A stretch of 64,000 nucleotides of DNA. Origin: Marinobacterium jannaschii DSM 6295 (lineage in GTDB: Bacteria > Pseudomonadota > Gammaproteobacteria > Pseudomonadales > Balneatricaceae). Made by a program: the position numbers and the translations under genes. Under the pieces are notes generated by a model, which did no database searches, was not told the origin of the DNA, and saw only the letters and a program-made list of their open reading frames with translations. The stretch is from NCBI RefSeq assembly GCF_000620085.1, contig NZ_KK211069.1, positions 45,527 through 109,526 of the forward strand, in the 5' to 3' direction. This document shows, one piece after another, positions 1-64,000 of the stretch. Numbering within the stretch: position 1 is the first letter of the stretch; each line of letters starts with the position of its first letter.

Positions 1-68
1 CGAGCTGGACTCGAACCAGCGACCAATAGATTAACAGTCTACTGCTCTACCAACTGAGCTATCAGGGA
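1..68 (-). tRNA. tRNA-Asn (GTT), 3' end cut by window edge
   Basis: On the minus strand the sequence folds as a tRNA: acceptor 5' strand TCCCTGAT, D-arm AGCTCAGTTGGTAGAGCA, anticodon arm with GTT flanked by CT and AA (asparagine), and the T-arm GGTTCGAGTCC. The 3' acceptor strand and CCA lie beyond base 1, so the gene is partial. The 5' end is set at 68 because TCCCTGA would pair with the missing 3' strand. A consensus-like promoter lies just upstream. Confidence 0.95.
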
Positions 69-89
69 ACACCTCATCTGTGGCGGCGT

Positions 90-118
90 ATATTAATGAC
101 CGCCCATGAGACCGTCAA
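90..118 (-). promoter_or_regulatory. sigma-70 promoter of the tRNA-Asn gene
   Basis: Reading the minus strand, TTGACG (118-113) and TAATAT (95-90) are separated by exactly 17 nt and lie directly upstream of the tRNA. The bases just after the -10 box are GC-rich (cgccgcc), the kind of discriminator known from stringently controlled stable-RNA promoters. The boxes are seen; use as a promoter is inferred. Confidence 0.7.
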
Positions 119-663
119 GGCAATTTTCGTAAATTTATCAAAAAATTAGCGTTCATTGCTGTGTATTTGATTCAGCTATAATCTGGCGAAAGAGATTGAT
201 TAAAAGTAGTACAGCAGGACGCTGGAACAGGTTGTTTGCTTAATGATCAGCAAGGGTTGGCTGCTAATTGATCAGTTCTTCAGAAGCTGTGGTTTATGTA
301 TTTTCAATTACGGATAATAGAGTTATCGATCCGAAATGGGTTGGGGCCATCCGGCTTTGCCTGGCGAGCGATGGGGATCGACTGTGATGACTTCTGAGGT
401 CACCGCTGAGAAAGTTAAACAAACAGGTCGGCTGAAGGAGTGAAGGCGCTGCCTTTTCTGTCTAAAAAGTTGTACTGTTGCGCAATAAAAAACATATAGA
501 ACAGGCTTCACTGGCAAATAGCGCTGGTAACTGTCTGACTGAAACGGTGCCAGCCGGTCTCAGTGGGAGTGCCCGGGATAACGACCTGAACGGATCTGCT
601 AGCGGGTCGTGGTTCCCCGCAGACGAATTGAATGCCTGATACCTCCAAAAGAGGATGCACTAG
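119..663. other. non-coding stretch between tRNA-Asn and ycaO
   Basis: I see no convincing gene here. The open frames at 323-517 and 508-963 on the minus strand have no family resemblance, and the second overlaps the start of ycaO. The last part (about 520-660) is GC-rich with short inverted segments and could be a leader for ycaO, but it matches no riboswitch I recognise. A stop codon (TAG, 661-663) lies immediately before the ycaO start, so that gene cannot extend into this region. Confidence 0.5.
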
Positions 664-2397
664 ATGACGATGATTCCCGGTAAAGATGCGTCGCTGGAAC
701 ACTCTATCAGCCGCATGACTACCACCCTGGAACAACTGGGGTTTGATCTGGAAGAAGTTCACTGGCTGAATCCAGTGCCCAATGTGTGGTCGGTACATAT
801 TCGTGATCGAAAATGCCCGATACTGTTTACCAATGGACGCGGCTCCAGCAAAGAGGCCGCACTGGCCAGCGCGCTGGGTGAATTTGTCGAACGGCTGGGG
901 ACAAATTACTTTTTCGCCGACTACTACCTGGGAGATGACTACGCCCGGGCTCCCTTCGTACATTACCCCAATGAGAAGTGGTTTCCTGCAACCGCCGACC
1001 AGCTTCCTGCGGAGTTGCTGGATGAACCCTCGCTTTTCCAGTACGACATGAAGGGCGAGCTGAAGGCCTCAATGCTGGTTGATCTGAACTCTGGCAATAC
1101 TGCCCGCGGCATTTGTGCATTGCCATTCACCCGTCAGCGCACCGGTGCAACGGTTTGGTTCCCGGTCAATGTACTGGGTAACCTCTATGTCAGTAACGGC
1201 ATGGCTGCGGGTAACAATAAGTACGAGGCCCGGGTACAGGCACTGTCTGAAATCTTCGAACGGCATATTAAGAATACAATCTTGTCGTCGGGTATCAGCC
1301 TGCCGCGTATTCCTGATGAAGTGGTGGCAGGGTACCCGGCCGTTCAGGCATCAATCGACGCCCTGCGAGATCACGGTTTTGTGATTGTGATCAACGATGC
1401 CTCTCTGGCGGGTAAATTCCCGCTGGTGAATGCGACGCTGATCAATCCGGAAAATGGTGGGTGCTTTGCTGCCTTCGGCGCCCATCCAAAATTTGAAGTT
1501 GCGCTGGAACGGGCGGTGGCGGAGTTGCTACAGGGACGGGCGCTCAACCAGCTGGCCGGTTTCCAGCCACCGACCTTTGACCTGCAGGATGTGGCTGATC
1601 CACATAACCTTGAAACCCACTTTATCGATTCCAGCGGTATCGTCGCCTGGGATCTGTTGTCAGAAGATGCAGATTACGAGTATACCCCCTGGAATACAGA
1701 AGGTGATTCCAGAACGGAGTTCGAACATCTTTGTTATCTGATCCATCGCGTCGACATGGACATCTACATCACAGACTACGAGCACCTGGGCATCTACTGT
1801 TGCCGTATCGTCGTGCCGGGCATGTCAGAAGTCTATCCGGTGGATGAACTTCTCTGGAGCAACAACAATCGTGGCCTGCCTTTCCGCGAGGCTTGTCTGC
1901 GGCTGAATGCCCTCAGCAGCGACGCCTGTGGTCAGTTGCTCGATGAGCTGGAAGATGCCGCTATAGCCGAGCAGGAAAAAGTTACCGAACTGGTCGGCAT
2001 TGCCCCGGATGCCAATACTGCCTGGGCCAACCTGAGGGTTGGTGAACTGAAAAGCCTCCTGGCATTAAGAACCGGTGACCTGCAGCAGGCGCTGGACTGG
2101 AACCACTGGGTGCAGGGATTCGGGCAGTTACCGTCGGCACGCATGGCATTGCATCGCTGCCTTGGTGAACTACTCTCCTTTGCGCTTGATGAAGAACGCC
2201 AGTTGGCGGACTACCAGGCCTTGTTGCAACAGATTCACGGCGAAGAACGCTTTAGTCGCTGCCAGCGGATGTTGGAAGGAGATGAGGTATTTGCCGATCT
2301 GCCGGTCGATGATGGTTCGCTGAACCATTTCGCCACACACCGGAAACTGCTGTCGGTGTATGAAAAGGTGCAGAAGGCCAAGCGAAAAGCAGCCTGA
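664..2397 (+). CDS. ycaO: YcaO-family protein (ribosomal S12 methylthiotransferase accessory factor type)
   Basis: The 577-residue product matches the long E. coli YcaO type in length (about 586 aa) and in its opening, with the motif TNGRGSSKEAALASALGEFVERL at about residues 56-78 broken here only for description. The YcaO fold binds ATP and phosphorylates amide backbones. E. coli YcaO is linked to beta-methylthiolation of ribosomal protein S12 with RimO, so the product is probably cytosolic. The glutamate-rich ATP-binding segments (EFVERL near residue 75, EARVQALSEIFERH near 185) are visible. The start is ATG 664, directly after an in-frame stop and downstream of the ribosome site AAGAGGA. 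It stands alone and ends in a clear terminator. No peptide-precursor or dehydrogenase gene lies nearby, so a natural-product (TOMM) role is unlikely. Confidence 0.9.
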   Translation: MTMIPGKDASLEHSISRMTTTLEQLGFDLEEVHWLNPVPNVWSVHIRDRKCPILFTNGRGSSKEAALASALGEFVERLGTNYFFADYYLGDDYARAPFVHYPNEKWFPATADQLPAELLDEPSLFQYDMKGELKASMLVDLNSGNTARGICALPFTRQRTGATVWFPVNVLGNLYVSNGMAAGNNKYEARVQALSEIFERHIKNTILSSGISLPRIPDEVVAGYPAVQASIDALRDHGFVIVINDASLAGKFPLVNATLINPENGGCFAAFGAHPKFEVALERAVAELLQGRALNQLAGFQPPTFDLQDVADPHNLETHFIDSSGIVAWDLLSEDADYEYTPWNTEGDSRTEFEHLCYLIHRVDMDIYITDYEHLGIYCCRIVVPGMSEVYPVDELLWSNNNRGLPFREACLRLNALSSDACGQLLDELEDAAIAEQEKVTELVGIAPDANTAWANLRVGELKSLLALRTGDLQQALDWNHWVQGFGQLPSARMALHRCLGELLSFALDEERQLADYQALLQQIHGEERFSRCQRMLEGDEVFADLPVDDGSLNHFATHRKLLSVYEKVQKAKRKAA

Positions 2398-2425
2398 GAC
2401 GGGCCTGGCCCGGAGGCGATAACAT

Positions 2426-2454
2426 GAAAAAGGCTGCCTGAGCAGCCTTTTTTG
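2426..2454 (+). terminator. intrinsic terminator after ycaO
   Basis: AAGGCTGC-CTGA-GCAGCCTT hairpin flanked by A-run and T-run, 30 bases after the ycaO stop. The flanking A and T runs would let it work in both directions. Confidence 0.9.
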
Positions 2455-2619
2455 TTGGCGGTCACTGGGCTAGAATCCCCACCTTTAGTCTATTTAATCG
2501 GGTATTGGGTATCAGACCAGCCCTGTCATCGCATCAATCAGCGCTGACGGTTGCGTCGTTGTTGCGCCCGGTATCCAGGAATTTTGCCCTTTGCAGGGTG
2601 TTTTGTATGCAGGGTTCAG

Positions 2620-4023
2620 ATGCTTTTTAACAAGCTCCCGGATGACTTGTTTCTACCGCTTGCAGGTAAAAACCGCCAGGTATACCAGGCGGTTTTGCAG
2701 GCTGTAGCTGACGTATTTTTCGATGAAGATCTGATCGACCCCTTCGTTCCCAAAGACCTGGTGCGTTCCACCATAGAAGATGCCGTGGTGCGTCATGGTA
2801 TTCGCCGTTGGGAACCGGAGGAGGGCGACGGAGAAGAGGGAAGAGAGCCGCCTCGCTCCAGTGCGGAGTATGCCAGCCGGATCTATCGTCGGCTGGTTGC
2901 CACCGGCTGGCTGGAAGAGGAACAGAAGATCTACCGCACTTATGTGCTGCTTTCGCCCTCGATCAGCTTTCTGTTGCGCTCGCTGGTATCGATTGCCCGA
3001 CTGGAAAAACGCAGCTACGGTGGTGCCGTACTGAACGTTCTTTCCTCGCTGGAAGCGGCAATCAACGACCCGGCCGGACGTGGTATCACGCTGGCAGAGG
3101 CGTCCCAGACGGCATCAGATTTCAGCGCCCACCTGACGGATATGATGCTGGGGCTGAGGGAGCTGAAGATCAATCTCTCCCAGACCAATAATCCGCAGGA
3201 GATCGTACGTAACTTCTTCGAACGCTTTGTTGAGCATATTCTGGTCTCTGACTACAAGACCCTGAAGACCAACAACAACCCGTTCCGTTTCCGGCGTCAG
3301 ATCCTGGCTCTGTTGCGTGACCTGCAGTTCGACACGGTGAAAGTCGATCTGCTGACCAAGCATTACCAGCAGCAGTTCGACAGCGAATACCACGATGCCG
3401 AAGCGATGGTGCACCAGCATATTAACCGCATTATCCGCATCTTTGAGTCGGTTGATCAGCGTCTGAATACCATTGATGACTTCCGCTATCGGCTTGAAAA
3501 ACGGGTGGCGGACACCGTTCGCTATATGGATAAGACGACGCCGGGAATGGCGGCACGCCTGTCACGCGTGATCACCCAGATCAGTCGTAAGCAGGAAGAA
3601 CTCTATCCGAAGATCGATACGCTGGATGAAGTGGGCTTCCTGTCACCGGGCAGTGTCAGGGCACCGGTGAGACGCCGGGTTGAAACCCAGCCCCGGGTGA
3701 TTACCCAGGCGACGATCGATCCGAAAGTGCTCGAATTGCGCCGCTTGTTTAAAGAGCACAAAGAGCGCCGGGAGGTATCGGCCGATAAGATCGAGCTGTA
3801 CCTTGAGCGCCATCTGGCCGGACGCGACAGTCTGGCCGCGACGGAGTTTACTATCGAGTCCGTCGAAGACTACATCTGTTTCAGTTATGTCCGTCACCTC
3901 AAGTCTCTCGGCAAAAAGGCCAGTAAGACGGTGGCGAAATTTGATATCAGTATCTCCGACCAGTACGTACGCGTAGCCGATATGGTTGAATGTCGGGATT
4001 TCGTGATTGAAAGGAAAGGTTAA
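2620..4023 (+). CDS. JetA/MksF-like kleisin of an SMC (Wadjet/MksBEF-type) complex
   Basis: The 467-residue product begins MLFNKLPDDLFLPLAG, the typical opening of the JetA/MksF family (DUF5716-type), and is about the usual length. It should be the kleisin that bridges the SMC heads of the protein encoded two genes downstream. An N-terminal winged-helix-like region (about 1-130) is followed by a long helical middle (170-350) and a C-terminal segment (400-467). I prefer ATG 2620 over the open frame's earlier start at 2551: the extra 23 residues are cysteine-rich and unlike the family. The stop is followed at once by the next gene (ATG 4024), so the two are translationally coupled. Family known, function inferred: DNA loop extrusion, plasmid restriction or chromosome organisation. 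Confidence 0.85.
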   Translation: MLFNKLPDDLFLPLAGKNRQVYQAVLQAVADVFFDEDLIDPFVPKDLVRSTIEDAVVRHGIRRWEPEEGDGEEGREPPRSSAEYASRIYRRLVATGWLEEEQKIYRTYVLLSPSISFLLRSLVSIARLEKRSYGGAVLNVLSSLEAAINDPAGRGITLAEASQTASDFSAHLTDMMLGLRELKINLSQTNNPQEIVRNFFERFVEHILVSDYKTLKTNNNPFRFRRQILALLRDLQFDTVKVDLLTKHYQQQFDSEYHDAEAMVHQHINRIIRIFESVDQRLNTIDDFRYRLEKRVADTVRYMDKTTPGMAARLSRVITQISRKQEELYPKIDTLDEVGFLSPGSVRAPVRRRVETQPRVITQATIDPKVLELRRLFKEHKERREVSADKIELYLERHLAGRDSLAATEFTIESVEDYICFSYVRHLKSLGKKASKTVAKFDISISDQYVRVADMVECRDFVIERKG

Positions 4024-4905
4024 ATGTTAGGTGATTTGCAGAAATCCATCAGTCGCAGCGATAAATACAAGGAGGACGACTTCGTTCGTGCCGCCAACCA
4101 GCTGCTGACCCATCAGTTTTTGTATGCCGACCGTCCCGGACATCGCGATAGCTACTTTCTGGTAGCGGCCAACATTGACTACTTCAAGAATCTGTTCGCC
4201 GCGATCGGCTGGTCCTTTATCTATCAGCCTGACGAAGCCTATCTCGGCATACTGCCGAAAGGTGAAGAGCGCTTTATGCGCCTGCGCCTGGATGAATCCC
4301 TGCTGCTGCTTTGCCTGCGGCAGCAATATGAGCAGAAGCTGGAAGGCTTTGAGGTCGAAGCCGGCAAGGCCTTTACCTCGACCTATGATCTGCTCAGCCT
4401 GTACGAAAACCTCACCGGTAAAGACCTGCCGAATGAGACGCGGTTGAAAGAGATTCTTTCCCTGTTTGCCCGCCACGGCATTATCGAGCGTGGCAAACCA
4501 GAGGTGAGCGACCCGAAGAACATCCCGTTGAAGATTAATCCGTCTATTCGCTATGTAGTGGTTGAGGACTATATCCGTCAGCTGGAAGCATTGTGCGACA
4601 CCGATGCGCCTGAAGCCGATGAAGACGAAGCGCCCGCTGACAATCAGGCTACAACTGACACGACGGCTGATGGCGAAGACAAGAAAGCTGAGTCTGCGCA
4701 GGATACAGCGGACAGCAGCACCGGGAAGTCAGACAGCGATGAAGCTGACCAGGCCGCTGACGAGGCGGACAGCGGTGATGCTGCGTCGCAAGAGGCGCCG
4801 GGTGCAGATGCTCAGGCAACGCAGGAGACTGCGAAAGCGCCGGGCGAACCAGCCGAACAGACCGATAAGCAGGACGAACAGGTAGCAGAGGAGAGCGCTG
4901 AATGA
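4024..4905 (+). CDS. JetB/MksE-like KITE subunit (DUF4194) with long acidic tail
   Basis: Residues 1 to about 190 resemble the DUF4194/MksE/JetB family: tandem winged-helix KITE proteins that bind the kleisin of MukBEF-like SMC complexes. This start (ATG 4024) follows the jetA-like stop directly. Its end overlaps the start of the SMC gene by 4 bases (ATGA), so all three subunits are coupled. The odd part is the C-terminus. From about residue 193 to 293 the chain is almost only D, E, A, S, T, Q and K, with no predicted fold and strongly acidic. The family is usually about 200 residues, so this is an added disordered tail of about 100 residues. Its role is unknown; a DNA-mimic or autoinhibitory function is only a guess. 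Confidence 0.85.
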
Positions 4906-7900
4906 AGCAGCTCAATAGAATCGTACTGGTAAACTGGTATGTACTGGGTGCGGTTGAAATTCCGATCAAGGGTAATGTCGCGATTGTAGGCCCGAACGGT
5001 TCCGGCAAATCTTCCCTGCTGGATGCTATCCAGACCGTACTGATGGGTGGCCATAAGCGTCACCTGAGCTTTAACGCCTCTGCCGGTGATAAGAGCGAGC
5101 GTAGCCTGCGCACCTACTGCCTGGGTTTCCTGGACTCTTCCGGCCAGAAAGCAACGGCGCGTGAAGACTCCATCAGCTACATGGCGCTGAGCTTTTTTGA
5201 TACCGAAACCACGAAAGAGACCTGCATCGGCATTGCCATCAGCGCGTCGACCGCAACGGCGGAAGAAGATGTACTCGGTCGCTTTATCCTGCCGGATTTC
5301 TCTGTTCACCTGGATGACTTCACCACTGTGCAGGGCGACGGGCGTATGCCGCGTGCCTGGAACGATGTGAAGGAAAACCTGCTGAAACAGTGCCCGGATA
5401 TGGTGCTGGAGAAGCGCGCCAGCCGCTTTATCCGCGATATGGTGACCCATCTGAGTTTCGACAAGGATATGCCGAACGACGATGATAAGTTCGTCAAGAA
5501 CTTCAAGAATGCCCTGAAGTTCGTGCCGATCGACAGCCCGACCCGCTTTATCCGTGAATCGGTACTGGATGAGAATATCGTTCATGTGGGAGCTTTCCGA
5601 AAATCGCTCGATGAATATCGCTCGATGGAGGAAAAAACCCGCGAAGTTGCCGATCGTATCGCCGAGCTGGAAAACGTACAGGACCTCTGTAAGGGCATCT
5701 CTCGTAACGTTCGCAACGCGGCTGAATACGAGTGGGTAGTGCATGAAACCCGCTTTGAAAATGCCGACCTGAAGAAGGAAGAGGTGCAGGAGCGCCTGGA
5801 AACCAGTCAGGAGAAGGAAGAGAGCCTGCAGCAACAGCTTGAGCAGAACAGCGAAAAGCTCAATCAGGTCATGCAGCAGCTGGCGGATACCCGCGCCGAG
5901 CTTAACAACTCAGACAGTGCCCATAAGATCAAGGCACTGGAGGCGGCGGTTGAAGCCCGTACCCACGAAGTCAACGTGGTGAAAGACAAGATTCAGCGCG
6001 TCTATAACCTGCTGCGCAGCACCGTTGGTTTTGCCAATGCCGAACAGTTCCTGCCGGAAAGTTTCCTGCCGGTGGTCAAAGAATCGGTAGAGCTGTGGCG
6101 TGGTGGTCAGGAGCTGATGTCCGACCTCTGGCCGATGGAGCCGGTCGCCGTCGACAACAACCTGAAGGCGCTGAAAAAGCATATCGACTCGGTGCGCCGT
6201 GAAATTGCCCGTCGTTACGAATCTTCGGTGATCCGTATCAACGAGCTGCGCAGCGTGATTCAGGATCAGAAATCGGCCGTCGAGCAGCTCAAGCAGGGTC
6301 GCGCTCCGGTGCGCCGTAACACCTCTGAGCTGATGGAATTGCTGAACGACTATGGTATCGAGTCGACGCCGATCTGTGAGCTGGTGGATATCAACGACGA
6401 CAAATGGCGTGTCGCGGTCGAGTCCTTCCTCGGAGCCCGCCGTGAAGCGCTGGTGGTCGATCCTGATCGGGTAAAGGAAGCAATTACCCTGTATCGCCGC
6501 AAAGGCCGCCACCTCAAAGGCTGCCGAATTATCAACACCACCAGATCCCACGAGTGGCTTGATCGCTATAAGGCGGGCTCTCTGGCGCACTTTATCGAGA
6601 CCGATAACGAGCATGCCCGCGCCTATATGAACCGCGCCCTGGGTGGCGTGATGGCGGTCGAAACCGAAAACCAGCTGTTGAAGCATGAGCGTGCCCTGAC
6701 CTATGACTGCATGTTGCAGAGTGAAGGCTCAACCACGGCCATCAATGAACTGCAGCCGGTTATGGGCATCCGCCGCCGTACCAGCCATCTGGAGCAACAG
6801 GGTAAGCAGATGGATCAGCTGGTGGCTGAATTTGCCCAGGTGGGCAAACAGCACGAACAGCTGGAGAAATTGCGCGATAACCTGATCAACCTGGCGACCA
6901 GCCTGACGGGCGTCACCGAACGTGTGTTTGATCTGGTGACACAGCGCGATCAGCTGAATACCGAAATTGATGGCCAGCGTCAGGCGATCACTGACCTGCG
7001 CAACCATGATGATTCCGGTATCCAGCAGCGCATTGCTGAACTGGCGGAAAACCAGAAACAGACCGAACAGCAGCAGCGTGTGCTGATGGATAAGCTGCAG
7101 CGCGCCCGTACCTCCATCATTAAGGACAATGCGGCGCTGGAAGTGCTGGATCAGGAGATGGAAGATCACGCCCGTGCCCGCATGCAATGTGCCGACCGCG
7201 CAGCCTTCGATGCTCAGTCCGCCCAGGAAAAACGGGATTACCTGGACGAGACCTGTACCGGTGATCTGGATCGCATCATCTTTGAAGCGGCGAAAAAAGC
7301 CCAGTCGGAAATGAGCCTGCATGAGCGGAAGAAAAACGCCGTGCGTGAAGCGGTGGCTCAGTACAAAGGCAAATTCCATGGTGGTGGATTGTCCCATCAG
7401 GGGCTGGACAATATCGATGCCCAGTCCAGCCATGAAGATCTGGTGCGCTTTGTGGATGAAACCACTCAGGCGTTACGTGATTCAGAGCTGGCCGAGTACA
7501 CCCAGAAAGCCGAGCGTGCCCGTGTCGAAGCCGAAACCACTTTCCGCTCTGACTTTGTGGCTCACCTTAACGACCAGATTAACAAGATCAAGGATCTGAT
7601 CCGCGAGCTGAACCAGCACCTCAAGCATCGTCCGTTTAACCGCGAGATGTATAGCTTCGAGATGACACCGAACCCGGAACTGAAAGATATTCTGGAACTG
7701 GTGGAAGCCTACACCCGTATGGACCAGGCTAATGTCGGCTCGCTGTTCGATATGAAGTTCGACGACAAGAAGCCTCATTACGATGCTCTGGCGCGTATCC
7801 ACGACGTACTGAAAGATGAGGGTGAAAGTAGCCTGCTGCAGGATTACCGTAACTTCTACAACTTCGAGCTGGTGGTGAAAGACCTCAACGGCAACCGCAA

Positions 7901-8339
7901 GACTACCCTGACGCAGCGTATCAAGACCGGTTCCGGTGGTGAGCATCAGGTACCGTTCTATGTTGCGATCGCGGCCGCAATGGGCGCCACCTATCGACTG
8001 CGAGAGGACGCCGATGGCAAGGTGCTGGGCGGTATGAGTCTGTCGGTATTCGATGAGGCGTTCAACAAACTCGACTCTGAGAACACCATGACCTCGCTTG
8101 GCTTTATGAGCGACCTGGGACTGCAGACCATCATTGCGGCACCGGATGAGAAGTACAGCCTGCTCAGCTCCTGTATGGATACCATCATCAACGTCTGCCG
8201 TGACGGCCGGGTAGTGGATATCGATGTCGAGTTCCCCACCGAGAAGGGTAAGGAATTGCTCAACTCCGACAACCCACGCAAGCTAATGGCTGAGATCGAC
8301 GCTGAGATTGAAGCAGAACTGGCGGTCGATCCGGCCTGA
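4902..8339 (+). CDS. JetC/MksB-like SMC ATPase
   Basis: This 1145-residue protein is an SMC/RecN/MukB-type ATPase. Walker [10 protein letters not shown] is at about 30-38 and a signature-like GSGGEH at about 1010. Walker [13 protein letters not shown] is at about 1045-1056. Between them are two long coiled-coil arms (about 270-340 and 620-900) and a hinge-like globular region (about 450-580). This is the JetC size; canonical MukB (about 1480) is longer. With its kleisin and KITE partners it should form an ATP-driven DNA-loop-extruding complex. In Wadjet systems a JetD nuclease follows and cleaves small circular DNA. Here the operon ends with a terminator after this gene and no JetD-like protein is encoded in the window. 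Confidence 0.9.
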
Positions 8340-8360
8340 TCATCAGGCAATGATCGATAA

Positions 8361-8392
8361 GAAAGGCGTTTCCAACCGGAAGCGCCTTTTTT
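8361..8392 (+). terminator. intrinsic terminator closing the SMC operon
   Basis: AAAGGCG-TTTCC-AACC-GGAA-GCGCCTTTTTT hairpin with a T-run, starting 22 bases after the SMC stop codon. It marks the end of the three-gene operon and argues that no fourth gene belongs to it. Confidence 0.85.
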
Positions 8393-8472
8393 GTGGGCGA
8401 CAGAGCTTTTACGGAGGGCTGATTGCACCGCACAGCTGCTGGCCGTCAGGCATCTGGCAGATAATGAAGCGG

Positions 8473-9177
8473 CTAAATCACGGGCTGCAAGCGTCGCAGC
8501 TTCAAGCGCGGCTCTGGCTTTTTAAGATCAGGAATCAGGCTGGCGAAGGCCTGTTCATCCCGCAGCAGGTACAGCCTCTGTCCATCGCGTTCACCACGCC
8601 AGCGCCTGGGCTCGTTCACCAGCGCCATCTGCAGCTGCTCGGGCTGAGGCGCGGGAATCGTTGCAAAGCTGTCATCTCCGGCGGGTAAAACCAGTTGTTC
8701 ATTACGCAGGTCGGTAAACTGGCGGTGACTGATTAACCGAAGCAGGGCCCTGGCATACCATGTTTGGGGGGGCTCGTTCAAAGGTGCTAGTAAACCGATG
8801 CTACCGGGCGGTATGATCCGTCGTTCTTTCGCGTAAAATTTTCGTACCGTAAGGTCGGTATGAATACCCAACAGGGAGTTGTCGCGGACGTTGCTGTTAA
8901 AATCCAGCTCGGCCAGTCCGGCGATAATGGTCGTCAGTTGCCAGTTGCAGGCGGTAATCAGTTTCCAGGCAGGCTCAGGCGAGAGGCGGGAGCCCAAGCT
9001 GTATTTGACCGCTTCCTTGCCATGTCGGACGCCCTGTAACAGGCTGATCTGCAGATAAGTACTCTGCATATCGACCAGACACTCCGGTTGTTGAATATAG
9101 CAATAGGGATGCTTACGCTGGCAGAACTCAATCCATTGTTGACGATTTTGCAGCTCTGGCAGCACTTTGATGATCAT
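8473..9177 (-). CDS. hypothetical protein, family not recognised
   Basis: The 234-residue open frame has normal codon use and starts at ATG 9177 with only a weak ribosome site (GAGAC). There is no signal peptide or membrane segment. The N-terminal two thirds look folded, with a mixed helical/strand pattern and several tryptophans and cysteines. The C-terminal 60 residues are rich in R, L and P and basic (RRWRGERDGQRLYLLRDE). It points towards the SMC operon and ends about 130 bases from that operon's stop; it is read on the other strand and so is not part of it. It does not resemble JetD (about 390 aa, Toprim domain). I do not recognise it and assign no function. Confidence 0.6.
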   Translation of the reverse strand: MIIKVLPELQNRQQWIEFCQRKHPYCYIQQPECLVDMQSTYLQISLLQGVRHGKEAVKYSLGSRLSPEPAWKLITACNWQLTTIIAGLAELDFNSNVRDNSLLGIHTDLTVRKFYAKERRIIPPGSIGLLAPLNEPPQTWYARALLRLISHRQFTDLRNEQLVLPAGDDSFATIPAPQPEQLQMALVNEPRRWRGERDGQRLYLLRDEQAFASLIPDLKKPEPRLKLRRLQPVI

Positions 9178-9291
9178 TCTGTCTCGAAGGGCAATGAACC
9201 CGGCACTGAACGCCGGATTAGGACAACGTGGAAACCTTGAATTATATCGGCCCCCCGACCTTGCGGGAAGCTGGAAACAACAGGATATACG

Positions 9292-9654
9292 ATGAAACTG
9301 CTAAACCGTTCAGCCTACTCACTCCTGCCAAAGCAACCCTTTGTTGACTGGGTTGGTCAGCTGGAGGTCGATGCTGATGGCCTGAACCAGGCACTGAGCC
9401 TTGAAGAGCACCGGCGCGAAGGCACCACCTACCTGATCGACGAGGTGTCCAGCGAAGAAGACCTCAACCAGGCACTGCAGCAGCACTGGCGTCAGATGTT
9501 CGACAACGAACTGGCTGCCTGGGATGAGATTGGCGACCACTGGCCCCATGAGCTGAGCTTTGAGCTGTTCCAGCAGTGGTTCGAGTTACAGCCTCAGGTG
9601 ATGGTGATCGACCTGTCACCGGAGCCGTTACTGATGGCTGCGCTGGACGTCTGA
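9292..9654 (+). CDS. conserved hypothetical small acidic protein
   Basis: A 120-residue, acidic, tryptophan-rich protein with no signal peptide or membrane span. The opening (LLNRSAYSLLPKQPFVDWVG) and the closing acidic/aromatic section (ELSFELFQQWFELQPQVMVIDL) look like a family of uncharacterised proteins of about 120 residues found in Pseudomonas and marine gammaproteobacteria; I recall the type but not a name. The start at ATG 9292 is preceded by AGGAT. It lies 68 bases upstream of the DUF3422 gene and may be cotranscribed with it. Confidence 0.7.
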   Translation: MKLLNRSAYSLLPKQPFVDWVGQLEVDADGLNQALSLEEHRREGTTYLIDEVSSEEDLNQALQQHWRQMFDNELAAWDEIGDHWPHELSFELFQQWFELQPQVMVIDLSPEPLLMAALDV

Positions 9655-9722
9655 GAAATTGCCAGATTGTTGATCTGGCGCTCATTAAGCGATATGAATG
9701 GATTATTTTGCGGGAGTAGACG

Positions 9723-11078
9723 ATGAATCAGGCCGTATTGCCCAGCTCACTGGATATGCATCCGATGCGGGACGCGCTCTATGCCGAACTGCACTCACGG
9801 CCATTCCAGGTCATCCCCAGCCCTGCGCGTATTACGTATCTTGCCGTGCTGGCCGATGAAACTGTACGAGAGCAGCAGTTCGAGCACCTGAAGCAGCTTT
9901 ATCGCCACTTCGGTATGGAAGAGCCGCAGCAAGACGGTGTCTGCTATCAGGCTGACTTCGGCACTTTCCGGGTGCGCCGTGAGAAACATATGGAGTTCAC
10001 CAGCTATACGCTGATCAATCTGGACGTGACCCATTGCCGTAACCCCTTCGACTGCAGCGGCTTGACACCACTACCCGATGGCTGGTTGGAATCCGTGCCC
10101 GGACAGGTAGTGGGGGCCTTTCATATCGCCGTCGAAGACGTGCGCCAACAGAGCGAGCAACGCGACCAGCTGATGCTGCCCAAGGTGAAACGCTACTTTG
10201 AAGGCATGCGTCTGGTGGGTAGCAGCCCGCAATCAGGTGATGCCCGGGTCTGGACCAGCTTCCAGCTGCACAGCGACAACTTCGGCCGCTTTCTGATCTA
10301 CAACAAGGCGATGAGTGACAGTCAGATGGGCCGTCTCTGTCAGCGCTTGATGGAGATCGAAACCTATCGGCTGATGTCTTTGCTGGCACTGCCGATGGCG
10401 CGGGAATTTTCGCCCCAGCTCGGGGAGATGGACCGAAAACTGGCCAATATCACCCAGGACCTGTCGGCACAGGATAATGTCGATGAGCAGGCCCTGTTGT
10501 CAAAGCTGACGGACATGGCTGCCTGGGTTGAGGCCTGTCGCGCCCGCTCTACCTTCCGTTTCAGTGCAACCCGTGCCTACCATGATATGTTGCAGCAGCG
10601 CCTGACCGAGTTGCGCGAGGATGAGGTGTCCGGACACCTGACACTGAATGAGTTTATGACCCGCCGCCTGACTCCGGCGGTGCGTACCTGTGAAGCGGTC
10701 AGTGAGCGGCTGGAAAACCTCTCCCGCCGAATCGACCGGGTGGCCGATATGATGCGTACCCGGGTAGAGTTGTCGATACAGGCGCAAAACCAGGAGTTGC
10801 TGGCGTCGATGGATCGCCGCTCCCATGTGCAGCTGATGATGCAGCACACCGTCGAGGGTCTGTCGGTGGCGGCAATCAGCTATTACACCATCGGCCTGAT
10901 CAAACACCTGATGGGTGCAGTCTATGAATCCGGCGTCGAGTTTGATAAAAATATCGCCCTCGGTATCGCCGTTCCGGTGGTGATCTCCACTGTCTGGCTG
11001 GCGACCCGACGCATACACAAGCAGTTCCATGCGATGGCGAAAGAGTCAAAGCAGGACAAAAACGTGAAGGAACAGTGA
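9723..11078 (+). CDS. DUF3422 family membrane-anchored protein
   Basis: The 451-residue protein matches the DUF3422 family: an N-terminal HPMRDALYAELHSRPF motif, a helical middle, and two C-terminal hydrophobic segments (about 375-395 and 405-425). The basic tail would stay in the cytoplasm. The family is described only as predicted membrane-anchored proteins of unknown function. The start at ATG 9723 follows GGGAG. The stop overlaps the bolA-like start (TGATG), so the two genes are translationally coupled. Coupling to a BolA protein suggests, without proof, a link to envelope or iron-sulfur physiology. Confidence 0.85.
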   Translation: MNQAVLPSSLDMHPMRDALYAELHSRPFQVIPSPARITYLAVLADETVREQQFEHLKQLYRHFGMEEPQQDGVCYQADFGTFRVRREKHMEFTSYTLINLDVTHCRNPFDCSGLTPLPDGWLESVPGQVVGAFHIAVEDVRQQSEQRDQLMLPKVKRYFEGMRLVGSSPQSGDARVWTSFQLHSDNFGRFLIYNKAMSDSQMGRLCQRLMEIETYRLMSLLALPMAREFSPQLGEMDRKLANITQDLSAQDNVDEQALLSKLTDMAAWVEACRARSTFRFSATRAYHDMLQQRLTELREDEVSGHLTLNEFMTRRLTPAVRTCEAVSERLENLSRRIDRVADMMRTRVELSIQAQNQELLASMDRRSHVQLMMQHTVEGLSVAAISYYTIGLIKHLMGAVYESGVEFDKNIALGIAVPVVISTVWLATRRIHKQFHAMAKESKQDKNVKEQ

Positions 11079-11395
11079 TGAGCGTCCAGAATACGATTGA
11101 AACTAAACTTCAGGCAGGCCTAAACGTGCTGCATATGGAGATTGAGAACGAAAGCCATATGCACTCAGGCCCGGCTACCGACAGTCATTTCAAGCTGACG
11201 CTGGTTTCTGACGACTTCGAAGGCAAGCGACTGGTACAGCGCCACCAGCTGATCTTCGGCTTGCTTAGCGACGAGATGCAGAACCCGATCCATGCGCTGT
11301 CCATGCACCTGTATACTCAGGCGGAGTGGCAGGCGCGTAACGGTGCTATCCCGTCCTCGCCAGAGTGTATGGGCGGCTCCAAAGCGGATCATTAA
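11078..11395 (+). CDS. bolA: BolA family protein
   Basis: This 105-residue protein has the BolA fold signature. An early helix is followed by the LNVLHMEIENESHMHSG stretch with its conserved histidines, then a strand-helix segment ending RHQLIFGLLSDEMQNPIHALSM. BolA proteins pair with monothiol glutaredoxins on [2Fe-2S] clusters and in E. coli influence cell shape and biofilm genes. I chose ATG 11078, which overlaps the previous stop, rather than the GTG one codon earlier. A terminator follows. Confidence 0.9.
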   Translation: MSVQNTIETKLQAGLNVLHMEIENESHMHSGPATDSHFKLTLVSDDFEGKRLVQRHQLIFGLLSDEMQNPIHALSMHLYTQAEWQARNGAIPSSPECMGGSKADH

Positions 11396-11422
11396 GCCTG
11401 CTGCTCGTCCAGCCTGAAGAAG

Positions 11423-11450
11423 AAACCACCGCATAGTCGGTGGTTTTTTT
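11423..11450 (+). terminator. intrinsic terminator after bolA
   Basis: AAACCACCG-CATAGT-CGGTGGTTTTTTT hairpin with a T-run, 28 bases after the bolA stop. Confidence 0.9.
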
Positions 11451-11588
11451 ATGCCGCAGGCTCAGGTGGCGTCAGAAGATATCACATTGGCATCTTTTGC
11501 GAGTAACCTGGCGCTGGCTGCCAGTGTCTGGCGTGATCTCCCGGCCTAAAATAGCGCCATCATATTGAGAACAGCAGGAGATCAGCAG

Positions 11589-12371
11589 ATGGCAGCGAAT
11601 AATACCGCTTTGATTACAGGTGCTTCCGGTGGTATCGGGATGGAACTTGCGCGCATCCATGCCGCCAGGGGCGGAGACCTGGTGCTGGTGGCGCGCAGCC
11701 TGGGGAAACTGCAGGCGCTTAAAGACGAGCTGGAAGCGAAACATCATATTGATGTTATGGTGATCGCTGAGGACCTTTCTGATCCACTCGCGGCGGAGCG
11801 GATATTTGATCAGACGGCAGCGGCTGAGATTCAGGTCTCGACTCTGATCAACAATGCGGGCTTCGGCGGCCACGGCCTGTTTCATGAACGTTCGCTGCAG
11901 GCCGAGCAGACCATGATGCAGGTGAATATGGCGGCATTAACCAGCCTGACCCATCACTATCTGCGGGGGATGGTTGAACGACGTGAGGGGCGTATTCTGA
12001 ATGTCGCATCGACAGCGGCATTTATGCCAGGGCCGCTGCAGGCGGTCTATTATGCCACCAAGGCGTATGTAACCTCGTTCTCCCAGGCGCTGGCAGAGGA
12101 GGTGGCAGAACATAACATCAGCGTCACGGCACTGTGCCCGGGCGCGGTCGCGACCGGATTTGTTGCAGCGGCTGACCTGGATGGCGTTGATATTTGGAAG
12201 AATGCTAAAAGCCCGGCGTCTGTTGCGCAATGTGGTTATAAGGCGATGGAGCGGGGCGAACTGGTGAGTTTCAATGAGGGCGGGCTTAAATTCATGCTTA
12301 ACTGGATTATCCCATTGTTGTCCCGTAAGCGGGTGTTGAAAATGTCGCGCCAGTTTATGGAAAAGAAATAG
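11589..12371 (+). CDS. short-chain dehydrogenase/reductase (SDR)
   Basis: A 260-residue classical SDR with TGASGGIG (NAD(P)-binding) near residue 10, NNAG near 91, catalytic Ser in the NVASTAAF stretch, and YYATK (YxxxK) near 157. These enzymes oxidise or reduce alcohols and carbonyls with NAD(P); the substrate cannot be read from the sequence. The start is ATG 11589, eight bases after AGGAG. The longer open frame starts at a TTG with no ribosome site. The stop is 8 bases before an AraC-type regulator gene, so the two are probably cotranscribed. Confidence 0.88.
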   Translation: MAANNTALITGASGGIGMELARIHAARGGDLVLVARSLGKLQALKDELEAKHHIDVMVIAEDLSDPLAAERIFDQTAAAEIQVSTLINNAGFGGHGLFHERSLQAEQTMMQVNMAALTSLTHHYLRGMVERREGRILNVASTAAFMPGPLQAVYYATKAYVTSFSQALAEEVAEHNISVTALCPGAVATGFVAAADLDGVDIWKNAKSPASVAQCGYKAMERGELVSFNEGGLKFMLNWIIPLLSRKRVLKMSRQFMEKK

Positions 12372-12379
12372 GCAACGGT

Positions 12380-13381
12380 ATGGCCATGAAGCATGTATCC
12401 CGGTTTACCGTAAGCGCCAGCTGGAAACTGATGTTAATCGATATGCAGATCGAACCGTCATCCGTGCTGGCGCTCGCCCGTTTGCCCGCTGACCTGTTTA
12501 ACCGTGACAATGCCAGCCTTTCACCGGCTGAGTATTTTCGTCTCTGGCAGGGCATCGAGCTTGCGGCCGGTGAACGTGAATTACCTTTGTTACTGGCGGA
12601 AAGTCTCTCGGCTGAAGCCTTTGATGCGCCGATCTTTGCGGCCTTATGCAGCGATGATCTGAATACAGCGGTCAGCCGGCTGAGCCGTTACAAACCCCTG
12701 ATTGGCCCTATGACCCTGACTATAGAGCAGGATGATGCGAACACCACGCTGACGCTTGACTGTTACGGCAATGCAGCGCCGATTCCAGCTTCGCTGGGTA
12801 TGAGCGAAGCGGTTTTCTTTACCCAGCTGGCCCGCCTGGGCACCCGTCAGCCATTGCAACCGGTATCGGTTTGTCTGCCGGTGCTGCCGGATAACCTGAC
12901 CGCCTATACCGGTTATTTTGGCTGTCAGCCGACGCTCGGAGCCCAGGTCAGTATTGCCTTCAGTGCAGCGGATGCAAGCCGGCCCTTTCTTACCGCCAAC
13001 CGCTCGATGTGGTCGTTCTTTGAGGATAAGCTCAATCGTCAGCTGGCGGATCTGGACAGTAACGCCTCGACGGTAGCGCGCGTGCGGGCAGTATTGATGG
13101 AGGCGCTGCCTGGCGGCGAGGCCGGTATCGAAACGGTTGCATCCGCGTTAGCAATAAGCAAACGCACTCTGCAGCGGAAACTGACCGCAGAAGACTCCAG
13201 TTTTCAGGCTGTATTAGGGGAGGTCCGTGCAGAGCTTGCAGATCATTACCTGGAACAGACCCGGATGTCGTTGGGCGAGATCGCCTTTATGCTCGGCTTT
13301 CAGGAAGCCAACTCCTTTATCCGGGCCTATAGCGCCTGGAAGGGAATTTCACCGGGGCACTACCGGGACCAGCTACATTAG
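12380..13381 (+). CDS. AraC family regulator (OruR/ArgR-like, Arabinose_bd N-terminal domain)
   Basis: 333 residues: an N-terminal ligand domain of about 200 residues of the PF12625 type, followed by two helix-turn-helix motifs in an AraC domain (about 240-330). The latter includes the typical EIAFMLGFQEANSFIRAYSAWKG segment. Such proteins usually activate neighbouring catabolic genes, so the SDR upstream is the obvious candidate target. Its 3' end overlaps the 3' end of the convergent mocA-like gene by 9 bases, which is compact but not unusual. Confidence 0.85.
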   Translation: MAMKHVSRFTVSASWKLMLIDMQIEPSSVLALARLPADLFNRDNASLSPAEYFRLWQGIELAAGERELPLLLAESLSAEAFDAPIFAALCSDDLNTAVSRLSRYKPLIGPMTLTIEQDDANTTLTLDCYGNAAPIPASLGMSEAVFFTQLARLGTRQPLQPVSVCLPVLPDNLTAYTGYFGCQPTLGAQVSIAFSAADASRPFLTANRSMWSFFEDKLNRQLADLDSNASTVARVRAVLMEALPGGEAGIETVASALAISKRTLQRKLTAEDSSFQAVLGEVRAELADHYLEQTRMSLGEIAFMLGFQEANSFIRAYSAWKGISPGHYRDQLH

Positions 13382-13960
13382 GCCTGTTGCTGCGAACGCC
13401 GCCAGCTCTTGCGGCGTATCGATATCGATCGCGGCATCCGGCATATCGATAACCTGAATATGGCGTGTGGGATCATTGAGTAGTGAGCGCGCGCCTTTAT
13501 CGCCCTGCAGCCGGCAAAGCTCGGCATAGGCGTTGCGTCCGAACAGCGCCGGGGCACCACGGCGTGCCTGATAGTAGCTGCAAACGATGTTCTCACCGCT
13601 GAACTGCTGTGCGATGGAGCTGATAGCGGCGGCTTTCAATGCCACCTGATCGGACAGCATAATCAGAATGCCGTCATAGTGATCTTCCAGCTGACTGACA
13701 CCGCTGGCGATGGAGTGTCCCATTCCCTGTTGCCAGTCAGGACTGTGGATCAGCCGGGCACCTTTGAGGCTACCGCGTGCAAAAGCCAGTTCAAGTTCGC
13801 GCTGCCAGCGGCCTCCAATCACATAGACCGGGCCACCGAGCGCCCCGGCAGCATCGATGCTGTGTTGTAACAGCGGACTGTCGCCAAGTATTGCCAGCTG
13901 CTTGCAGCCACCAAAGCGGCTGGACTGTCCAGCGGCAAGGATCAGCGCCGCCAGCCTCAT
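13373..13960 (-). CDS. mocA: MocA-like molybdenum cofactor cytidylyltransferase (NTP transferase)
   Basis: A 195-residue MobA-like NTP transferase. ILAAGQSSRFGGCKQL at the N-terminus is the nucleotide-binding signature, and LSDQVALK carries the metal-binding aspartate. MocA makes molybdopterin cytosine dinucleotide, the cofactor form used by xanthine-dehydrogenase-family enzymes. It overlaps the XdhC-like gene by 4 bases in an operon with a molybdenum hydroxylase, which fits that role rather than guanylation by MobA. Confidence 0.82.
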   Translation of the reverse strand: MRLAALILAAGQSSRFGGCKQLAILGDSPLLQHSIDAAGALGGPVYVIGGRWQRELELAFARGSLKGARLIHSPDWQQGMGHSIASGVSQLEDHYDGILIMLSDQVALKAAAISSIAQQFSGENIVCSYYQARRGAPALFGRNAYAELCRLQGDKGARSLLNDPTRHIQVIDMPDAAIDIDTPQELAAFAATGLM

Positions 13961-14973
13961 CGATCAGCTCCGGCCTGCAGAGCGTCACTGAACGAGCCAC
14001 CATGGCGTCCAAACAGAGCCGCATGGCACTCGGAGATAATCGACAGGGCGATACTTTCCGGCAGCTCGCCGCCAATACTCAGCCCGGCCGGGCCGGCCAG
14101 CGGGAAGTAGAAATCGCTGCATGCCAGTCCTGCTTCCTGCAACACCCTTTGCTTACGATTGTTTGGCCCCAACAGAGCTATATAGCGAAGTGGCAGTTGA
14201 TGTAGCGCCTGCAGGGCGCCTGCGTCCAGCTGAATATTATGACTCATTAATATCGCCGCCTGCGCCGGTTGCCGGTGCAGGTGATCGATCAGCTCAGATA
14301 TATCGGCACCGAACAGATGGTCGACCTGCATAAAGAACTCCCGGCGACCGTTTGCGGGCCGTGGATCCCACAGGCTGATCTGCCAACCCAGTTGTTTGGC
14401 GATAGTTGCGACTGGGCGGGCATCCAGGCCGCCGCCGATAATGGTGATATGGGGGGGCGGTGTGATCGGTGTGATCAGCGTGGGTTGCTGCTCCAGCTGC
14501 TGAAGCCGTGCGGCTGACTCTGCGGGCTGGTCAAGGATCTCCAGATGAACCGGGGCATGCTCCTCACCGATCGGCTGATAGTAGAGGGCGTGACGACGTT
14601 GCTGCAACAGTTGCAGCAACCGGTCGAGTTGCAGGTAATGGTTTGCCGCATTCACGGGCTGTAGCTGGATATAAACGGTGCCGCCGCAGCCGATACCCAG
14701 CTGGAAGGAAAGATCATCTTCGTCGCTGCCATCGTAGCAAAGTAGCTGGTTGTGACCCTGTTGCATGATGCGCCGGGCATGGGTCTGGATATCCGATTCC
14801 AGACAGCCGCCGCTCAACATGCCAAGCTGCTGTCCAAGGCCGCTGAACAACATCATTGCGCCGGCCTTTCGATAGCAGGGGCCTTCCGTCTTGTAGACTG
14901 TGCCCAGCACCCAGTCCGTACGGTCCCGCTCGGGATACCACTGGCTGAGAAGGGCTATCAGGTGGTTAGACAT
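13957..14973 (-). CDS. XdhC/CoxI family cofactor-insertion protein
   Basis: About 338 residues: an XdhC/CoxI N-terminal domain (GTVYKTEGPCYRKAGAMM, SGGCLESD) and a C-terminal Rossmann domain (ITIIGGGLDARPVATIA). XdhC proteins bind molybdopterin cofactor, help its sulfuration and deliver it to molybdenum hydroxylases. I start at ATG 14973 (MSNHLIALL); the open frame's 31 extra residues upstream have no ribosome site and do not look like the family. It lies 53 bases after the large subunit of the hydroxylase. Confidence 0.87.
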   Translation of the reverse strand: MSNHLIALLSQWYPERDRTDWVLGTVYKTEGPCYRKAGAMMLFSGLGQQLGMLSGGCLESDIQTHARRIMQQGHNQLLCYDGSDEDDLSFQLGIGCGGTVYIQLQPVNAANHYLQLDRLLQLLQQRRHALYYQPIGEEHAPVHLEILDQPAESAARLQQLEQQPTLITPITPPPHITIIGGGLDARPVATIAKQLGWQISLWDPRPANGRREFFMQVDHLFGADISELIDHLHRQPAQAAILMSHNIQLDAGALQALHQLPLRYIALLGPNNRKQRVLQEAGLACSDFYFPLAGPAGLSIGGELPESIALSIISECHAALFGRHGGSFSDALQAGADR

Positions 14974-15026
14974 AGTGATTATGTTTCCACAATGAGGAAC
15001 CGGCCCAGAGGCCGGTTCCGTTGGGC

Positions 15027-17225
15027 TCAGAGACGGGCGCCTTTCAGAGGCAGCACTGTCTGCCACTCTCCGGTAGCCGCCGCCAAAGCATTGGCAATGG
15101 CAGGCGCGATCGGTGGTGTGCCGGGTTCGCCCACGCCGGTGGGGGCTTCGGCAGAGGGCACTATATGCACCTCGATCTGCGGTGAATGCCTCATCCGGGC
15201 GACCTGATAGTCGTGGAAGTTGGACTGTTGTACCTGTCCATCCTCCAGGGTGATTTCGCTCATCAGGGCAGCAGAGAGGCCATAGCCGATGCCGCCTTCC
15301 ATCTGGGCGCGGATGATATTCGGGTTCACTGCCACACCACAGTCCACCGCACAGGTCACTTTCTCGACGGTAAAAGTGCCATCCTCATGTACTGCGATCT
15401 CAGCAACTTGTGCCACATAGCTGTTAAAGGACTCATGCACGGCGACGCCATGATAGTGCCCCTTGGCGAGAGGCTTACCCCAACCGGACTTCTCGGCCAC
15501 CAGCTTCAGTGCACCGGCATGACGGGGGTGCTCCTTCAGCAGGGCCAGGCGATATGCGACGGCGTCCTTTCCGGCGGCTTTAGCCAGCTGGTCGATGACC
15601 ACCTCGGTGGAGAAGGCCGTGTGGGTGTGTCCTACCGAACGCCACCACTGCACCGTGACCGGGAGTTTGACGGTGTGCAATTCAACCCGCAGGTTGGGGA
15701 CGCTATAGGCGAGGTTTGCCGCCCCCTCAACAGAGGTACTGTCGATGCCGTCTTTAATCATAAAGGCTTCAAATGCTGTGCCCTGAGCGATCGATTGACC
15801 TACGATGCGCTGCTGCCATGCGAGGGGCAGACCGTCGGCATCAAGGGCCGCTTCAACACGATGAACGTAGGCCGGGCGGTAGTAGCCTCCCCGGGTGTCG
15901 TCTTCCCGGGTCCAGACCAGTTTTACCGGCGTCCCTTTTACCTGGCGGGCGATCTGCACTGCTTCGAGCACATAGTCACTGTTTGGGTTGGCGCGGCGCC
16001 CAAAGCTACCGCCTGCAAACAGGGTGTTGATCTTAACTTTATCGGCCGGGAGGCCAAGATTTGCTGCGACAACCGCCTGGTCGATGGTTTGCAATTGCTC
16101 ACCATTCCAGAGCTCACAGCCGGTGTCATTGATAAGTGCCACGCAGTTCATCGGTTCCATCGTGGCATGAGCGAGATAGGGAAACTGAAACGAGGAACTG
16201 ATTACCTTCTCGGCTTGGCCCAGTACGCTGCTGGTGTTGCCCCGGGAGCTGGCCACCGGGCCACTTTTCTCTGATCGCTTGCGGAAGTCAGCCATCATGT
16301 CGGTCGAGTTACCCCGATATGCCTGGCTATGATCCCATTCGACCTTCAGCGCATCGCGCCCCTGCATGGCGGCCCAGGTATCTTTGGCCAGGACTGCGAC
16401 ACCGGAGGGTATCTGAACTGCGTTGACCACGCCCTTGACTTTCAGTGCGTCACTGGCATCGAAGCCGGTGACTTCAGAGCCAAAACGTGGCGGGTGGGCA
16501 ACGACGGCCACCAGCATCCCCGGTAGCTGAATATCCTGGGTGAAGACAGCCGTACCGTTGGTTTTTCCCGTGTCCTTACGGCGCAGGTTTTCCTTGCCGA
16601 TATAGATAAAGTCGGCGGGGTCTTTCAGGCGCAGACTGTCCTGGGCCGGGATCGGTTGATTCGCGGCGGCCGTGGCCAGCTCGCCAAACGTAGCACTGCG
16701 GCCACTGGCAGTGTGGGATACAACACCCTGAGAGACGCTGATGTCACGTCTGGCGACCTGCCATAGCTCTGCAGCGGCACCGATCAGCATGGCCCGCGCT
16801 GTGGCTCCGGCAATACGCATCTGAGTAAAGGCATTGGCGATAGCGGAGCTGCCGCCGGTGCCCTGGGCACCCCAGTGCAGGTTCTTATAGCGGGCCGTGT
16901 CCACCGGCGCGTGTTCCGGTTGTAACTGATCCCAGCGGGCATCCAGCTCTTCGGCTATCAGCGTGGTCAGGCCAGTAAAGGTGCCCTGACCCATTTCAAG
17001 GTGCTTGATCATCACCACGACTGTGTCATCCGGGGTAATACGGACAAAGGCATGTACGTCAACATTGCCTGCGCTGTTGGCGCCTGTCGCAGAGCTATCT
17101 GCAGCGACCGCGGGCATATTGACCGCCAGCGTCAGGCCGGCACCGGTTCCGGCTACCAGCTTAAGGAAGCCGCGACGGCTGGTACGCATCGTGGCGGCGG
17201 GGGAGGACTGAATACGATGTAGCAT
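15027..17225 (-). CDS. Tat-exported molybdopterin-binding subunit of a xanthine-dehydrogenase-family (IorB-like) hydroxylase
   Basis: 732 residues. An N-terminal twin-arginine signal (TSRRGFLKLVAG followed by a hydrophobic stretch and AVAA cleavage-like site) predicts export of the folded enzyme to the periplasm. The rest matches the aldehyde oxidase/xanthine dehydrogenase molybdopterin domains in the single-polypeptide IorB layout. Visible motifs include QGTGGSSA and SFGRRANPN, and the GVGEPGTPPIAPAIANAL stretch near the end carries the catalytic glutamate (GEPG). Partner subunit 10 bases upstream is the 2Fe-2S protein. The substrate (aldehyde or N-heterocycle) cannot be told from sequence. 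No cytochrome c partner is seen next to it, so the electron acceptor is open. Confidence 0.88.
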   Translation of the reverse strand: MLHRIQSSPAATMRTSRRGFLKLVAGTGAGLTLAVNMPAVAADSSATGANSAGNVDVHAFVRITPDDTVVVMIKHLEMGQGTFTGLTTLIAEELDARWDQLQPEHAPVDTARYKNLHWGAQGTGGSSAIANAFTQMRIAGATARAMLIGAAAELWQVARRDISVSQGVVSHTASGRSATFGELATAAANQPIPAQDSLRLKDPADFIYIGKENLRRKDTGKTNGTAVFTQDIQLPGMLVAVVAHPPRFGSEVTGFDASDALKVKGVVNAVQIPSGVAVLAKDTWAAMQGRDALKVEWDHSQAYRGNSTDMMADFRKRSEKSGPVASSRGNTSSVLGQAEKVISSSFQFPYLAHATMEPMNCVALINDTGCELWNGEQLQTIDQAVVAANLGLPADKVKINTLFAGGSFGRRANPNSDYVLEAVQIARQVKGTPVKLVWTREDDTRGGYYRPAYVHRVEAALDADGLPLAWQQRIVGQSIAQGTAFEAFMIKDGIDSTSVEGAANLAYSVPNLRVELHTVKLPVTVQWWRSVGHTHTAFSTEVVIDQLAKAAGKDAVAYRLALLKEHPRHAGALKLVAEKSGWGKPLAKGHYHGVAVHESFNSYVAQVAEIAVHEDGTFTVEKVTCAVDCGVAVNPNIIRAQMEGGIGYGLSAALMSEITLEDGQVQQSNFHDYQVARMRHSPQIEVHIVPSAEAPTGVGEPGTPPIAPAIANALAAATGEWQTVLPLKGARL

Positions 17226-17235
17226 GGGGCGCTCC

Positions 17236-17697
17236 TTAGCTCAGCTTCTCAGATGCGGATTTGATAGCACTGCGGATGCGAGGGTAGGTGGCGCAGCGAC
17301 AGATATTGCCTGACATGGCTGCATCGATCGCGGCGTCATCTGGGCTGCTGTTCTCGCTTAGCAGGGCGGTGGCGGACATAATCTGGCCCGACTGGCAGTA
17401 ACCGCACTGGGGAACCTGCAGCTCATCCCAGGCGTCCTGTACCGCCCTGGCAGCGGCATTGCTGGCCAGCCCCTCAATGGTGGTGATCTGGCGGCCAACC
17501 GCCGCCGCAACCGGCATACTGCAGCTGCGTACGGGCTGGCCGTCAAGATGGATAGTACAGGCGCCGCACATGGCGATGCCGCAGCCGAACTTGGTCCCGG
17601 TCAATTCGATATGGTCGCGTAACACCCACAACAGCGGTGTATCTTCGCTGACCTCCAGCTGATGCTGGACACCGTTAATTTGCAACGTAACAGACAT
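17236..17697 (-). CDS. (2Fe-2S) subunit of the molybdenum hydroxylase (IorA-like)
   Basis: 153 residues with both cluster-binding motifs of the family: plant-type CGIAMCGAC...C at about 39-58 and the second cluster's CGYCQSGQ...CRCATY at about 97-136. It passes electrons from the molybdenum centre of the neighbouring large subunit. It is the first gene of the minus-strand operon that continues with the large subunit, XdhC and MocA. The 200-base gap to the divergent AraC gene must hold both promoters. Confidence 0.9.
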
Positions 17698-17900
17698 GAA
17701 TCACCTCACCTTGGTAGTCGCCGTTCAAAAACGAGTAATGAGATTAATTCTGGTCTGCAGAAGTGGTTTTGGGTTAGCAGGATTCTCCAGAGTTCTTGCT
17801 CATTTCTCCAAACATCCGCCGGCTTTATGGAGCAAATAGCGAAACTGGTGCCATAATCCACCAGAACAGCAGTCTGAATGTTGCTACTGGAGAGACGATA

Positions 17901-18800
17901 GTGAGCGAACAACTTGCCCGGGTAATAGCCGACCATGCGCCGCATGAGGGTATTACTGCCACCTTGCTGGATGGCTTTTTTCTCTACCGCTCTGACCAGG
18001 TGGTGGGGCGTAACCGCTTCTGTTACGAACCGACAATCTGTGTGGTCGCACAGTCCCGTAAGCGGGTCTATACCGGCGATCGCTACTACGATTACGATCC
18101 CAATAACTATCTGATCAATGCGGTTGCGATGCCGGTTGAGGGAGAAGTGCCTGAAGCAACTGCGGATGAACCTTATCTGGGACTCAGCCTGCGCATCGAC
18201 AGCTATATAGTGAGCGAACTTATTGTCGAGATGGATCGACACTCGTTATTGCAGCGTGATCAGATACCTGACCTGATCAGCGCCTGCCCGCTGACCGAGC
18301 GCCTGACCGATGCCTTTACCCGCCTTATCCGGACCTGCCAGGACCCGATGGATTCAGATGTGTTAGCGGCGGCGGTCAAGCGAGAGATCTTCTACGAGGT
18401 ACTGAAGGGGCCGCGCGGTGAGATGCTGCGTAACAGTATTGCCCAGCATAGCGGCGCCAACAGGGTGGCACCGGTGATTCACTTTATCGAGGAGAACTAT
18501 CACCGGCCGCTGGTGGTGGAGGAGCTGGCCTCAGTTGCGGGTATGAGCCCCTCTTCGTTACATGAGCATTTTAAGCAGGCTACCAGCATGTCACCGTTGC
18601 AGTTTATGAAGAGCCTGCGTCTGCATAAGGCGCGCACGCTGTTGCTGAATGGCAGCCAGGCTGCGGAGGCGTGCTGGAAGGTAGGCTATGGCAGTCCATC
18701 GCAGTTCAGCCGCGAATTTAAGCGCTTCTTCGGCGAATCGCCGCGGGATGTGCAGGTTATGGTGCGGGCCGCGATACATGAAGGTAGCGCGGCTCACTGA
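17901..18800 (+). CDS. AraC family regulator (AraC_N domain) divergent from the hydroxylase operon
   Basis: 299 residues from GTG 17901: an N-terminal AraC_N-type domain (about 20-150), then the AraC DNA-binding domain with two helix-turn-helix motifs (about 195-290), including AEACWKVGYGSPSQFSREFKRFFG. GTG is preferred over the upstream frame start at 17796 because GGAGAG lies 6 bases before it and family proteins begin about here. It probably controls the divergent molybdenum hydroxylase operon; this class often responds to aldehydes or alcohols. Confidence 0.85.
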   Translation: MSEQLARVIADHAPHEGITATLLDGFFLYRSDQVVGRNRFCYEPTICVVAQSRKRVYTGDRYYDYDPNNYLINAVAMPVEGEVPEATADEPYLGLSLRIDSYIVSELIVEMDRHSLLQRDQIPDLISACPLTERLTDAFTRLIRTCQDPMDSDVLAAAVKREIFYEVLKGPRGEMLRNSIAQHSGANRVAPVIHFIEENYHRPLVVEELASVAGMSPSSLHEHFKQATSMSPLQFMKSLRLHKARTLLLNGSQAAEACWKVGYGSPSQFSREFKRFFGESPRDVQVMVRAAIHEGSAAH

Positions 18801-18866
18801 GCCGGCTTACCCTTCAAACAGAGATGCCGCATCGGGATATCGGCGCGGCTTTTATTAAAGGCCCGG

Positions 18867-19406
18867 TCAGACAAACTGGGCGAAACGCGCGTCCAGTGGC
18901 GTATCGGCCAGGTGATTGACGTAATTGCTCATTACCTTCTGGGACAGTCCCAGAATAATCTCCAGTACCTGCTTAGGGCCATATCCGGCCGCATAGAATT
19001 TCGCTACTTCAGCCTCGTCAACACGGCCACGGCTGCGAACTACAGATAAGGTCATATTACGCAGGGCTTCCAGCTTGTCATCGCCCAGAGCAGTACGGTC
19101 ACGCAGCGCCTGGGTCAGGGCCGGGTCCACCTTCATCATATGCGCGATAGCGGCGTGTGCCGGCACGCAGTAGTGACACTCATGCTCGACGTTGATGGTC
19201 TGCCATACCACGGTCAGCTCTTCCTTGTTGAAGGAGGTCTGCTGGAACAGCTTATGCAGCATCTGATAGCCCTCCAGCAGCTGAGGTGATTCTGCCATGA
19301 CGCCGTGCAGGCTGGGAATAGAGCCAAAACCCTTGATGGAGTTATCCAGCAGCGGTTTGGCTGCCTCGGGGGCGGACTCGTAGTCGTGTACTCTCAGGTC
19401 GTTCAT
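18867..19406 (-). CDS. carboxymuconolactone decarboxylase/AhpD-like protein
   Basis: About 179 residues from ATG 19406 (MNDLRVHDYES). The motif ECHYCVPAHAAIA is the CxxC-x3-H redox signature of AhpD-like alkylhydroperoxidases in the carboxymuconolactone decarboxylase family. These act on peroxides or on ring-cleavage products; this one has the redox-type motif. The longer open frame (start 19490) runs into the operator region and is unlikely. It is divergent from a TetR regulator with a large inverted repeat between them. Confidence 0.85.
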   Translation of the reverse strand: MNDLRVHDYESAPEAAKPLLDNSIKGFGSIPSLHGVMAESPQLLEGYQMLHKLFQQTSFNKEELTVVWQTINVEHECHYCVPAHAAIAHMMKVDPALTQALRDRTALGDDKLEALRNMTLSVVRSRGRVDEAEVAKFYAAGYGPKQVLEIILGLSQKVMSNYVNHLADTPLDARFAQFV

Positions 19407-19430
19407 AGGGATTCCTTGTGCATTCATGTT

Positions 19431-19476
19431 GATCAGTCGCTCAAGTTGAACCGTACTTGGACTTGAGCAACTGATC
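19431..19476. promoter_or_regulatory. large operator-like inverted repeat between the AhpD-like and TetR genes
   Basis: Arms GATCAGTCGCTCAAGT (19431-19446) and ACTTGAGCAACTGATC (19461-19476) are 15/16 complementary around a 14-base spacer. It sits between two divergent starts (19406 and 19516), where a TetR repressor would bind and control both. Seen directly; binding is inferred. Confidence 0.7.
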
Positions 19477-19515
19477 AAGTTAAAATTCACACAACTAACT
19501 GTTGCGGAACCTGCG

Positions 19516-20097
19516 ATGCCAAATATTGCTAAATACGACCGGGAAGAGGTGATTCACAAAGCGATGCTGCTGTTCTGGCGTCAGGGTTACCGTGCGACTT
19601 CTACCCGTGACCTGCAGCAGGCGGTCAATATGCGCCCGGGCAGTATCTATGCCGCGTTTGGTAGTAAAGAGGCGCTGTATGCCGAGACATTGCAACATTA
19701 CCGGCAGCAGATGCGCCACTTGTTGCAGCAGTGCCTCGCAAAACAGCCACGCAAGCTTGATGGACTGCGGGCCTATTTCGAGCGGGTGCTATTCGATCCT
19801 GAGATTGTTGGTGGCGACAGCATCTGCATGCTGGTGAAAACCCTGTCGGAGCTGAATGAAGACCAGGCCCTGCTGCGTGAAACCGCGGAGAAGGCACTGC
19901 GGCAGACGGAGCTGTTGTTCAGTGAAATTGTTGAACAGGCCCAGCGCCTGGGAGAGCTCTCTGACCAGCTTGACCCACGTCGGGTAGCGCGTGGCCTGCA
20001 GGTACAGTTTATTGGCCTGAGAAGCTATCTGAAAAGCACCGGTGACCGGGACGCGGTGATGCAACTGCTCGATGATGCCTTTGCGCCATTGCGCTAA
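19516..20097 (+). CDS. TetR/AcrR family regulator
   Basis: 193 residues with an N-terminal TetR helix-turn-helix (about 8-55: VIHKAMLLFWRQGYRATSTRDL...RPGSIYAAFGSKEALY) and a variable helical ligand domain. The C-terminal part resembles the YxaF/AcuR-like group with the GDSICMLV-type loop. It lies divergent from the AhpD-like gene. The perfect-looking inverted repeat between them is the probable binding site, so it likely represses both. Confidence 0.87.
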   Translation: MPNIAKYDREEVIHKAMLLFWRQGYRATSTRDLQQAVNMRPGSIYAAFGSKEALYAETLQHYRQQMRHLLQQCLAKQPRKLDGLRAYFERVLFDPEIVGGDSICMLVKTLSELNEDQALLRETAEKALRQTELLFSEIVEQAQRLGELSDQLDPRRVARGLQVQFIGLRSYLKSTGDRDAVMQLLDDAFAPLR

Positions 20098-20253
20098 CAG
20101 GAGTGTTGAGTATAGGATCAGGCGGCCGAAGCTGGAGATTGACGATAAGGTCCAGTCGCTGGTCTGACGATTAGCCTGGCATCTGTTCAAGCACCCCTTC
20201 AATCAGCGTTTGGTGAAAAGGTGCTTGAGGTAGATCACTGCTCAGTCAGCGCT

Positions 20254-20847
20254 TCAGTGTTGTTTTGACAGAATCTCCTGAAACAATACCTGCATCAGTT
20301 TCTGACCGTTGTCGGTGCTCCAGTCCTGTGCCAGTTCAGCAATCAGCTGGTTGGTGGTAGTCAATGTCACGCCATTGCTTTCCATACGGCGTAACGCGGT
20401 CTCGTCTGCGGTCTGCGTCGGTGAGCCTGAACCATCAACGACAACCTGCACGTTGTAGCCCTCGGATACCGCGGTAATCGCGGGATAAACCACGCAAACA
20501 TCCGTTGTAATGCCCGCGATGATCAGGTTCTTGCGCTGGGTGTCTTTGACCGCCTTGGCAAAGCCTTCATCCTTCATCGAGTCGACCACCCCGCCGCGTA
20601 GTACGCGATTGGCGTAAGCCGCGGGTACTGCCTGTTGCAGCTCTTCAAACAGTGGCCCCTGGGCCTGATCTTCCATACTGGACGTCAGGATCAGAGGCAT
20701 TCCTACTGCATCCGCGGCTTTAGCCAGTGCGATCGTATTCATTTTGATCTCTTCCAGACTGGCGGAACCGACCCAGCCCATGGTGCCGACCTGATGGTCG
20801 ATCAGTAACATAGCGGAATTTTCTGGTGTGAATAGTGGTGATTTCAT
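20254..20847 (-). CDS. isochorismatase-like (YcaC-type) cysteine hydrolase
   Basis: 197 residues resembling E. coli YcaC in layout: AMLLIDHQVG (catalytic Asp), then a lysine region (KNLIIAGITTDVCVVYPAITA) with the catalytic Cys in ITTDVCV. The enzyme type is a cysteine hydrolase of unknown substrate. A ribosome site GGGAGA precedes ATG 20847. It follows the pirin gene in the same direction, with a 50-base gap, so the two probably form one operon under the divergent LysR regulator. Confidence 0.85.
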   Translation of the reverse strand: MKSPLFTPENSAMLLIDHQVGTMGWVGSASLEEIKMNTIALAKAADAVGMPLILTSSMEDQAQGPLFEELQQAVPAAYANRVLRGGVVDSMKDEGFAKAVKDTQRKNLIIAGITTDVCVVYPAITAVSEGYNVQVVVDGSGSPTQTADETALRRMESNGVTLTTTNQLIAELAQDWSTDNGQKLMQVLFQEILSKQH

Positions 20848-20897
20848 GATGGTCTCCCGTAGGCATTGAAGTGCCGGATCTGTTGGGTGGTGATAAC

Positions 20898-21740
20898 TCA
20901 GACAGCTTTGCGCGACGTTTCCCGGAGTGATGTGGTCAAGCGCTGGATGTTGCCGGTACCCTTAGCCAGACGTTCCCGACTTGAATGGATGGACGGACCT
21001 GAGCTGATAATGGGTTGCTGCAGCGGCTGGCCTAAAGCCACCATAATGACCGCCCCGGCATTGCCCGCCGTTAGACTGAAATCGGCATCTGACTGATTCA
21101 GCACACCAAGCTGCCTGGCTCTCAGGGATCGGTTATTAAGTGATACCTCACCCGAGCGCACGTAGATAAAGCCGGAACTCTGGCCCTTCGCCACAGCATG
21201 TGCCCATGTCGCCTCAGGATTAAGTCTGATCTCAAGATAGGTGATATCGACACAGTGTCTGGCGGGACTGACTGCGTCAGCATGTTTGCCTACCAGGACT
21301 TTTGTTTCACTGTCCGAGGTAGCAACGACCGGCACTGCCTCTTTCTGAGCCAGCGAGTAAGTTACAGGCCCCATCTCGAACCCGTCTTGAGGTAACAGCG
21401 TCCATAGCTGGAATGCATCGGTATCGCCCTGATGCGGATAAACCGTTTCTTTATGCAAGACACCGGCACCAGATGCCATCAGCTGCACGCCTCCGGCCTC
21501 AAGCTTACCCTGATTGCCGTCGGTGTCTTCGTGAATGATATCGCCGACCACCGGATAAGAGATCGTTGCGACGCCTGAGTGGCCGTGAAAGCCAAACCCC
21601 GTGGTGCCCTCTAGTCCTTCTGCCTGAAAGTGATCCCAAAGTACAAAGGGATTGAGCTGTGCAACGTTATGCTGGCTGACAAAGCTGGTGACGGGACCAT
21701 GCTGGCGACCGTTTCTGATCTCTGTTATCGAGCGGCTCAT
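20898..21740 (-). CDS. pirin family protein
   Basis: 280 residues with the double cupin of pirins. The N-terminal NPFVLWDHFQ and HGHSGVATISYPVVGDIIHED segments carry the metal-binding histidines, with a matching C-terminal pirin domain (from about 175). Some bacterial pirins are quercetinases, others bind regulators; nothing in the sequence decides here. It is divergent from a LysR gene with an inverted repeat between them, an arrangement common for pirin genes. Confidence 0.88.
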   Translation of the reverse strand: MSRSITEIRNGRQHGPVTSFVSQHNVAQLNPFVLWDHFQAEGLEGTTGFGFHGHSGVATISYPVVGDIIHEDTDGNQGKLEAGGVQLMASGAGVLHKETVYPHQGDTDAFQLWTLLPQDGFEMGPVTYSLAQKEAVPVVATSDSETKVLVGKHADAVSPARHCVDITYLEIRLNPEATWAHAVAKGQSSGFIYVRSGEVSLNNRSLRARQLGVLNQSDADFSLTAGNAGAVIMVALGQPLQQPIISSGPSIHSSRERLAKGTGNIQRLTTSLRETSRKAV

Positions 21741-21805
21741 CTGTTGATCCTCCGGAACATTAGCGATGGATCCATGCTATGCCATCTTTCGTTGATCGAT
21801 TAGAT

Positions 21806-21829
21806 GGTATAGTTGGGTTTTACTATCCC
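21806..21829. promoter_or_regulatory. LysR-type operator candidate
   Basis: Arms GGTATAGT (21806-21813) and ACTATCCC (21822-21829), 7/8 complementary around 8 bases. It lies in the 110-base gap between the divergent pirin and LysR genes, where LysR proteins usually bind a T-N11-A type dyad. Confidence 0.5.
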
Positions 21830-21850
21830 ATTAAGGTGAGTAATGGCTGA

Positions 21851-22762
21851 ATGATCGATTTCAACGAAGTTTATGTCTTTGTCAAAGTAGTGGAGGCAGG
21901 AAGTTTCGTCGGAGCCAGCAAGCAGCTGAAGATGCCTTCAACGACCGTGAGCCGGAAGGTGCAGAAGCTTGAAGATGCACTGGGGGTCCGGCTGCTGCAA
22001 CGGTCGACGCGAAAACTGCGGCTAACCGATATCGGTCAGCAGTTTTTCGCCAGCAGTCAGCAGAATCTGGCACAAATTGAAGAAGCCTCTGCACTGGCAT
22101 CGCAGTCCCGGGCAATGCCAACGGGATTGCTGAGAATGACCTCGCCAACCGAGTTTGCCGTCAATTATTTGCAGCCCTGGATCAGTGACTTTTTGCTCCT
22201 CTACCCTGAGGTGCAGATAGAGCTGGAAGTAACAGACCGTTATGTCGATCTTATCGAAGAACGCATTGATATAGCCTTCCGCAGTGGCCAGCTAAAGGAT
22301 TCCAGCCTGATAGCCCGCCGTATCGGCCCGAAGAAAAGCGTCTTCTGTGCCAGTCCACGGTATCTGGAAAAGGCGGGCTGGCCGACCTCTGCTGGAGACT
22401 TGAGTCAGCATGAATGCGTCATCATGGGCAGGAGTATAAAAGACCAGTACTGGACGCTCTCGGCTGGCAACGCGGAAATTTCGGTGCCTGTTAAAGGGCG
22501 CTATGCAGTCGATAACATGCAGTTGGTTGTAGCAGCCGCCCGCAGCGGTATGGGAATCGCTCAGGTACCTCAGCCGTTGGTAATCAAATCACTAAGGGAA
22601 GGGGAATTAGTTCAGGTATTAGCCGGGCATTCTGTCCCTGAACAGAGTATCTATATCATTTATCCCTCGCACAGACATCTGGCGCAGGTTGTCCGGACCT
22701 TTATTGATTACGTGCTTGAGGCGACCTCTCCCCATGCGCCCTGGGAAAGCCAGGAACTCTAA
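21851..22762 (+). CDS. LysR family regulator (pirin-linked)
   Basis: 303 residues: an N-terminal winged helix (about 1-60, FVKVVEAGSFVGASKQLKMPSTTVSRKVQKLE) and a periplasmic-binding-protein-like effector domain from about 90. It is divergent from the pirin/hydrolase pair and probably controls it. ATG 21851 is the first sensible start, at the beginning of the HTH. Confidence 0.88.
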   Translation: MIDFNEVYVFVKVVEAGSFVGASKQLKMPSTTVSRKVQKLEDALGVRLLQRSTRKLRLTDIGQQFFASSQQNLAQIEEASALASQSRAMPTGLLRMTSPTEFAVNYLQPWISDFLLLYPEVQIELEVTDRYVDLIEERIDIAFRSGQLKDSSLIARRIGPKKSVFCASPRYLEKAGWPTSAGDLSQHECVIMGRSIKDQYWTLSAGNAEISVPVKGRYAVDNMQLVVAAARSGMGIAQVPQPLVIKSLREGELVQVLAGHSVPEQSIYIIYPSHRHLAQVVRTFIDYVLEATSPHAPWESQEL

Positions 22763-22874
22763 GCAATAGGTAATGAGGCCGGGGCTTGGAATACGTAATA
22801 GGCGGTCGTGGCTCTGATGCAGCGTGACCGATGCAACGTCACCGGGCGCTTTCCGTCGTCAGGAAAGCGCGGCT

Positions 22875-23801
22875 TTAAGCGTCTTCTGAAAATTGGGGAA
22901 CCTTGCCGCTGGCGACCACCCCAGCGCACTTTTGCCGCAGCCTCTCCCTGACGGCAATCACGGTGGGAGTGACCTGTTTTCTGCTGGGGCAAAGCAGATA
23001 GAGCTGAACGGGCGGAGACTGAAATTGCGGTAAAACCTGCACCAAATTCCCGCATTGCAGATCTGCAGCGATATCAAGCGCTGAGCGGTGGGCGATACCT
23101 TTGCCGGCGACAGCCCAGCGTCTGACAATGTCGGTGTCATTGCTGATCCTGTTGCTGCCGACCTTAATCTTGAAACAGTCTGTGTTGTGGGTGAATTCCC
23201 AGGTATTGAAAAGGCGGCCATCCAGTCGGTACAGCAAGCAGTTGTGCTTCCTTAAATCCTCAGGGTGCGTGGGTTCGCCAAACCTGGCCAGGTAGGCGGG
23301 AGAGGCGCAGGTGATTCTCGGTATTGTTGCAATGTGAAAGGCAACCAGGTTTGAGTCTTCTGGTTTGCCATAGCGCAGGGCCAGGTCAACGTCGTCGACA
23401 AAGAAATTTGACAGAGAGTCGCCCGCCATCAGGTTAATCGTCAGGGAAGGGTGCTGGTCCATCAGCGCGTCCATCCAGGGTAAAACGATATTGCGTCCCA
23501 GGTCTGAGGATACTGAAAGTCTCAGTTCTCCGGCGATCTCTCCCTGAGACTGCTGCGCCGAGATGCGACCCTGGTCTAGGCTGGCCAATGCCTGGCGGCA
23601 GTGAAACAGGAACTGTTCGCCTTGAGAGGTAATCCGTAGCTGCCGGGTTGTCCGGACAAACAACGGGATATCGAGTTGCTTCTCCAGCCGTCTGAGTGCA
23701 GTGCTGGCCGCGGCAGTCGATATGCCCTGCTGTTTGGCCGATTCGGTGATGCTGCCGGTTTCCGCTATACGGATAAACAGACTCAGGTCTGATGTGTTCA
23801 T
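22875..23801 (-). CDS. LysR family regulator (OYE-linked)
   Basis: 308 residues with the LysR winged helix (LFIRIAETGSITESAKQQGISTAAASTALRRLE) and an effector domain of the usual length. The start at 23801 is 200 bases from the divergent Old Yellow Enzyme gene, its likely target. It converges with the preceding LysR gene, with 112 bases between their ends. Confidence 0.88.
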   Translation of the reverse strand: MNTSDLSLFIRIAETGSITESAKQQGISTAAASTALRRLEKQLDIPLFVRTTRQLRITSQGEQFLFHCRQALASLDQGRISAQQSQGEIAGELRLSVSSDLGRNIVLPWMDALMDQHPSLTINLMAGDSLSNFFVDDVDLALRYGKPEDSNLVAFHIATIPRITCASPAYLARFGEPTHPEDLRKHNCLLYRLDGRLFNTWEFTHNTDCFKIKVGSNRISNDTDIVRRWAVAGKGIAHRSALDIAADLQCGNLVQVLPQFQSPPVQLYLLCPSRKQVTPTVIAVRERLRQKCAGVVASGKVPQFSEDA

Positions 23802-24002
23802 TATTAAATATATTTTAATAGTGTTTATATTTTTGCTGTGTTTTTAGTTTATAAAACTAAAACGATAATGTCTCGAATCCCATCGGTAACGCGCTATCAG
23901 GGCGCTTCGGAGCGCGGCAGTATTCAGACTCAGTGATCGTTTCTGAGTTAGTTCTGGAGGCCGCTGTGGAGAAACCAAGGTTGGCATTTTTATGAGGCAG
24001 AT

Positions 24003-25208
24003 ATGATCGAAGGTACAGATATTCGCCATCTTATGGGGCGCTCACTGGAGCTTCCTTGTGGCGCAGAGTTAAAGAACCGGTTGGTTAAATCCGCGATGTC
24101 TGATTCGCTTGCCGATGGTGAGGGTAATCCGACAGAGGCTCAGATCAGGCTCTACGAAAGATGGGCAAAAGGTGGCGTTGCCCTGTCGATTATTGGCGAA
24201 GTGCAGGGGGATCCCCGTTTTCCCGAAAAGCCAGGCAACCTGGTGTTTAGTGCGGATTCCGATCTTCTGACCTTACAGGCTCTGGCCCGCCGGGCATCGG
24301 TAGAGGGGGCGCATATCTGGCCGCAGCTAGGTCATGCCGGCGCGCTTTCGCACTCGGCGATCAGCCGGCCGACCGGGCCATCAGCCTTGCAGATCGGCGA
24401 TTTCGCCTGTGCTGGTATGTCCGTTTCCGACGTGGAGCAGTTGCCTCAACTGTATGCCAGAGCCGCAATGCTCGCCAAAGAGGTAGGTTTTACCGGTGTG
24501 CAGATCCATGCCGGTCATGGTTTTTTGCTCAGTCAGTTCCTGTCACCGCTTTTCAACCGGCGCAATGACCAATATGGCGGCTCGATCGAAGCCCGTGCCC
24601 GGATAGTTGTCGAGGTAATAGACAGGGTACGGCGTGCTGTTGGCCCGCGGTTTCCCGTGGGGATAAAGATCAATTCGTCGGATCAGTTGGAAGGAGGGTT
24701 AACAGAGGCCGATGCCTTAGAGCTGGTGGCTATGCTCGACCGGACCTCAGTTGATCTGATAGAGGTCAGCGGCGGTACCTATTTTCCGGGCGCTAAGGCC
24801 TGTACGGATAATGTTGCCAGCGGGCCTTACTTTGTCGATTTTTCCGCCAGGGCTAAGCAGGTTACTTGCATACCTTTACAGGCAACCGGCGGCTTCAAAA
24901 CGGGTGATCAGGTTGGCGCTGCCCTGGCGAGCCGTGCGGTGGATGCGGTCGGGCTGGCCCGGACGATGGTGTTGAACCCGGCACTTGCAAATGACTGGCT
25001 GTCCGGCCAAGCGGCTGCCCCGGCTTTTCCCCGGTTTGAGACAGTGCCACCGGGTGGAATCACGGCGTGGTATACGATGTTGCTCACCGCATTGGCCAAT
25101 GGTAACGAGAGTCGTTTTGAGGTGGATCTTTCGTCGGCGATCAGGCTTTACGAGGAACGTGATGAGATGCGAAGCGCTAATTGGCGCGAGCGTTTCGGGC
25201 AGGCATAA
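24003..25208 (+). CDS. NADH:flavin oxidoreductase, Old Yellow Enzyme family
   Basis: 401 residues in the FMN-binding TIM-barrel OYE family. GVQIHAGHGFLLSQFLSPLFNRRNDQYGGS is spread over about 165-195 with the substrate-binding His and the family motif; it is cited here in parts as GVQIHAGHG and FNRRNDQYGGS. GVKIN.. strands and a C-terminal GLARTMV phosphate-binding loop follow. These enzymes reduce activated alkenes, nitro compounds or similar electrophiles. Start ATG 24003 follows GAGGCAG. The divergent LysR gene is the probable regulator. Confidence 0.88.
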   Translation: MIEGTDIRHLMGRSLELPCGAELKNRLVKSAMSDSLADGEGNPTEAQIRLYERWAKGGVALSIIGEVQGDPRFPEKPGNLVFSADSDLLTLQALARRASVEGAHIWPQLGHAGALSHSAISRPTGPSALQIGDFACAGMSVSDVEQLPQLYARAAMLAKEVGFTGVQIHAGHGFLLSQFLSPLFNRRNDQYGGSIEARARIVVEVIDRVRRAVGPRFPVGIKINSSDQLEGGLTEADALELVAMLDRTSVDLIEVSGGTYFPGAKACTDNVASGPYFVDFSARAKQVTCIPLQATGGFKTGDQVGAALASRAVDAVGLARTMVLNPALANDWLSGQAAAPAFPRFETVPPGGITAWYTMLLTALANGNESRFEVDLSSAIRLYEERDEMRSANWRERFGQA

Positions 25209-25264
25209 CGGATAGCGGATCTAATGTTGGGCTGTGCCCTGAGGGGGTATTACTATGTGATTAG

Positions 25265-25294
25265 AAAGGAGCCTGAATGATCAGGCTCCTTTAT
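25265..25294. terminator. bidirectional terminator
   Basis: AAAGGAGCCTGA-ATGA-TCAGGCTCCTTT hairpin with A/T flanks between the convergent OYE and transporter genes. Confidence 0.85.
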
Positions 25295-25304
25295 CAGCGG
25301 ACTA

Positions 25305-26717
25305 TCAGATCAGGTTATAGATAAATACAACCATGACCGCAGCAGGGGTCAGGAACTTCAGGACGAACATCAGACCATTGAAAGCGCCTTCGCTGTCCAT
25401 CGCCAGTTCCTGGCGAACCATCTCACGTTTCATGAACCAGCCAACCAGTACCGCAGTCAGCAGGCCCGCCAGTGGCATCATCAGGTTAGACGTAACGTAG
25501 TCGAGGATATCGAATACTGTCTTACCTTCGAAGGCCGGGATAAAGGCCAGCGGGTGGAAGTTAGCCCACTCGTTGAGTGAGAGTACGGTAGCGATACCCA
25601 GCAGCCAGACAGTTCCGCCTGCGATCAGGGTGGCGACGAAGCGGTTGATACCTTTCTTCTCTTCCAGCCATTCCACTACCGGCTCCAGCAGGGAGATAGC
25701 GGAAGTGAAGGCTGCGACAACCAGCAGGGCGAAGAACAGTGTACCGAACAGCACACCACCGGACATCTTGCCGAACGCCAGTGGCAGAGTCTGGAAGATA
25801 AGGCCCGGACCCGCACCCGGCTCAAGGCCGTTTGCAAAGACCAGCGGGAAGATCGCCAGACCGGCCAGCAGCGCCACCAGCGTGTCTACGATGGAAACCG
25901 TGACGGCTGTTTTGGCGATAGATACGTTTTTCGGCAGGTAAGAACCGTAGGCGATCATGACCGCCATACCCAGACTCAGGGTGAAGAAGGCGTGGCCCAG
26001 CGCGGTCAGTACACCGGCCGTTGTCAGTTTGCTGAAGTCGACAGAGAACAGGAAGCTGAAGCCCTGATCAAATGCTGAAGTGCTGGCAGCATAGCCAACC
26101 ATCACCAGCAGCAAGAAGAACAACAGTGGCATCAGCAGGTTAATCGCTTTCTCCATACCGGACTTCAGGCCGCGGGCAACGATCATGATCACCGTCACCA
26201 TAAAGATGCTGTGCCAGATCATCAGGGTACCGGCATCGCCGAGCAGGCCGCCGAACATAGCGCCGATAGCGTCGGCGTCGGCCCCGGCGAAGCTGCCGCT
26301 GGCGGCATGGCCCACGTAGCTGATCGCCCAGCCGCCGATAACGGAGTAGAAGGAGAGAATCAGAAAAGAGGCGATAACGCCAAGCCAGGCGACTCCGACC
26401 CAGCGGGTACTGAGTCCGTTTCGCTGTGCCAGGTCGCGCAGACTGTTAATCGGGCTCTTACCGCCGGCGCGTCCCATCATCACCTCGGCAATCATAATCG
26501 GGATGCCGACAATAGAGATACATAGCAGGTAAACCAGTACGAAAGCACCGCCACCGTTTTCACCGGTGATATACGGGAATTTCCAGATGTTACCCAGCCC
26601 GACAGCGGAACCACTGGCGGCGAGGATAAAGGCCATCCGGGAAGACCACATGGTATTGGCCTGACGGCCCTGGGGTTCTGTTGCGTCTGTTGAGAGATTT
26701 TGCGTTAACTTGCTCAC
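25305..26717 (-). CDS. sodium-dependent transporter, NSS/SNF family
   Basis: About 470 residues with 11-12 membrane segments. The NSS hallmark GSAVGLGNIWKFPYITGENGGGAF in the first segment (seen from about residue 30, with the sodium-site Asn/Gly pattern) places it in the sodium:neurotransmitter symporter family. The substrate is probably an amino acid or similar. I start at GTG 26717 (VSKLTQ), 6-7 bases after GGAG; the open frame's TTG four codons upstream overlaps that ribosome site. Transcription is monocistronic, with a terminator downstream. Confidence 0.87.
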   Translation of the reverse strand: MSKLTQNLSTDATEPQGRQANTMWSSRMAFILAASGSAVGLGNIWKFPYITGENGGGAFVLVYLLCISIVGIPIMIAEVMMGRAGGKSPINSLRDLAQRNGLSTRWVGVAWLGVIASFLILSFYSVIGGWAISYVGHAASGSFAGADADAIGAMFGGLLGDAGTLMIWHSIFMVTVIMIVARGLKSGMEKAINLLMPLLFFLLLVMVGYAASTSAFDQGFSFLFSVDFSKLTTAGVLTALGHAFFTLSLGMAVMIAYGSYLPKNVSIAKTAVTVSIVDTLVALLAGLAIFPLVFANGLEPGAGPGLIFQTLPLAFGKMSGGVLFGTLFFALLVVAAFTSAISLLEPVVEWLEEKKGINRFVATLIAGGTVWLLGIATVLSLNEWANFHPLAFIPAFEGKTVFDILDYVTSNLMMPLAGLLTAVLVGWFMKREMVRQELAMDSEGAFNGLMFVLKFLTPAAVMVVFIYNLI

Positions 26718-27188
26718 GTTTTGCTCCAAGATCTTTATTTTTTTTGTCTGGAATCAGTCAGCATTTAAGCGCTGACCTGGTCTTTGAGGTTGTATAACGA
26801 TTACCGGATAGCTGAAGACAGACCACTGCCGTGATGTGCTGGCTGCACAAAACCACAGTGCTTCGGAATTATCCGGCGGTCGGTTTTGAATCAGCTGTGG
26901 GGCGGTGATATTTTCGCAACGGGTATTCGGCAGTGAATGCGATGCGAAAAGGTGTCTTGCAGGCAGGAAGAGTGGATTGAACACTGAGCTGAGCGGAAAG
27001 CAGAGACGCTGTCCGTATTACAGAATGAGAAAAGGATCTGTTTCAGATTCATAATCTGGCCTCGCGTACCCTGTGCCGGATCACGGCGGGTCGCTCCTGT
27101 CTTATTGTTTTTCAACCGGCCGATAGGCCGCTGATTCAGGTACTTCCTTTATCGCCCGGGTAGAGCGACTGGGTAAATCTACATCTAC

Positions 27189-27206
27189 GTTGACGTAAAC
27201 GTCAAC
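27189..27206. promoter_or_regulatory. perfect palindromic operator candidate (LiuR-like shape)
   Basis: GTTGACGT-AA-ACGTCAAC, perfect 8-base arms. It overlaps a possible -35 (TTGACG, 27190-27195) with TTTGAT 17 bases on. Its shape recalls MerR-type LiuR sites (ACGT-centred A/T-flanked palindromes controlling branched-chain acid degradation); that comparison is from memory. Confidence 0.5.
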
Positions 27207-27246
27207 AGTAAATTTGATAATTTGAAGATATACCTTTGTACAAGAG

Positions 27247-27339
27247 ATGAGCGAGCAGAATAGCTCTCTGGTTTCTGCCGGAGCTGGTGCCTATCTCAAT
27301 GACGCTCTGGCACCGACTGGTGTTGCCGGATTGTGTTAG
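27247..27339 (+). CDS. possible 30-residue leader or small protein
   Basis: ATG 27247 to TAG 27337-27339 encodes MSEQNSSLVSAGAGAYLNDA plus ten more residues ending in LC. It lies 20 bases after the predicted transcription start of the palindrome-controlled promoter and 60 bases before the PQ-loop-like gene. There is no proper ribosome site (AAGAG abuts the start codon), and 30 codons can occur by chance. Confidence 0.2.
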   Translation: MSEQNSSLVSAGAGAYLNDALAPTGVAGLC

Positions 27340-27401
27340 ATTGCGCCCCGTTTTAGCTGATCGCTCTGTTGGCGGTCCGGGTAAGGGGTAAGAGAAAACT
27401 G

Positions 27402-28079
27402 ATGTTATACAACTTTTTCGGCATTTTAAGTTCGGTGTTCTTTGTTGGCTGTCTGTTCGGACTGGTCGACCAGCTGCGCCGTATCAGGAAACGTAAGGGT
27501 TCTGAGCTGGCGCTCAGCAGCGGTTATGCAACCCAGTCATTGTCTGCAAATGCCTTCTTTTCCAGCTTTATAGCGTTTTATGCCTTCTTTCTCTATTCGA
27601 TCATGCTGGACGAGATCGAACCCTATATCTTCATTACCCGCCTGTTTGCGGCGCTGATGACTTTGCTGATCCTGTTTGAATTGTATGTTGATCGCCACCA
27701 GCTATCCCAGCGCCTGCCGTTTCTGGTCGGAGTGGGCTGTATGGTGATCGCCGTGGTGGCTTTTTTCTTTCGCGAGCAGGTGCTGGTGGTCGGTCGCACC
27801 ACCTCGGTTGTGCTGGCATTGGGCGCTACGGTGGTGATGGTGCAGGGCGGTATCCAGCAGATCCGTAAAATCTGGCTGGAGAAAACTACCGGAGCCCTGT
27901 CGCTGCCGATGAATGCCGTCTTCATGTGTAAGGATCTTTCCAATGTGGCATTCGGTTTTGTGCTGGGGCTGACCGATGGCTGGCCGCTGATCATGCTTGG
28001 CAGTGTCAGCGCATTACTGAAACTGGCGATCATCGCCCAGTTCTTTATCTATCCGAAGCAGAAGGAAGTGGTTGCCTGA
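27402..28079 (+). CDS. seven-span membrane protein, PQ-loop/SWEET-like
   Basis: 225 residues from ATG 27402; the open frame's earlier TTG at 27369 is rejected. Seven hydrophobic segments can be counted (about 3-22, 45-65, 70-92, 104-122, 130-150, 165-187, 192-213). Two similar stretches occur: VDQLRRIRKRKGSELALSS after segment 1 and IQQIRKIWLEKTTGALSLP after segment 5. Each has a Gln, a basic cluster and a Gly/Ser turn. This repeat pattern and the 3-1-3 layout suggest a PQ-loop/SWEET-like transporter, but the canonical Pro-Gln dipeptide is absent. Function unknown. A terminator follows. Confidence 0.65.
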   Translation: MLYNFFGILSSVFFVGCLFGLVDQLRRIRKRKGSELALSSGYATQSLSANAFFSSFIAFYAFFLYSIMLDEIEPYIFITRLFAALMTLLILFELYVDRHQLSQRLPFLVGVGCMVIAVVAFFFREQVLVVGRTTSVVLALGATVVMVQGGIQQIRKIWLEKTTGALSLPMNAVFMCKDLSNVAFGFVLGLTDGWPLIMLGSVSALLKLAIIAQFFIYPKQKEVVA

Positions 28080-28106
28080 CAGGCGTAGGCTTTCAGTCAG
28101 CATCTG

Positions 28107-28142
28107 AAAAGCCGGGCAGTGTGGGTACTGTCCGGCGCTTTT
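28107..28142. terminator. bidirectional terminator
   Basis: AAAAGCCGGGCAGT-GTGGGT-ACTGTCCGGCGCTTTT imperfect hairpin between the convergent PQ-loop-like and HAD genes. Confidence 0.75.
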
Positions 28143-28172
28143 GCATCTCGGCGCTGGTGTTTCTGCGCAGTG

Positions 28173-28853
28173 TCAGATGGCAAGGTTGGCCTGCCAGCTG
28201 GTTTCGGTGACCGGAAACAGTCTTAGCAGCGCCTGCGGGGTGTGGATCAGTTCATCACTGTCGGTGCGTTGCAGCTGGTCCAGCGGGTCGTAACCCCAGC
28301 TAACCGCGACCGTATTCATGCCCTGTTGCTTTCCGGCATCTATATCGAGACGGTGATCGCCGATCATGCTGCAGTGATGGGCCGCAATCTGGTGTTGGTC
28401 GAGGATCTTTTTCAGGGTGAGGGCCTTACTGTGACCCGGTGTCTGGTCGTCGCTGCCATATATCGCCTGAAAGTAGGGCGCCAGATGGCTGTGGCGCAGC
28501 AGTATCTCAGCCTGCATCTGTGGTTTGCTGGTGGCAACCAACAGGCCGTAGCCACGCTGATTCAGCTGTTGCAGTGCTGCCTTGATATGGGGGTAGTGCT
28601 GATACTGGTAGATCCCCTTGCTCAGGTAGTAGTGACGAAAGCGGTTAATGGCGCTGTTAATCCGGGCCGGTTGCTCGGTTTGTAACAGCCTGGAAAAACT
28701 GTCCCGCAGGGAGGGGCCGATCAGCTGCTGCGCCGTGACCTCCCGGGCCAGCTGTGATAATCCCTGTTGTTGCAGGACATGGCGGACGCCACAGAGGATG
28801 CCCTCCTGAGTATTAAGCAGGGTTCCGTCGAGGTCGAATAACAGGTAACGCAT
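28173..28853 (-). CDS. HAD-family hydrolase, phosphoglycolate-phosphatase-like
   Basis: 226 residues with all HAD motifs: LLFDLDGTLLNT (nucleophile Asp), VATSKP (Ser/Thr motif II), Lys in SKALTLKKIL, and MIGDHRLDI (acidic motif). The alpha-helical cap and sequence resemble Gph/PGMB-type phosphatases. The substrate is undetermined; phosphoglycolate would suit the glyoxylate genes next door, but this type has many substrates. It lies downstream of pyk in the same direction, beyond pyk's terminator, so it is probably separate. Confidence 0.82.
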   Translation of the reverse strand: MRYLLFDLDGTLLNTQEGILCGVRHVLQQQGLSQLAREVTAQQLIGPSLRDSFSRLLQTEQPARINSAINRFRHYYLSKGIYQYQHYPHIKAALQQLNQRGYGLLVATSKPQMQAEILLRHSHLAPYFQAIYGSDDQTPGHSKALTLKKILDQHQIAAHHCSMIGDHRLDIDAGKQQGMNTVAVSWGYDPLDQLQRTDSDELIHTPQALLRLFPVTETSWQANLAI

Positions 28854-28892
28854 AGGAATAGTCCCGTGTCGCCATTGGAGTAAAATCGAAAT

Positions 28893-28919
28893 AAAAAAGG
28901 GGGAAGCAGAACTTCCCCC
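28893..28919 (-). terminator. intrinsic terminator of the gcl-pyk operon
   Basis: On the minus strand GGGGGAAG-TTCTG-CTTCCCCC is followed by a TTTTTT run. It is 120 bases after the pyk stop and closes the glyoxylate operon. Confidence 0.85.
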
Positions 28920-29038
28920 GGGCGCGGCATAGGATCGCGCCTAAAAGTGCCGGGTTGTACATGGGTGCTGCACGCACCGGCTTGCCAGTAAGAGGAAAAT
29001 GCGGCCCTGGCGGTCAGGGCCGGCTGTCAAAGCAATGC

Positions 29039-30469
29039 TCAGGCGGTCTTGCCGCTTTCGTAGGTTTCTACACGCAGCATATTGGTCGAGCCGGGACGGC
29101 CGAACGGTGCGCCGGCAGTGATCACCAGCATGTCGCCATCGTCGGCCATCTCGCGTTGTTCCACCGCTTCAAAGGCAGCTTCTACGATGTGTTCGCAGTC
29201 CGAGAAGCTTTCATCGACCAGTGACTGGATACCCCAGACCACGGTGAGGCGTCGTGCTGTGGTCAGGCTCGGCGTCAGGCTGAGGATCGGTGCCTTAGGC
29301 CGCTCGCGTGCAGCTCGCAGGCTGGTGGTACCGGACTGGGTATAGTTCACCAGTGCCGCAACCGGCAGAATCCGGCTGATACGGCGGATTGCACAGCTGA
29401 TCGCATCGGATACGGTCGCGTCCGGGAAGGGGCGGTTTATATCCAGTCGCGCCAGGTAGTTGGGGTCAGACTCGACCTCATGGATGATCTTACGCATCAT
29501 GCTGACCGCTTCGATCGGGTAGTCCCCGGAAGCGGTTTCAGCCGATAACATCACGGCGTCAGCGCCTTCATACACCGCATTGGCAACATCGGTTACCTCG
29601 GCACGGGTCGGTGCCGGTGAGTTACGCATCGACTCCAGCATCTGGGTGGCGACCACAACCGGCTTACCCTGCTGGCGGCAGCTTTCAACAATGCGTTTCT
29701 GGATTGCCGGGATGGTCTCGGCAGGCAGTTCTACGCCGAGGTCGCCACGGGCAACCATGATGGCATCAGCCTGGGAAACGATCTCATCGAGGTATTCCAC
29801 GGCGCTGGGTTTCTCGACCTTGGCCATCAGGAAAGCGCGACCCTGAATGATCGCCTTGGCCTCGGCAATATCCTCCGGTTTTTGTACGAAGGAGAGGGCG
29901 ACCCAGTCGACGCCGATTTCAAGGCCGAACTGCAGGTCGCGATGATCCTTTTCCGTCAGGGGGCTCAGCTCCAGCACCGCTTCGGGTACGTTGACGCCTT
30001 TGCGATCGGACAGCTCGCCGCCCACCAGAACTTCGGTGTCGACACCTTCAGCATCAGCTGCGGTTACGTTCAGCCGCAGCTTACCGTCGTCCAGCAACAG
30101 GTTCATGCCCGGTTTCAGTGCTTCGATAATCTCGGGGTGGGGCAGGCTGGCGCGTGTCGTATCGCCGGGGGCGTTGTCCAGGTCGAGCCGGAATGCCTGG
30201 CCTTTCTGCAGGATAACCGCACCATCGGCGAATTTACCGACACGCAGCTTCGGACCCTGAAGATCCATCAGGATGCCGATCGGTGTGCCCATCTCCTGTT
30301 CCACCGCACGAATCCACTGCAGGCGCTCGGCGTGATCAGCGTGCTCACCGTGACTGAAATTGAGGCGGAATACATTGGCACCGTTCTCTACCAGGCGGCG
30401 GATATCGGCTTTGTCTTTAATAGCAGGGCCCAGTGTGGCAACTATTTTTACTTTCTTATTCTGAATCAT
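29039..30469 (-). CDS. pyk: pyruvate kinase
   Basis: 476 residues from ATG 30469 (MIQNKKVKIVATLGPA); the open frame upstream is an out-of-family extension read inside ttuD. Family motifs are clear: NFSHGEHADH, MDLQGPKLRVG, the active-site MVARGDLGVELP and ATQMLESM with the substrate Lys/Mg region (AKVEKPSAVEYL). It makes pyruvate and ATP from phosphoenolpyruvate. The start lies inside the end of ttuD (14-base overlap). In P. putida the gcl operon also ends ttuD-pykF, so this isozyme is dedicated to carbon arriving from glyoxylate via glycerate. Confidence 0.95.
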   Translation of the reverse strand: MIQNKKVKIVATLGPAIKDKADIRRLVENGANVFRLNFSHGEHADHAERLQWIRAVEQEMGTPIGILMDLQGPKLRVGKFADGAVILQKGQAFRLDLDNAPGDTTRASLPHPEIIEALKPGMNLLLDDGKLRLNVTAADAEGVDTEVLVGGELSDRKGVNVPEAVLELSPLTEKDHRDLQFGLEIGVDWVALSFVQKPEDIAEAKAIIQGRAFLMAKVEKPSAVEYLDEIVSQADAIMVARGDLGVELPAETIPAIQKRIVESCRQQGKPVVVATQMLESMRNSPAPTRAEVTDVANAVYEGADAVMLSAETASGDYPIEAVSMMRKIIHEVESDPNYLARLDINRPFPDATVSDAISCAIRRISRILPVAALVNYTQSGTTSLRAARERPKAPILSLTPSLTTARRLTVVWGIQSLVDESFSDCEHIVEAAFEAVEQREMADDGDMLVITAGAPFGRPGSTNMLRVETYESGKTA

Positions 30470-31739
30470 TTGCTGGGTCTCCCAGAATGAGGATGGCGCG
30501 GAAGTCATTAACGTTGGTGCGGGTCGGGCCGGTGAACAGTAACTGCTCCAGGGCTTCGAAGTAGCCGTAGCCATCGTTGTTATCAAGCATATCGGTGGCG
30601 CTGATTCCCTGTGCCAGTGCATCGTTGTAGCTGTCGGGTGTCATGATGGCGCCGGCGTTGTCCTCGGAACCATCGATACCATCGGTATCGGCGGCGATTG
30701 CCCAGACACCGGCCTGACCTTTCAGGCTTTCTGTCAGGCTGAGCAGAAATTCTGCATTGCGGCCGCCGCGGCCGTTGCCTTTCACGGTCACCGTGGTTTC
30801 ACCGCCGGAGATGATGACGCAGGGCGGCTGAATCGGCTGACCGTGTTTAATGATCTGTTGTGTGATGCCCGCATGTACCTTGGCGACTTCGCGGGATTCG
30901 CCCTCCAGATCGCCCAGCACCAGCGCAGGGATGCCGTCTGCTTCACACTTATCCAGTGTGGCCTGCAGCGCGTGCTGCGGGGTGGCGATCAGGGCAAAGT
31001 GACTGTTCTGCAGGCAGGGATCTCCCGCCTTCACGGTCTCGGACGCCGGATCATTCAGCCATGCCTGGATATGCGCCGGGGTATCGATTTCGTAGCGCTG
31101 CAGAATCGCCAGCGCCTCAGCCGAGGTGGTGGGATCGGCGACGCTCGGGCCGGAGGCGATTACGGTGGCTTCATCACCCGGTACATCGGATATCGCGTAG
31201 GTGTACAGCGTGGCCGGATAGCAGGCTTTTGCCAGGCGTCCGCCCTTGATGGCGGAGAGGTGCTTGCGGACGCAGTTCATTTCGCTGATGGATGCGCCTG
31301 ATCTCAGCAGCGCCTTATTCAGCTGCTGCTTATCCTGCAGGCTGATACCCGGTGCCGGCAATGACAGCAGGGCGGAACCACCGCCTGAGAGCAGGAAGAT
31401 TACCGTATCATCCGCCGTGAGATTTTCGACCATCGCCATCACCCTGTTTGCTACGGCGAGACCGGCGTCGTCCGGCACCGGATGGGCTGCTTCGACGACT
31501 TCGATTTTTTCACAATCTGCATTGTGGCCGTAGCGGGTGACGACCAGTCCGCTGATTTCACCCTGCCAGGTCTGTTCCAGTGCCTGTGCCATGGATGCAG
31601 CTGCCTTGCCAGCGCCGATGACCACCGCTCTGCCGGATTTGTCCGCGGGGAGATGGGGCGCCAATGCCTGCCGGGGATGGGCGACATTCACCGCCGTATC
31701 GAACAGGTCGGTCAGAAAGGTTTGGGGGTCAGTCATCAT
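30456..31739 (-). CDS. ttuD: glycerate 2-kinase (TtuD/GckA, MOFRL family)
   Basis: 427 residues of the DUF4147/MOFRL glycerate kinase family: AVVIGAGKAAASMAQALE near residue 38, LLSGGGSALLSLP near 115, and the C-terminal GRGGRNAEFLLSL stretch with TDGIDGSEDNAGA. It phosphorylates D-glycerate at C2 to give 2-phosphoglycerate; older literature calls this type hydroxypyruvate reductase TtuD. It follows glxR and precedes pyk, matching the pathway order. Start codons are two adjacent ATGs (31739, 31736). Confidence 0.92.
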   Translation of the reverse strand: MMTDPQTFLTDLFDTAVNVAHPRQALAPHLPADKSGRAVVIGAGKAAASMAQALEQTWQGEISGLVVTRYGHNADCEKIEVVEAAHPVPDDAGLAVANRVMAMVENLTADDTVIFLLSGGGSALLSLPAPGISLQDKQQLNKALLRSGASISEMNCVRKHLSAIKGGRLAKACYPATLYTYAISDVPGDEATVIASGPSVADPTTSAEALAILQRYEIDTPAHIQAWLNDPASETVKAGDPCLQNSHFALIATPQHALQATLDKCEADGIPALVLGDLEGESREVAKVHAGITQQIIKHGQPIQPPCVIISGGETTVTVKGNGRGGRNAEFLLSLTESLKGQAGVWAIAADTDGIDGSEDNAGAIMTPDSYNDALAQGISATDMLDNNDGYGYFEALEQLLFTGPTRTNVNDFRAILILGDPANDSE

Positions 31740-31780
31740 CGGGTTTCTCCTGAATCGAGCGGAATAACGGGCGTGAAGCG

Positions 31781-31800
31781 GGAAGCCTTGCGGCCTCCCT
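31781..31800 (-). repeat. intercistronic hairpin between glxR and ttuD
   Basis: GGGAAGCC-TTGC-GGCCTCCC, 7/8 arms, no T-run, between two genes of the operon. Such structures can stabilise upstream mRNA; here that is only suggested. Confidence 0.35.
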
Positions 31801-31822
31801 GGGTGTGGCGTTTTCTTAACGA

Positions 31823-32710
31823 TTAGTCGCGAATTGAGTGGTTCGCCATGTGTTCCAGCGCCTTAATCAGGGCGGAGTGGTCCCAGTTGGAGCCACCCAG
31901 CGCGGCGCAGCTGTTAAACAGCTCCTGAGCGGTGGAGGTGTTTGGCAGGCCGATCTGCATTTCGCGGGCACCGCTGAGGGCCAGGTTAAGGTCTTTCTGG
32001 TGCAGCGAGATACGGAAGCCCGGATCAAAAGTACCCTTAACCATGCGCTCGCCGTGTACTTCCAGAATCTTGGAGGAGGCAAAGCCGCCCATCAGTGCTT
32101 CACGTACCTTGGCCGGATCAGCACCCGCCTTGGATGCGAACAGCAGGGCTTCAGCCACTGCCTGAATGTTCAGCGCTACGATAATCTGGTTGGCAACCTT
32201 GGTGGTCTGACCATCGCCGTTACCACCCACCAGAGTGATGTTTTTACCCATCGCTTCGAACAGTGGCTTGGCGCGCTCGAAGGCTGCATCGCTACCGCCG
32301 ACCATGATGGTCAGGCTGGCGGCAATCGCACCGACTTCACCGCCGGATACCGGGGCATCCAGATACTCAGCGCCAGTGGCGTTGATACGCTCGGCGAAAG
32401 ATTTTGTTGCCAGCGGGGCGATGGAGCTCATATCGATGATCACCTTGCCCGCGCCGGCCGCTTCTGCAACGCCGTTTTCGCGGAACAGAACATCTTCAAC
32501 CTGAGGGGTGTCCGGCACCATGATGATGATGAACTCTGCTTCCTGGGTAACCTCTTTAGGGTTCGCCAGCGCGATCCCCTTGTCACCGACCAGGTCGGCC
32601 GGAGCCTTGTCGAAGTGTTCGCTGAAAAACAGTGTGTGGCCTGCATCCTGCAGGTTTTTTGCCATGGGCTTACCCATGATGCCGGTGCCGATAAATCCAA
32701 TCTTAGCCAT
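31823..32710 (-). CDS. glxR: 2-hydroxy-3-oxopropionate reductase (tartronate semialdehyde reductase)
   Basis: 295 residues of the beta-hydroxyacid dehydrogenase family: KIGFIGTGIMGKPMAKNL (NAD binding), DAPVSGGEVGA (substrate loop), and GGNGDGQTTKVANQI with the catalytic Lys. It reduces tartronate semialdehyde to D-glycerate. Position between hyi and ttuD agrees with GlxR of the glyoxylate pathway. Confidence 0.94.
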   Translation of the reverse strand: MAKIGFIGTGIMGKPMAKNLQDAGHTLFFSEHFDKAPADLVGDKGIALANPKEVTQEAEFIIIMVPDTPQVEDVLFRENGVAEAAGAGKVIIDMSSIAPLATKSFAERINATGAEYLDAPVSGGEVGAIAASLTIMVGGSDAAFERAKPLFEAMGKNITLVGGNGDGQTTKVANQIIVALNIQAVAEALLFASKAGADPAKVREALMGGFASSKILEVHGERMVKGTFDPGFRISLHQKDLNLALSGAREMQIGLPNTSTAQELFNSCAALGGSNWDHSALIKALEHMANHSIRD

Positions 32711-32750
32711 TGTTATTCTCCGGATTGTTAGCTTTTAATCGCTTACTGGT

Positions 32751-33533
32751 TTAAATCTGATTGTGGGTCTTCAGCCAGCCGAGGCCCGCTTCGGTGGTGG
32801 TGGTCGGTTTGTATTCGCAACCGATCCAGCCGTCGTAACCCTGCTGGTCGATAAAATCGAACAGGAAGTGGTAGTTGATCTCGCCGGTGCCGGGTTCATG
32901 GCGTCCCGGGTTATCCGCCAGCTGGATATGGTTGATGACACCCAGGTTGGCTTCGATCGTTGGGGCAAGGTCACCTTCCATAATCTGCATATGGTAGATG
33001 TCGTACTGCAGGTAGAGATTGTCGCTGCCTGCCGCTTCACGAATGGCCACGGCCTGGGCGGTGTTATTGAGGAAGAAGCCCGGAATATCGCGGGTGTTGA
33101 TCGCTTCCATCACCAAACGGATACCGGCGGCGGCCAGCTTGTCAGCGGCGTAGCGGATATTGCTGATAAAGGTGGCTTCTGCCGCTTCAGGTGTCACCTC
33201 GGCAGGTACGATACCGGCGAGACAGTTGATCTGCTGATTGCCGAGGATCGCCGCATATTCCAGCGCTTTATCGACACCCTGACGAAACTCGTCAACCCGG
33301 TCCGGGTGACAGGCGATGCCGCGTTCTCCGCCGGCCCAGTCGCCTGCCGGCAGGTTGAACAGCACCTGTTCCAGCGCGTTGTCGTCCAGTTTTTCTTTGA
33401 TCAGCGAGGCATCAAAGTCGTAGGGAAACAGGTACTCAACTCCTTTAAACCCTGCGTTTGCAGCTGCTTCGAAGCGATCGATAAAATCGACTTCGGTAAA
33501 CAGCATCGACAGATTGGCTGCTAAACGTGGCAT
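32751..33533 (-). CDS. hyi: hydroxypyruvate isomerase
   Basis: 260 residues with the xylose-isomerase-like TIM barrel: MPRLAANLSMLFTEVDF at the N-terminus and the metal-ligand strands LVMEAINTRDIPGFF (Glu), YLQYDIYHMQIMEGD (Asp, His), HIQLADNPGRHEPGTGE. It interconverts hydroxypyruvate and tartronate semialdehyde. It is the second gene of the operon, 69 bases after gcl with a strong hairpin in the gap. Confidence 0.94.
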   Translation of the reverse strand: MPRLAANLSMLFTEVDFIDRFEAAANAGFKGVEYLFPYDFDASLIKEKLDDNALEQVLFNLPAGDWAGGERGIACHPDRVDEFRQGVDKALEYAAILGNQQINCLAGIVPAEVTPEAAEATFISNIRYAADKLAAAGIRLVMEAINTRDIPGFFLNNTAQAVAIREAAGSDNLYLQYDIYHMQIMEGDLAPTIEANLGVINHIQLADNPGRHEPGTGEINYHFLFDFIDQQGYDGWIGCEYKPTTTTEAGLGWLKTHNQI

Positions 33534-33550
33534 AAATGCTCCTTGGTTAG

Positions 33551-33583
33551 GGCTGGCCGCCGGTTAAAACCGGGCAGCCAGCT
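33551..33583 (-). repeat. intercistronic hairpin between gcl and hyi
   Basis: Arms GGCTGGC-CGCCGG and CCGGGCA-GCCAGC around TTAAAA in the 69-base gap; stable, with no T-run. It may protect or balance the gcl message. Confidence 0.4.
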
Positions 33584-33602
33584 GGGATATGTCTATTTCA
33601 GA

Positions 33603-35378
33603 TCAGTCGAGCAGAGAGATCGCGGTCGGTGCATCGGCCGCGTTTTCTGCCAGATCTTCAAATTCATTGATGTTGTTGATCTCAACACCCATGGAGATGT
33701 TGGTTACACGCTCCAGCAGGATCTCTACGATGACCGGTACCTGATGCTCGGCCATCAGTGCCTTGGCCTGAGCCAGTGCGGCACTGATCTCTTCCGGATC
33801 GCGTACACGGATCGCCTTACAGCCCAGGCCTTCCGCTACCGCAACGTGGTCGACACCGTAGCTGCCGAGTTCCGGTGCATTGACGTTCTCGAATGACAGC
33901 TGTACGCAGTAATCCATGTCGAATCCACGCTGCGCCTGACGGATCAGACCCAGGTAAGAGTTGTTTACTACCACGTGGATATACGGCAGCTTGAACTGCG
34001 CCCCGACCGCCAGCTCCTCGATCATGAACTGGAAGTCGTAGTCACCGGAGAGGGCAACAACGTTGCGTTCAGGATCGGCCTTGGCGACACCCAGCGCCGC
34101 CGGCACAGTCCAACCCAGGGGACCCGCCTGGCCACAGTTGATCCAGTGGCGTGGCTTGTAGACGTGCAGGAACTGCGCAGCCGCGATCTGGGACAGGCCG
34201 ATAGTGCTGACATAGCAGGTGTCTTTGCCAAAGGCTTCGTTCATCTCTTCATAAACGCGCTGTGGCTTGATCGGCGTTTCGGTGAAGTGGGTCTTACGCT
34301 GCAGGGTGCGCTTACGCTCCTGACATTCGGACAGCCACTTGCTGCGGTCTTTCAGCTTGCCGGCTTCGCGCCATTCACGTGCCACTTCGATAAACACTTC
34401 AAGCGCCGCTCCGGCGTCCGATACGATGCCGTAGTCCGGCATAAATACGCGGCCGATCTGGGTTGGCTCGATATCAACGTGAACGAACTTGCGGCCTTCG
34501 GTGTAGACATCGACACCACCAGTGTGACGGTTGGCCCAGCGGTTACCCACGCCCAGTACAAAGTCGGAGGCCAGCAGGGTGGCGTTACCGTAGCGGTGAG
34601 AGGTCTGCAGACCTACCATGCCGACCATCTGTGGGTGATCGTCCGGAATCGTGCCCCAGCCCATCAGGGTCGGGATAACCGGCAGGCCGGTGATCTCGGC
34701 AAATTCCACCAGTTTGTCGCTGGCATCGGCGTTGATAATACCGCCACCGGCAACCAGCAGCGGGTTCTCTGCTTCATTCAGCATGCTCAGTGCTTTCTCA
34801 ACCTGGCTGCGGGTTGCAGCAGGCTTGTGCACTTCCATCGGCTCGTAGGCGTCGATATCAAACTCGATTTCGGCCATCTGCACGTCAAATGGCAGATCCA
34901 GCAGTACCGGTCCCGGGCGGCCGGAACGCATGATGTGGAATGCTTTCTGGAATGCGTACGGAATCTGCGCAGGCTCCAGTACAGTGGTGCACCACTTGGT
35001 GACCGGCTCGGCGATTTTGGAGATCTCTACCGCCTGGAAGTCTTCTTTGTGCAGGCGGGCTGTCGGGGCCTGGCCGGTAATGCAAAGAATCGGAATTGAG
35101 TCCGCAGATGCGGAGTAGAGGCCTGTAACCATATCAGTACCCGCAGGGCCGGATGTACCGATACAGACACCGATGTTGCCTGGATTGGTCCGGGTATAGC
35201 CCTCGGCCATATGAGAAGCCCCCTCCACATGGCGCGCGAGTACGTGATCAATCCCACCATGTTTCTTTAATGCAGCATACATAGGGTTGATAGCAGCGCC
35301 CGGTATACCGAATGCGGTATCGATACCTTCGCGTGCCATTACCAGCACTGCTGCCTCTATCGCTTTCATTCTGGCCAT
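33603..35378 (-). CDS. gcl: glyoxylate carboligase (tartronate semialdehyde synthase)
   Basis: 591 residues, as in E. coli Gcl, from ATG 35378 ([18 protein letters not shown]) behind GGTGGAAGAG. It is a thiamine diphosphate enzyme of the acetolactate-synthase family. Near the C-terminal third the ThDP motif [12 protein letters not shown] is visible. The position of the catalytic Glu found in related enzymes ([15 protein letters not shown]) lacks that Glu; Gcl is known to have a Val there, and this protein reads IPGAAIN, consistent with Gcl. It joins two glyoxylate to tartronate semialdehyde plus CO2. It is the first gene of the five-gene operon; a promoter with an overlapping operator lies just upstream. 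Confidence 0.96.
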
Positions 35379-35428
35379 TACTCTTCCACCTCGTTTTAAA
35401 ATAATTGTATACACGAATGTGTCCAATA

Positions 35429-35458
35429 ATTCTAAACACATGCTGACTTTTGGGTCAA
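35429..35458 (-). promoter_or_regulatory. sigma-70 promoter of the gcl operon
   Basis: On the minus strand TTGACC (35458-35453), 18 bases, TAGAAT (35434-35429), giving a predicted start near 35422 and a 44-base leader to gcl. The -35 box is inside the palindrome listed next, so a protein bound there would block RNA polymerase. Confidence 0.65.
35443..35458. promoter_or_regulatory. RutR-like operator (TGAC-N6-GTCA) on the gcl promoter
   Basis: CTGACTTTTGGGTCAA, palindrome TGAC-TTTTGG-GTCA at 35444-35457. The identical 16-mer occurs at 54056-54071. The known E. coli RutR consensus, TTGACCA-NN-TGGTCAA, has the same half-sites and spacing. The likely binder is the RutR-like protein encoded at 54601-55206. 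Confidence 0.6.
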
Positions 35459-36062
35459 GAAATGAGGTGTATCTTTAAATGCGGGTGTATTTCGAGAGAA
35501 AATCGCCTGCAAACATAGACTTAGGTCGTATTGTTGGGCTGCGTTATTTATATTGTGCCCAAAAAATAAAAAAAATGTACAACTTTAGTATGTATTTTTG
35601 TCATCCTATCGATTACAACTAGGACTGTCTGCAGAACATGTTTCCCAATATATGGATACATAAGTGATGTGGAAGTGCGTGCAATCCTGAACCGCTTCTA
35701 TCCCGAAGTAAAAGCGTGACCCGCACTCTGTGCGCAGGATGTATGTACAGGAACGGGCTGTGCGGGCTTCAGACCAGATCGATCAATAAAAGAATCTGGC
35801 GGAGCAGGCCGGTTCGTCGGACGGCGTTCCTCGGCTGGGCGTGGTTCGGAAAAAGTCCGGGGTGTGCGAGCCAAGGGATGCCGCCCCGGCACCTGATTGT
35901 TCAGCATAGAGGTTTGTCACCTGGGTGGCCGGCTGATGCAGGCGCAGATCTGTATCGGCTGGTGGGTGTTAACCGGATTCGCCAGATCGTTTATCCAGCG
36001 CAAGCGGGCCTTAGTCCGCCTGCGATAAAGGTTTCCTTATGTTTAAAAATGGAGATTGACCG
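35459..36062. other. non-coding region between gcl and the GlcG/HbpS-like gene
   Basis: About 600 bases. The plus-strand frame at 35716-36066 is rich in R, G, W and C, resembles nothing, and overlaps the next gene's start; I reject it. The first part (35460-35640) is AT-rich and promoter-like. The second half is GC-rich with several imperfect dyads, for example GCGCAAGCGG and CCGCCTGCG around 35998-36024 just before the next gene, so a structured leader is possible. No known riboswitch is recognised. Confidence 0.4.
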
Positions 36063-36494
36063 ATGACCGTTCTGAATCTGAACACTTCGAATGAAATTGC
36101 AAAAAACGCCTTTCAGCATGCCACTGAGGTAGGGGCAGCACCGTTAACCGTGGCGGTGCTGGATCAGGGAGGCAAACTGATCGCGCTGCAACGCCAGGAT
36201 GGTTCCAGCATGCTGCGTCCGGATGTCGCGATCGGTAAGGCATGGGGCGCACTGGCTCTGGGCAAGTCGTCACGGGAGATCGGACTGGATGCTGAAAACC
36301 GACCGGCATTCATCTCTGCACTGAATACGCTGGCGCAGGGAAATCTGGTACCGGTCCCAGGCGGGGTGCTGGTGATGTCCGAAGCCGGTGGCGAAGTGCT
36401 GGGCGCGGTAGGCATCAGCGGGGATACCTCTGATATCGATGAGCTGTGCGCCATTGAAGGTATCCGTGCTGCCGGACTGCGCTGCAACGCCTGA
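36063..36494 (+). CDS. GlcG/HbpS-like (DUF336) protein
   Basis: 143 residues of the GlcG/HbpS/PduO-C family: APLTVAVLDQGGKLIALQRQDG, the KAWGALALGKSS helix, and the GGVLVMSEAGGEVLGAVGISG core. HbpS binds haem; GlcG is encoded with glycolate oxidase genes but its role is unclear. Proteins of this type often sit beside glycolate and gcl genes, as here, though this one is on the opposite strand with its own leader. Start ATG 36063 follows GGAGATTG. Confidence 0.85.
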   Translation: MTVLNLNTSNEIAKNAFQHATEVGAAPLTVAVLDQGGKLIALQRQDGSSMLRPDVAIGKAWGALALGKSSREIGLDAENRPAFISALNTLAQGNLVPVPGGVLVMSEAGGEVLGAVGISGDTSDIDELCAIEGIRAAGLRCNA

Positions 36495-36503
36495 TAGTCA
36501 GGC

Positions 36504-36533
36504 CCCACGGCCCGGTATTTCTCCGGGTCGTGG
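36504..36533 (+). terminator. strong hairpin after the GlcG/HbpS-like gene
   Basis: CCCACGGCCCGG-TATTTCT-CCGGGTCGTGGG, with one mismatch or bulge, starting 10 bases after the stop. No T-run follows, so termination would need help; it may instead stabilise the message. Confidence 0.45.
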
Positions 36534-36711
36534 GAAAGAAGGATTGCTACAACAATAAAAATACCGATCGTTTTCCGGTTGTCAGGTGGCGTCGACCCTT
36601 GCTCAGCACGCGCGTAAAGCAAGGCGGCCGGTGGTGCAAAGCTCAGGGCAGGGATGGGCCGGAAGCGATCTCGAGGGTCCGATCCCGAGGGGCCCAGTAC
36701 CGGAGATAACT

Positions 36712-38649
36712 ATGCGCATTTCAGGGGCTGTATCCGCGTCCATTCAAACTAAACTGACGTTGCTGTTCGGCCTTGCCCTGGTAATGTCGCTTAGTACCGT
36801 GGGTGCGATATCCGTTTATCAGGCTGCAAAGATTGCCGAAAAACGTCTGCTTACAGAAGAACTTCCCAATATCCTCGGCCGTATCACGGCATCGGTAGAC
36901 TACCGCATCAGTCAGACGCTGGATGCCGGACGCAGTATCGCCAATAACAGCCTGCTGGCCGACGCTATCGAACAGGGTACTGTCACTGAACCGCAGTTGC
37001 GTCAGCAGCTGAAACAGATTGTGAGTAGCTATAACACTGAAATGGCCTTTGTGGTTACCCCTGACGGGCGCTACTACACCGATCAGGGCCTGCGGAAAAC
37101 ACTCAGCCCGGATCTGCAGCAGGATCAGTGGTTTTACGCCTTCCTCAACGGGGGGCAGACCTACGAGCTGGCACTGGATCTGGATGAGCAGATCGGCGTG
37201 ATGATGGCCTTCGTCAACTACCGGATGGCGCGTGCCGGTGATGATCTGGCGGTAACCGGTGTCGGCGTCAATCTGAGCGAGATTGCGGCACAGGTAAACA
37301 GCCACCGTATAGCTGGCCAGGGACGGGTGTTTCTGGTCGATGCCGATGGGCTGGTGAAGGTTCATACCGATACTGCGCTGGTGAATAACGCCCGCCTGGC
37401 GACATTGCCGGGTATAGGTGCGTTGGCGGACCCCTTGACCGGCCACCAGAGCTTTCACGTGTCTGAATCCCAGCTGGATGGAGAGGATCAGTTCCTGGCG
37501 TCCAGCTATATCCCCAGCCTGGGCTGGTATCTGGTGGCGACCGTTCCCCAGGATGCCGTGTTTGCCGAGCTGGAAGCGGCATTCACCGGTGTTATGCAGC
37601 TGGTGGCGCTGTTATCCCTGATATTGCTGGTGCCGGTATTCTGGATCAGCCGCAGCGTATCGGCGCCGGTGAAAAAGGTCGCCCTGCTGCTGACCGATAT
37701 TGGCGAAGGCGCCGGCGATCTGACCAGTCGGCTCGATATGCGTGAAACCAATGAGATCGGCCAGCTGGCTAACGGCTTCAATGGCTTTGTATCCCGTATT
37801 CAGGCCTCAATCAGCCAGGTGGACAGGGTGCGGGCGCAGGTGTCGGAAACACTGCAGGATGTGATTGAGAGTGCCGGTACCACCATCGACAACGTCAACG
37901 ACCAGCAGCAGCGGGTGGTGCAGGTGGCATCGTCGATGGAGCAGATGCGCGCGACCATTCAGGAGATCACCCGGATTGCCGGCTACGCCTCCGGGGCCAG
38001 CGGTGCGGTGCGTGAACAGGCGATTGGCGGTGCCGGCCTGCTGACGCAGGCGCGGACAGCGAATAATCAGCTCTCCGAGGCGATCCGCGATGCCAACAGC
38101 GTCATTCAGCAGCTGGACAAGGATATACAGGAGATCGGCAGCCTGCTGGTGGTGATCCGGGAAGTGTCTGACAATACCAACCTGCTGGCGCTGAATGCCT
38201 CAATCGAAGCGGCCCGGGCCGGAGAACAGGGACGCGGTTTTGCCGTCGTTGCCGATGAAGTACGCGGACTGGCGACCAAGAGCCACCAGCTGACCAGCCG
38301 GATTCAGAGCATTATTACCAAGCTGCAAAATGGCGCAGGCAGCGCCATGTCGGTGATGGATCAGGCGCTGGAAAGCAGTATGCGATCGGTTGAACAGGCC
38401 GACCGTGCCGGTGAAGCCTTTTCCGAAATCGAACGCGCAATCCATAGCATCAGCGACCAGAACGAACGTGTTGCCGAGAATCTCGGTCAGCAGTCGCTGG
38501 TGGTAGAGGAAGTGGCACAAAGCACGGTCCTGATCAGTGATGCCGGCGACAGCGCCCTGGCGGCGGCACGGCAGTCCGCCAGCGCCTGTGATTCGTTGCA
38601 GGACTCAGTCGAACAGCTGGGCGAAACCATGTCGCGTTTCCGCTATTAG
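36712..38649 (+). CDS. methyl-accepting chemotaxis protein
   Basis: 645 residues from ATG 36712 behind CGGAG. A first membrane span at about 12-34, a periplasmic sensing region of about 265 residues with Cache-like features ([30 protein letters not shown]), a second span at about 298-318, HAMP to about 375, and a signalling domain. The last has the conserved hairpin tip [37 protein letters not shown] around 485-520 (cited in parts). It would report to CheA at the cell pole. The ligand is unknown; small carboxylates or purine products are suggested only by the neighbours. Confidence 0.92.
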
Positions 38650-38844
38650 TGATCATTACATCTTCAAACCAATAACAGTCATAAAACACTGTAAATAAGC
38701 CGGGATGTTTTTCGGGAAGCTATAGCCTGAACGAAACAGCATACCGGCTTACCCCAAGGTGCAACTGGCCTAGTCTTTTCCTTGCTAATCAGTATCATGC
38801 ATTAATGGACTGAAATTAGCCGCTTTACGTGCTGCGAGGGAACG

Positions 38845-41800
38845 ATGGCTCAGACAACTGCCGCAACAACACAAAGTAATTTTGCCTTTTTGGCAGAATA
38901 TGATCCGATCTTTCAACAGCTGGCAACGTTGGCAGAAAGGTCGTTCTCTAGTGACCCTAACACTACACTGATCAAACTGCGTCAGCTGGGCGAAGCATTT
39001 GCTCAGGATATTGCAGCACGTTGCGGCTTGGAGTTTGATGACCGTACCAGTCAGTCAGACCTGCTTTATCGGCTCAATCGAGAAGTGGGTCTGGAGCGTG
39101 TCGTTCTCAATCTTTTTCAGACCTTGCGGATCGAGGGCAACAAGGCGACCCACCAGTTTCGAACACGCCATAAAGAAGCGTTGGATGGCCTTAAACTGGC
39201 GCGTGAGCTGGCTGTCTGGTTTCATCGCTCATTCGGCAGCAAGGCTTCCGGTTTCAAAGCCGGGGCCTTTATCCCCCCTCAGGACCCGAGTCATCACCTG
39301 CGTGATCTGCAAACGGAGATTGAAAAGCTAAAGGTTGAACTGTCAGAAACCAATCAACAACTGGACTCGAGTCAGCAATTAACTGAGTTGTTGGAGCGTG
39401 AGAAGGAAGAGTACGCTGTACTGGCTGAGCAGATGGATGCTGAAGCCAGGCAGCTGTCAGAACAGTCAGAAACAAGCGAGTCTGCCTTCACGCAGCAGCT
39501 AAGTGAGTTTGAAGCGCGTGTCAAAGAGTTGCAGGACGAGTTGGCCAGGAAGGATACTCGTCAGGTTTCAGAACAGAAGAAAAGTATCGGTCAAAGCACG
39601 CGTAAAGCGACGCAACACATCACACTCAATGAAGAGCTGACACGTATCCTTATCGACCAGCAGCTCCAGGAAGTGGGTTGGCAAGTAGATACCCAAGAGC
39701 TGACCTATCAGAAAGGCTGTCGCCCGGAGAAAGGTGTCAACAAGGCGATTGCTGAATGGCCAACTCAGTTCCGGGGAAAGAAGGGCCGGGCAGACTATGT
39801 ACTGTTTTGCGGCTTGGTTCCGGTGGCAGTGATTGAAGCCAAGAAAGAGAACAGCAACGTTGCGGGAAAAATCCTCCAGGCTGAGCGTTACTCAAAAGGG
39901 TTCAGGGTTGAAGTCAGTCAGACGGGGGCTTGGACATTAGCTGGTCAGACGGTTGCCTGGCCGGATGATCAGGATGCTCACTACCATGTACCTTTCGTGT
40001 ATTCCTGTAATGGTCGTCCATTCATTAAACAGTTGGCAGAACAATCCGGGACCTGGTTCCGGGATGTGCGCGATAACAGTAATACCGCGAGAGCGTTACA
40101 GCAGTTCCACAGTCCTGAGGGTCTGCTGGACTTGCTTAAGCGCAGCAAAGCAGAAGCGCAGAAAACGTTACAGCAGGAGGGCTTCTCTTACCTAAAGCTG
40201 CGTGACTACCAGCAGAAGGCTATTCAGTCAGTTGAGACCGCACTGGAGAATAATCAGCAACATTGTTTGCTGGCGATGGCTACCGGTACAGGCAAAACCC
40301 GGACCATCATCGGGCTGATGTACCGCTTCCTCAAAGCAGAACGCTTTAAACGCATACTCTTCCTTGTGGACCGAAGTGCACTTGGCCAGCAGGCCCTTGA
40401 TGCGATTAATGAAGCTCCGCTTGAGCAAAGCCAGACCCTCTCGAAAATCTACAATGTTGCCGAACTGGGGGATATGGCAGCGGAGGCTGAAACCCGGATA
40501 CAGGTAGCCACTGTACAAGCGATGGTGAAACGCATCTTTATGTCGGATTCGCCACCGCTTGTGGATCAGTTCGATTGCATCATTGTGGATGAAGCCCACC
40601 GTGGTTATACGCTTGATCAGGAGATGACAGAAGGTGAGTTGGCAACCCGGGATGCGAGCCAGTATCTCTCAAGTTATCGTCGCGTGCTGGATTATTTTGA
40701 TGCGATCAAAATTGGTTTAACCGCTACGCCTGCCAAGCACACAAGCGATATCTTCGGTAAACCGGTGTACACCTATACCTATCGTGAAGCGGTGGCGGAT
40801 GACTGGCTGATCGATCATGAACCTCCGATCCGCTATCAGACATTGCTGTCCAGGCATGGCATCAGGTTTGAGAAAGGTAGTGAGGTATCAGCCATCAATG
40901 TCCAGACGGGTGAGGTTGAATCTGCTGAGCTGGATGATGAGCTGAATTTCGAAATCGAAGCGTTTAACCGGCGAGTGATCAACGAGAACTTTAACCGTGT
41001 TATCTGCGAACAGCTGGCTCAGGAGATTGATCCCTTTGGTGATGAGAAAGCCATGATCTTCTGTGCGACTGACCTGCATGCGGACATGGTGAAGCGTCTC
41101 TTAGATGCCGCTTTCAAAGAGCTGTATAACGGCGACTACAATCAGGCAGCGGTTGTTAAGATCACTGGCCAGAGCGATAAAGTGGATCAACTGATCCGCC
41201 AGTACAAAAACGAGCGCTATCCTAATATCGCAATAACTGTCGACCTGCTGACGACCGGTATTGACGTACCAGAGATCTGCAACCTTGTATTCCTTCGCCG
41301 GGTGAAGTCACGAATTCTCTACGAACAGATGGTAGGGCGTGCCACTCGCCGCTGCGACGAGATCGGTAAAACAGTATTCCGTATCTACGACCCAGTCGAT
41401 ATCTATGCTGCTCTTGAGCCGGTTTCTACAATGAAGCCGCTTGTGAAAGACCCGAATATCACCCTGGAGCAGTTGGTTGAAGAACTGACCGATCCAGAGC
41501 AGCTACAGCAAGCTTTAGAGGCACCGGGTGAGTCAGAGAACGAATCACATGCGGATGCTGTTCTGAGTCAGCTCAGTCAGAAGGTGATGCGAGTGTTACG
41601 CAAAGCCGAGAAAAAGGCAGAACGTAAGCCGCAGCTGAAACAGAAACTGGATGAACTGGAGCGGCTCTGGGGTGTCGAGCCTAAGAAACTTCATCAGCAC
41701 CTTCATTCATTGGGGCCGAAGCAGGCTTCAGCGTTTATGCAGCAACATCAGGGAATACTGAATCAGTTAGATGAAGTACGTCAGTTCTTAGGCAGCGAGA

Positions 41801-42372
41801 ACTACCCGGTGATTTCTGATCATCATGACGTGCTTGAGGTCCGGGAGCAGAGCTACGGCATCTATGAAAAGCCTGCTGACTATCTGGATAGCTTCGCTCA
41901 GTTCATCCGAGAACAGATCAACCAGTCCGCTGCACTCTCCGTTGTTGTTAGCAAACCGAGAGATTTGACCCGGGAACAGCTGAAAGAGATTCGCATCATG
42001 CTGGATGGGGCGGGTTACAGTGAGGCTTCGTTGCAATCAGCATGGCGTAACAAAACTAATCAGGATATCGCAGCCAGTATCATCGGCCATATCCGGCAGG
42101 CCGCATTGGGTGAAGCGCTGCTGCCTTTTGAACAGCGTGTGCAGAACGCAATGCAGAGCATTTATGGCCAGCATCAATGGACACCCGCGCAAAGGAAGTG
42201 GCTTGATCGCCTGTCCAAGCAGCTGACTCATGAAGTGATTATCGATCGAGAGACGATTAGCGCTATCCCGGCTTTTCCAGGCGGAGCCAAGCAGCTGGAT
42301 AAAGCGTTAGGGCAGAAGCTGGATGATGTGCTGGATGGTCTTAACGACAGCCTTTGGCAGTCGGCTTCATGA
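38845..42372 (+). CDS. hsdR: type I restriction enzyme R subunit (HsdR, EcoEI-like)
   Basis: 1175 residues. An N-terminal DUF4145-like helical domain (about 1-135) and a coiled coil (about 150-240) precede the HSDR_N nuclease domain, whose PD-(D/E)xK centre is RADYVLF..VAVIEAKKEN at about 315-335. The translocase follows: Walker A ATGTGKTRT near 480, DEAH (IIVDEAHRGY) near 580, and helicase motif VI MVGRATRR near 830, with a C-terminal EcoEI_R_C-like domain. It translocates DNA and cleaves unmodified DNA when bound to HsdM2S. It begins the operon that continues fic-hsdM-hsdS; fic is separated by 138 bases of regulatory DNA. Confidence 0.95.
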   Translation: MAQTTAATTQSNFAFLAEYDPIFQQLATLAERSFSSDPNTTLIKLRQLGEAFAQDIAARCGLEFDDRTSQSDLLYRLNREVGLERVVLNLFQTLRIEGNKATHQFRTRHKEALDGLKLARELAVWFHRSFGSKASGFKAGAFIPPQDPSHHLRDLQTEIEKLKVELSETNQQLDSSQQLTELLEREKEEYAVLAEQMDAEARQLSEQSETSESAFTQQLSEFEARVKELQDELARKDTRQVSEQKKSIGQSTRKATQHITLNEELTRILIDQQLQEVGWQVDTQELTYQKGCRPEKGVNKAIAEWPTQFRGKKGRADYVLFCGLVPVAVIEAKKENSNVAGKILQAERYSKGFRVEVSQTGAWTLAGQTVAWPDDQDAHYHVPFVYSCNGRPFIKQLAEQSGTWFRDVRDNSNTARALQQFHSPEGLLDLLKRSKAEAQKTLQQEGFSYLKLRDYQQKAIQSVETALENNQQHCLLAMATGTGKTRTIIGLMYRFLKAERFKRILFLVDRSALGQQALDAINEAPLEQSQTLSKIYNVAELGDMAAEAETRIQVATVQAMVKRIFMSDSPPLVDQFDCIIVDEAHRGYTLDQEMTEGELATRDASQYLSSYRRVLDYFDAIKIGLTATPAKHTSDIFGKPVYTYTYREAVADDWLIDHEPPIRYQTLLSRHGIRFEKGSEVSAINVQTGEVESAELDDELNFEIEAFNRRVINENFNRVICEQLAQEIDPFGDEKAMIFCATDLHADMVKRLLDAAFKELYNGDYNQAAVVKITGQSDKVDQLIRQYKNERYPNIAITVDLLTTGIDVPEICNLVFLRRVKSRILYEQMVGRATRRCDEIGKTVFRIYDPVDIYAALEPVSTMKPLVKDPNITLEQLVEELTDPEQLQQALEAPGESENESHADAVLSQLSQKVMRVLRKAEKKAERKPQLKQKLDELERLWGVEPKKLHQHLHSLGPKQASAFMQQHQGILNQLDEVRQFLGSENYPVISDHHDVLEVREQSYGIYEKPADYLDSFAQFIREQINQSAALSVVVSKPRDLTREQLKEIRIMLDGAGYSEASLQSAWRNKTNQDIAASIIGHIRQAALGEALLPFEQRVQNAMQSIYGQHQWTPAQRKWLDRLSKQLTHEVIIDRETISAIPAFPGGAKQLDKALGQKLDDVLDGLNDSLWQSAS

Positions 42373-42405
42373 TATGTATAAAAAATAAAAGAAAGTATAC
42401 ATATC
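42371..42405. repeat. perfect inverted repeat at the end of hsdR
   Basis: GATATGTATA (42371-42380) and TATACATATC (42396-42405), perfect 10-base arms around an A-rich 15-base loop, starting within the hsdR stop codon. No T-run follows. It could be an operator arm, a transcript hairpin, or part of the promoter controlling fic. Confidence 0.55.
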
Positions 42406-42414
42406 TGGTTTATG

Positions 42415-42490
42415 TGTCGAAAAATCCTGAGAAAATCGACATATCTTGTTTACATGTCGATACGATCGACATAAGCTCCCGGTGTGTCGA
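42415..42490. promoter_or_regulatory. array of five TGTCGA half-sites upstream of fic
   Basis: TGTCGA occurs at 42415, 42455 and 42485 on the plus strand and as TCGACA at 42436 and 42466, alternating in orientation. The first two plus-strand copies are part of an 18/21 direct repeat (42400-42420 and 42440-42460). Pairs form palindromes such as TCGACAT-N11-ATGTCGA at 42436-42460. An autoregulatory site for the Fic protein's own winged helix is the simplest idea. Confidence 0.6.
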
Positions 42491-42510
42491 AAAAAGTGGA
42501 TTTAGTAAAC

Positions 42511-43620
42511 ATGAGCTGGCAGCCAGATAGAGCCTTCAACGATTTGCCCCAACTGCCTCCAAGCCAAGATTTTGAAACTAAGTCAGTGCTTAAAGCATGT
42601 ATATCAGCACGGGCTGCGTTAGCTGAACTAAAACAGGCCGGTCAACTGCTGCCTAACCAAGGCATGCTGATCAATCTGTTGCCTTTGTTGGAAGCGAAGG
42701 ACAGCTCTGAGATTGAGAACATCGTCACTACTACCGATAAACTGTTCCAGTTTGCGCAAGAAGACAGTCAGGCCGATGCTATGACCAAGGAAGCGCTGCG
42801 CTACCGAACAGCGCTTTATCAAGGGTTTACTCACCTGGAGCGCAAACCGCTGTGTGTCACCACCGCTTTGGAAGTATGTAGCACCATCAAATCGATGGAT
42901 ATGGATGTGCGCAAAGTGCCCGGGACTAACCTAAGCAATCAGGCGACTGGTGAGGTGATCTACACACCACCCGAAGGCGAGCATGTTATTCGAGAGCTGT
43001 TGAGTAACTGGGAGCGATTTCTCAATGCTGAGGATGACATCGATCCGCTAGTAAAGATGGCCGTAGCGCACTACCAGTTTGAAGCGATACACCCCTTTAT
43101 TGACGGTAATGGTCGTACAGGGCGCGTGTTGAACATCCTGTATCTGATCGACCAGCAGCTGCTGACATTGCCAATTCTTTATCTGAGCCGCCATATCGTC
43201 CGGTTTAAACAGGATTACTACAGGCTTCTGCTGGACGTTACCCGTGAACAGAACTGGGAACCCTGGATCATCTTTATGTTGCAGGCGGTGGAGAATACCG
43301 CTCGCTGGACGACAGAGAAAATAGCGGCGACTCGCTCGTTGCTAGAACACACCTCAGAATTTGTGCGTGAACAACTGCCCAAAATCTACAGCTATGAACT
43401 GATTCAACTGATCTTTGAACAGCCATACTGCCGCATCGGTAATCTGGTCGAGAGTGAAATTGCCAAGCGACAGACGGCTTCTGTCTATCTTAAGCAGCTC
43501 TGTGAAATAGGCGTGTTACACGAGATGCAGGTCGGTAAAGAGAAGCTGTTCGTACACCCAAAATTAATGACACTGATGACGCAGGACGGCAATCAGTATC
43601 CAGCATATTCAATGGAATAG
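42511..43620 (+). CDS. Fic-domain AMP/NMP transferase with inhibitory helix, inside the type I R-M operon
   Basis: 369 residues from ATG 42511 (MSWQPDRAFNDLP, the family's usual opening); the GTG at 42484 would put part of the TGTCGA array inside the gene. The catalytic Fic motif HPFIDGNGRTGR is at about 193-204. An N-terminal (S/T)xxxE(G/N) inhibitory motif, SSEIEN, is at about 64-69, which makes it a class II Fic held inactive until the helix moves. The C-terminal 80 residues form a winged helix. Fic enzymes usually attach AMP to a protein hydroxyl. The gene lies 5 bases before hsdM, so it is coexpressed with the methylase. Confidence 0.9.
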   Translation: MSWQPDRAFNDLPQLPPSQDFETKSVLKACISARAALAELKQAGQLLPNQGMLINLLPLLEAKDSSEIENIVTTTDKLFQFAQEDSQADAMTKEALRYRTALYQGFTHLERKPLCVTTALEVCSTIKSMDMDVRKVPGTNLSNQATGEVIYTPPEGEHVIRELLSNWERFLNAEDDIDPLVKMAVAHYQFEAIHPFIDGNGRTGRVLNILYLIDQQLLTLPILYLSRHIVRFKQDYYRLLLDVTREQNWEPWIIFMLQAVENTARWTTEKIAATRSLLEHTSEFVREQLPKIYSYELIQLIFEQPYCRIGNLVESEIAKRQTASVYLKQLCEIGVLHEMQVGKEKLFVHPKLMTLMTQDGNQYPAYSME

Positions 43621-43625
43621 CCCGA

Positions 43626-45221
43626 ATGACAAATAACGATATCGTACAAAAACTCTGGAACCTCTGTGACGTACTGCGTGATGACGGCATCAACTACAGC
43701 GACTACGTGACTGAGCTGGTTCTGCTGCTGTTTATCAAGATGGTTCATGAGAATACTGAGAACGGTACCCTGCAGAAGCACAGGTTGCCGGAAGGGTGCC
43801 GCTGGACTGACATTAACGGTAAGTCGGGCCTTAATCTGCTGAACGATTACAAGCGTATTCTGCTGTCACTATCTACCGGCTGGGATGCTGAAGATAACCT
43901 TGTGCATGATGATCCGCTGATCAGTGCAATCTATGCAGATGCGCAGACCCGGCTGCGTGAGCCCCGCCACCTTGAGCAGTTGGTGAAGTCACTGGATCAG
44001 ATTGATTGGTTCAGTGCTCAGAAAGATGGGCTGGGTGACCTCTACGAAGGACTGTTGGAGAAGAACGCCAACGAAACCAAATCCGGAGCGGGGCAGTACT
44101 TCACACCGCGAGCTCTGATTAACTCCATGGTGCGTTGTATCAAGCCTCAACCGGGTGAAAAGATTCAGGACCCGGCAGCCGGTACAGCAGGCTTTTTGAT
44201 CGCTGCTGATGCCTTTATCAAAGAACAGACTGATGACCTGTTTGATCTGGATGCAAAGGAACAGGCATTCCAGAAAAACAAAGCCTTTATCGGGGTTGAA
44301 CTGGTACCGGGAACCCGCCGTTTAGCACTGATGAACTGTTTGTTACATGGGATGGAAGGTGATGACGAAGGTGTCGTTCACTTAGGGAACGCTCTCGGTC
44401 AGGTCGGAGCCGGCCTGGAAAAAGCAGACGTTATTTTAGCCAATCCACCCTTCGGTACCTCTAAAGGCGGTGAGGCTTCAATCACCCGTGATGATCTTAC
44501 CTACGACACCAGTAACAAGCAGCTGGCGTTTCTGCAGCATATCTACCGCAACTTGAAGGCCGGTGGCCGTGCTGCTGTGGTACTACCGGATAACGTCTTG
44601 TTTGAAGCAGGTAAAGGTACTGATATTCGTCGTGACCTGATGGATAAGTGTAACCTGCACACTATCCTCCGATTACCGACCGGCATCTTCTACGCCCAAG
44701 GTGTAAAAACCAATGTGCTCTTCTTCACCAAGGGCAGCGCTACGGATACTTATCAGGAAGAGAACTGTACAGAGAACGTCTGGGTCTATGACCTGCGTAC
44801 CAATATGCCAAGTTTTGGTAAGCGTACCCCGTTTAATGAAACCTATCTGAAACCGTTTGAAGCGCTTTACGGTGAAGACCCTAACGGAACTAGTGAGCGC
44901 ACTGCAGGGGACTGGTCATTTACTGATACAGATACCGAGCAGGTTGAAACAACCTCTCGCTGGCGCAGATTCAGCCGTGAATATATTGCCGAAACCAAAG
45001 GCAACTCGTTGGATATCAGCTGGCTAAAAGACAGCGACAGTGTGGATGCCGCCGACCTGCCAGCGCCGGAACTGTTGGCCGCAGAAGCCATGAGTGAGCT
45101 GACAGAGGCATTGCGTGAGTTGGATGGTTTGATGCAGGCGTTGGGTGCTGGAGACCAAGCGACGGTGCAGAAGCAGTTGTTAGCAGATGTATTGACAATG
45201 GATGCTGAGGTGAAGCCGTGA
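43626..45221 (+). CDS. hsdM: type I DNA methyltransferase subunit (HsdM)
   Basis: 531 residues: an HsdM N-terminal helical domain (about 1-130), then the N6-adenine methylase with SAM motif DPAAGTAGFLIAAD near 181 and catalytic NPPF (ANPPFGTSKGG) near 272. The C-terminal region interacts with HsdS. It methylates host sites and forms the core of the restriction complex. Its stop overlaps the GTG start of hsdS by 4 bases. Confidence 0.96.
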   Translation: MTNNDIVQKLWNLCDVLRDDGINYSDYVTELVLLLFIKMVHENTENGTLQKHRLPEGCRWTDINGKSGLNLLNDYKRILLSLSTGWDAEDNLVHDDPLISAIYADAQTRLREPRHLEQLVKSLDQIDWFSAQKDGLGDLYEGLLEKNANETKSGAGQYFTPRALINSMVRCIKPQPGEKIQDPAAGTAGFLIAADAFIKEQTDDLFDLDAKEQAFQKNKAFIGVELVPGTRRLALMNCLLHGMEGDDEGVVHLGNALGQVGAGLEKADVILANPPFGTSKGGEASITRDDLTYDTSNKQLAFLQHIYRNLKAGGRAAVVLPDNVLFEAGKGTDIRRDLMDKCNLHTILRLPTGIFYAQGVKTNVLFFTKGSATDTYQEENCTENVWVYDLRTNMPSFGKRTPFNETYLKPFEALYGEDPNGTSERTAGDWSFTDTDTEQVETTSRWRRFSREYIAETKGNSLDISWLKDSDSVDAADLPAPELLAAEAMSELTEALRELDGLMQALGAGDQATVQKQLLADVLTMDAEVKP

Positions 45222-46738
45222 GTGAGGTTGTTTTACCTGAGGGGTGGGAAAGCTCCACGATCTCAACTGTATGTTTACTAAACCCTAAAGAACGTTTAGC
45301 CGATGAGCTGGACGTAGGCTTTATGCCTATGGCTGGAGTGCCTACGGTCTTTCACGGGACTTGCCAATTTGAACTTCGTAAATGGGAAAGTGTAAAGAAA
45401 GGCTTTACTCAGTTTCGCGATGGGGATGCGATCTTTGCCAAGATAACTCCATGTTTTGAAAACAGTAAGGCAGCAGTTATTGAGGGCTTCCCTTCTGGAT
45501 GGGGTGCGGGTAGCACTGAGTATTATGTATTACGGCCTATTGGTCACGCGATCAATCCGAAACTGCTTCTGGCATTGGTGAAGACAAAGGCGTTTTTGGT
45601 TAACGGCGCGACAAACATGTCTGGTTCCGTAGGCCATAAACGTGTGCCAAAAACGTTTGTTGAAAGTTACCCTCTGCCTTTGCCACCAATTGCTGAACAA
45701 AAAGAGATCGCTGACAGATTGGATAACCTGCTGGCACAGGTCGACAGCATTAAAGCCCGCCTTGATGCCATCCCCGTCATTCTCAAACGCTTCCGCCAAT
45801 CCGTCCTAGCCGCTGCTACTTCAGGTGAACTTACTAAAACTTGGCGTGAAAGATCGGCACTAGGGAAACATGATGTTCCCCAGCTTAAGGAAATTATGGA
45901 ACGTGAATGGTTTGAGGCAAAAGAGAGGGAATTTAAGAGAAAGGGAAAAAGGCCCAAAAGTGATAATTGGAAGAAGTTCGGCGATCCTGTAATCATTGAG
46001 AATGATGAACTGGGCTGGGTTTCGGTCTCATTAGAAAATGTTGCAGAAGTGATTGATCCTAATCCGTCCCATCGCATGCCAAAGTACGTTGATGATGGAC
46101 TTCCATTTATATCTAGTGAAAATATTACTAGAAACGATTCAGTTGATTTCAATAAGGGAAAAAAAATTACGGACGAAGAATTACAAAAACAGAAACAACG
46201 GTATGAAGTTACACACACTACCTTCGCATTTACCCGAATTGGGACCATTGGAAAATCAGTTAGCTTGCCCTTGCCTCATAATTACGGGGTAAGTCATGCG
46301 ATGGCAATCGTAACCCCAAGTGGGGTAATTGATGGTGCATTTCTGAGGTTGGTAATTTCTTGTGAAAGTATAATCAAGCAAGCATTTGATGGAGTTCAAA
46401 GTGTAGGAGTACCTGATTTAGGTATCGGTAAAATGAAAGCATTTCGAATACCATTGCCGATGCTGGATGAACAAGAAGAAATTGTTAGAAGGGTTTCCGG
46501 GCACCTAGCAATTGCAAAACAGATTGAACAGCAAGTGAAAAAAGCCCAGTCACAGGTCAATAACCTCACCCAATCCATCCTCGCCAAAGCCTTCCGTGGT
46601 GAACTCACCGTGGACTGGCGTGCCGAGCATCCAGAACTGATCTCCGGTGAAAATTCAGCACAGGCGTTGCTGGAGCGCATAAAAGCGGAACAGGAAAAAC
46701 TGGCACCACAGAAGAAAGGCCGTAAAAAAAGGACATAA
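45218..46738 (+). CDS. hsdS: type I specificity subunit (HsdS)
   Basis: 506 residues in the two-TRD layout. TRD1 is about 1-150, then a conserved spacer helix (IAEQKEIADRLDNLLAQVDSI, ending AAATSGELT) about 155-205. TRD2 is about 215-410, then a matching second helix (DEQEEIVRRVSGHLAIAKQI, ending AKAFRGELT) about 415-475. The two halves bind the two parts of a split DNA target. Bases 45840-46500, which encode TRD2, are visibly more AT-rich than the rest of the operon, as expected where recognition domains have been exchanged. It starts at GTG 45218. Confidence 0.95.
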   Translation: MSEVVLPEGWESSTISTVCLLNPKERLADELDVGFMPMAGVPTVFHGTCQFELRKWESVKKGFTQFRDGDAIFAKITPCFENSKAAVIEGFPSGWGAGSTEYYVLRPIGHAINPKLLLALVKTKAFLVNGATNMSGSVGHKRVPKTFVESYPLPLPPIAEQKEIADRLDNLLAQVDSIKARLDAIPVILKRFRQSVLAAATSGELTKTWRERSALGKHDVPQLKEIMEREWFEAKEREFKRKGKRPKSDNWKKFGDPVIIENDELGWVSVSLENVAEVIDPNPSHRMPKYVDDGLPFISSENITRNDSVDFNKGKKITDEELQKQKQRYEVTHTTFAFTRIGTIGKSVSLPLPHNYGVSHAMAIVTPSGVIDGAFLRLVISCESIIKQAFDGVQSVGVPDLGIGKMKAFRIPLPMLDEQEEIVRRVSGHLAIAKQIEQQVKKAQSQVNNLTQSILAKAFRGELTVDWRAEHPELISGENSAQALLERIKAEQEKLAPQKKGRKKRT

Positions 46739-46746
46739 GTTATAAA

Positions 46747-49700
46747 ATGAAAGGGATTTTCAAAGAGCTGTTAGGAAAACTCTTCGGCTGGCGCTTGGAT
46801 GAATACTCCTCTTACGGCTGCTCGGTTGCACCGTCAAGGTTTGATCCTTTGGCCGATAGATGTAGGGGGATCTTACGTTACTGGATCGAATCTGAACTGT
46901 TCGATCTACCCACATGCCCGTCACCCGTAAACAAACACTTTCACCCGGCAGGGCGTTTTACTGAAGTTTGGGGTAAAAACACCCAACGGCAGATCCGGGA
47001 AGGTAAGTTAGAACTGACCGATAAAAGCCGCTTGGTACTGATGTTCCAATGCCATTATGCCGGGTACCTGATGTACAACTCGGAAGTGCATCCGAACTAT
47101 AACGTACCCAGAACCTTTCTGGTGTCTCAGGCGATGGTGCCGCAGTGGGATGAAGTGCGTCATTGCATCATCTGGAAACTGTCGGATGATGTAGCCGATC
47201 AGACGGTGAATCTGGCATCAATCCGTACCCTGTATCGTAAATGCCAGGCATCGGTACCTGACAATATGTCGCTCTATGAATGGATGGATGCCCGTCTGAA
47301 GGATATCGAAGGCCTCATTACACGGGAGCTGTCGTCTGCAGATGGTCAGGGGCTTGATACCGAAACGCTCTACAGATGTGCCAAAATTGTTAACAGACTG
47401 TTAGCAAAACAGTTCTGGCCCAATAGCGCTGCGCATCGCTTTATGGCTGAACAAAGTCAGCCGCTGGATGCGGGATACGATGATTCCTACATAGGGCATC
47501 GATTCCGCGATGGTGAGATCAGTTTCCGCTGGCGCTTCTGTTTCTATCCCGATGGCAATGAAAATCAGCAGCTGGGGCCTTTCTTCGTAAAGGATCTGGA
47601 ACGCTTGCTGGATAAGGTGATGGACAATGGTACGGATAGTCTTTCTACACCGCTGCGAAAATACCTGTTTGGTCACGCCAACCAGGTTGAAGTTGGTTCC
47701 GCATTGGATAATGGCGAGTTCTTCCATGCTCACACCGCCAGGGTTATTTCCGGGCGCTGGCCTGAAAATCCTGATTATGGTTTGAGTTTGCTGCAGTCCT
47801 TTGCGGTTAATACAGCGTTGGATACACAGTCCCATCCCGTGGTGGCTGTTAACGGTCCGCCCGGCACTGGCAAAACAACTTTGCTAAAGGATGTGATAGC
47901 TGCGTGCTTTGTTGCTCGAACCCGTGCGTTGGCGGATCTATCAATAGGTGATGATTGGTTAGGCTCTGATGCGGTGGTCGAGGCGATTATGGCCCATAGC
48001 ATGGTCGTCGCTTCCAGTAATAACAAAGCGGTTGAAAATATCTCCCGTGAACTGCCCCAACTATCGAAAATCCACACGGCCTATCAGGATCAGATTGGCC
48101 ATTTCAAGAGTGCGGCCAACATCGGGGATTGGGGGACGTTTTGTGCGGTATTGGGCAATCAGTCCAATCGCGGAAATTTCAAACCTGTTCTTGAACGATT
48201 AAAAGCTCACCTTCGAAACCTGAGAGACCCGTTTTCTCTGAACGATCTTATCCGGCGGCTGGAAAGCGCCGAGGCTTCCCGTGCGAAAGAGTTGATCACT
48301 GACTATGTCGCCAGGTTGAACAAAAAGGCGCTATTAATCGATCTTGCCAGTGATCTGCAGAAAACCCCAGCATATCAGAAGCACGCAGTATTTCTTGGAG
48401 CGTTTCGTAACTGTCTGAATAAAGTGGCCTTGGGTTTCGATGAGCCTGAACTGGCGGGCAAGCTTTGGATGGATGCTGATGAAGCAGCATGTACCGATAT
48501 GTTTGAAGCGTTAAACGATTTCAAACGCCAGTGGTTTGGGATAGGTCTCGGGGATAAAAGAGTCGAAGAGAAATTAGCTAAAGCTCGCGCGTGTTTTGAG
48601 CTTTGTTATCAGGAATTAACGAATATCGAACTGAGTGCGGGGCGTAGTGGACTGAATATCTCTGACCACCTGCTTTTTCCTGACTCCTATGCCCGTAACT
48701 ATGGTGAGTCGGATGAGTCGGCTGAGCAACGGTTGCAGAAGTCCAGCCCCTTGGGCAGTAAGGATATAAATGGACGACGTTCGGAGCTGTTTATTGCCGC
48801 ACTTGCACTAAACGAGGCGCTTCTTGAAAGCGTTGCGAAAGCGCTCTTAATACAGTGGGATGAGTTATCGCAGTTGATTGATGGCCGTTCTGAAACCTTT
48901 GAACTCCAACCGGAATATCAGCACGTGTGGGCGACTTTATTCCTGTTTTTTCCTGTGGTCAGCACTTCACTGTCATCGGTTCAGACGCAGTTCAAGCTGA
49001 TGCAAAAGAAAGAGGGTTTTGGTCTGGTGATGTTCGATGAAGCCGGACAAGCGGTGAACTACCATGTGGCGGGCTTATTGCAAAGGAGTCGTCAGGCCAT
49101 TTTCGTTGGTGACCCTATTCAAATTGAGCCGGTGGTAACCACGCCTGAATCTATAGACCGGGATATTGCAGCAGACTTTATGCCGGTATCTGTGCAAGGC
49201 GATGAAGGCAAGTGGGGCGATGACTATCTGGTCAAGATGCTTTCGGCGCAGTCAATTGCCGATCGTGCCTCTGGTTTTTACTCTATGATCGGGCATAGAC
49301 GTATCGGAATTCCTCTATTGGTCCATCGACGTTGTGTCGACCCTATGTTCAGTATTGCCAATCAGATGGCGTATGACGGAAAGATGGTATTAGCAACCCA
49401 CAGCAGCAAGACAAGCTCAGTTAAAAGCGGGTGGGTAAATGTGGTCGAACAACCGGAGGAAGTTCAGTCCGAAGGATATATCAACGATGCGGAAGCGGAT
49501 GCGGCGCTCACACTGATTCGATTCCTGGCAGAGGAGCATCCTGATGTAATTGAAGACGGTATTTTTGTCATTACACCGTTTACCAAGATGGCTAAAGCGC
49601 TGGAGAATAAGTGGAACAAAGCCGCGAAGCTAAGCAAGAACGAAGGATGGATGTGTAAAGTGTTGTCCAGGTCTGATAAAGGCGCTGATCCGAAAGTGTT

Positions 49701-50043
49701 TGCTGAGAACAATATCGGTACCGTACACACATTCCAGGGCAAGGAAGCAGGCGTGGTTATCCTCTGTCTGGCTGCATCTACCGTGCGTAAAAAGAGTGGG
49801 GGCATTAGCTGGGTAAACAGTACGCCTAATCTGCTGAACGTAGCGGTAACCAGGGCTAAGAAACATCTGTTTATTTTGGGTAATCGTAGCGATTGGGTGA
49901 AAGGAGAGCAGTCCAGATACCTGCTATGTGAGGAGATGGAAAGTTATCAAAGCACCGGTGAGCTGGTGGGCGATGATAATGTGGACAAAAATAGTTTTCA
50001 TGTCACTGATGGAGAATTGTCCCTATTGGATCGGTTCTTTTAA
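46747..50043 (+). CDS. large UvrD/Upf1-like SF1 helicase/ATPase, restriction-island linked
   Basis: 1098 residues. An N-terminal region of about 350 residues matches nothing I recognise. A superfamily 1 helicase core follows: Walker A GPPGTGKT near 370, MFDEAGQA (Walker B, DEAG instead of DExx) near 763, TVHTFQGKEAGVVIL near 991 and VAVTRAKKHLFILG near 1030. A long insertion separates Walker A and B (about 390-750). No nuclease motif is seen. It begins 8 bases after hsdS and is followed by the Mrr-type nuclease, so the pair is probably cotranscribed with the R-M genes. A role in defence is inferred from place and type. Confidence 0.85.
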   Translation: MKGIFKELLGKLFGWRLDEYSSYGCSVAPSRFDPLADRCRGILRYWIESELFDLPTCPSPVNKHFHPAGRFTEVWGKNTQRQIREGKLELTDKSRLVLMFQCHYAGYLMYNSEVHPNYNVPRTFLVSQAMVPQWDEVRHCIIWKLSDDVADQTVNLASIRTLYRKCQASVPDNMSLYEWMDARLKDIEGLITRELSSADGQGLDTETLYRCAKIVNRLLAKQFWPNSAAHRFMAEQSQPLDAGYDDSYIGHRFRDGEISFRWRFCFYPDGNENQQLGPFFVKDLERLLDKVMDNGTDSLSTPLRKYLFGHANQVEVGSALDNGEFFHAHTARVISGRWPENPDYGLSLLQSFAVNTALDTQSHPVVAVNGPPGTGKTTLLKDVIAACFVARTRALADLSIGDDWLGSDAVVEAIMAHSMVVASSNNKAVENISRELPQLSKIHTAYQDQIGHFKSAANIGDWGTFCAVLGNQSNRGNFKPVLERLKAHLRNLRDPFSLNDLIRRLESAEASRAKELITDYVARLNKKALLIDLASDLQKTPAYQKHAVFLGAFRNCLNKVALGFDEPELAGKLWMDADEAACTDMFEALNDFKRQWFGIGLGDKRVEEKLAKARACFELCYQELTNIELSAGRSGLNISDHLLFPDSYARNYGESDESAEQRLQKSSPLGSKDINGRRSELFIAALALNEALLESVAKALLIQWDELSQLIDGRSETFELQPEYQHVWATLFLFFPVVSTSLSSVQTQFKLMQKKEGFGLVMFDEAGQAVNYHVAGLLQRSRQAIFVGDPIQIEPVVTTPESIDRDIAADFMPVSVQGDEGKWGDDYLVKMLSAQSIADRASGFYSMIGHRRIGIPLLVHRRCVDPMFSIANQMAYDGKMVLATHSSKTSSVKSGWVNVVEQPEEVQSEGYINDAEADAALTLIRFLAEEHPDVIEDGIFVITPFTKMAKALENKWNKAAKLSKNEGWMCKVLSRSDKGADPKVFAENNIGTVHTFQGKEAGVVILCLAASTVRKKSGGISWVNSTPNLLNVAVTRAKKHLFILGNRSDWVKGEQSRYLLCEEMESYQSTGELVGDDNVDKNSFHVTDGELSLLDRFF

Positions 50044-50071
50044 CCTTTTTCGCACTAATTGAGGATTTTTA

Positions 50072-51115
50072 ATGGCAGTTTGGTTAGTAAGAGCGGGCGC
50101 GCAGGGTGAATACGAACAAAAGTTTATTCAGGAAAACCGGATCTACCTTACCTGGGATGAATTGAACGCAGAGTTAACTCAGATTGAAGATAGAGCGCAA
50201 TTAATTTCAGTATTGGCTGAATTGGATAGTGATGCCAAGCCAAAAAAACTGATGAACCATGCCAGCCAGATCTGGCCATTCGCTCGAACAATGCAGATTG
50301 GTGATCGGGTTATTCTGCCGTCTAAAACTCAGCCAGTGATCTATATTGGGCGGATCACGTCTGAATACCAGCATGATGCCTCAGCTGAGAACCCGTTCTA
50401 TCACTGGCGGTCTATTCAGTGGCTACCGGATGCAGTGCCACGTTCTCACTTCTCACAAGACTTGTTGTACAGCTTTGGGGCCTTTCTCACAATCTGTCGT
50501 ATCCAGAGAAATAATGCCGAAGCTCGTTTGGATCAGATGGAGGCTAATGGCTGGAAAGCAGAAAGTAACCAGCAGATCATTGCACCTTCGTCAGGTTCAG
50601 TTGAGTCAGATGCGACTGATGAACAGGTTGAGTCTGATCTGGAATCTTACGCTCACGATCAAATCATCAAGCTGATTAAGGCCCGCTTTAAGGGACACAA
50701 TCTTACGCGCCTTGTGACAGCGATTCTCGAAGCTAAAGGTTATACCTGCTGGCAAAGCCCGGAAGGGGCGGATGGTGGTGTTGATATCCTCGCTGGTGAT
50801 GGTCCGATGGGATTCGGAGCGCAGAATATTTGTGTGGAGGTAAAGTCTGGTGATGGTCTGGTAGACAGACCTACGGTAGATAAGCTGATCGGGGCAATGA
50901 CCAAGTTCAACGCCCCACAGGGATTATTCGTCTCTTGGGGAGGTTTTCGGTCCAATGTCCAAAAAGAACTAGCGTCCAGCTTCTTCAGGGTTCGTTTATG
51001 GACTCAGCATGATCTGCTGGAACAGCTCTTTGTACATTACGACAAACTGGATGAATCGATTAAAGCAGAGCTGCCACTTAAGCGTGTGTGGACTGTTGCT
51101 AGCATTGAAAGTTAA
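50072..51115 (+). CDS. Mrr-like restriction endonuclease with N-terminal sensor-like domain
   Basis: 347 residues. The C-terminal part (about 190-340) is an Mrr_cat domain: GADGGVDILAG near 233-241 with the catalytic Asp, and VEVKSG near 255 supplying (E)xK. The N-terminal 150 residues (VWLVRAG...GEYEQKFI, PVIYIGRITSEY, WRSIQWLP) resemble PUA/EVE-like or Mrr-N modules that read modified bases; this is a tentative match. A short linker joins the two. With the helicase 28 bases upstream it makes a candidate modification-dependent (type IV-like) two-gene system. Confidence 0.85.
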   Translation: MAVWLVRAGAQGEYEQKFIQENRIYLTWDELNAELTQIEDRAQLISVLAELDSDAKPKKLMNHASQIWPFARTMQIGDRVILPSKTQPVIYIGRITSEYQHDASAENPFYHWRSIQWLPDAVPRSHFSQDLLYSFGAFLTICRIQRNNAEARLDQMEANGWKAESNQQIIAPSSGSVESDATDEQVESDLESYAHDQIIKLIKARFKGHNLTRLVTAILEAKGYTCWQSPEGADGGVDILAGDGPMGFGAQNICVEVKSGDGLVDRPTVDKLIGAMTKFNAPQGLFVSWGGFRSNVQKELASSFFRVRLWTQHDLLEQLFVHYDKLDESIKAELPLKRVWTVASIES

Positions 51116-51218
51116 AGCCTAATGAACCTGTGTGCATCACCTCGGCTCGAGCTCTAATGGGTGAGAGTCGATCAGCTCCTTGCTACAATCGCCGCACAAT
51201 TTTCTGTGAGGCGGGCTA

Positions 51219-52307
51219 GTGGAACTACTCAATACGGAATTTCTCGGACGTCCCCTGCGTCTTGAGGGCAATATGGCTGGCTGGCAACAGCTTTACTGGG
51301 ACAACCAGCTGGTATCAGAGCGGGTTGCTTCAGCGGATGACGGCGAGCCAATCGAGCACCATTTCGAGCTGCAGCACCAGCATGATGAAAGCAGTGTTCG
51401 TTGCAGCATTATTCTTGATCTGGAGTGGCAGCCGTTTTCAATCAGTTACCGCGCACTGGTGAACGATCAGGCGGTGGCTGAGGGGGCGCGTGATGGCAAT
51501 GATCTGGGAAGCTCGACACCGTCGGTCGTGACGCCTGAAAGGCCGCAGCTGAATATGATGGGGCTGGCCTCACTCGGATTTAAGCTGTTTAAGAGCGCCA
51601 AGGTGATCAAAGTGCTGCTGGCGGGCCTCAGCGTCGCGGCCTACGCCTGGCTGTTTTCGCTGCAGTTTGCGTTGGCGCTGATCGCCTGTCTGGTGGTGCA
51701 TGAGTACGGCCATGTGCGGGCGATGAAGCACTTTGGTATGAAAACCAAGGGGATCTACCTGATTCCGTTTCTGGGTGGCCTGGCGCTGAGTGAGAATAAG
51801 GTCAACACCCGCTGGCAGGATGTGGTGATCGCCATTATGGGGCCGACCTTTGGTCTGGGGATGTCAGTACTCCTACTGCTGGCTTACTGGATGACCGGTG
51901 AGATGATCTTTGCCGGACTCTCGGCCTTCAATGCGCTGCTGAACCTGTTTAATCTGCTGCCGGTGCTGCCGCTGGATGGCGGGCATATCCTCAAGAGCAT
52001 CAGCTTTTCGATGAACAGTATTGTCGGGCTGGTGGTCTGCATCCTGGCTGCGGTGGCGGGAGTCTATGTCAGCTATACCTTCGGACTGGCGTTGCTCGGC
52101 TTCCTGCTTCTGATCGGCAGTGTGGAGATCCTGCTGGAGTGGCGCTACCGCCAGTACAGCCGGTTACTGCCGCTCGATCGTTACGGTCAGATATTCTCCT
52201 TTGTCTGGTACCTGCTGACGGTGGCGGGCCTGGTCGGCATTATCATCTACTTTGCCGGTAGTGGTGATGCGGTACTGGGATTACCGCTGAAAGTACTGCA
52301 GAGCTGA
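51219..52307 (+). CDS. site-2 protease family (M50) metalloprotease
   Basis: 362 residues from GTG 51219. An N-terminal soluble section of about 110 residues is followed by 6 or so hydrophobic segments. The zinc motif HEYGH (VVHEYGHVRAM) is near 160 and LPLDGGHIL near 250, the second S2P metal site. It would cut membrane-embedded substrates; targets are not evident from neighbours. Its promoter has TACAAT at about 51184. A terminator follows. Confidence 0.87.
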   Translation: MELLNTEFLGRPLRLEGNMAGWQQLYWDNQLVSERVASADDGEPIEHHFELQHQHDESSVRCSIILDLEWQPFSISYRALVNDQAVAEGARDGNDLGSSTPSVVTPERPQLNMMGLASLGFKLFKSAKVIKVLLAGLSVAAYAWLFSLQFALALIACLVVHEYGHVRAMKHFGMKTKGIYLIPFLGGLALSENKVNTRWQDVVIAIMGPTFGLGMSVLLLLAYWMTGEMIFAGLSAFNALLNLFNLLPVLPLDGGHILKSISFSMNSIVGLVVCILAAVAGVYVSYTFGLALLGFLLLIGSVEILLEWRYRQYSRLLPLDRYGQIFSFVWYLLTVAGLVGIIIYFAGSGDAVLGLPLKVLQS

Positions 52308-52319
52308 TAACATTGCCTG

Positions 52320-52359
52320 AAACCAAACAGCCCCGGAATTCCGTGGCTGTTTGGTTTTA
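52320..52359. terminator. bidirectional terminator
   Basis: AAACCAAACAGCC-CCGGAATTCCGT-GGCTGTTTGGTTTT hairpin directly after the protease gene and ahead of the convergent small gene. Confidence 0.85.
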
Positions 52360-52415
52360 GCCCTGCTGCAAATGGCAGGGAAGGTAAAAGCGATCAGTTC
52401 AGGCTAGGTGCCGAT

Positions 52416-52706
52416 CTATTTAACCAGCTTAAGGTCCGGTGCCGAACGCCTGGCCCGGGTCAGTTCCTCATAGACCATGTCGAGGACCTGGGTGTAGAAA
52501 TCACAGTGCGACTGGCCCTTGGGTTTGGCCGCGGTGCACAGGATGATTGCCCAGCGCTGGGTGCTGATCTGTTGCAGTGCGCTGGCTGAGAAAATCCGCA
52601 CTACATGGTCCAGGGCGCCTTCAATTGCGCCATCAATGTAGCTCCTGTTGGCTGTTGGATAAGCTTCAAGCAGAATGTCGCAGATGCTTTCGCGGTCAAT
52701 ACTCAT
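52416..52706 (-). CDS. conserved hypothetical small protein
   Basis: 96 residues, mostly helical, no signal or membrane span. Features visible are the N-terminal RESICDILLEAYPTANRSYIDG and a middle CTAAKPKGQSHCDFYTQV. It starts at ATG 52706. It points away from the SRAP gene, with about 190 bases between the divergent starts. I do not recognise the family; function unknown. Confidence 0.6.
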   Translation of the reverse strand: MSIDRESICDILLEAYPTANRSYIDGAIEGALDHVVRIFSASALQQISTQRWAIILCTAAKPKGQSHCDFYTQVLDMVYEELTRARRSAPDLKLVK

Positions 52707-52894
52707 GGAACAATGTCCCTATCTGATTCGCCCGAAGACCCTACGTTAGCAATATCACACCAATTCAAAAACCACCTAAAGGTTTAGTCTGGCGATCTTT
52801 TAGTCGCGTCGTTGCGATAAATCAGGCTTTGGATCGCGGAGATTGGCAATCACTATACTAAAGGAAGCCAAAGCCGCGAACAGGGTGACAAAAA

Positions 52895-53479
52895 GTGTGT
52901 GGACGTTTAAACGTATCAGACGCGCCACTGAGTGAGTGGGTCAGTGAGCTACTGGGTATCAGGTTTCAGGCCCACAGCAACAGTGACCTGCGTCCGACTG
53001 ACAATGTGGCTGCGGTTGTTTCACTGCAACAGCCTACGCAGCTTGATTTGCAATGGGGCATCAAGCCGGCCTGGGCAAAACGGCTTCTGATTAACGCTAA
53101 AGCGGAAACAGTCGCGGAGAAAATTACCTTCAAAGCTGCATTTGCCGCTACTCGCTGCCTGATACCCTGTTCCGGCTGGTATGAATGGCGCATAGAAGGC
53201 GAGGGGCATAAACAGAAATACCTGTTCACTGAGCCTTCGGGTTTACCTCTGCTGATGGCTGCGGTCTGGTATCCCGCGCGTGGCTGTCCTGATAAAGAGG
53301 GCGGTCAGTTTGTCTCCCTTACCCGACCTGCCAATCCCGCTTGCCTGCCTTACCATCACCGTATGCCGCTGTTTATCAGGCCTGATTGTGTCCGGCAATG
53401 GTTGCAGGGGGATATGGCCACTGCCGGCACGATGCTGGGCGGAGATGATGCTCAGTCTTTCCTGATCTGCGCCGCTTAA
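52895..53479 (+). CDS. SRAP (YedK/HMCES-like) abasic-site protein
   Basis: 194 residues beginning MCGRLNV: after Met removal Cys2 is the catalytic residue that bonds covalently to abasic sites in single-stranded DNA. Further family motifs are RPTDN (about 31-35), NAKAET near 66, CSGWYEW near 90, and HHRMP near 150 with the catalytic His. It protects and processes abasic DNA. The start is GTG 52895, required for the CGR motif. Confidence 0.92.
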   Translation: MCGRLNVSDAPLSEWVSELLGIRFQAHSNSDLRPTDNVAAVVSLQQPTQLDLQWGIKPAWAKRLLINAKAETVAEKITFKAAFAATRCLIPCSGWYEWRIEGEGHKQKYLFTEPSGLPLLMAAVWYPARGCPDKEGGQFVSLTRPANPACLPYHHRMPLFIRPDCVRQWLQGDMATAGTMLGGDDAQSFLICAA

Positions 53480-53506
53480 AGCGTCGCCTGAGCTAAGGAG
53501 TTTTCT

Positions 53507-53893
53507 ATGCAACTTTCTATGCAACTTGGCACCTTTTCTATCAGCCTGACTGTCCGGGACCTGCAAGCTTCCCGTTCCTTTTATGAGAAGCTTGGTTTCA
53601 GCGCGAGCTGCGGTGATGAGGCTGAAAACTGGTTGATTATGCAGAACGGCGACCAGTTGATTGGCCTGTTTCAGGGCATGTTCGAACGCAATATGCTCAC
53701 TTTTAATCCCGGCTGGGATCAGCAGGGCAATCAGCTGGAGACGTTTACCGATATTCGGGAGTTGCATCAGCGACTGAGCGCGTCAGATATCCCTATCGAG
53801 CAGGATGAAAGCTGCGCAAGTGAGGCGGGGCCCGCCAGCTTTATCGTCACCGATCCCGATGGCAATCCGATACTGATCGATCAGCACCGCTGA
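53507..53893 (+). CDS. VOC (glyoxalase/bleomycin-resistance fold) family protein
   Basis: 128 residues with the beta-alpha-beta-beta-beta VOC pattern, opening TFSISLTVRDLQASRSFYEKLGF and closing FIVTDPDGNPILIDQH. Start ATG 53507 is 7 bases after AAGGAG. The family covers glyoxalases, dioxygenases and resistance proteins; the reaction here is unknown. It lies 27 bases after the SRAP gene in the same direction. Confidence 0.85.
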   Translation: MQLSMQLGTFSISLTVRDLQASRSFYEKLGFSASCGDEAENWLIMQNGDQLIGLFQGMFERNMLTFNPGWDQQGNQLETFTDIRELHQRLSASDIPIEQDESCASEAGPASFIVTDPDGNPILIDQHR

Positions 53894-53929
53894 TCTCATC
53901 TGCTGTCTCTGTCGCTGCTGTCGTATCGT

Positions 53930-53962
53930 CAAAAAAAAGCCCCATCGGTAAGGATGGGGCTT
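53930..53962 (-). terminator. intrinsic terminator reading leftward (end of candidate sRNA)
   Basis: On the minus strand AGCCCCATC-CTTACC-GATGGGGCT is followed by eight T. There is no T-run for plus-strand reading, so it serves a minus-strand transcript. No minus-strand protein gene lies between here and 54601. Confidence 0.8.
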
Positions 53963-54036
53963 CAAAGCCAACTTTGATATACAGAGTAACCCCGGTTCTG
54001 AAGTGCAATCGCTCACCTTCAGGGGGCCCTTAGAGC
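53932..54036 (-). ncRNA. candidate regulated small RNA, about 105 nt
   Basis: Predicted start near 54036 (from the promoter at 54043-54071), end at the terminator's T-run near 53932. The transcript has a second strong hairpin near its 5' end, CTGAAGGTG-AGCGATTG-CACTTCAG, flanked by CCCC and GGGG that can extend it. There is no ATG frame inside; a GTG frame at 54016 would run through the terminator and is rejected. It is controlled by two RutR-like operators. Promoter, operators, hairpin and terminator are seen; existence of the RNA is inferred, and it matches no family I know. Confidence 0.55.
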
Positions 54037-54042
54037 ACCTTC

Positions 54043-54071
54043 ATTACAGCAAAACCTGACTTTTGGGTCAA
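54043..54071 (-). promoter_or_regulatory. sigma-70 promoter of the candidate small RNA
   Basis: Minus strand TTGACC (54071-54066), 17 bases, TGTAAT (54048-54043). The -35 box is inside the palindrome at 54057-54070, exactly as at the gcl promoter, where the same 16-mer is used. Confidence 0.6.
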
Positions 54072-54094
54072 TTGGAAATTGACTTAAAAGTCAG
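54056..54094. promoter_or_regulatory. tandem RutR-like operators (two TGAC-N6-GTCA palindromes)
   Basis: TGAC-TTTTGG-GTCA at 54057-54070 and TGAC-TTAAAA-GTCA at 54080-54093, centre to centre 23 bases. Together they also form one 18-base inverted repeat (16/18) about a GGA centre. The first contains the 16-mer found on the gcl promoter. The RutR-like gene at 54601-55206 lies nearby and is the obvious regulator. Confidence 0.6.
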
Positions 54095-54600
54095 AAAATA
54101 TCGGGATTTATATATACCGTTATCTTGCGTGTTCCTATTGCAGGTTTTCTTATCGGCCTTGGTGCTGACGTTTCCGTGAAACTGACCGGTTAATCAGGGC
54201 TGGGAGCCATGCCGGCTGCAGGTGCCTGTGGCCTCAGGCGGGGCGCTCAGGCCTGGCCTGGATGTGATCCCGATGGCTCTTACAGCGCCGATCGTGGAGA
54301 TGTGAGTATGGAGGTATGAGTATGGGGATATGAGTGTTACAGCGTATACAGGTCGCGGATGGTGTAGGTTGCCGGTTCTTGCTGCGCGGGAGTAGGGTGC
54401 CCAGGTGTCGGTTAAGGTAGGAGATCTGCGTAGTTATCGGCTGGCAAAGCTTTGCCAGCCGATAGCTGAGAGATTCACTGCGCTTTGTATTGCCATTTGC
54501 GGGCCGGTTGAATGCCGTCACGTAAGTGTGAGTGCTGAAGAGATGAGCCCTGCTTGCAGGAATCCCGGGGTTCCGCTTTGAGGCTCCGCGCCATGGGGTG
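54095..54600. other. non-coding region between candidate sRNA control region and rutR-like gene
   Basis: About 500 bases with no convincing gene. The minus-strand frame at 54234-54521 has low-complexity, Pro/Arg/His-rich composition and is rejected. Near 54301-54336 the words GAGTATGG and TATGAGTAT recur, a small degenerate repeat. A perfect 30-base palindrome at 54435-54464 is listed separately. A short plus-strand frame ending at 54193 (GADVSVKLTG) could be a gene remnant, but nothing supports it further. Confidence 0.4.
54435..54464. repeat. perfect 30-base palindrome without spacer
   Basis: Left half TATCGGCTGGCAAAG, right half CTTTGCCAGCCGATA, exact complement with no loop, 137 bases beyond the 3' end of the rutR-like gene. 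No T-run on either side. It could form a cruciform, bind a dimeric protein, or end the regulator's message. Confidence 0.8.
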
Positions 54601-55206
54601 CTAGCCAGGCAGTGTCCCGGCCAGTACCAGGCGGGTAATCAGTTCGGCGGCGGTGTCGTAATCTTCCTGGTCCAGCTTCTCTTTTCCGGTGACTGCGGTG
54701 ATCTGCCAGTCAAAGTCGGCGTAGGTCTGGGTGGATGCCCAGATGGTGAAAAGCAGATGCTTCGGGTCGACCGCCTGCATCTGCCCGTCGGCGATCCACT
54801 GTTCAATGCGGGCGACACTGGCGCGGGTCTGCTCCATCAGGCGCTCGGTAATATCCTCGGGCAGGTGAGGTGCGCCATGCATGATCTCGCTGGCAAATAC
54901 CTTGGAAGCACTGGGGTAGTTCTGGGAGATGGTAATCTTGGCTTTAATATATTCCCGTAACGCCGTTTCCGGATCCTGATAGATTTCGAAGGGTTCAGAT
55001 GAGGCCAGCAGGGGTTCTACTACCGATTCCAGTACCGAACGGTAGAGGATCTCTTTGCTTTTAAAGTAGTAGTAGACATTGGGCTTGGGTAAGCCGGCTT
55101 TGTTGGCGATATCGATTATCTTGGTGGCAGCAAAGCCTTTGTCGGCAAAGACTTCACTGGCTACGGTAAGGATGGTTGCTCTGTTGCGTTCGCGGATGCT
55201 GGCCAA
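54601..55206 (-). CDS. TetR family regulator of the RutR subfamily
   Basis: 201 residues. N-terminal helix-turn-helix (about 8-55, KIIDIANKAGLPKPNVYYYFKSKEILY). The C-terminal domain follows E. coli RutR closely: NYPSASKVFASEIMHGAPHL, AVDPKHLLFTIWASTQTYADFDWQI and AVTGKE align with the RutR equivalents. RutR is a pyrimidine-sensing repressor that binds TTGACCA-NN-TGGTCAA. Here the gene sits beside purine catabolism, and TGAC-N6-GTCA sites occur at gcl, the permease and the candidate sRNA, so its ligand may be a purine or ureide intermediate. No such site is seen directly on its own promoter. Confidence 0.9.
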   Translation of the reverse strand: MASIRERNRATILTVASEVFADKGFAATKIIDIANKAGLPKPNVYYYFKSKEILYRSVLESVVEPLLASSEPFEIYQDPETALREYIKAKITISQNYPSASKVFASEIMHGAPHLPEDITERLMEQTRASVARIEQWIADGQMQAVDPKHLLFTIWASTQTYADFDWQITAVTGKEKLDQEDYDTAAELITRLVLAGTLPG

Positions 55207-55371
55207 GGTTTCCTGACTCCCAAGGGCGGTGACTGCTGGGCAGGCGCCTGTTCCAAGATAAAGTAAGGGGCGAATACTATCACCGGGGTCAGGATTTTCT
55301 CAAGCGCTGATCCCTGAGTGGGCCCGCAGGGTCGGGGGCATTGGTGTGTTATTTGGCTTGCGGCCAGATAT

Positions 55372-55397
55372 AAAAAAGCCAGCAAACGGCTGGCTTT
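55372..55397 (-). terminator. intrinsic terminator after the Tsx-like gene
   Basis: Minus strand AAAGCCAGC-CGTTT-GCTGGCTTT followed by a T-run; 36 bases after the channel gene's stop. Confidence 0.88.
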
Positions 55398-55432
55398 CAG
55401 GATGAAGGGGTCAGGCGTTCAGTTCAGCTGGC

Positions 55433-56149
55433 TCAGAAGTGCCATTTTACCAGCAGTGACGGGTTGCGCTCGTCAATATCGGTTATACCGAACTTATTGT
55501 TCCAGTATGCGTACTCCAGCCCTACGTAAAAGCGTGCATCATGGCCCAGCGCCTTAGCGACGTTCCATTTCAGCTGGGAGGTAAAGTTCATCTCGGAACT
55601 ACCACCGGTTTTTGCTGTGCTCCAGTCGAGGAAGCCGTCGTAAAGAAACTCGCCGCCGGCGATGTTGAAGGGCAGGCCCCAGGTCAGGGTGAGCTGCTCG
55701 TCATCTTCGCCATTTTCATTGCTGGCGTGGTAGATGTTGGCATCCAGGTAGTTGAAGCCGGGGGCGTCAAAAGAGAAGCCAATACCGTAGAGAATGTTAT
55801 CGAAGTTTTCGCCGCTCTCCCAGGTGGTCGCCAGAAAGACATCCTTAACCGGGCCAAAGGAGAGGTCGCTGCCGCTCAGGTTTCCGATGCTCAGGCGAGG
55901 GGAAAACTCGAAGTAGGTTTCAGTATCGCCATTATCAGATTTGAGTCGGTCGACAAACAGGAAGGTGTCGCCCCAGCTATGGCCACTGGCATGCTCAAAG
56001 GTGATCACCTCGCGTTCCGGGTCGCCAACTTCATAGTTGTCGCCATTCAGGTAGCTGATGCTGAAATCGTTCCAGAACATCTCTGCCTGGGCCTGCGCTG
56101 TGATTCCCAGTCCCGCCAGTACACATAAAGCTGATTTCTTCAGATGCAT
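55433..56149 (-). CDS. Tsx/OmpK-like outer-membrane nucleoside channel
   Basis: 238 residues with a clear signal peptide (MHLKKSALCVLAGLGITAQA, cleavage near AQA). The mature protein is made of alternating aromatic strands and ends in the beta-barrel signature KWHF (C-terminal Phe). WNDFSISYLNGDNYE and the last-strand sequence LEYAYWNNKFGI fit the Tsx/OmpK channel family, which passes nucleosides and bases. It is downstream of the deaminase gene (122 bases) and would bring purines into the periplasm. Confidence 0.82.
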   Translation of the reverse strand: MHLKKSALCVLAGLGITAQAQAEMFWNDFSISYLNGDNYEVGDPEREVITFEHASGHSWGDTFLFVDRLKSDNGDTETYFEFSPRLSIGNLSGSDLSFGPVKDVFLATTWESGENFDNILYGIGFSFDAPGFNYLDANIYHASNENGEDDEQLTLTWGLPFNIAGGEFLYDGFLDWSTAKTGGSSEMNFTSQLKWNVAKALGHDARFYVGLEYAYWNNKFGITDIDERNPSLLVKWHF

Positions 56150-56271
56150 GAAGTAGTTTTCCTAAATTGTTGTTTTTATAGATTTTAGTTTTAGGGTTGT
56201 AACCCCGCGAATGAAACATCCTGTTCGTCGTGATTCCGGCCTCCGCTACGGCAAAGGCCGGAGACGGGTCC

Positions 56272-57630
56272 TTAAACCGTTGCTGCGAGCTGAGCGGCCA
56301 GCTCGCGCTGCCTTGCCATCAGGCGCTTGAGGTCGAGCCCGGCTACTTCGCCGTCCTTAACCCGCCATTCTCCCGCGACCATCATCCGGTCGGCTTGGTC
56401 TGCGCCGCAGAGTACCAGTGCCGCCAATGGGTCACCGGCCCCGGCAAAGCGCAGGGCGTCGAGCCTGAAGAGTGCGAAATCGGCCTGCTTTCCGGGCGCA
56501 ATGGTGCCGATATCGTCACGTCCGAGACAGGCTGCGGAACCGCGTGTTGCCCAGTCCAGTACTTTCTGGTGCGTGATTTTGGAAGCGCCATAGCGTAAGC
56601 GTTGCAATAGCAGCGCCTGACGTACTTCCTGAATCATGTTCGAGCAGTCATTGGAGGCAGAGCCGTCGACACCCAGTCCAACCGGGCTGCCCGCAGCTTC
56701 CAGATCCAGTGTCGGGCACTGTCCCGATGCCAGCAGCATATTGGACGACGGACAGTGACAGATGCCGACACCGTTACGCCCCAGGCGCTGAATTTCCTCA
56801 TCATTGAAGTGGATGCCGTGGGCCAGCCAGACCTTATTGTTCAGCCAGCCGACTTTTTCCAGGTAATCGACCGGCCTCAGGCCAAACATCTGTTGGCAGA
56901 ATTCAGTCTCATCATGGGTTTCCGCCAGATGGGTATGCAGGCGTACACCATACTGTTCTGCCAACCCGGCCGAGGCTTTCATCAGGGCTTCGCTGACAGA
57001 AAACGGCGAGCAGGGGGCCAGGGCGACACGGCGCATCGCACCATCGTCACTCTGGTGGTAGCGCTTTATCAGCCGTTCGGAGTCGGCCAGGATGACCTCC
57101 TCCTCCTGTACGGTTTTCTGCGGCGGCAGGCCCCCGTCATCTTCACCGAGGCTCATGGACCCCCGGGTGAGATGGACCCGTACCCCGAGTCTTTCAGCTT
57201 GGGCCATCTGGATATCGATCGCTTCCTCCAGCCCGCGGGGAAACAGGTAGTGATGATCGCTGGCCGTGGTGCAGCCGGAGAGTAGCAGTTCGGCCAGGGC
57301 AATCTGGGTGGATACCTCGACCATCTCCTGACTCAGTTCCGCCCAAACCGGGTAAAGGCTTTTCAGCCAGGGAAACAGTTCTTTGTTCAGCGCGGCTGGA
57401 AATGCCCGGGTCAGGGTCTGATAAAAATGATGATGGGCATTGATAAGGCCGGGTAACAGGACGTGTTCTGCGGCATCAAATACCTCGTCAACCGGGCTGG
57501 AGGGGGATGCTCCTGCCGGTATCAGTTCACTGATTGTCGAACCGGTAATAACAATTCCACCGGCATAGCTCGGCTCCAGGGTGGCCGCCGGGGCTTTAAT
57601 CCATAGGCGGCGTGCGTGCTGCATGGGCAT
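56272..57630 (-). CDS. 8-oxoguanine deaminase-like amidohydrolase
   Basis: 452 residues of the amidohydrolase superfamily. Metal ligands are in NAHHHFYQTL (about 65-70, the HxH pair), HTHLAETHDE near 232, WLAHGIH near 268 and VDGSASNDC near 318. The pattern LFPWLKSLYPVWAEL and the SDHHYLFP loop recall 8-oxoguanine deaminase, which turns 8-oxoguanine into urate plus ammonia; TrzN-like s-triazine hydrolases and guanine deaminases are relatives, so the substrate is not certain. Urate would be the direct substrate of PuuD. A perfect 8-base hairpin (TCCGGCCT...AGGCCGGA, 56235-56262) overlaps its end region and lies between it and the Tsx-like gene. Confidence 0.78.
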   Translation of the reverse strand: MPMQHARRLWIKAPAATLEPSYAGGIVITGSTISELIPAGASPSSPVDEVFDAAEHVLLPGLINAHHHFYQTLTRAFPAALNKELFPWLKSLYPVWAELSQEMVEVSTQIALAELLLSGCTTASDHHYLFPRGLEEAIDIQMAQAERLGVRVHLTRGSMSLGEDDGGLPPQKTVQEEEVILADSERLIKRYHQSDDGAMRRVALAPCSPFSVSEALMKASAGLAEQYGVRLHTHLAETHDETEFCQQMFGLRPVDYLEKVGWLNNKVWLAHGIHFNDEEIQRLGRNGVGICHCPSSNMLLASGQCPTLDLEAAGSPVGLGVDGSASNDCSNMIQEVRQALLLQRLRYGASKITHQKVLDWATRGSAACLGRDDIGTIAPGKQADFALFRLDALRFAGAGDPLAALVLCGADQADRMMVAGEWRVKDGEVAGLDLKRLMARQRELAAQLAATV

Positions 57631-57675
57631 ACTAAGTTCCTCAGACTTCTGTTTAATCTGCCCGGATGTAGTCAG

Positions 57676-57710
57676 CCGTTACAGAACAATCCGGAAAGGT
57701 TCTGTAGCGG
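57676..57710 (-). repeat. inverted repeat upstream of the deaminase gene
   Basis: CCGTTACAGAAC (57676-57687) and GTTCTGTAGCGG (57699-57710), 11/12 complementary around 11 bases, in the 115-base gap between permease and deaminase genes. No T-run follows on the minus strand. Either an operator for the deaminase gene or an attenuating hairpin. Confidence 0.5.
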
Positions 57711-57745
57711 ACAGGTTGCCCGTCTGAAAGACGATGTGTCGCTGT

Positions 57746-59188
57746 TTATGCAACGGACTTTTCAGAGGGCTCGGATGATGCGCTTGCGGTATTTTCTGCT
57801 GCGGACTCTGCAGTATTGGCAATCTCATCGGAACTTGCCGGCAGAAAGAGGTTGAGGGCGATGGCCGTAAATGCACCGAGGCTGATCGGTGAGCCAAAAA
57901 TGTTCTTGATGGCTGGCGGCATTGCCTGCAGCACTTCAGGTACATTGCTTACGCCCAGGCCAATGCCGATCGCTGTGGCGGCGATCAGGATATTGCGGCG
58001 GTTAAGTCCGGCTTCGGCCAGTATCTTGATACCGGCAATCGATACGGTGCCGAACATAATCAGCGTTGCACCACCCAGCACTGGCTTCGGCATCTGCTGC
58101 AACACGCCACCGATCAGCGGGAACATGCCCAGCACCACCAGGATACCGGCAATAAAGAACGCTACATGGCGGCTGGCAACACCGGTCAGTTGGATAACAC
58201 CGTTGTTCTGACTGAAGGTTGTCATCGGCAGGCTGTTGAAGGTCGCGGCAATTGCCGAGTTCACGCCATCCGCCAGTACGCCGGACTTGATACGCTCGAT
58301 GTATACCGGGCCGGATACCGGCTGCTTGGAGACCATGCTATTGGCCGTCAGGTCGCCGGTGGTTTCCAGCGGGGTGATCAGGAAGATCACTGCGATGGGT
58401 ATAAATGCTGCGATATCAAAGCTGAAGCCATACTTAAACGGCTCTGGAATGGCGATCAGGGCAACTTCATTCAGGCCGCTGAAGTCCACCTTACCCATCG
58501 ACCAGGCTACCGCGAAACCTACGGTCAGGCCGGCAATTACCGCACTCAGACGCAAAATCTGAAACTGGAAACGGTTAAAAACCACAATGGTCATTAACAC
58601 CAGCGCTGCCAGTCCGAGGTTGTCCGGATGGCCCAGGTCCGATGCGCCGTAGCCTCCGGCGATATCGGTCATCGCCACTTTAATCAGCGACAGGCCGATC
58701 AGGGTGATGATGGTGCCGGTCACAATCGGCGTGACGATCTTACGCAGTTTATGGATAACGCGACTGAGGAATATCTCAACAAAGGCGGCGACAAAGCAGA
58801 CGCCGAATATTGTTGCGAGTATCTCATCGGGGCCGCCACCGTTGTTTTTCACGATAAAGCCCGCAGCCAGAATGGAACTCAGGAAGGCGAAACTGGTGCC
58901 CTGAACACAGAGCAGGCCAGAGCCGACAGGACCAAAGCGTCTTGCCTGGATAAAGGTGCCGACGCCTGAGACGATCAGCGCCATGCTCACCAGGTAGGGC
59001 ACTTCCGCGCCCAGACCCAGTACACCACCAACAATCAGCGTTGGTGTAATTATGCCTATAAAACTCGCCAGTACGTGCTGTAGTGCCGCAAACATCGACA
59101 CCGACGGGGAGGGTTTGTCATCAAGACCAAACACCAGATCCGATTGGGCGCTTTTCTGACGGTAGTTGTGATTTCGACTGGTCGCCAT
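57746..59188 (-). CDS. NCS2 family xanthine/uracil permease
   Basis: 480 residues, 12-14 hydrophobic spans. NCS2 (nucleobase-cation symporter 2) features are visible: FAALQHVLASFIGI in span 1, the VQGTSFAFL loop, and SLPMTTFSQNNGVIQLTGVAS, which carries the conserved QNNG region. Related to XanP/UraA; a purine substrate (xanthine, urate or 8-oxopurine) is likely from the context. The C-terminal 35 residues are Ser/Ala/Glu-rich and disordered. It has its own promoter with a RutR-like operator just after the start site. Confidence 0.9.
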   Translation of the reverse strand: MATSRNHNYRQKSAQSDLVFGLDDKPSPSVSMFAALQHVLASFIGIITPTLIVGGVLGLGAEVPYLVSMALIVSGVGTFIQARRFGPVGSGLLCVQGTSFAFLSSILAAGFIVKNNGGGPDEILATIFGVCFVAAFVEIFLSRVIHKLRKIVTPIVTGTIITLIGLSLIKVAMTDIAGGYGASDLGHPDNLGLAALVLMTIVVFNRFQFQILRLSAVIAGLTVGFAVAWSMGKVDFSGLNEVALIAIPEPFKYGFSFDIAAFIPIAVIFLITPLETTGDLTANSMVSKQPVSGPVYIERIKSGVLADGVNSAIAATFNSLPMTTFSQNNGVIQLTGVASRHVAFFIAGILVVLGMFPLIGGVLQQMPKPVLGGATLIMFGTVSIAGIKILAEAGLNRRNILIAATAIGIGLGVSNVPEVLQAMPPAIKNIFGSPISLGAFTAIALNLFLPASSDEIANTAESAAENTASASSEPSEKSVA

Positions 59189-59272
59189 TGTGGAGATTAC
59201 CTTTGCTTATTTTTATGAGGTCACCAGCCCGCTCATCTGACCGGGCTGCCACTAAGAACACCATCTACTCAC

Positions 59273-59286
59273 TGACCCGGAGGTCA
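59273..59286. promoter_or_regulatory. RutR-like operator (TGAC-N6-GTCA) in the permease leader
   Basis: TGACCCGGAGGTCA, with longer CTGACC-CGGA-GGTCAG symmetry, close to the E. coli RutR consensus. It lies about 5 to 18 bases past the predicted transcription start, a classic repressor position, 85 bases upstream of the permease start codon. Confidence 0.6.
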
Positions 59287-59297
59287 GCTTGTTAAAA

Positions 59298-59326
59298 ACT
59301 ATATGCATCACATTGTCTTGTGTCCA
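59298..59326 (-). promoter_or_regulatory. sigma-70 promoter of the permease gene
   Basis: Minus strand TGGACA (59326-59321), 17 bases, TATAGT (59303-59298), predicted start near 59291. Each box has one mismatch to consensus. Confidence 0.65.
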
Positions 59327-59551
59327 CATAAATGTATCAAAATGTGTACAACAATTTTCAGGCTAAATATTGGTGCTTTTTAAATAAGAAGTTATGAATA
59401 AGGCGGTAAATCGTATAAAAGTCCGAATATATCGTGCTTTTTGGCGATCTTTTAACGGGAAGGGGGATGAATAGCTGTAGTCGATTCAGCTATGGCCGGG
59501 CATTGGTTACTATGAATATGTCAGATGAAATTGAATTTATGTATACAAAGC

Positions 59552-59584
59552 AAAAAGGCCGCTAGCCAGGATGGCACGCGGCAA
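59552..59584 (-). terminator. terminator of the puuE-puuD operon
   Basis: Minus strand GCCGCGTGCCA-TCC-TGGCTAGCGGC followed by CTTTTTGCTTT, 70 bases after puuD. A second, T-less hairpin (GAGACCGG...CCGGTCTC, 59621-59645) lies between it and puuD. Confidence 0.75.
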
Positions 59585-59652
59585 CAGCACTATCGACAAC
59601 ATTGCTCGGGGAGTAGCGAAGAGACCGGACGTTGCGCCCGGTCTCCCTTGTG

Positions 59653-60849
59653 TCAGTGCAACTCAGCACCTTGCTGGATCCAGTCTCTCAGCATATTACG
59701 TTCTTCCGGAGTCATACCGGTAATATTGCCCAATGGCATGGCATTGGAGGCAACGGACTGGGCAAAGATCTGTGGTGCCAGGATTTTGATCTGCTCAGGG
59801 CTATCAAACATCACACCGCCGGGCGCCGTTTTAAACATCTCACTGCTGGGACTCTCTGAATGACAGACTGTACAGCGTTTACTGATGACGTCAGATACTT
59901 CGGCGAATACCGGTACTGCAGCTTTTCCGGCAGCAGCGCCCTGGGACACTTCTGCGCTTTTAGGTGCAGAAACAAAGGCCAGCGCAATCATGCCGACTGC
60001 GGCGGCAGGCAGCGCCCAGGCGAACTTCTGGCCGTCATGACGGGTGTTGAAGTAATGGCGCACCAGAATGCTCAGAGCTGCAATAGCGGCCAGTATCGCC
60101 CAGTTAAACTCACTGCCATAAGTGCTCGGGAAGTGGTTGCTGATCATGATGAACAGCACCGGCAGCGTGAAATAGTTGTTGTGACGAGAGCGCAGCAAGG
60201 CTTTGGCAGGCAGGGCCGGATCAGGCTGGCGGTTCTCTTCGATTGCGCTGACCAGACCACGCTGGGCCGGCATGATGGTCCGGAATACGTTACCTACCAT
60301 GATGGTACCGATCAGGGCGCCGACATGGATAAAGGCACCACGGCCACTGAAGACCAGGGTGAAGGCCCAGGCAGCAAAGATGATCAGTACGAAAAGCAAG
60401 ACGCCAAGCAGCAGGGGCTTTTTACCCAGTGCAGAGTCACACAGGAAGTCATAGATAAACCAGCCTGCAATCAGTGAGCCGACGCCGATAGCGATCGCCG
60501 TAGCAGGGCTCAGGCCGCTGCCCGGGGCAATCAGGTAAAGCTCAGCGTTCAGGTAGTACACGACGGCCAGCAGTGTGACACCGCTGATCCAGGTGAAATA
60601 GGCTTCCCACTTAAACCAGTGCAGGGTTTCCGGCATCTGTGGCGGTGCCAGTTTATATTTTTCCAGATGGTAGATACCACCACCGTGAATCGCCCAGAGA
60701 TCGCCGGACAATCCCTCTTTCGGGCTGCGGCGGTCAAGGTTGTTTTCCAGCCAGACGAAGTAGAAGGATGCTCCGATCCAGGCGATACCGGTAATCATAT
60801 GTACCCAGCGCACCGCCAGGTTTAGCCATTCGGTAACATGAGGATCCAT
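59653..60849 (-). CDS. puuD: membrane-bound urate hydroxylase with C-terminal cytochrome c domain
   Basis: 398 residues. Residues 1 to about 285 form an integral-membrane domain with 8 or so spans, opening with WLNLAVRWVHMITGIAWIGASFYF. A C-terminal haem-binding domain has CTVCH (CxxCH) near 325. This is PuuD, which oxidises urate to 5-hydroxyisourate and passes electrons to the respiratory chain instead of making peroxide. It closes the puuE operon. Its leader has a hairpin (60872-60895) before the ribosome site AAGGAG. Confidence 0.93.
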   Translation of the reverse strand: MDPHVTEWLNLAVRWVHMITGIAWIGASFYFVWLENNLDRRSPKEGLSGDLWAIHGGGIYHLEKYKLAPPQMPETLHWFKWEAYFTWISGVTLLAVVYYLNAELYLIAPGSGLSPATAIAIGVGSLIAGWFIYDFLCDSALGKKPLLLGVLLFVLIIFAAWAFTLVFSGRGAFIHVGALIGTIMVGNVFRTIMPAQRGLVSAIEENRQPDPALPAKALLRSRHNNYFTLPVLFIMISNHFPSTYGSEFNWAILAAIAALSILVRHYFNTRHDGQKFAWALPAAAVGMIALAFVSAPKSAEVSQGAAAGKAAVPVFAEVSDVISKRCTVCHSESPSSEMFKTAPGGVMFDSPEQIKILAPQIFAQSVASNAMPLGNITGMTPEERNMLRDWIQQGAELH

Positions 60850-60871
60850 AACGTACTCCTTGATATAGTCG

Positions 60872-60895
60872 CCGGCATGTTTCGGGCCATGCCGG
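60872..60895 (-). repeat. hairpin in the puuD leader
   Basis: CCGGCATG (60872-60879) and CATGCCGG (60888-60895), perfect arms around 8 bases, 23 bases upstream of the puuD start. No T-run on the coding strand. Possibly an mRNA-processing or translation-control structure. Confidence 0.5.
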
Positions 60896-60905
60896 TCAGT
60901 TTTTA

Positions 60906-61403
60906 TTATTGGGCTAGCACAGCTTGCTGCGCAGCTTCGAAGTGAATCTCTTCACAGTTGTTGCCTGACCCGGCCCGGTCGACAACCAGAAAGTCATCTT
61001 CCGGGGCGATGGTCAGAATCGGGTGGTGCCAGACACCACGACCGTAGCTGATACCCTGAGTACCGTCGGTAATAAAGGCCCGCAGGTCTTCAGGCTGAGG
61101 TTTGTCACCTTTCGGAGCGACAACAATCAGAAACGGGTTGCCCCTGAGGGGAATAAACGCCTGACTGCCAAGGGGATGGCGTTCCACCATGCTGATCGCC
61201 AGTGGATACTGCAGTTTCTTTGCTCTGAAGATGCTGATAATCGCGCGGGCATCTTCGCCGGCCAGATCCACGGTCGAAAGGGCGTGAAAACGCTTGGTCG
61301 ATCCGTTGTTGATCATGAAGTGATCGCGGTCGCGTGTTTCGATCACGTCACCGAATTCAGCAAAGGCTTCGGCGGTTAATGGCTCGATCGTCAGTTCGTT
61401 CAT
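60906..61403 (-). CDS. allA: ureidoglycolate lyase
   Basis: 165 residues of the AllA cupin family, opening NELTIEPLTAEAFAEFGDVIE and containing VERHPLGSQAFIPL and the GVWHHPILTI stretch with the family's histidines. It splits ureidoglycolate to glyoxylate and urea. The start is 10 bases after the alc stop. The glyoxylate it makes is the substrate of gcl 20 kb away. Confidence 0.95.
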   Translation of the reverse strand: MNELTIEPLTAEAFAEFGDVIETRDRDHFMINNGSTKRFHALSTVDLAGEDARAIISIFRAKKLQYPLAISMVERHPLGSQAFIPLRGNPFLIVVAPKGDKPQPEDLRAFITDGTQGISYGRGVWHHPILTIAPEDDFLVVDRAGSGNNCEEIHFEAAQQAVLAQ

Positions 61404-61413
61404 GATTAGCTGC

Positions 61414-62412
61414 TCACTTTGCTGCGCTGACTTTGCCGAACAGACGCAGGCGGCTGATCCCCCCGTCCGGGAATATATTCAGGCGGACATGTGTGACCGT
61501 ACCGAGGTCCTTGATCTGCTCGCTGAAGCTGTGCTCCTGATGCATCTCCAGCTTCTGGGAGGGCAGCAGTTCGCTCCAGTAAAGGCTCTGGGTTTCGATC
61601 TGGGCATCGGTACCCCCCTTCACATAGGCCGCCTGGATAGAGCAGCTGTCAGGGTAATTGCCTTTAAAGTGATGGGTATCGACGACGATTCGTTCAATCA
61701 CGCCGGGATGGCCCAGCGCTACTATGACCCAGTCATTCCCAGGTGTACGGCGGCGAGCGGTTTCCCAGCCATCACCCATGTTGACGCCACGGCCCGGGTT
61801 CAGGATGTTGCGCATATGGCCGAAGTGCTGGTCGTTGCAGGCCAGGGCGCGGCCGCCATTCAGTGATGCCGCCAGATCAATCTGTTCGTTGCTGTCGACA
61901 TTAGCCCAGTCAATAAACGGCACGCCGTAGATGCGCAGTCGGGCAACACCGCCGTCCGGGTAGATGTTGAAACGGACATGGGTCCAGGCCCGGTCATCTT
62001 CGATAGCATGGATATGTTCGCTGTCGCCCTGCAGCGCAACCGCGGGCAGTACTTCATGCCATTCGGTGTTGTCGGATGGGTCGGCATCGGGGCTGAAACA
62101 GGCTTCCAGTGATGCGGATGGCGGGAAATTACCGGTAAAGTGGCAGGTGTCGATATTAACGCCTTTGATGGTGCCCGGTACGCCCAGCTTGATTACCGCG
62201 TAATCGTGGCCTTCAAAGCGCTTGCGGCGGGACTCCCAGCCGTCCATCCATTTACCGTTGTCGTCGAATACACCTTCTTTCCATACTGCCGGCTCCGGCT
62301 GGAACATGCGGTTTACATCGGCAAACCAGTCGTCGGTGACATAGAGGGCCTTGGTGCCCAGGCGTTCATCCGCCAGGTTGATGTACTTTTCGAAATCTGA
62401 AGCTTGTGTCAT
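61414..62412 (-). CDS. alc: allantoicase
   Basis: 332 residues of two repeated beta-sandwich allantoicase domains: first copy [30 protein letters not shown], second copy [37 protein letters not shown]. It splits allantoate to ureidoglycolate and urea. The start is ATG 62412, 43 bases after the uraD stop. Confidence 0.96.
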
Positions 62413-62455
62413 GTTTTTATTATCCGTATTGATTTTGGGGATCAGGCTGGACGGG

Positions 62456-62977
62456 TTACAGCGTTTCCAGTCGGAACAGCGCGATCCGGTTAATCTCCGT
62501 CAGGGCGCGCTCAAACTCCTTCTCAGGTGTGTTGTGAATGCGCTCCTCAAAGGCCGCCAGAATCTGGTGCCGGTTGCTGCCTTTCACCGCCATGATGAAA
62601 GGGAAGCCAAACTTTTCTTTGTAGGCATCGTTCAGCTCGGTAAAGCGGGAAAACTCTTCCGCCGTACACTCGTTAATACCGGCGCCTGCCTGCTCGGAGG
62701 TGGAGGCTTCGGTCAGCTCGCCGCGCACGGCGGCTTTGCCGGCCAGGTCAGGGTGGGCATTGATCAGCGCCAGCTGCGTTGCTCTGTCTGCCGACAGCAG
62801 CAGGTCAGACATCAGGCTGTGAAGTACGCCGACCTGGTTATGCTGGCGGGTCAGGCCGTTATCCCATGCCTTTTCCGCAACCCATACTGAGTGCTCGTAG
62901 ATATCACCAAATACTTCGCAAAAGGCTTCGCGGCTCATTTCGCTGGGTTGGCAGGTCTGAAACAGGGAGGTGCTCAT
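62456..62977 (-). CDS. uraD: OHCU decarboxylase
   Basis: 173 residues, all-helical, with the family motif HPDLAGKAA near 70 and [11 protein letters not shown] near 127, and the catalytic His in the first. It turns OHCU into S-allantoin, two steps after PuuD. HIU hydrolase, which should act between them, is not in the window. It overlaps puuE by 4 bases. Confidence 0.95.
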
Positions 62978-63897
62978 GCGTTGCTGTCCTTTTTATAGGG
63001 ATGGTGTTCGTACCAGTGACGCGCAATATCGATACGGCGGCTGAACCAGACGTTGTCATGACTGCGGACGTAGTGCAGGAATCGCTCCAGCGCTGCGATC
63101 CGGCCCGGGCGACCCACCAGTCGGCAATGAAGGCCGATCGACATCATTTTCGGCGTCTCGGCACCTTCTTCGTACAGGGTGTCGAAGCTGTCTTTGAGGT
63201 ACTGAAAAAACTGCTCGCCACTGTTGAAGCCCTGAGGCGTGGCAAAGCGCATATCATTGACATCTAAGGTGTAGGGGACGACCAGATGGGGCTTATCGGC
63301 GCCTGCGACCCAGTAGGGGAGGTCGTCGTCATAGGCATCGGAGTCGTAGAGGAAACCACCTTCCTGCATCACCAGCTTTCGGGTGTTCGGGCTGTTGCGG
63401 CCGGTGTACCAGCCCAGCGGCCGCTCGCCAGTAACCTTGCGGATGATCTCGATCGCCTGTTCCAGATGGTCGCGCTCTTCTGATTCATCCATGTACTGAT
63501 AGTCGATCCAGCGATAGCCGTGGCTGCAAATCTCGTGACCGGCTTCCACCATCGCCCTGGCAACCTCGGGATGACGCTCTACTGCCATCGCAACGGCGAA
63601 GATCGTCAGCGGAATATTGTGCTTATCAAACAGGCGCAGCAGGCGCCATACACCTGCGCGGCTACCATATTCATAGCAGGATTCCATACTCATGTTGCGG
63701 ACATTGGGTAGCGCCTGAGCGGACGGCATCTCCGAGAGAAACGCTTCAGACTCGTTGTCTCCGTGCAAAGTGCAACGCTCTCCGCCTTCCTCATAGTTGA
63801 GTACAAAGGAAACGGCCACACGGGCGTCGTTAGGCCAGTGAGGATGGGGAGGGTTGGCGCCGTAGCCGATCAGGTCACGTGGGTAAGCGTCACTCAT
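62974..63897 (-). CDS. puuE: allantoinase PuuE (polysaccharide-deacetylase fold)
   Basis: 307 residues with the NodB-like TIM barrel: FVLNYEEGGE near 30, EICSHGYRWIDYQ near 118, and GYGANPPHPHWPNDARVAVSF at the start, a family opening. PuuE is a metal-independent allantoinase unrelated to AllB; it opens allantoin to allantoate. It is the first gene of the puuE-uraD-alc-allA-puuD operon. The start is ATG 63897 with ribosome site AAGGAG upstream. Confidence 0.95.
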   Translation of the reverse strand: MSDAYPRDLIGYGANPPHPHWPNDARVAVSFVLNYEEGGERCTLHGDNESEAFLSEMPSAQALPNVRNMSMESCYEYGSRAGVWRLLRLFDKHNIPLTIFAVAMAVERHPEVARAMVEAGHEICSHGYRWIDYQYMDESEERDHLEQAIEIIRKVTGERPLGWYTGRNSPNTRKLVMQEGGFLYDSDAYDDDLPYWVAGADKPHLVVPYTLDVNDMRFATPQGFNSGEQFFQYLKDSFDTLYEEGAETPKMMSIGLHCRLVGRPGRIAALERFLHYVRSHDNVWFSRRIDIARHWYEHHPYKKDSNA

Positions 63898-63940
63898 CGT
63901 CTACTCCTTAAAATCAGGTTAGTGTTCCAGAGCCACTCTC

Positions 63941-63959
63941 TGTCTATATTGTATAGACA
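63941..63959. promoter_or_regulatory. perfect palindrome on the puuE promoter
   Basis: TGTCTATA-TTG-TATAGACA, perfect 8-base arms, 44 bases upstream of puuE. It overlaps a -10-like TACAAT on the minus strand. The shape recalls GntR-type sites and differs from the TGAC-N6-GTCA sites, so the ureide operon seems to answer to a second regulator. Confidence 0.6.
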
Positions 63960-64000
63960 AGTGTAGCTCGTATGTTTCTCAGGTGTTTTTTGATTGTATA

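Follow-up and report, generated by a model that had tools for sequence, protein, structure and literature searches.

The minus-strand locus downstream of a RutR-like regulator gene in Marinobacterium jannaschii probably encodes a real small regulatory RNA, because the corresponding place in a relative from another genus holds the same unit. The window referred to here is the whole stretch of DNA that was analysed, 64,000 nucleotides long, and the features are collected in Table 1. Reading the sequence, we lean, at slightly better than an even bet, towards a free-standing unit of ~106 nt that the RutR-like protein would repress and purines would induce, and that would act in trans. The first-pass annotation had also proposed a regulated small RNA. 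It remains the simplest reading and is strengthened by the orthologous unit in Marinobacterium arenosum.

Table 1. Features of the predicted small-RNA unit and related loci. Positions are those of the window unless a locus or contig handle is given (G000, this genome; L107, M. arenosum).
Feature	Position	Strand	Basis and remarks
RutR-like TetR-family regulator, presumed repressor	54601-55206	minus	Pfam TetR_C_3 and TetR_N
Distal RutR-type operator (putative), CTGACTTTTAAGTCAA	54094-54079	minus	read from sequence; inverted arrangement
Proximal RutR-type operator (putative), TTGACCCAAAAGTCAG	54071-54056	minus	covers the -35 box; identical in M. arenosum
-35 box, TTGACC	54071-54066	minus	read from sequence; identical in M. 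arenosum
-10 box, TGTAAT, extended by a preceding TGC	54048-54043	minus	read from sequence; identical in M. arenosum
Predicted small RNA, ~106 nt, 5' end GCUCUAA	54036-53931	minus	+1 from promoter position; counterpart on L107 minus strand, within 7997-8104 (M. arenosum)
5' end GCUCUAA, candidate seed	54036-54030	minus	7/7 bases identical in M. arenosum
First hairpin, bulged	54028-53988	minus	folds; similar shape in the ortholog, diverged sequence
Linker from hairpin to terminator, conserved AGUUGG; can form a small 6-bp hairpin here	53987-53963	minus	alignments, fold
Intrinsic terminator, 10-bp stem and U8	53962-53931	minus	reading and scan; conserved in M. arenosum
Similar operator pair before xdhA	G000:C4:7644-7683		second site 8 nt away
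Cyclophilin-like gene (PF04126)	L107:7570-7941		adjoins rutR in M. arenosum

The promoter that the first-pass annotation had claimed is present by direct reading, with 17 bases between its two boxes and at the coordinates given. A promoter scan of 4 kb does not list it, since the scan requires A at the second position of the -10 box and TGTAAT carries G there. That scan found 2 promoters against a shuffle mean of 2.2. The predicted +1 is the G at 54036, placed from the position of the promoter. Two RutR-like operators had been claimed at the -35 box, and both stand: they are 16 bp long and lie 7 nt apart, and the first six bases of the proximal one are the -35 box itself.

The strong terminator with eight T was equally sound. 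Its stem occupies 53962-53937 and the eight T occupy 53938-53931. It ranks first in the list of the terminator scan, which found 9 such sites in 4 kb against a shuffle mean of 4.1. Predicted promoter and intrinsic terminator thereby bound a length within the 50-250 nt expected of a trans-acting small RNA, yet the -10 box is without its A.

The predicted RNA folds in the order of an unpaired 5' end, a bulged hairpin, a linker with an optional small hairpin, and the terminator. As a whole it has a folding z of -2.99, terminator included. The second stable hairpin of the first-pass annotation is our first hairpin, and it is indeed stable (z -2.09 against dinucleotide shuffles, with 12 of 500 shuffles as good). 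Hairpin and linker taken without the terminator reach a z of only -0.82 here and -0.27 in M. arenosum. The first six bases of GCUCUAA are unpaired at a probability of at least 0.77 in the RNAs of both genomes. This is a conserved unpaired candidate seed, on two sequences only. If extra bases are added to the 5' end of the RNA, a weak outer stem pairs the first base or two.

A small protein encoded by the unit was considered and rejected, as the two genomes have no frame in common. A 77-aa frame beginning with GTG here and a frame beginning with TTG in M. arenosum both cross the terminator, from different start points. Compared by eye in three frames, the two genomes share no protein sequence before the terminator. 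The claim that no credible protein frame lies in the unit is therefore borne out.

The comparison with M. arenosum strengthens the small-RNA reading. Its genome (G082, with a contig in which the M. arenosum CAU 1594 stretch recurs without a single difference) is the only other carrier found among the 116 family genomes searched, and it belongs to another genus. The unit lies there in the same place and on the same strand, just downstream of the gene for an 80%-identical RutR-like protein. The operators, the promoter, GCUCUAA, the AGUUGG of the linker and the terminator are all kept. The rutR genes are identical at 472 of 599 DNA positions. The intervening spacers, which run from rutR to the operators (506 nt and 268 nt), align with a score of 24, against a mononucleotide-shuffle mean of 24.5 and maximum of 36 (n=100). 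The module from operators to terminator scores 117, where 200 mononucleotide shuffles reach at most 31. The RNA alone scores 41 against a shuffle maximum of 29 (n=500). When the segment from +1 to the terminator is aligned globally between anchors it scores 39, which 1 of 500 dinucleotide shuffles reaches; an unanchored local alignment of the same segment shows no excess, 153 of 500 shuffles being as good. The M. arenosum hairpin has a z of -2.14 (15 of 500 shuffles as good) and a similar bulged shape in another sequence. The bulged hairpin is missing from an alignment-based fold, in which only 2 of 16 pairs change on both sides. Two sequences are too few for covariation statistics.

The first-pass annotation had made conservation in close relatives a test of the unit. 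The outcome is mixed: the unit is kept in M. arenosum and absent from the 4 other same-genus genomes searched. It had also called for a covariance search of the hairpins; the covariance search that was run gave one further carrier in the 116 family genomes. The model used, R1, was built from two sequences with the terminator as its sole structure and was run under strict filters, and may thus have overlooked relatives that have diverged. Over the 116 family genomes it found the 2 carriers, and the next best match (26.7 bits) covers the terminator part only. Over 390 genomes from the order, at E 0.001, it found no convincing further carrier. Its one match there, of 32.7 bits in G241, was set aside as unrelated: in the 400 bases read there is neither an operator pair nor GCTCTAA. 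A DNA pattern run over genome contigs hit 6 stretches, one of them M. arenosum. The other five, in a Ferruginibacter, a Chryseobacterium, two Flavobacterium and an Elusimicrobiales MAG, were dismissed as chance by taxonomy alone. Searches of plasmids and phages gave no match to the unit.

The operators tie the unit to purine breakdown. In this genome the operator pair occurs in two places, at the small-RNA unit and before xdhA, the xanthine dehydrogenase gene, and the reversed control pattern occurs nowhere. Across the family the pair occurs in 22 places in 19 of the 116 genomes, and the reversed control once each in five genomes. Fifteen of the 22 places precede xdhA (14 of the 19 loci L088-L106, by script, and one on contig C60 of G082), so that the xdhA-associated pair is found in this genome and 14 relatives. 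Two of the 22 are the small-RNA unit. Of the remaining 5, four were assigned by eye as the interior of a coding region, LacI-type, ABC-transporter-like and XdhC-like. Single operator sites precede two more genes of this genome. One is the TPP-enzyme gene at 33603-35441, which we take to be gcl (glyoxylate carboligase) from its position, its domains and its sequence. The other is a monooxygenase gene (locus L036). The form TTGACYYAAAAGTCAG precedes xdhA, gcl and the monooxygenase gene, and the 16-mer of the proximal operator recurs identically before gcl (35443-35458) and at G000:C5:280368. Four further single sites of the exact pattern lie on contigs C6, C8, C9 and C26. A loose single-site pattern, with at most 1 mismatch, shows no enrichment over its control genome-wide (75 and 88 sites, where the control has 218 and 207), so the weight rests on the operator pair and the exact form.

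What these loci share is a 16-bp palindromic operator that overlaps a predicted promoter. At xdhA, gcl, the monooxygenase gene and the small RNA alike, the -35 box sits inside the operator and a -10-like hexamer follows 17-18 bases on, by eye. Since the same operators stand before xdhA, gcl and the monooxygenase gene, we argue for placing the small-RNA promoter in a purine-catabolism regulon. These operators, and the purine cluster that adjoins the unit, make purines a likelier signal than pyrimidines. To its right, on the same strand, lie genes for the RutR-like regulator, a Tsx-type channel, 8-oxoguanine deaminase, xanthine permease and urate oxidase. Further right on that strand are ureidoglycolate lyase, allantoicase and a polysaccharide-deacetylase-family protein, presumably the allantoinase PuuE. 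It must be noted that other elements lie in and around this cluster. The spacer that separates the small RNA from the rutR-like gene contains, at 54435-54464, a perfect 30-nt palindrome, TATCGGCTGGCAAAGCTTTGCCAGCCGATA, with no loop and no T run. Some 85 nt before the start of the xanthine permease gene, at 59272-59287, is a RutR-type palindrome of weaker form, CTGACCCGGAGGTCAG. Large genes that by eye resemble a type I restriction-modification system occupy 38845-46738, with gcl on one side and the purine cluster on the other.

The regulator itself points the same way. It scores 180.2 bits against TIGR03613, the RutR equivalog, where the cut-off is 368, so it is RutR-like and not RutR itself. 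Its best solved relatives are E. coli RutR chains. In RutR the uracil contacts are W77, Y97, W167, Q171 and Q179' (PMC10891134). The RutR-like protein keeps four of these five and has Leu for Trp77. The same holds for all 30 of 30 proteins compared, the window's own and its 29 closest fetched family orthologs. The leucine suggests a wider pocket that would take a purine ligand. A second RutR-like paralog in this genome (L054:1501-2188, G000:C2:136578-137265), 43% identical, keeps Trp77 and is possibly the pyrimidine counterpart. Beside that paralog is a palindrome, CTGACTAAAAAGTCAG, and by eye a carbamoyl-hydrolase-like gene is nearby.

One can imagine a scenario where there is no separate functional RNA at all. 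The terminator would end the rutR-like mRNA, and the operators would be spare or decoy sites, or part of a duplicated xdhA promoter that gives a non-functional short transcript. The first-pass annotation held that neither flanking gene needs this terminator, and on this point we disagree with it. On the minus strand the rutR-like gene comes before the unit, and in the 506 nt that follow it the scan reports no terminator of that strand, so the rutR-like mRNA may also end at 53962-53931. The promoter resembles that of xdhA in the same genome (81% over 51 nt, E 1.3e-5), which suits this scenario as well as the small-RNA reading. However, a terminator for rutR alone needs no regulated promoter ~110 bases before it. 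Both genera retain the promoter, the +1 region, the length of the stretch up to the terminator and a stable hairpin, but not the spacer. We consider it unlikely that the locus makes no functional RNA of its own.

Next in order is a scenario where the RNA is the 5' leader of a RutR-controlled operon, with an attenuating or leaky terminator. It would still head an operon in M. arenosum; in this genome that operon would have moved or disappeared, and the leader would be a relic or have become free-standing. In M. arenosum a cyclophilin-like gene begins 53 nt past the U run and is followed by a monooxygenase and a glyoxalase-like gene, all co-directional with the RNA and with no other exact operator nearby, so the RNA could be a leader there. 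The similar monooxygenase gene in this genome has its own operator and so belongs to the regulon. Part of the terminator's 5' arm in this genome (3 of 7 bases, with a probability of at least 0.86) is also engaged while the 3' arm has yet to be synthesised. In M. arenosum, by contrast, 6 of the 7 bases of that arm are free (pairing probability at most 0.10), which means there is no conserved antiterminator. A transcription attenuator is accordingly disfavoured on the folds of truncated RNAs from the two genomes. This genome has no credible minus-strand gene directly after the terminator, as a leader would need. The neighbour on the left, a glyoxalase-family gene, is convergent, and a 174-aa minus-strand frame at 53243-53767 opposes two genes with Pfam domains. 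Moreover, the cyclophilin-like gene also adjoins rutR in two genomes of another genus (G081 and G021), where it comes after rutR and the interval between them contains no operator match. It has no match in this genome at E 1e-10, and a regulon member may have been lost here. Taken as a whole, the leader scenario seems to us improbable.

The first-pass annotation knew of no RNA family for the unit, and no Rfam family fits it at the cut-off. At gathering thresholds the whole window contains a tRNA only. The best weak match of the RNA in cmscan is rnk_leader (RF01771), full length at 39.2 bits and E 1.6e-5 against a gathering threshold of 50. Without the terminator this falls to 12 bits (E 9.7), though it is still the sole family listed up to E 10. 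Among 57 relatives this genome scores best for RF01771, the others reaching at most 29.3 bits and none the cut-off, and background matches turn up in 6 of 14 control genomes. The predicted RNA is like the rnk leader in having a hairpin and terminator at similar length, and differs in that Rnk_N is found at E 0.001 in none of 10 genomes (this one and 9 relatives) and that the M. arenosum ortholog does not match RF01771 up to E 5. With a score that depends on the terminator, no rnk gene and no match in the ortholog, it is not an rnk leader, and a family member that lost its rnk gene is so improbable that we reject it. Anti-hemB (RF02837) and ncS54 (RF02871) reach 23.9 and 23.7 bits, most of which the terminator hairpin contributes. 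Their gathering thresholds of 49.5 and 43 are far above this, and neither matches once the terminator is removed.

We return to the free-standing, trans-acting small RNA. On this reading the RutR-like repressor, encoded just upstream, would bind the two 16-bp operators and block RNA polymerase. A purine catabolite, perhaps xanthine, hypoxanthine or urate, would bind the repressor, and the RNA would then be made. Its production would coincide with that of xanthine dehydrogenase, glyoxylate carboligase and the rest of the regulon. It would probably pair with one or more mRNAs and so adjust metabolism during growth on purines, with the exposed GCUCUAA end as the most plausible seed. An exposed 5' end, a hairpin, a linker and a U8 terminator are the usual anatomy of Hfq-dependent trans-acting small RNAs. 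Hfq is encoded in this genome and may bind the RNA, whose exact 5' end is a prediction.

The target scans, over 99 genes and over 110, gave nothing above background. The linker was compared with 99 start regions of this genome, and its best energy of -20.4 compares with a shuffle 1% point of -20.9. Against the same 99 regions the best value for the 5' end was -13.1, before a transporter-like gene at 26729, and 62 of 200 shuffles reach it. The seed complement TTAGAG[C/T] was sought in 110 genes from both genomes and has one site, within the start of a malate-synthase-like gene of M. arenosum. A homolog of that gene was not found in this genome.

A more ambitious version can be put forward tentatively. 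A purine-sensing RutR paralog, with Leu at Trp77, would drive a dedicated small RNA that forms the post-transcriptional arm of its regulon. This RNA would act in trans through its 5' seed and, in one genus, would also be the leader of a regulon operon. All these parts together seem to us possible and, on balance, rather unlikely.

It is worth considering the known systems. Spot 42 under CRP is a transcription-factor-controlled, trans-acting Hfq small RNA of the gammaproteobacteria. Our unit is like RNAs of that type in its predicted regulated promoter, its length of ~100 nt, its structured body, its exposed conserved stretch and its U-rich terminator, in a genome with hfq. It is unlike them in its putative RutR-like control within a purine-breakdown regulon, in having no sequence family and in being limited to two genomes, and it is a prediction from sequence.

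The operators of E. coli RutR are reported to be 16-bp palindromes (PMC10891134). A TetR_C_3 regulator with 16-bp palindromic operators is what the two systems have in common. The sites here, in contrast, stand before xdhA, gcl and other purine genes, and Leu replaces the stacking Trp77. Among small RNAs of Azospirillum brasilense, one associated motif resembles the E. coli RutR motif (PMC7685610). In the passage concerned the likeness is in the motif only, and the text of that paper mentions neither purine nor xanthine. The greA- and rnk-leaders are suspected by their authors to act also in trans (PMC2965389). No such RNA appears in the titles and abstract openings of the matches listed for RutR with small RNA, or for purine catabolism, xanthine dehydrogenase and Hfq. 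Searches on the rnk leader, and on small RNAs in Marinobacterium, found no papers. We would class the unit as a narrowly distributed, transcription-factor-controlled small RNA, with the RutR-like motif of the Azospirillum small RNAs as its nearest published relative in the sources available.

If it is expressed, the unit would put a small RNA under the control of a RutR-type nucleobase repressor, and it would link purine breakdown to post-transcriptional control. The map of the regulon and the difference of Leu for Trp77 are simple, testable predictions.
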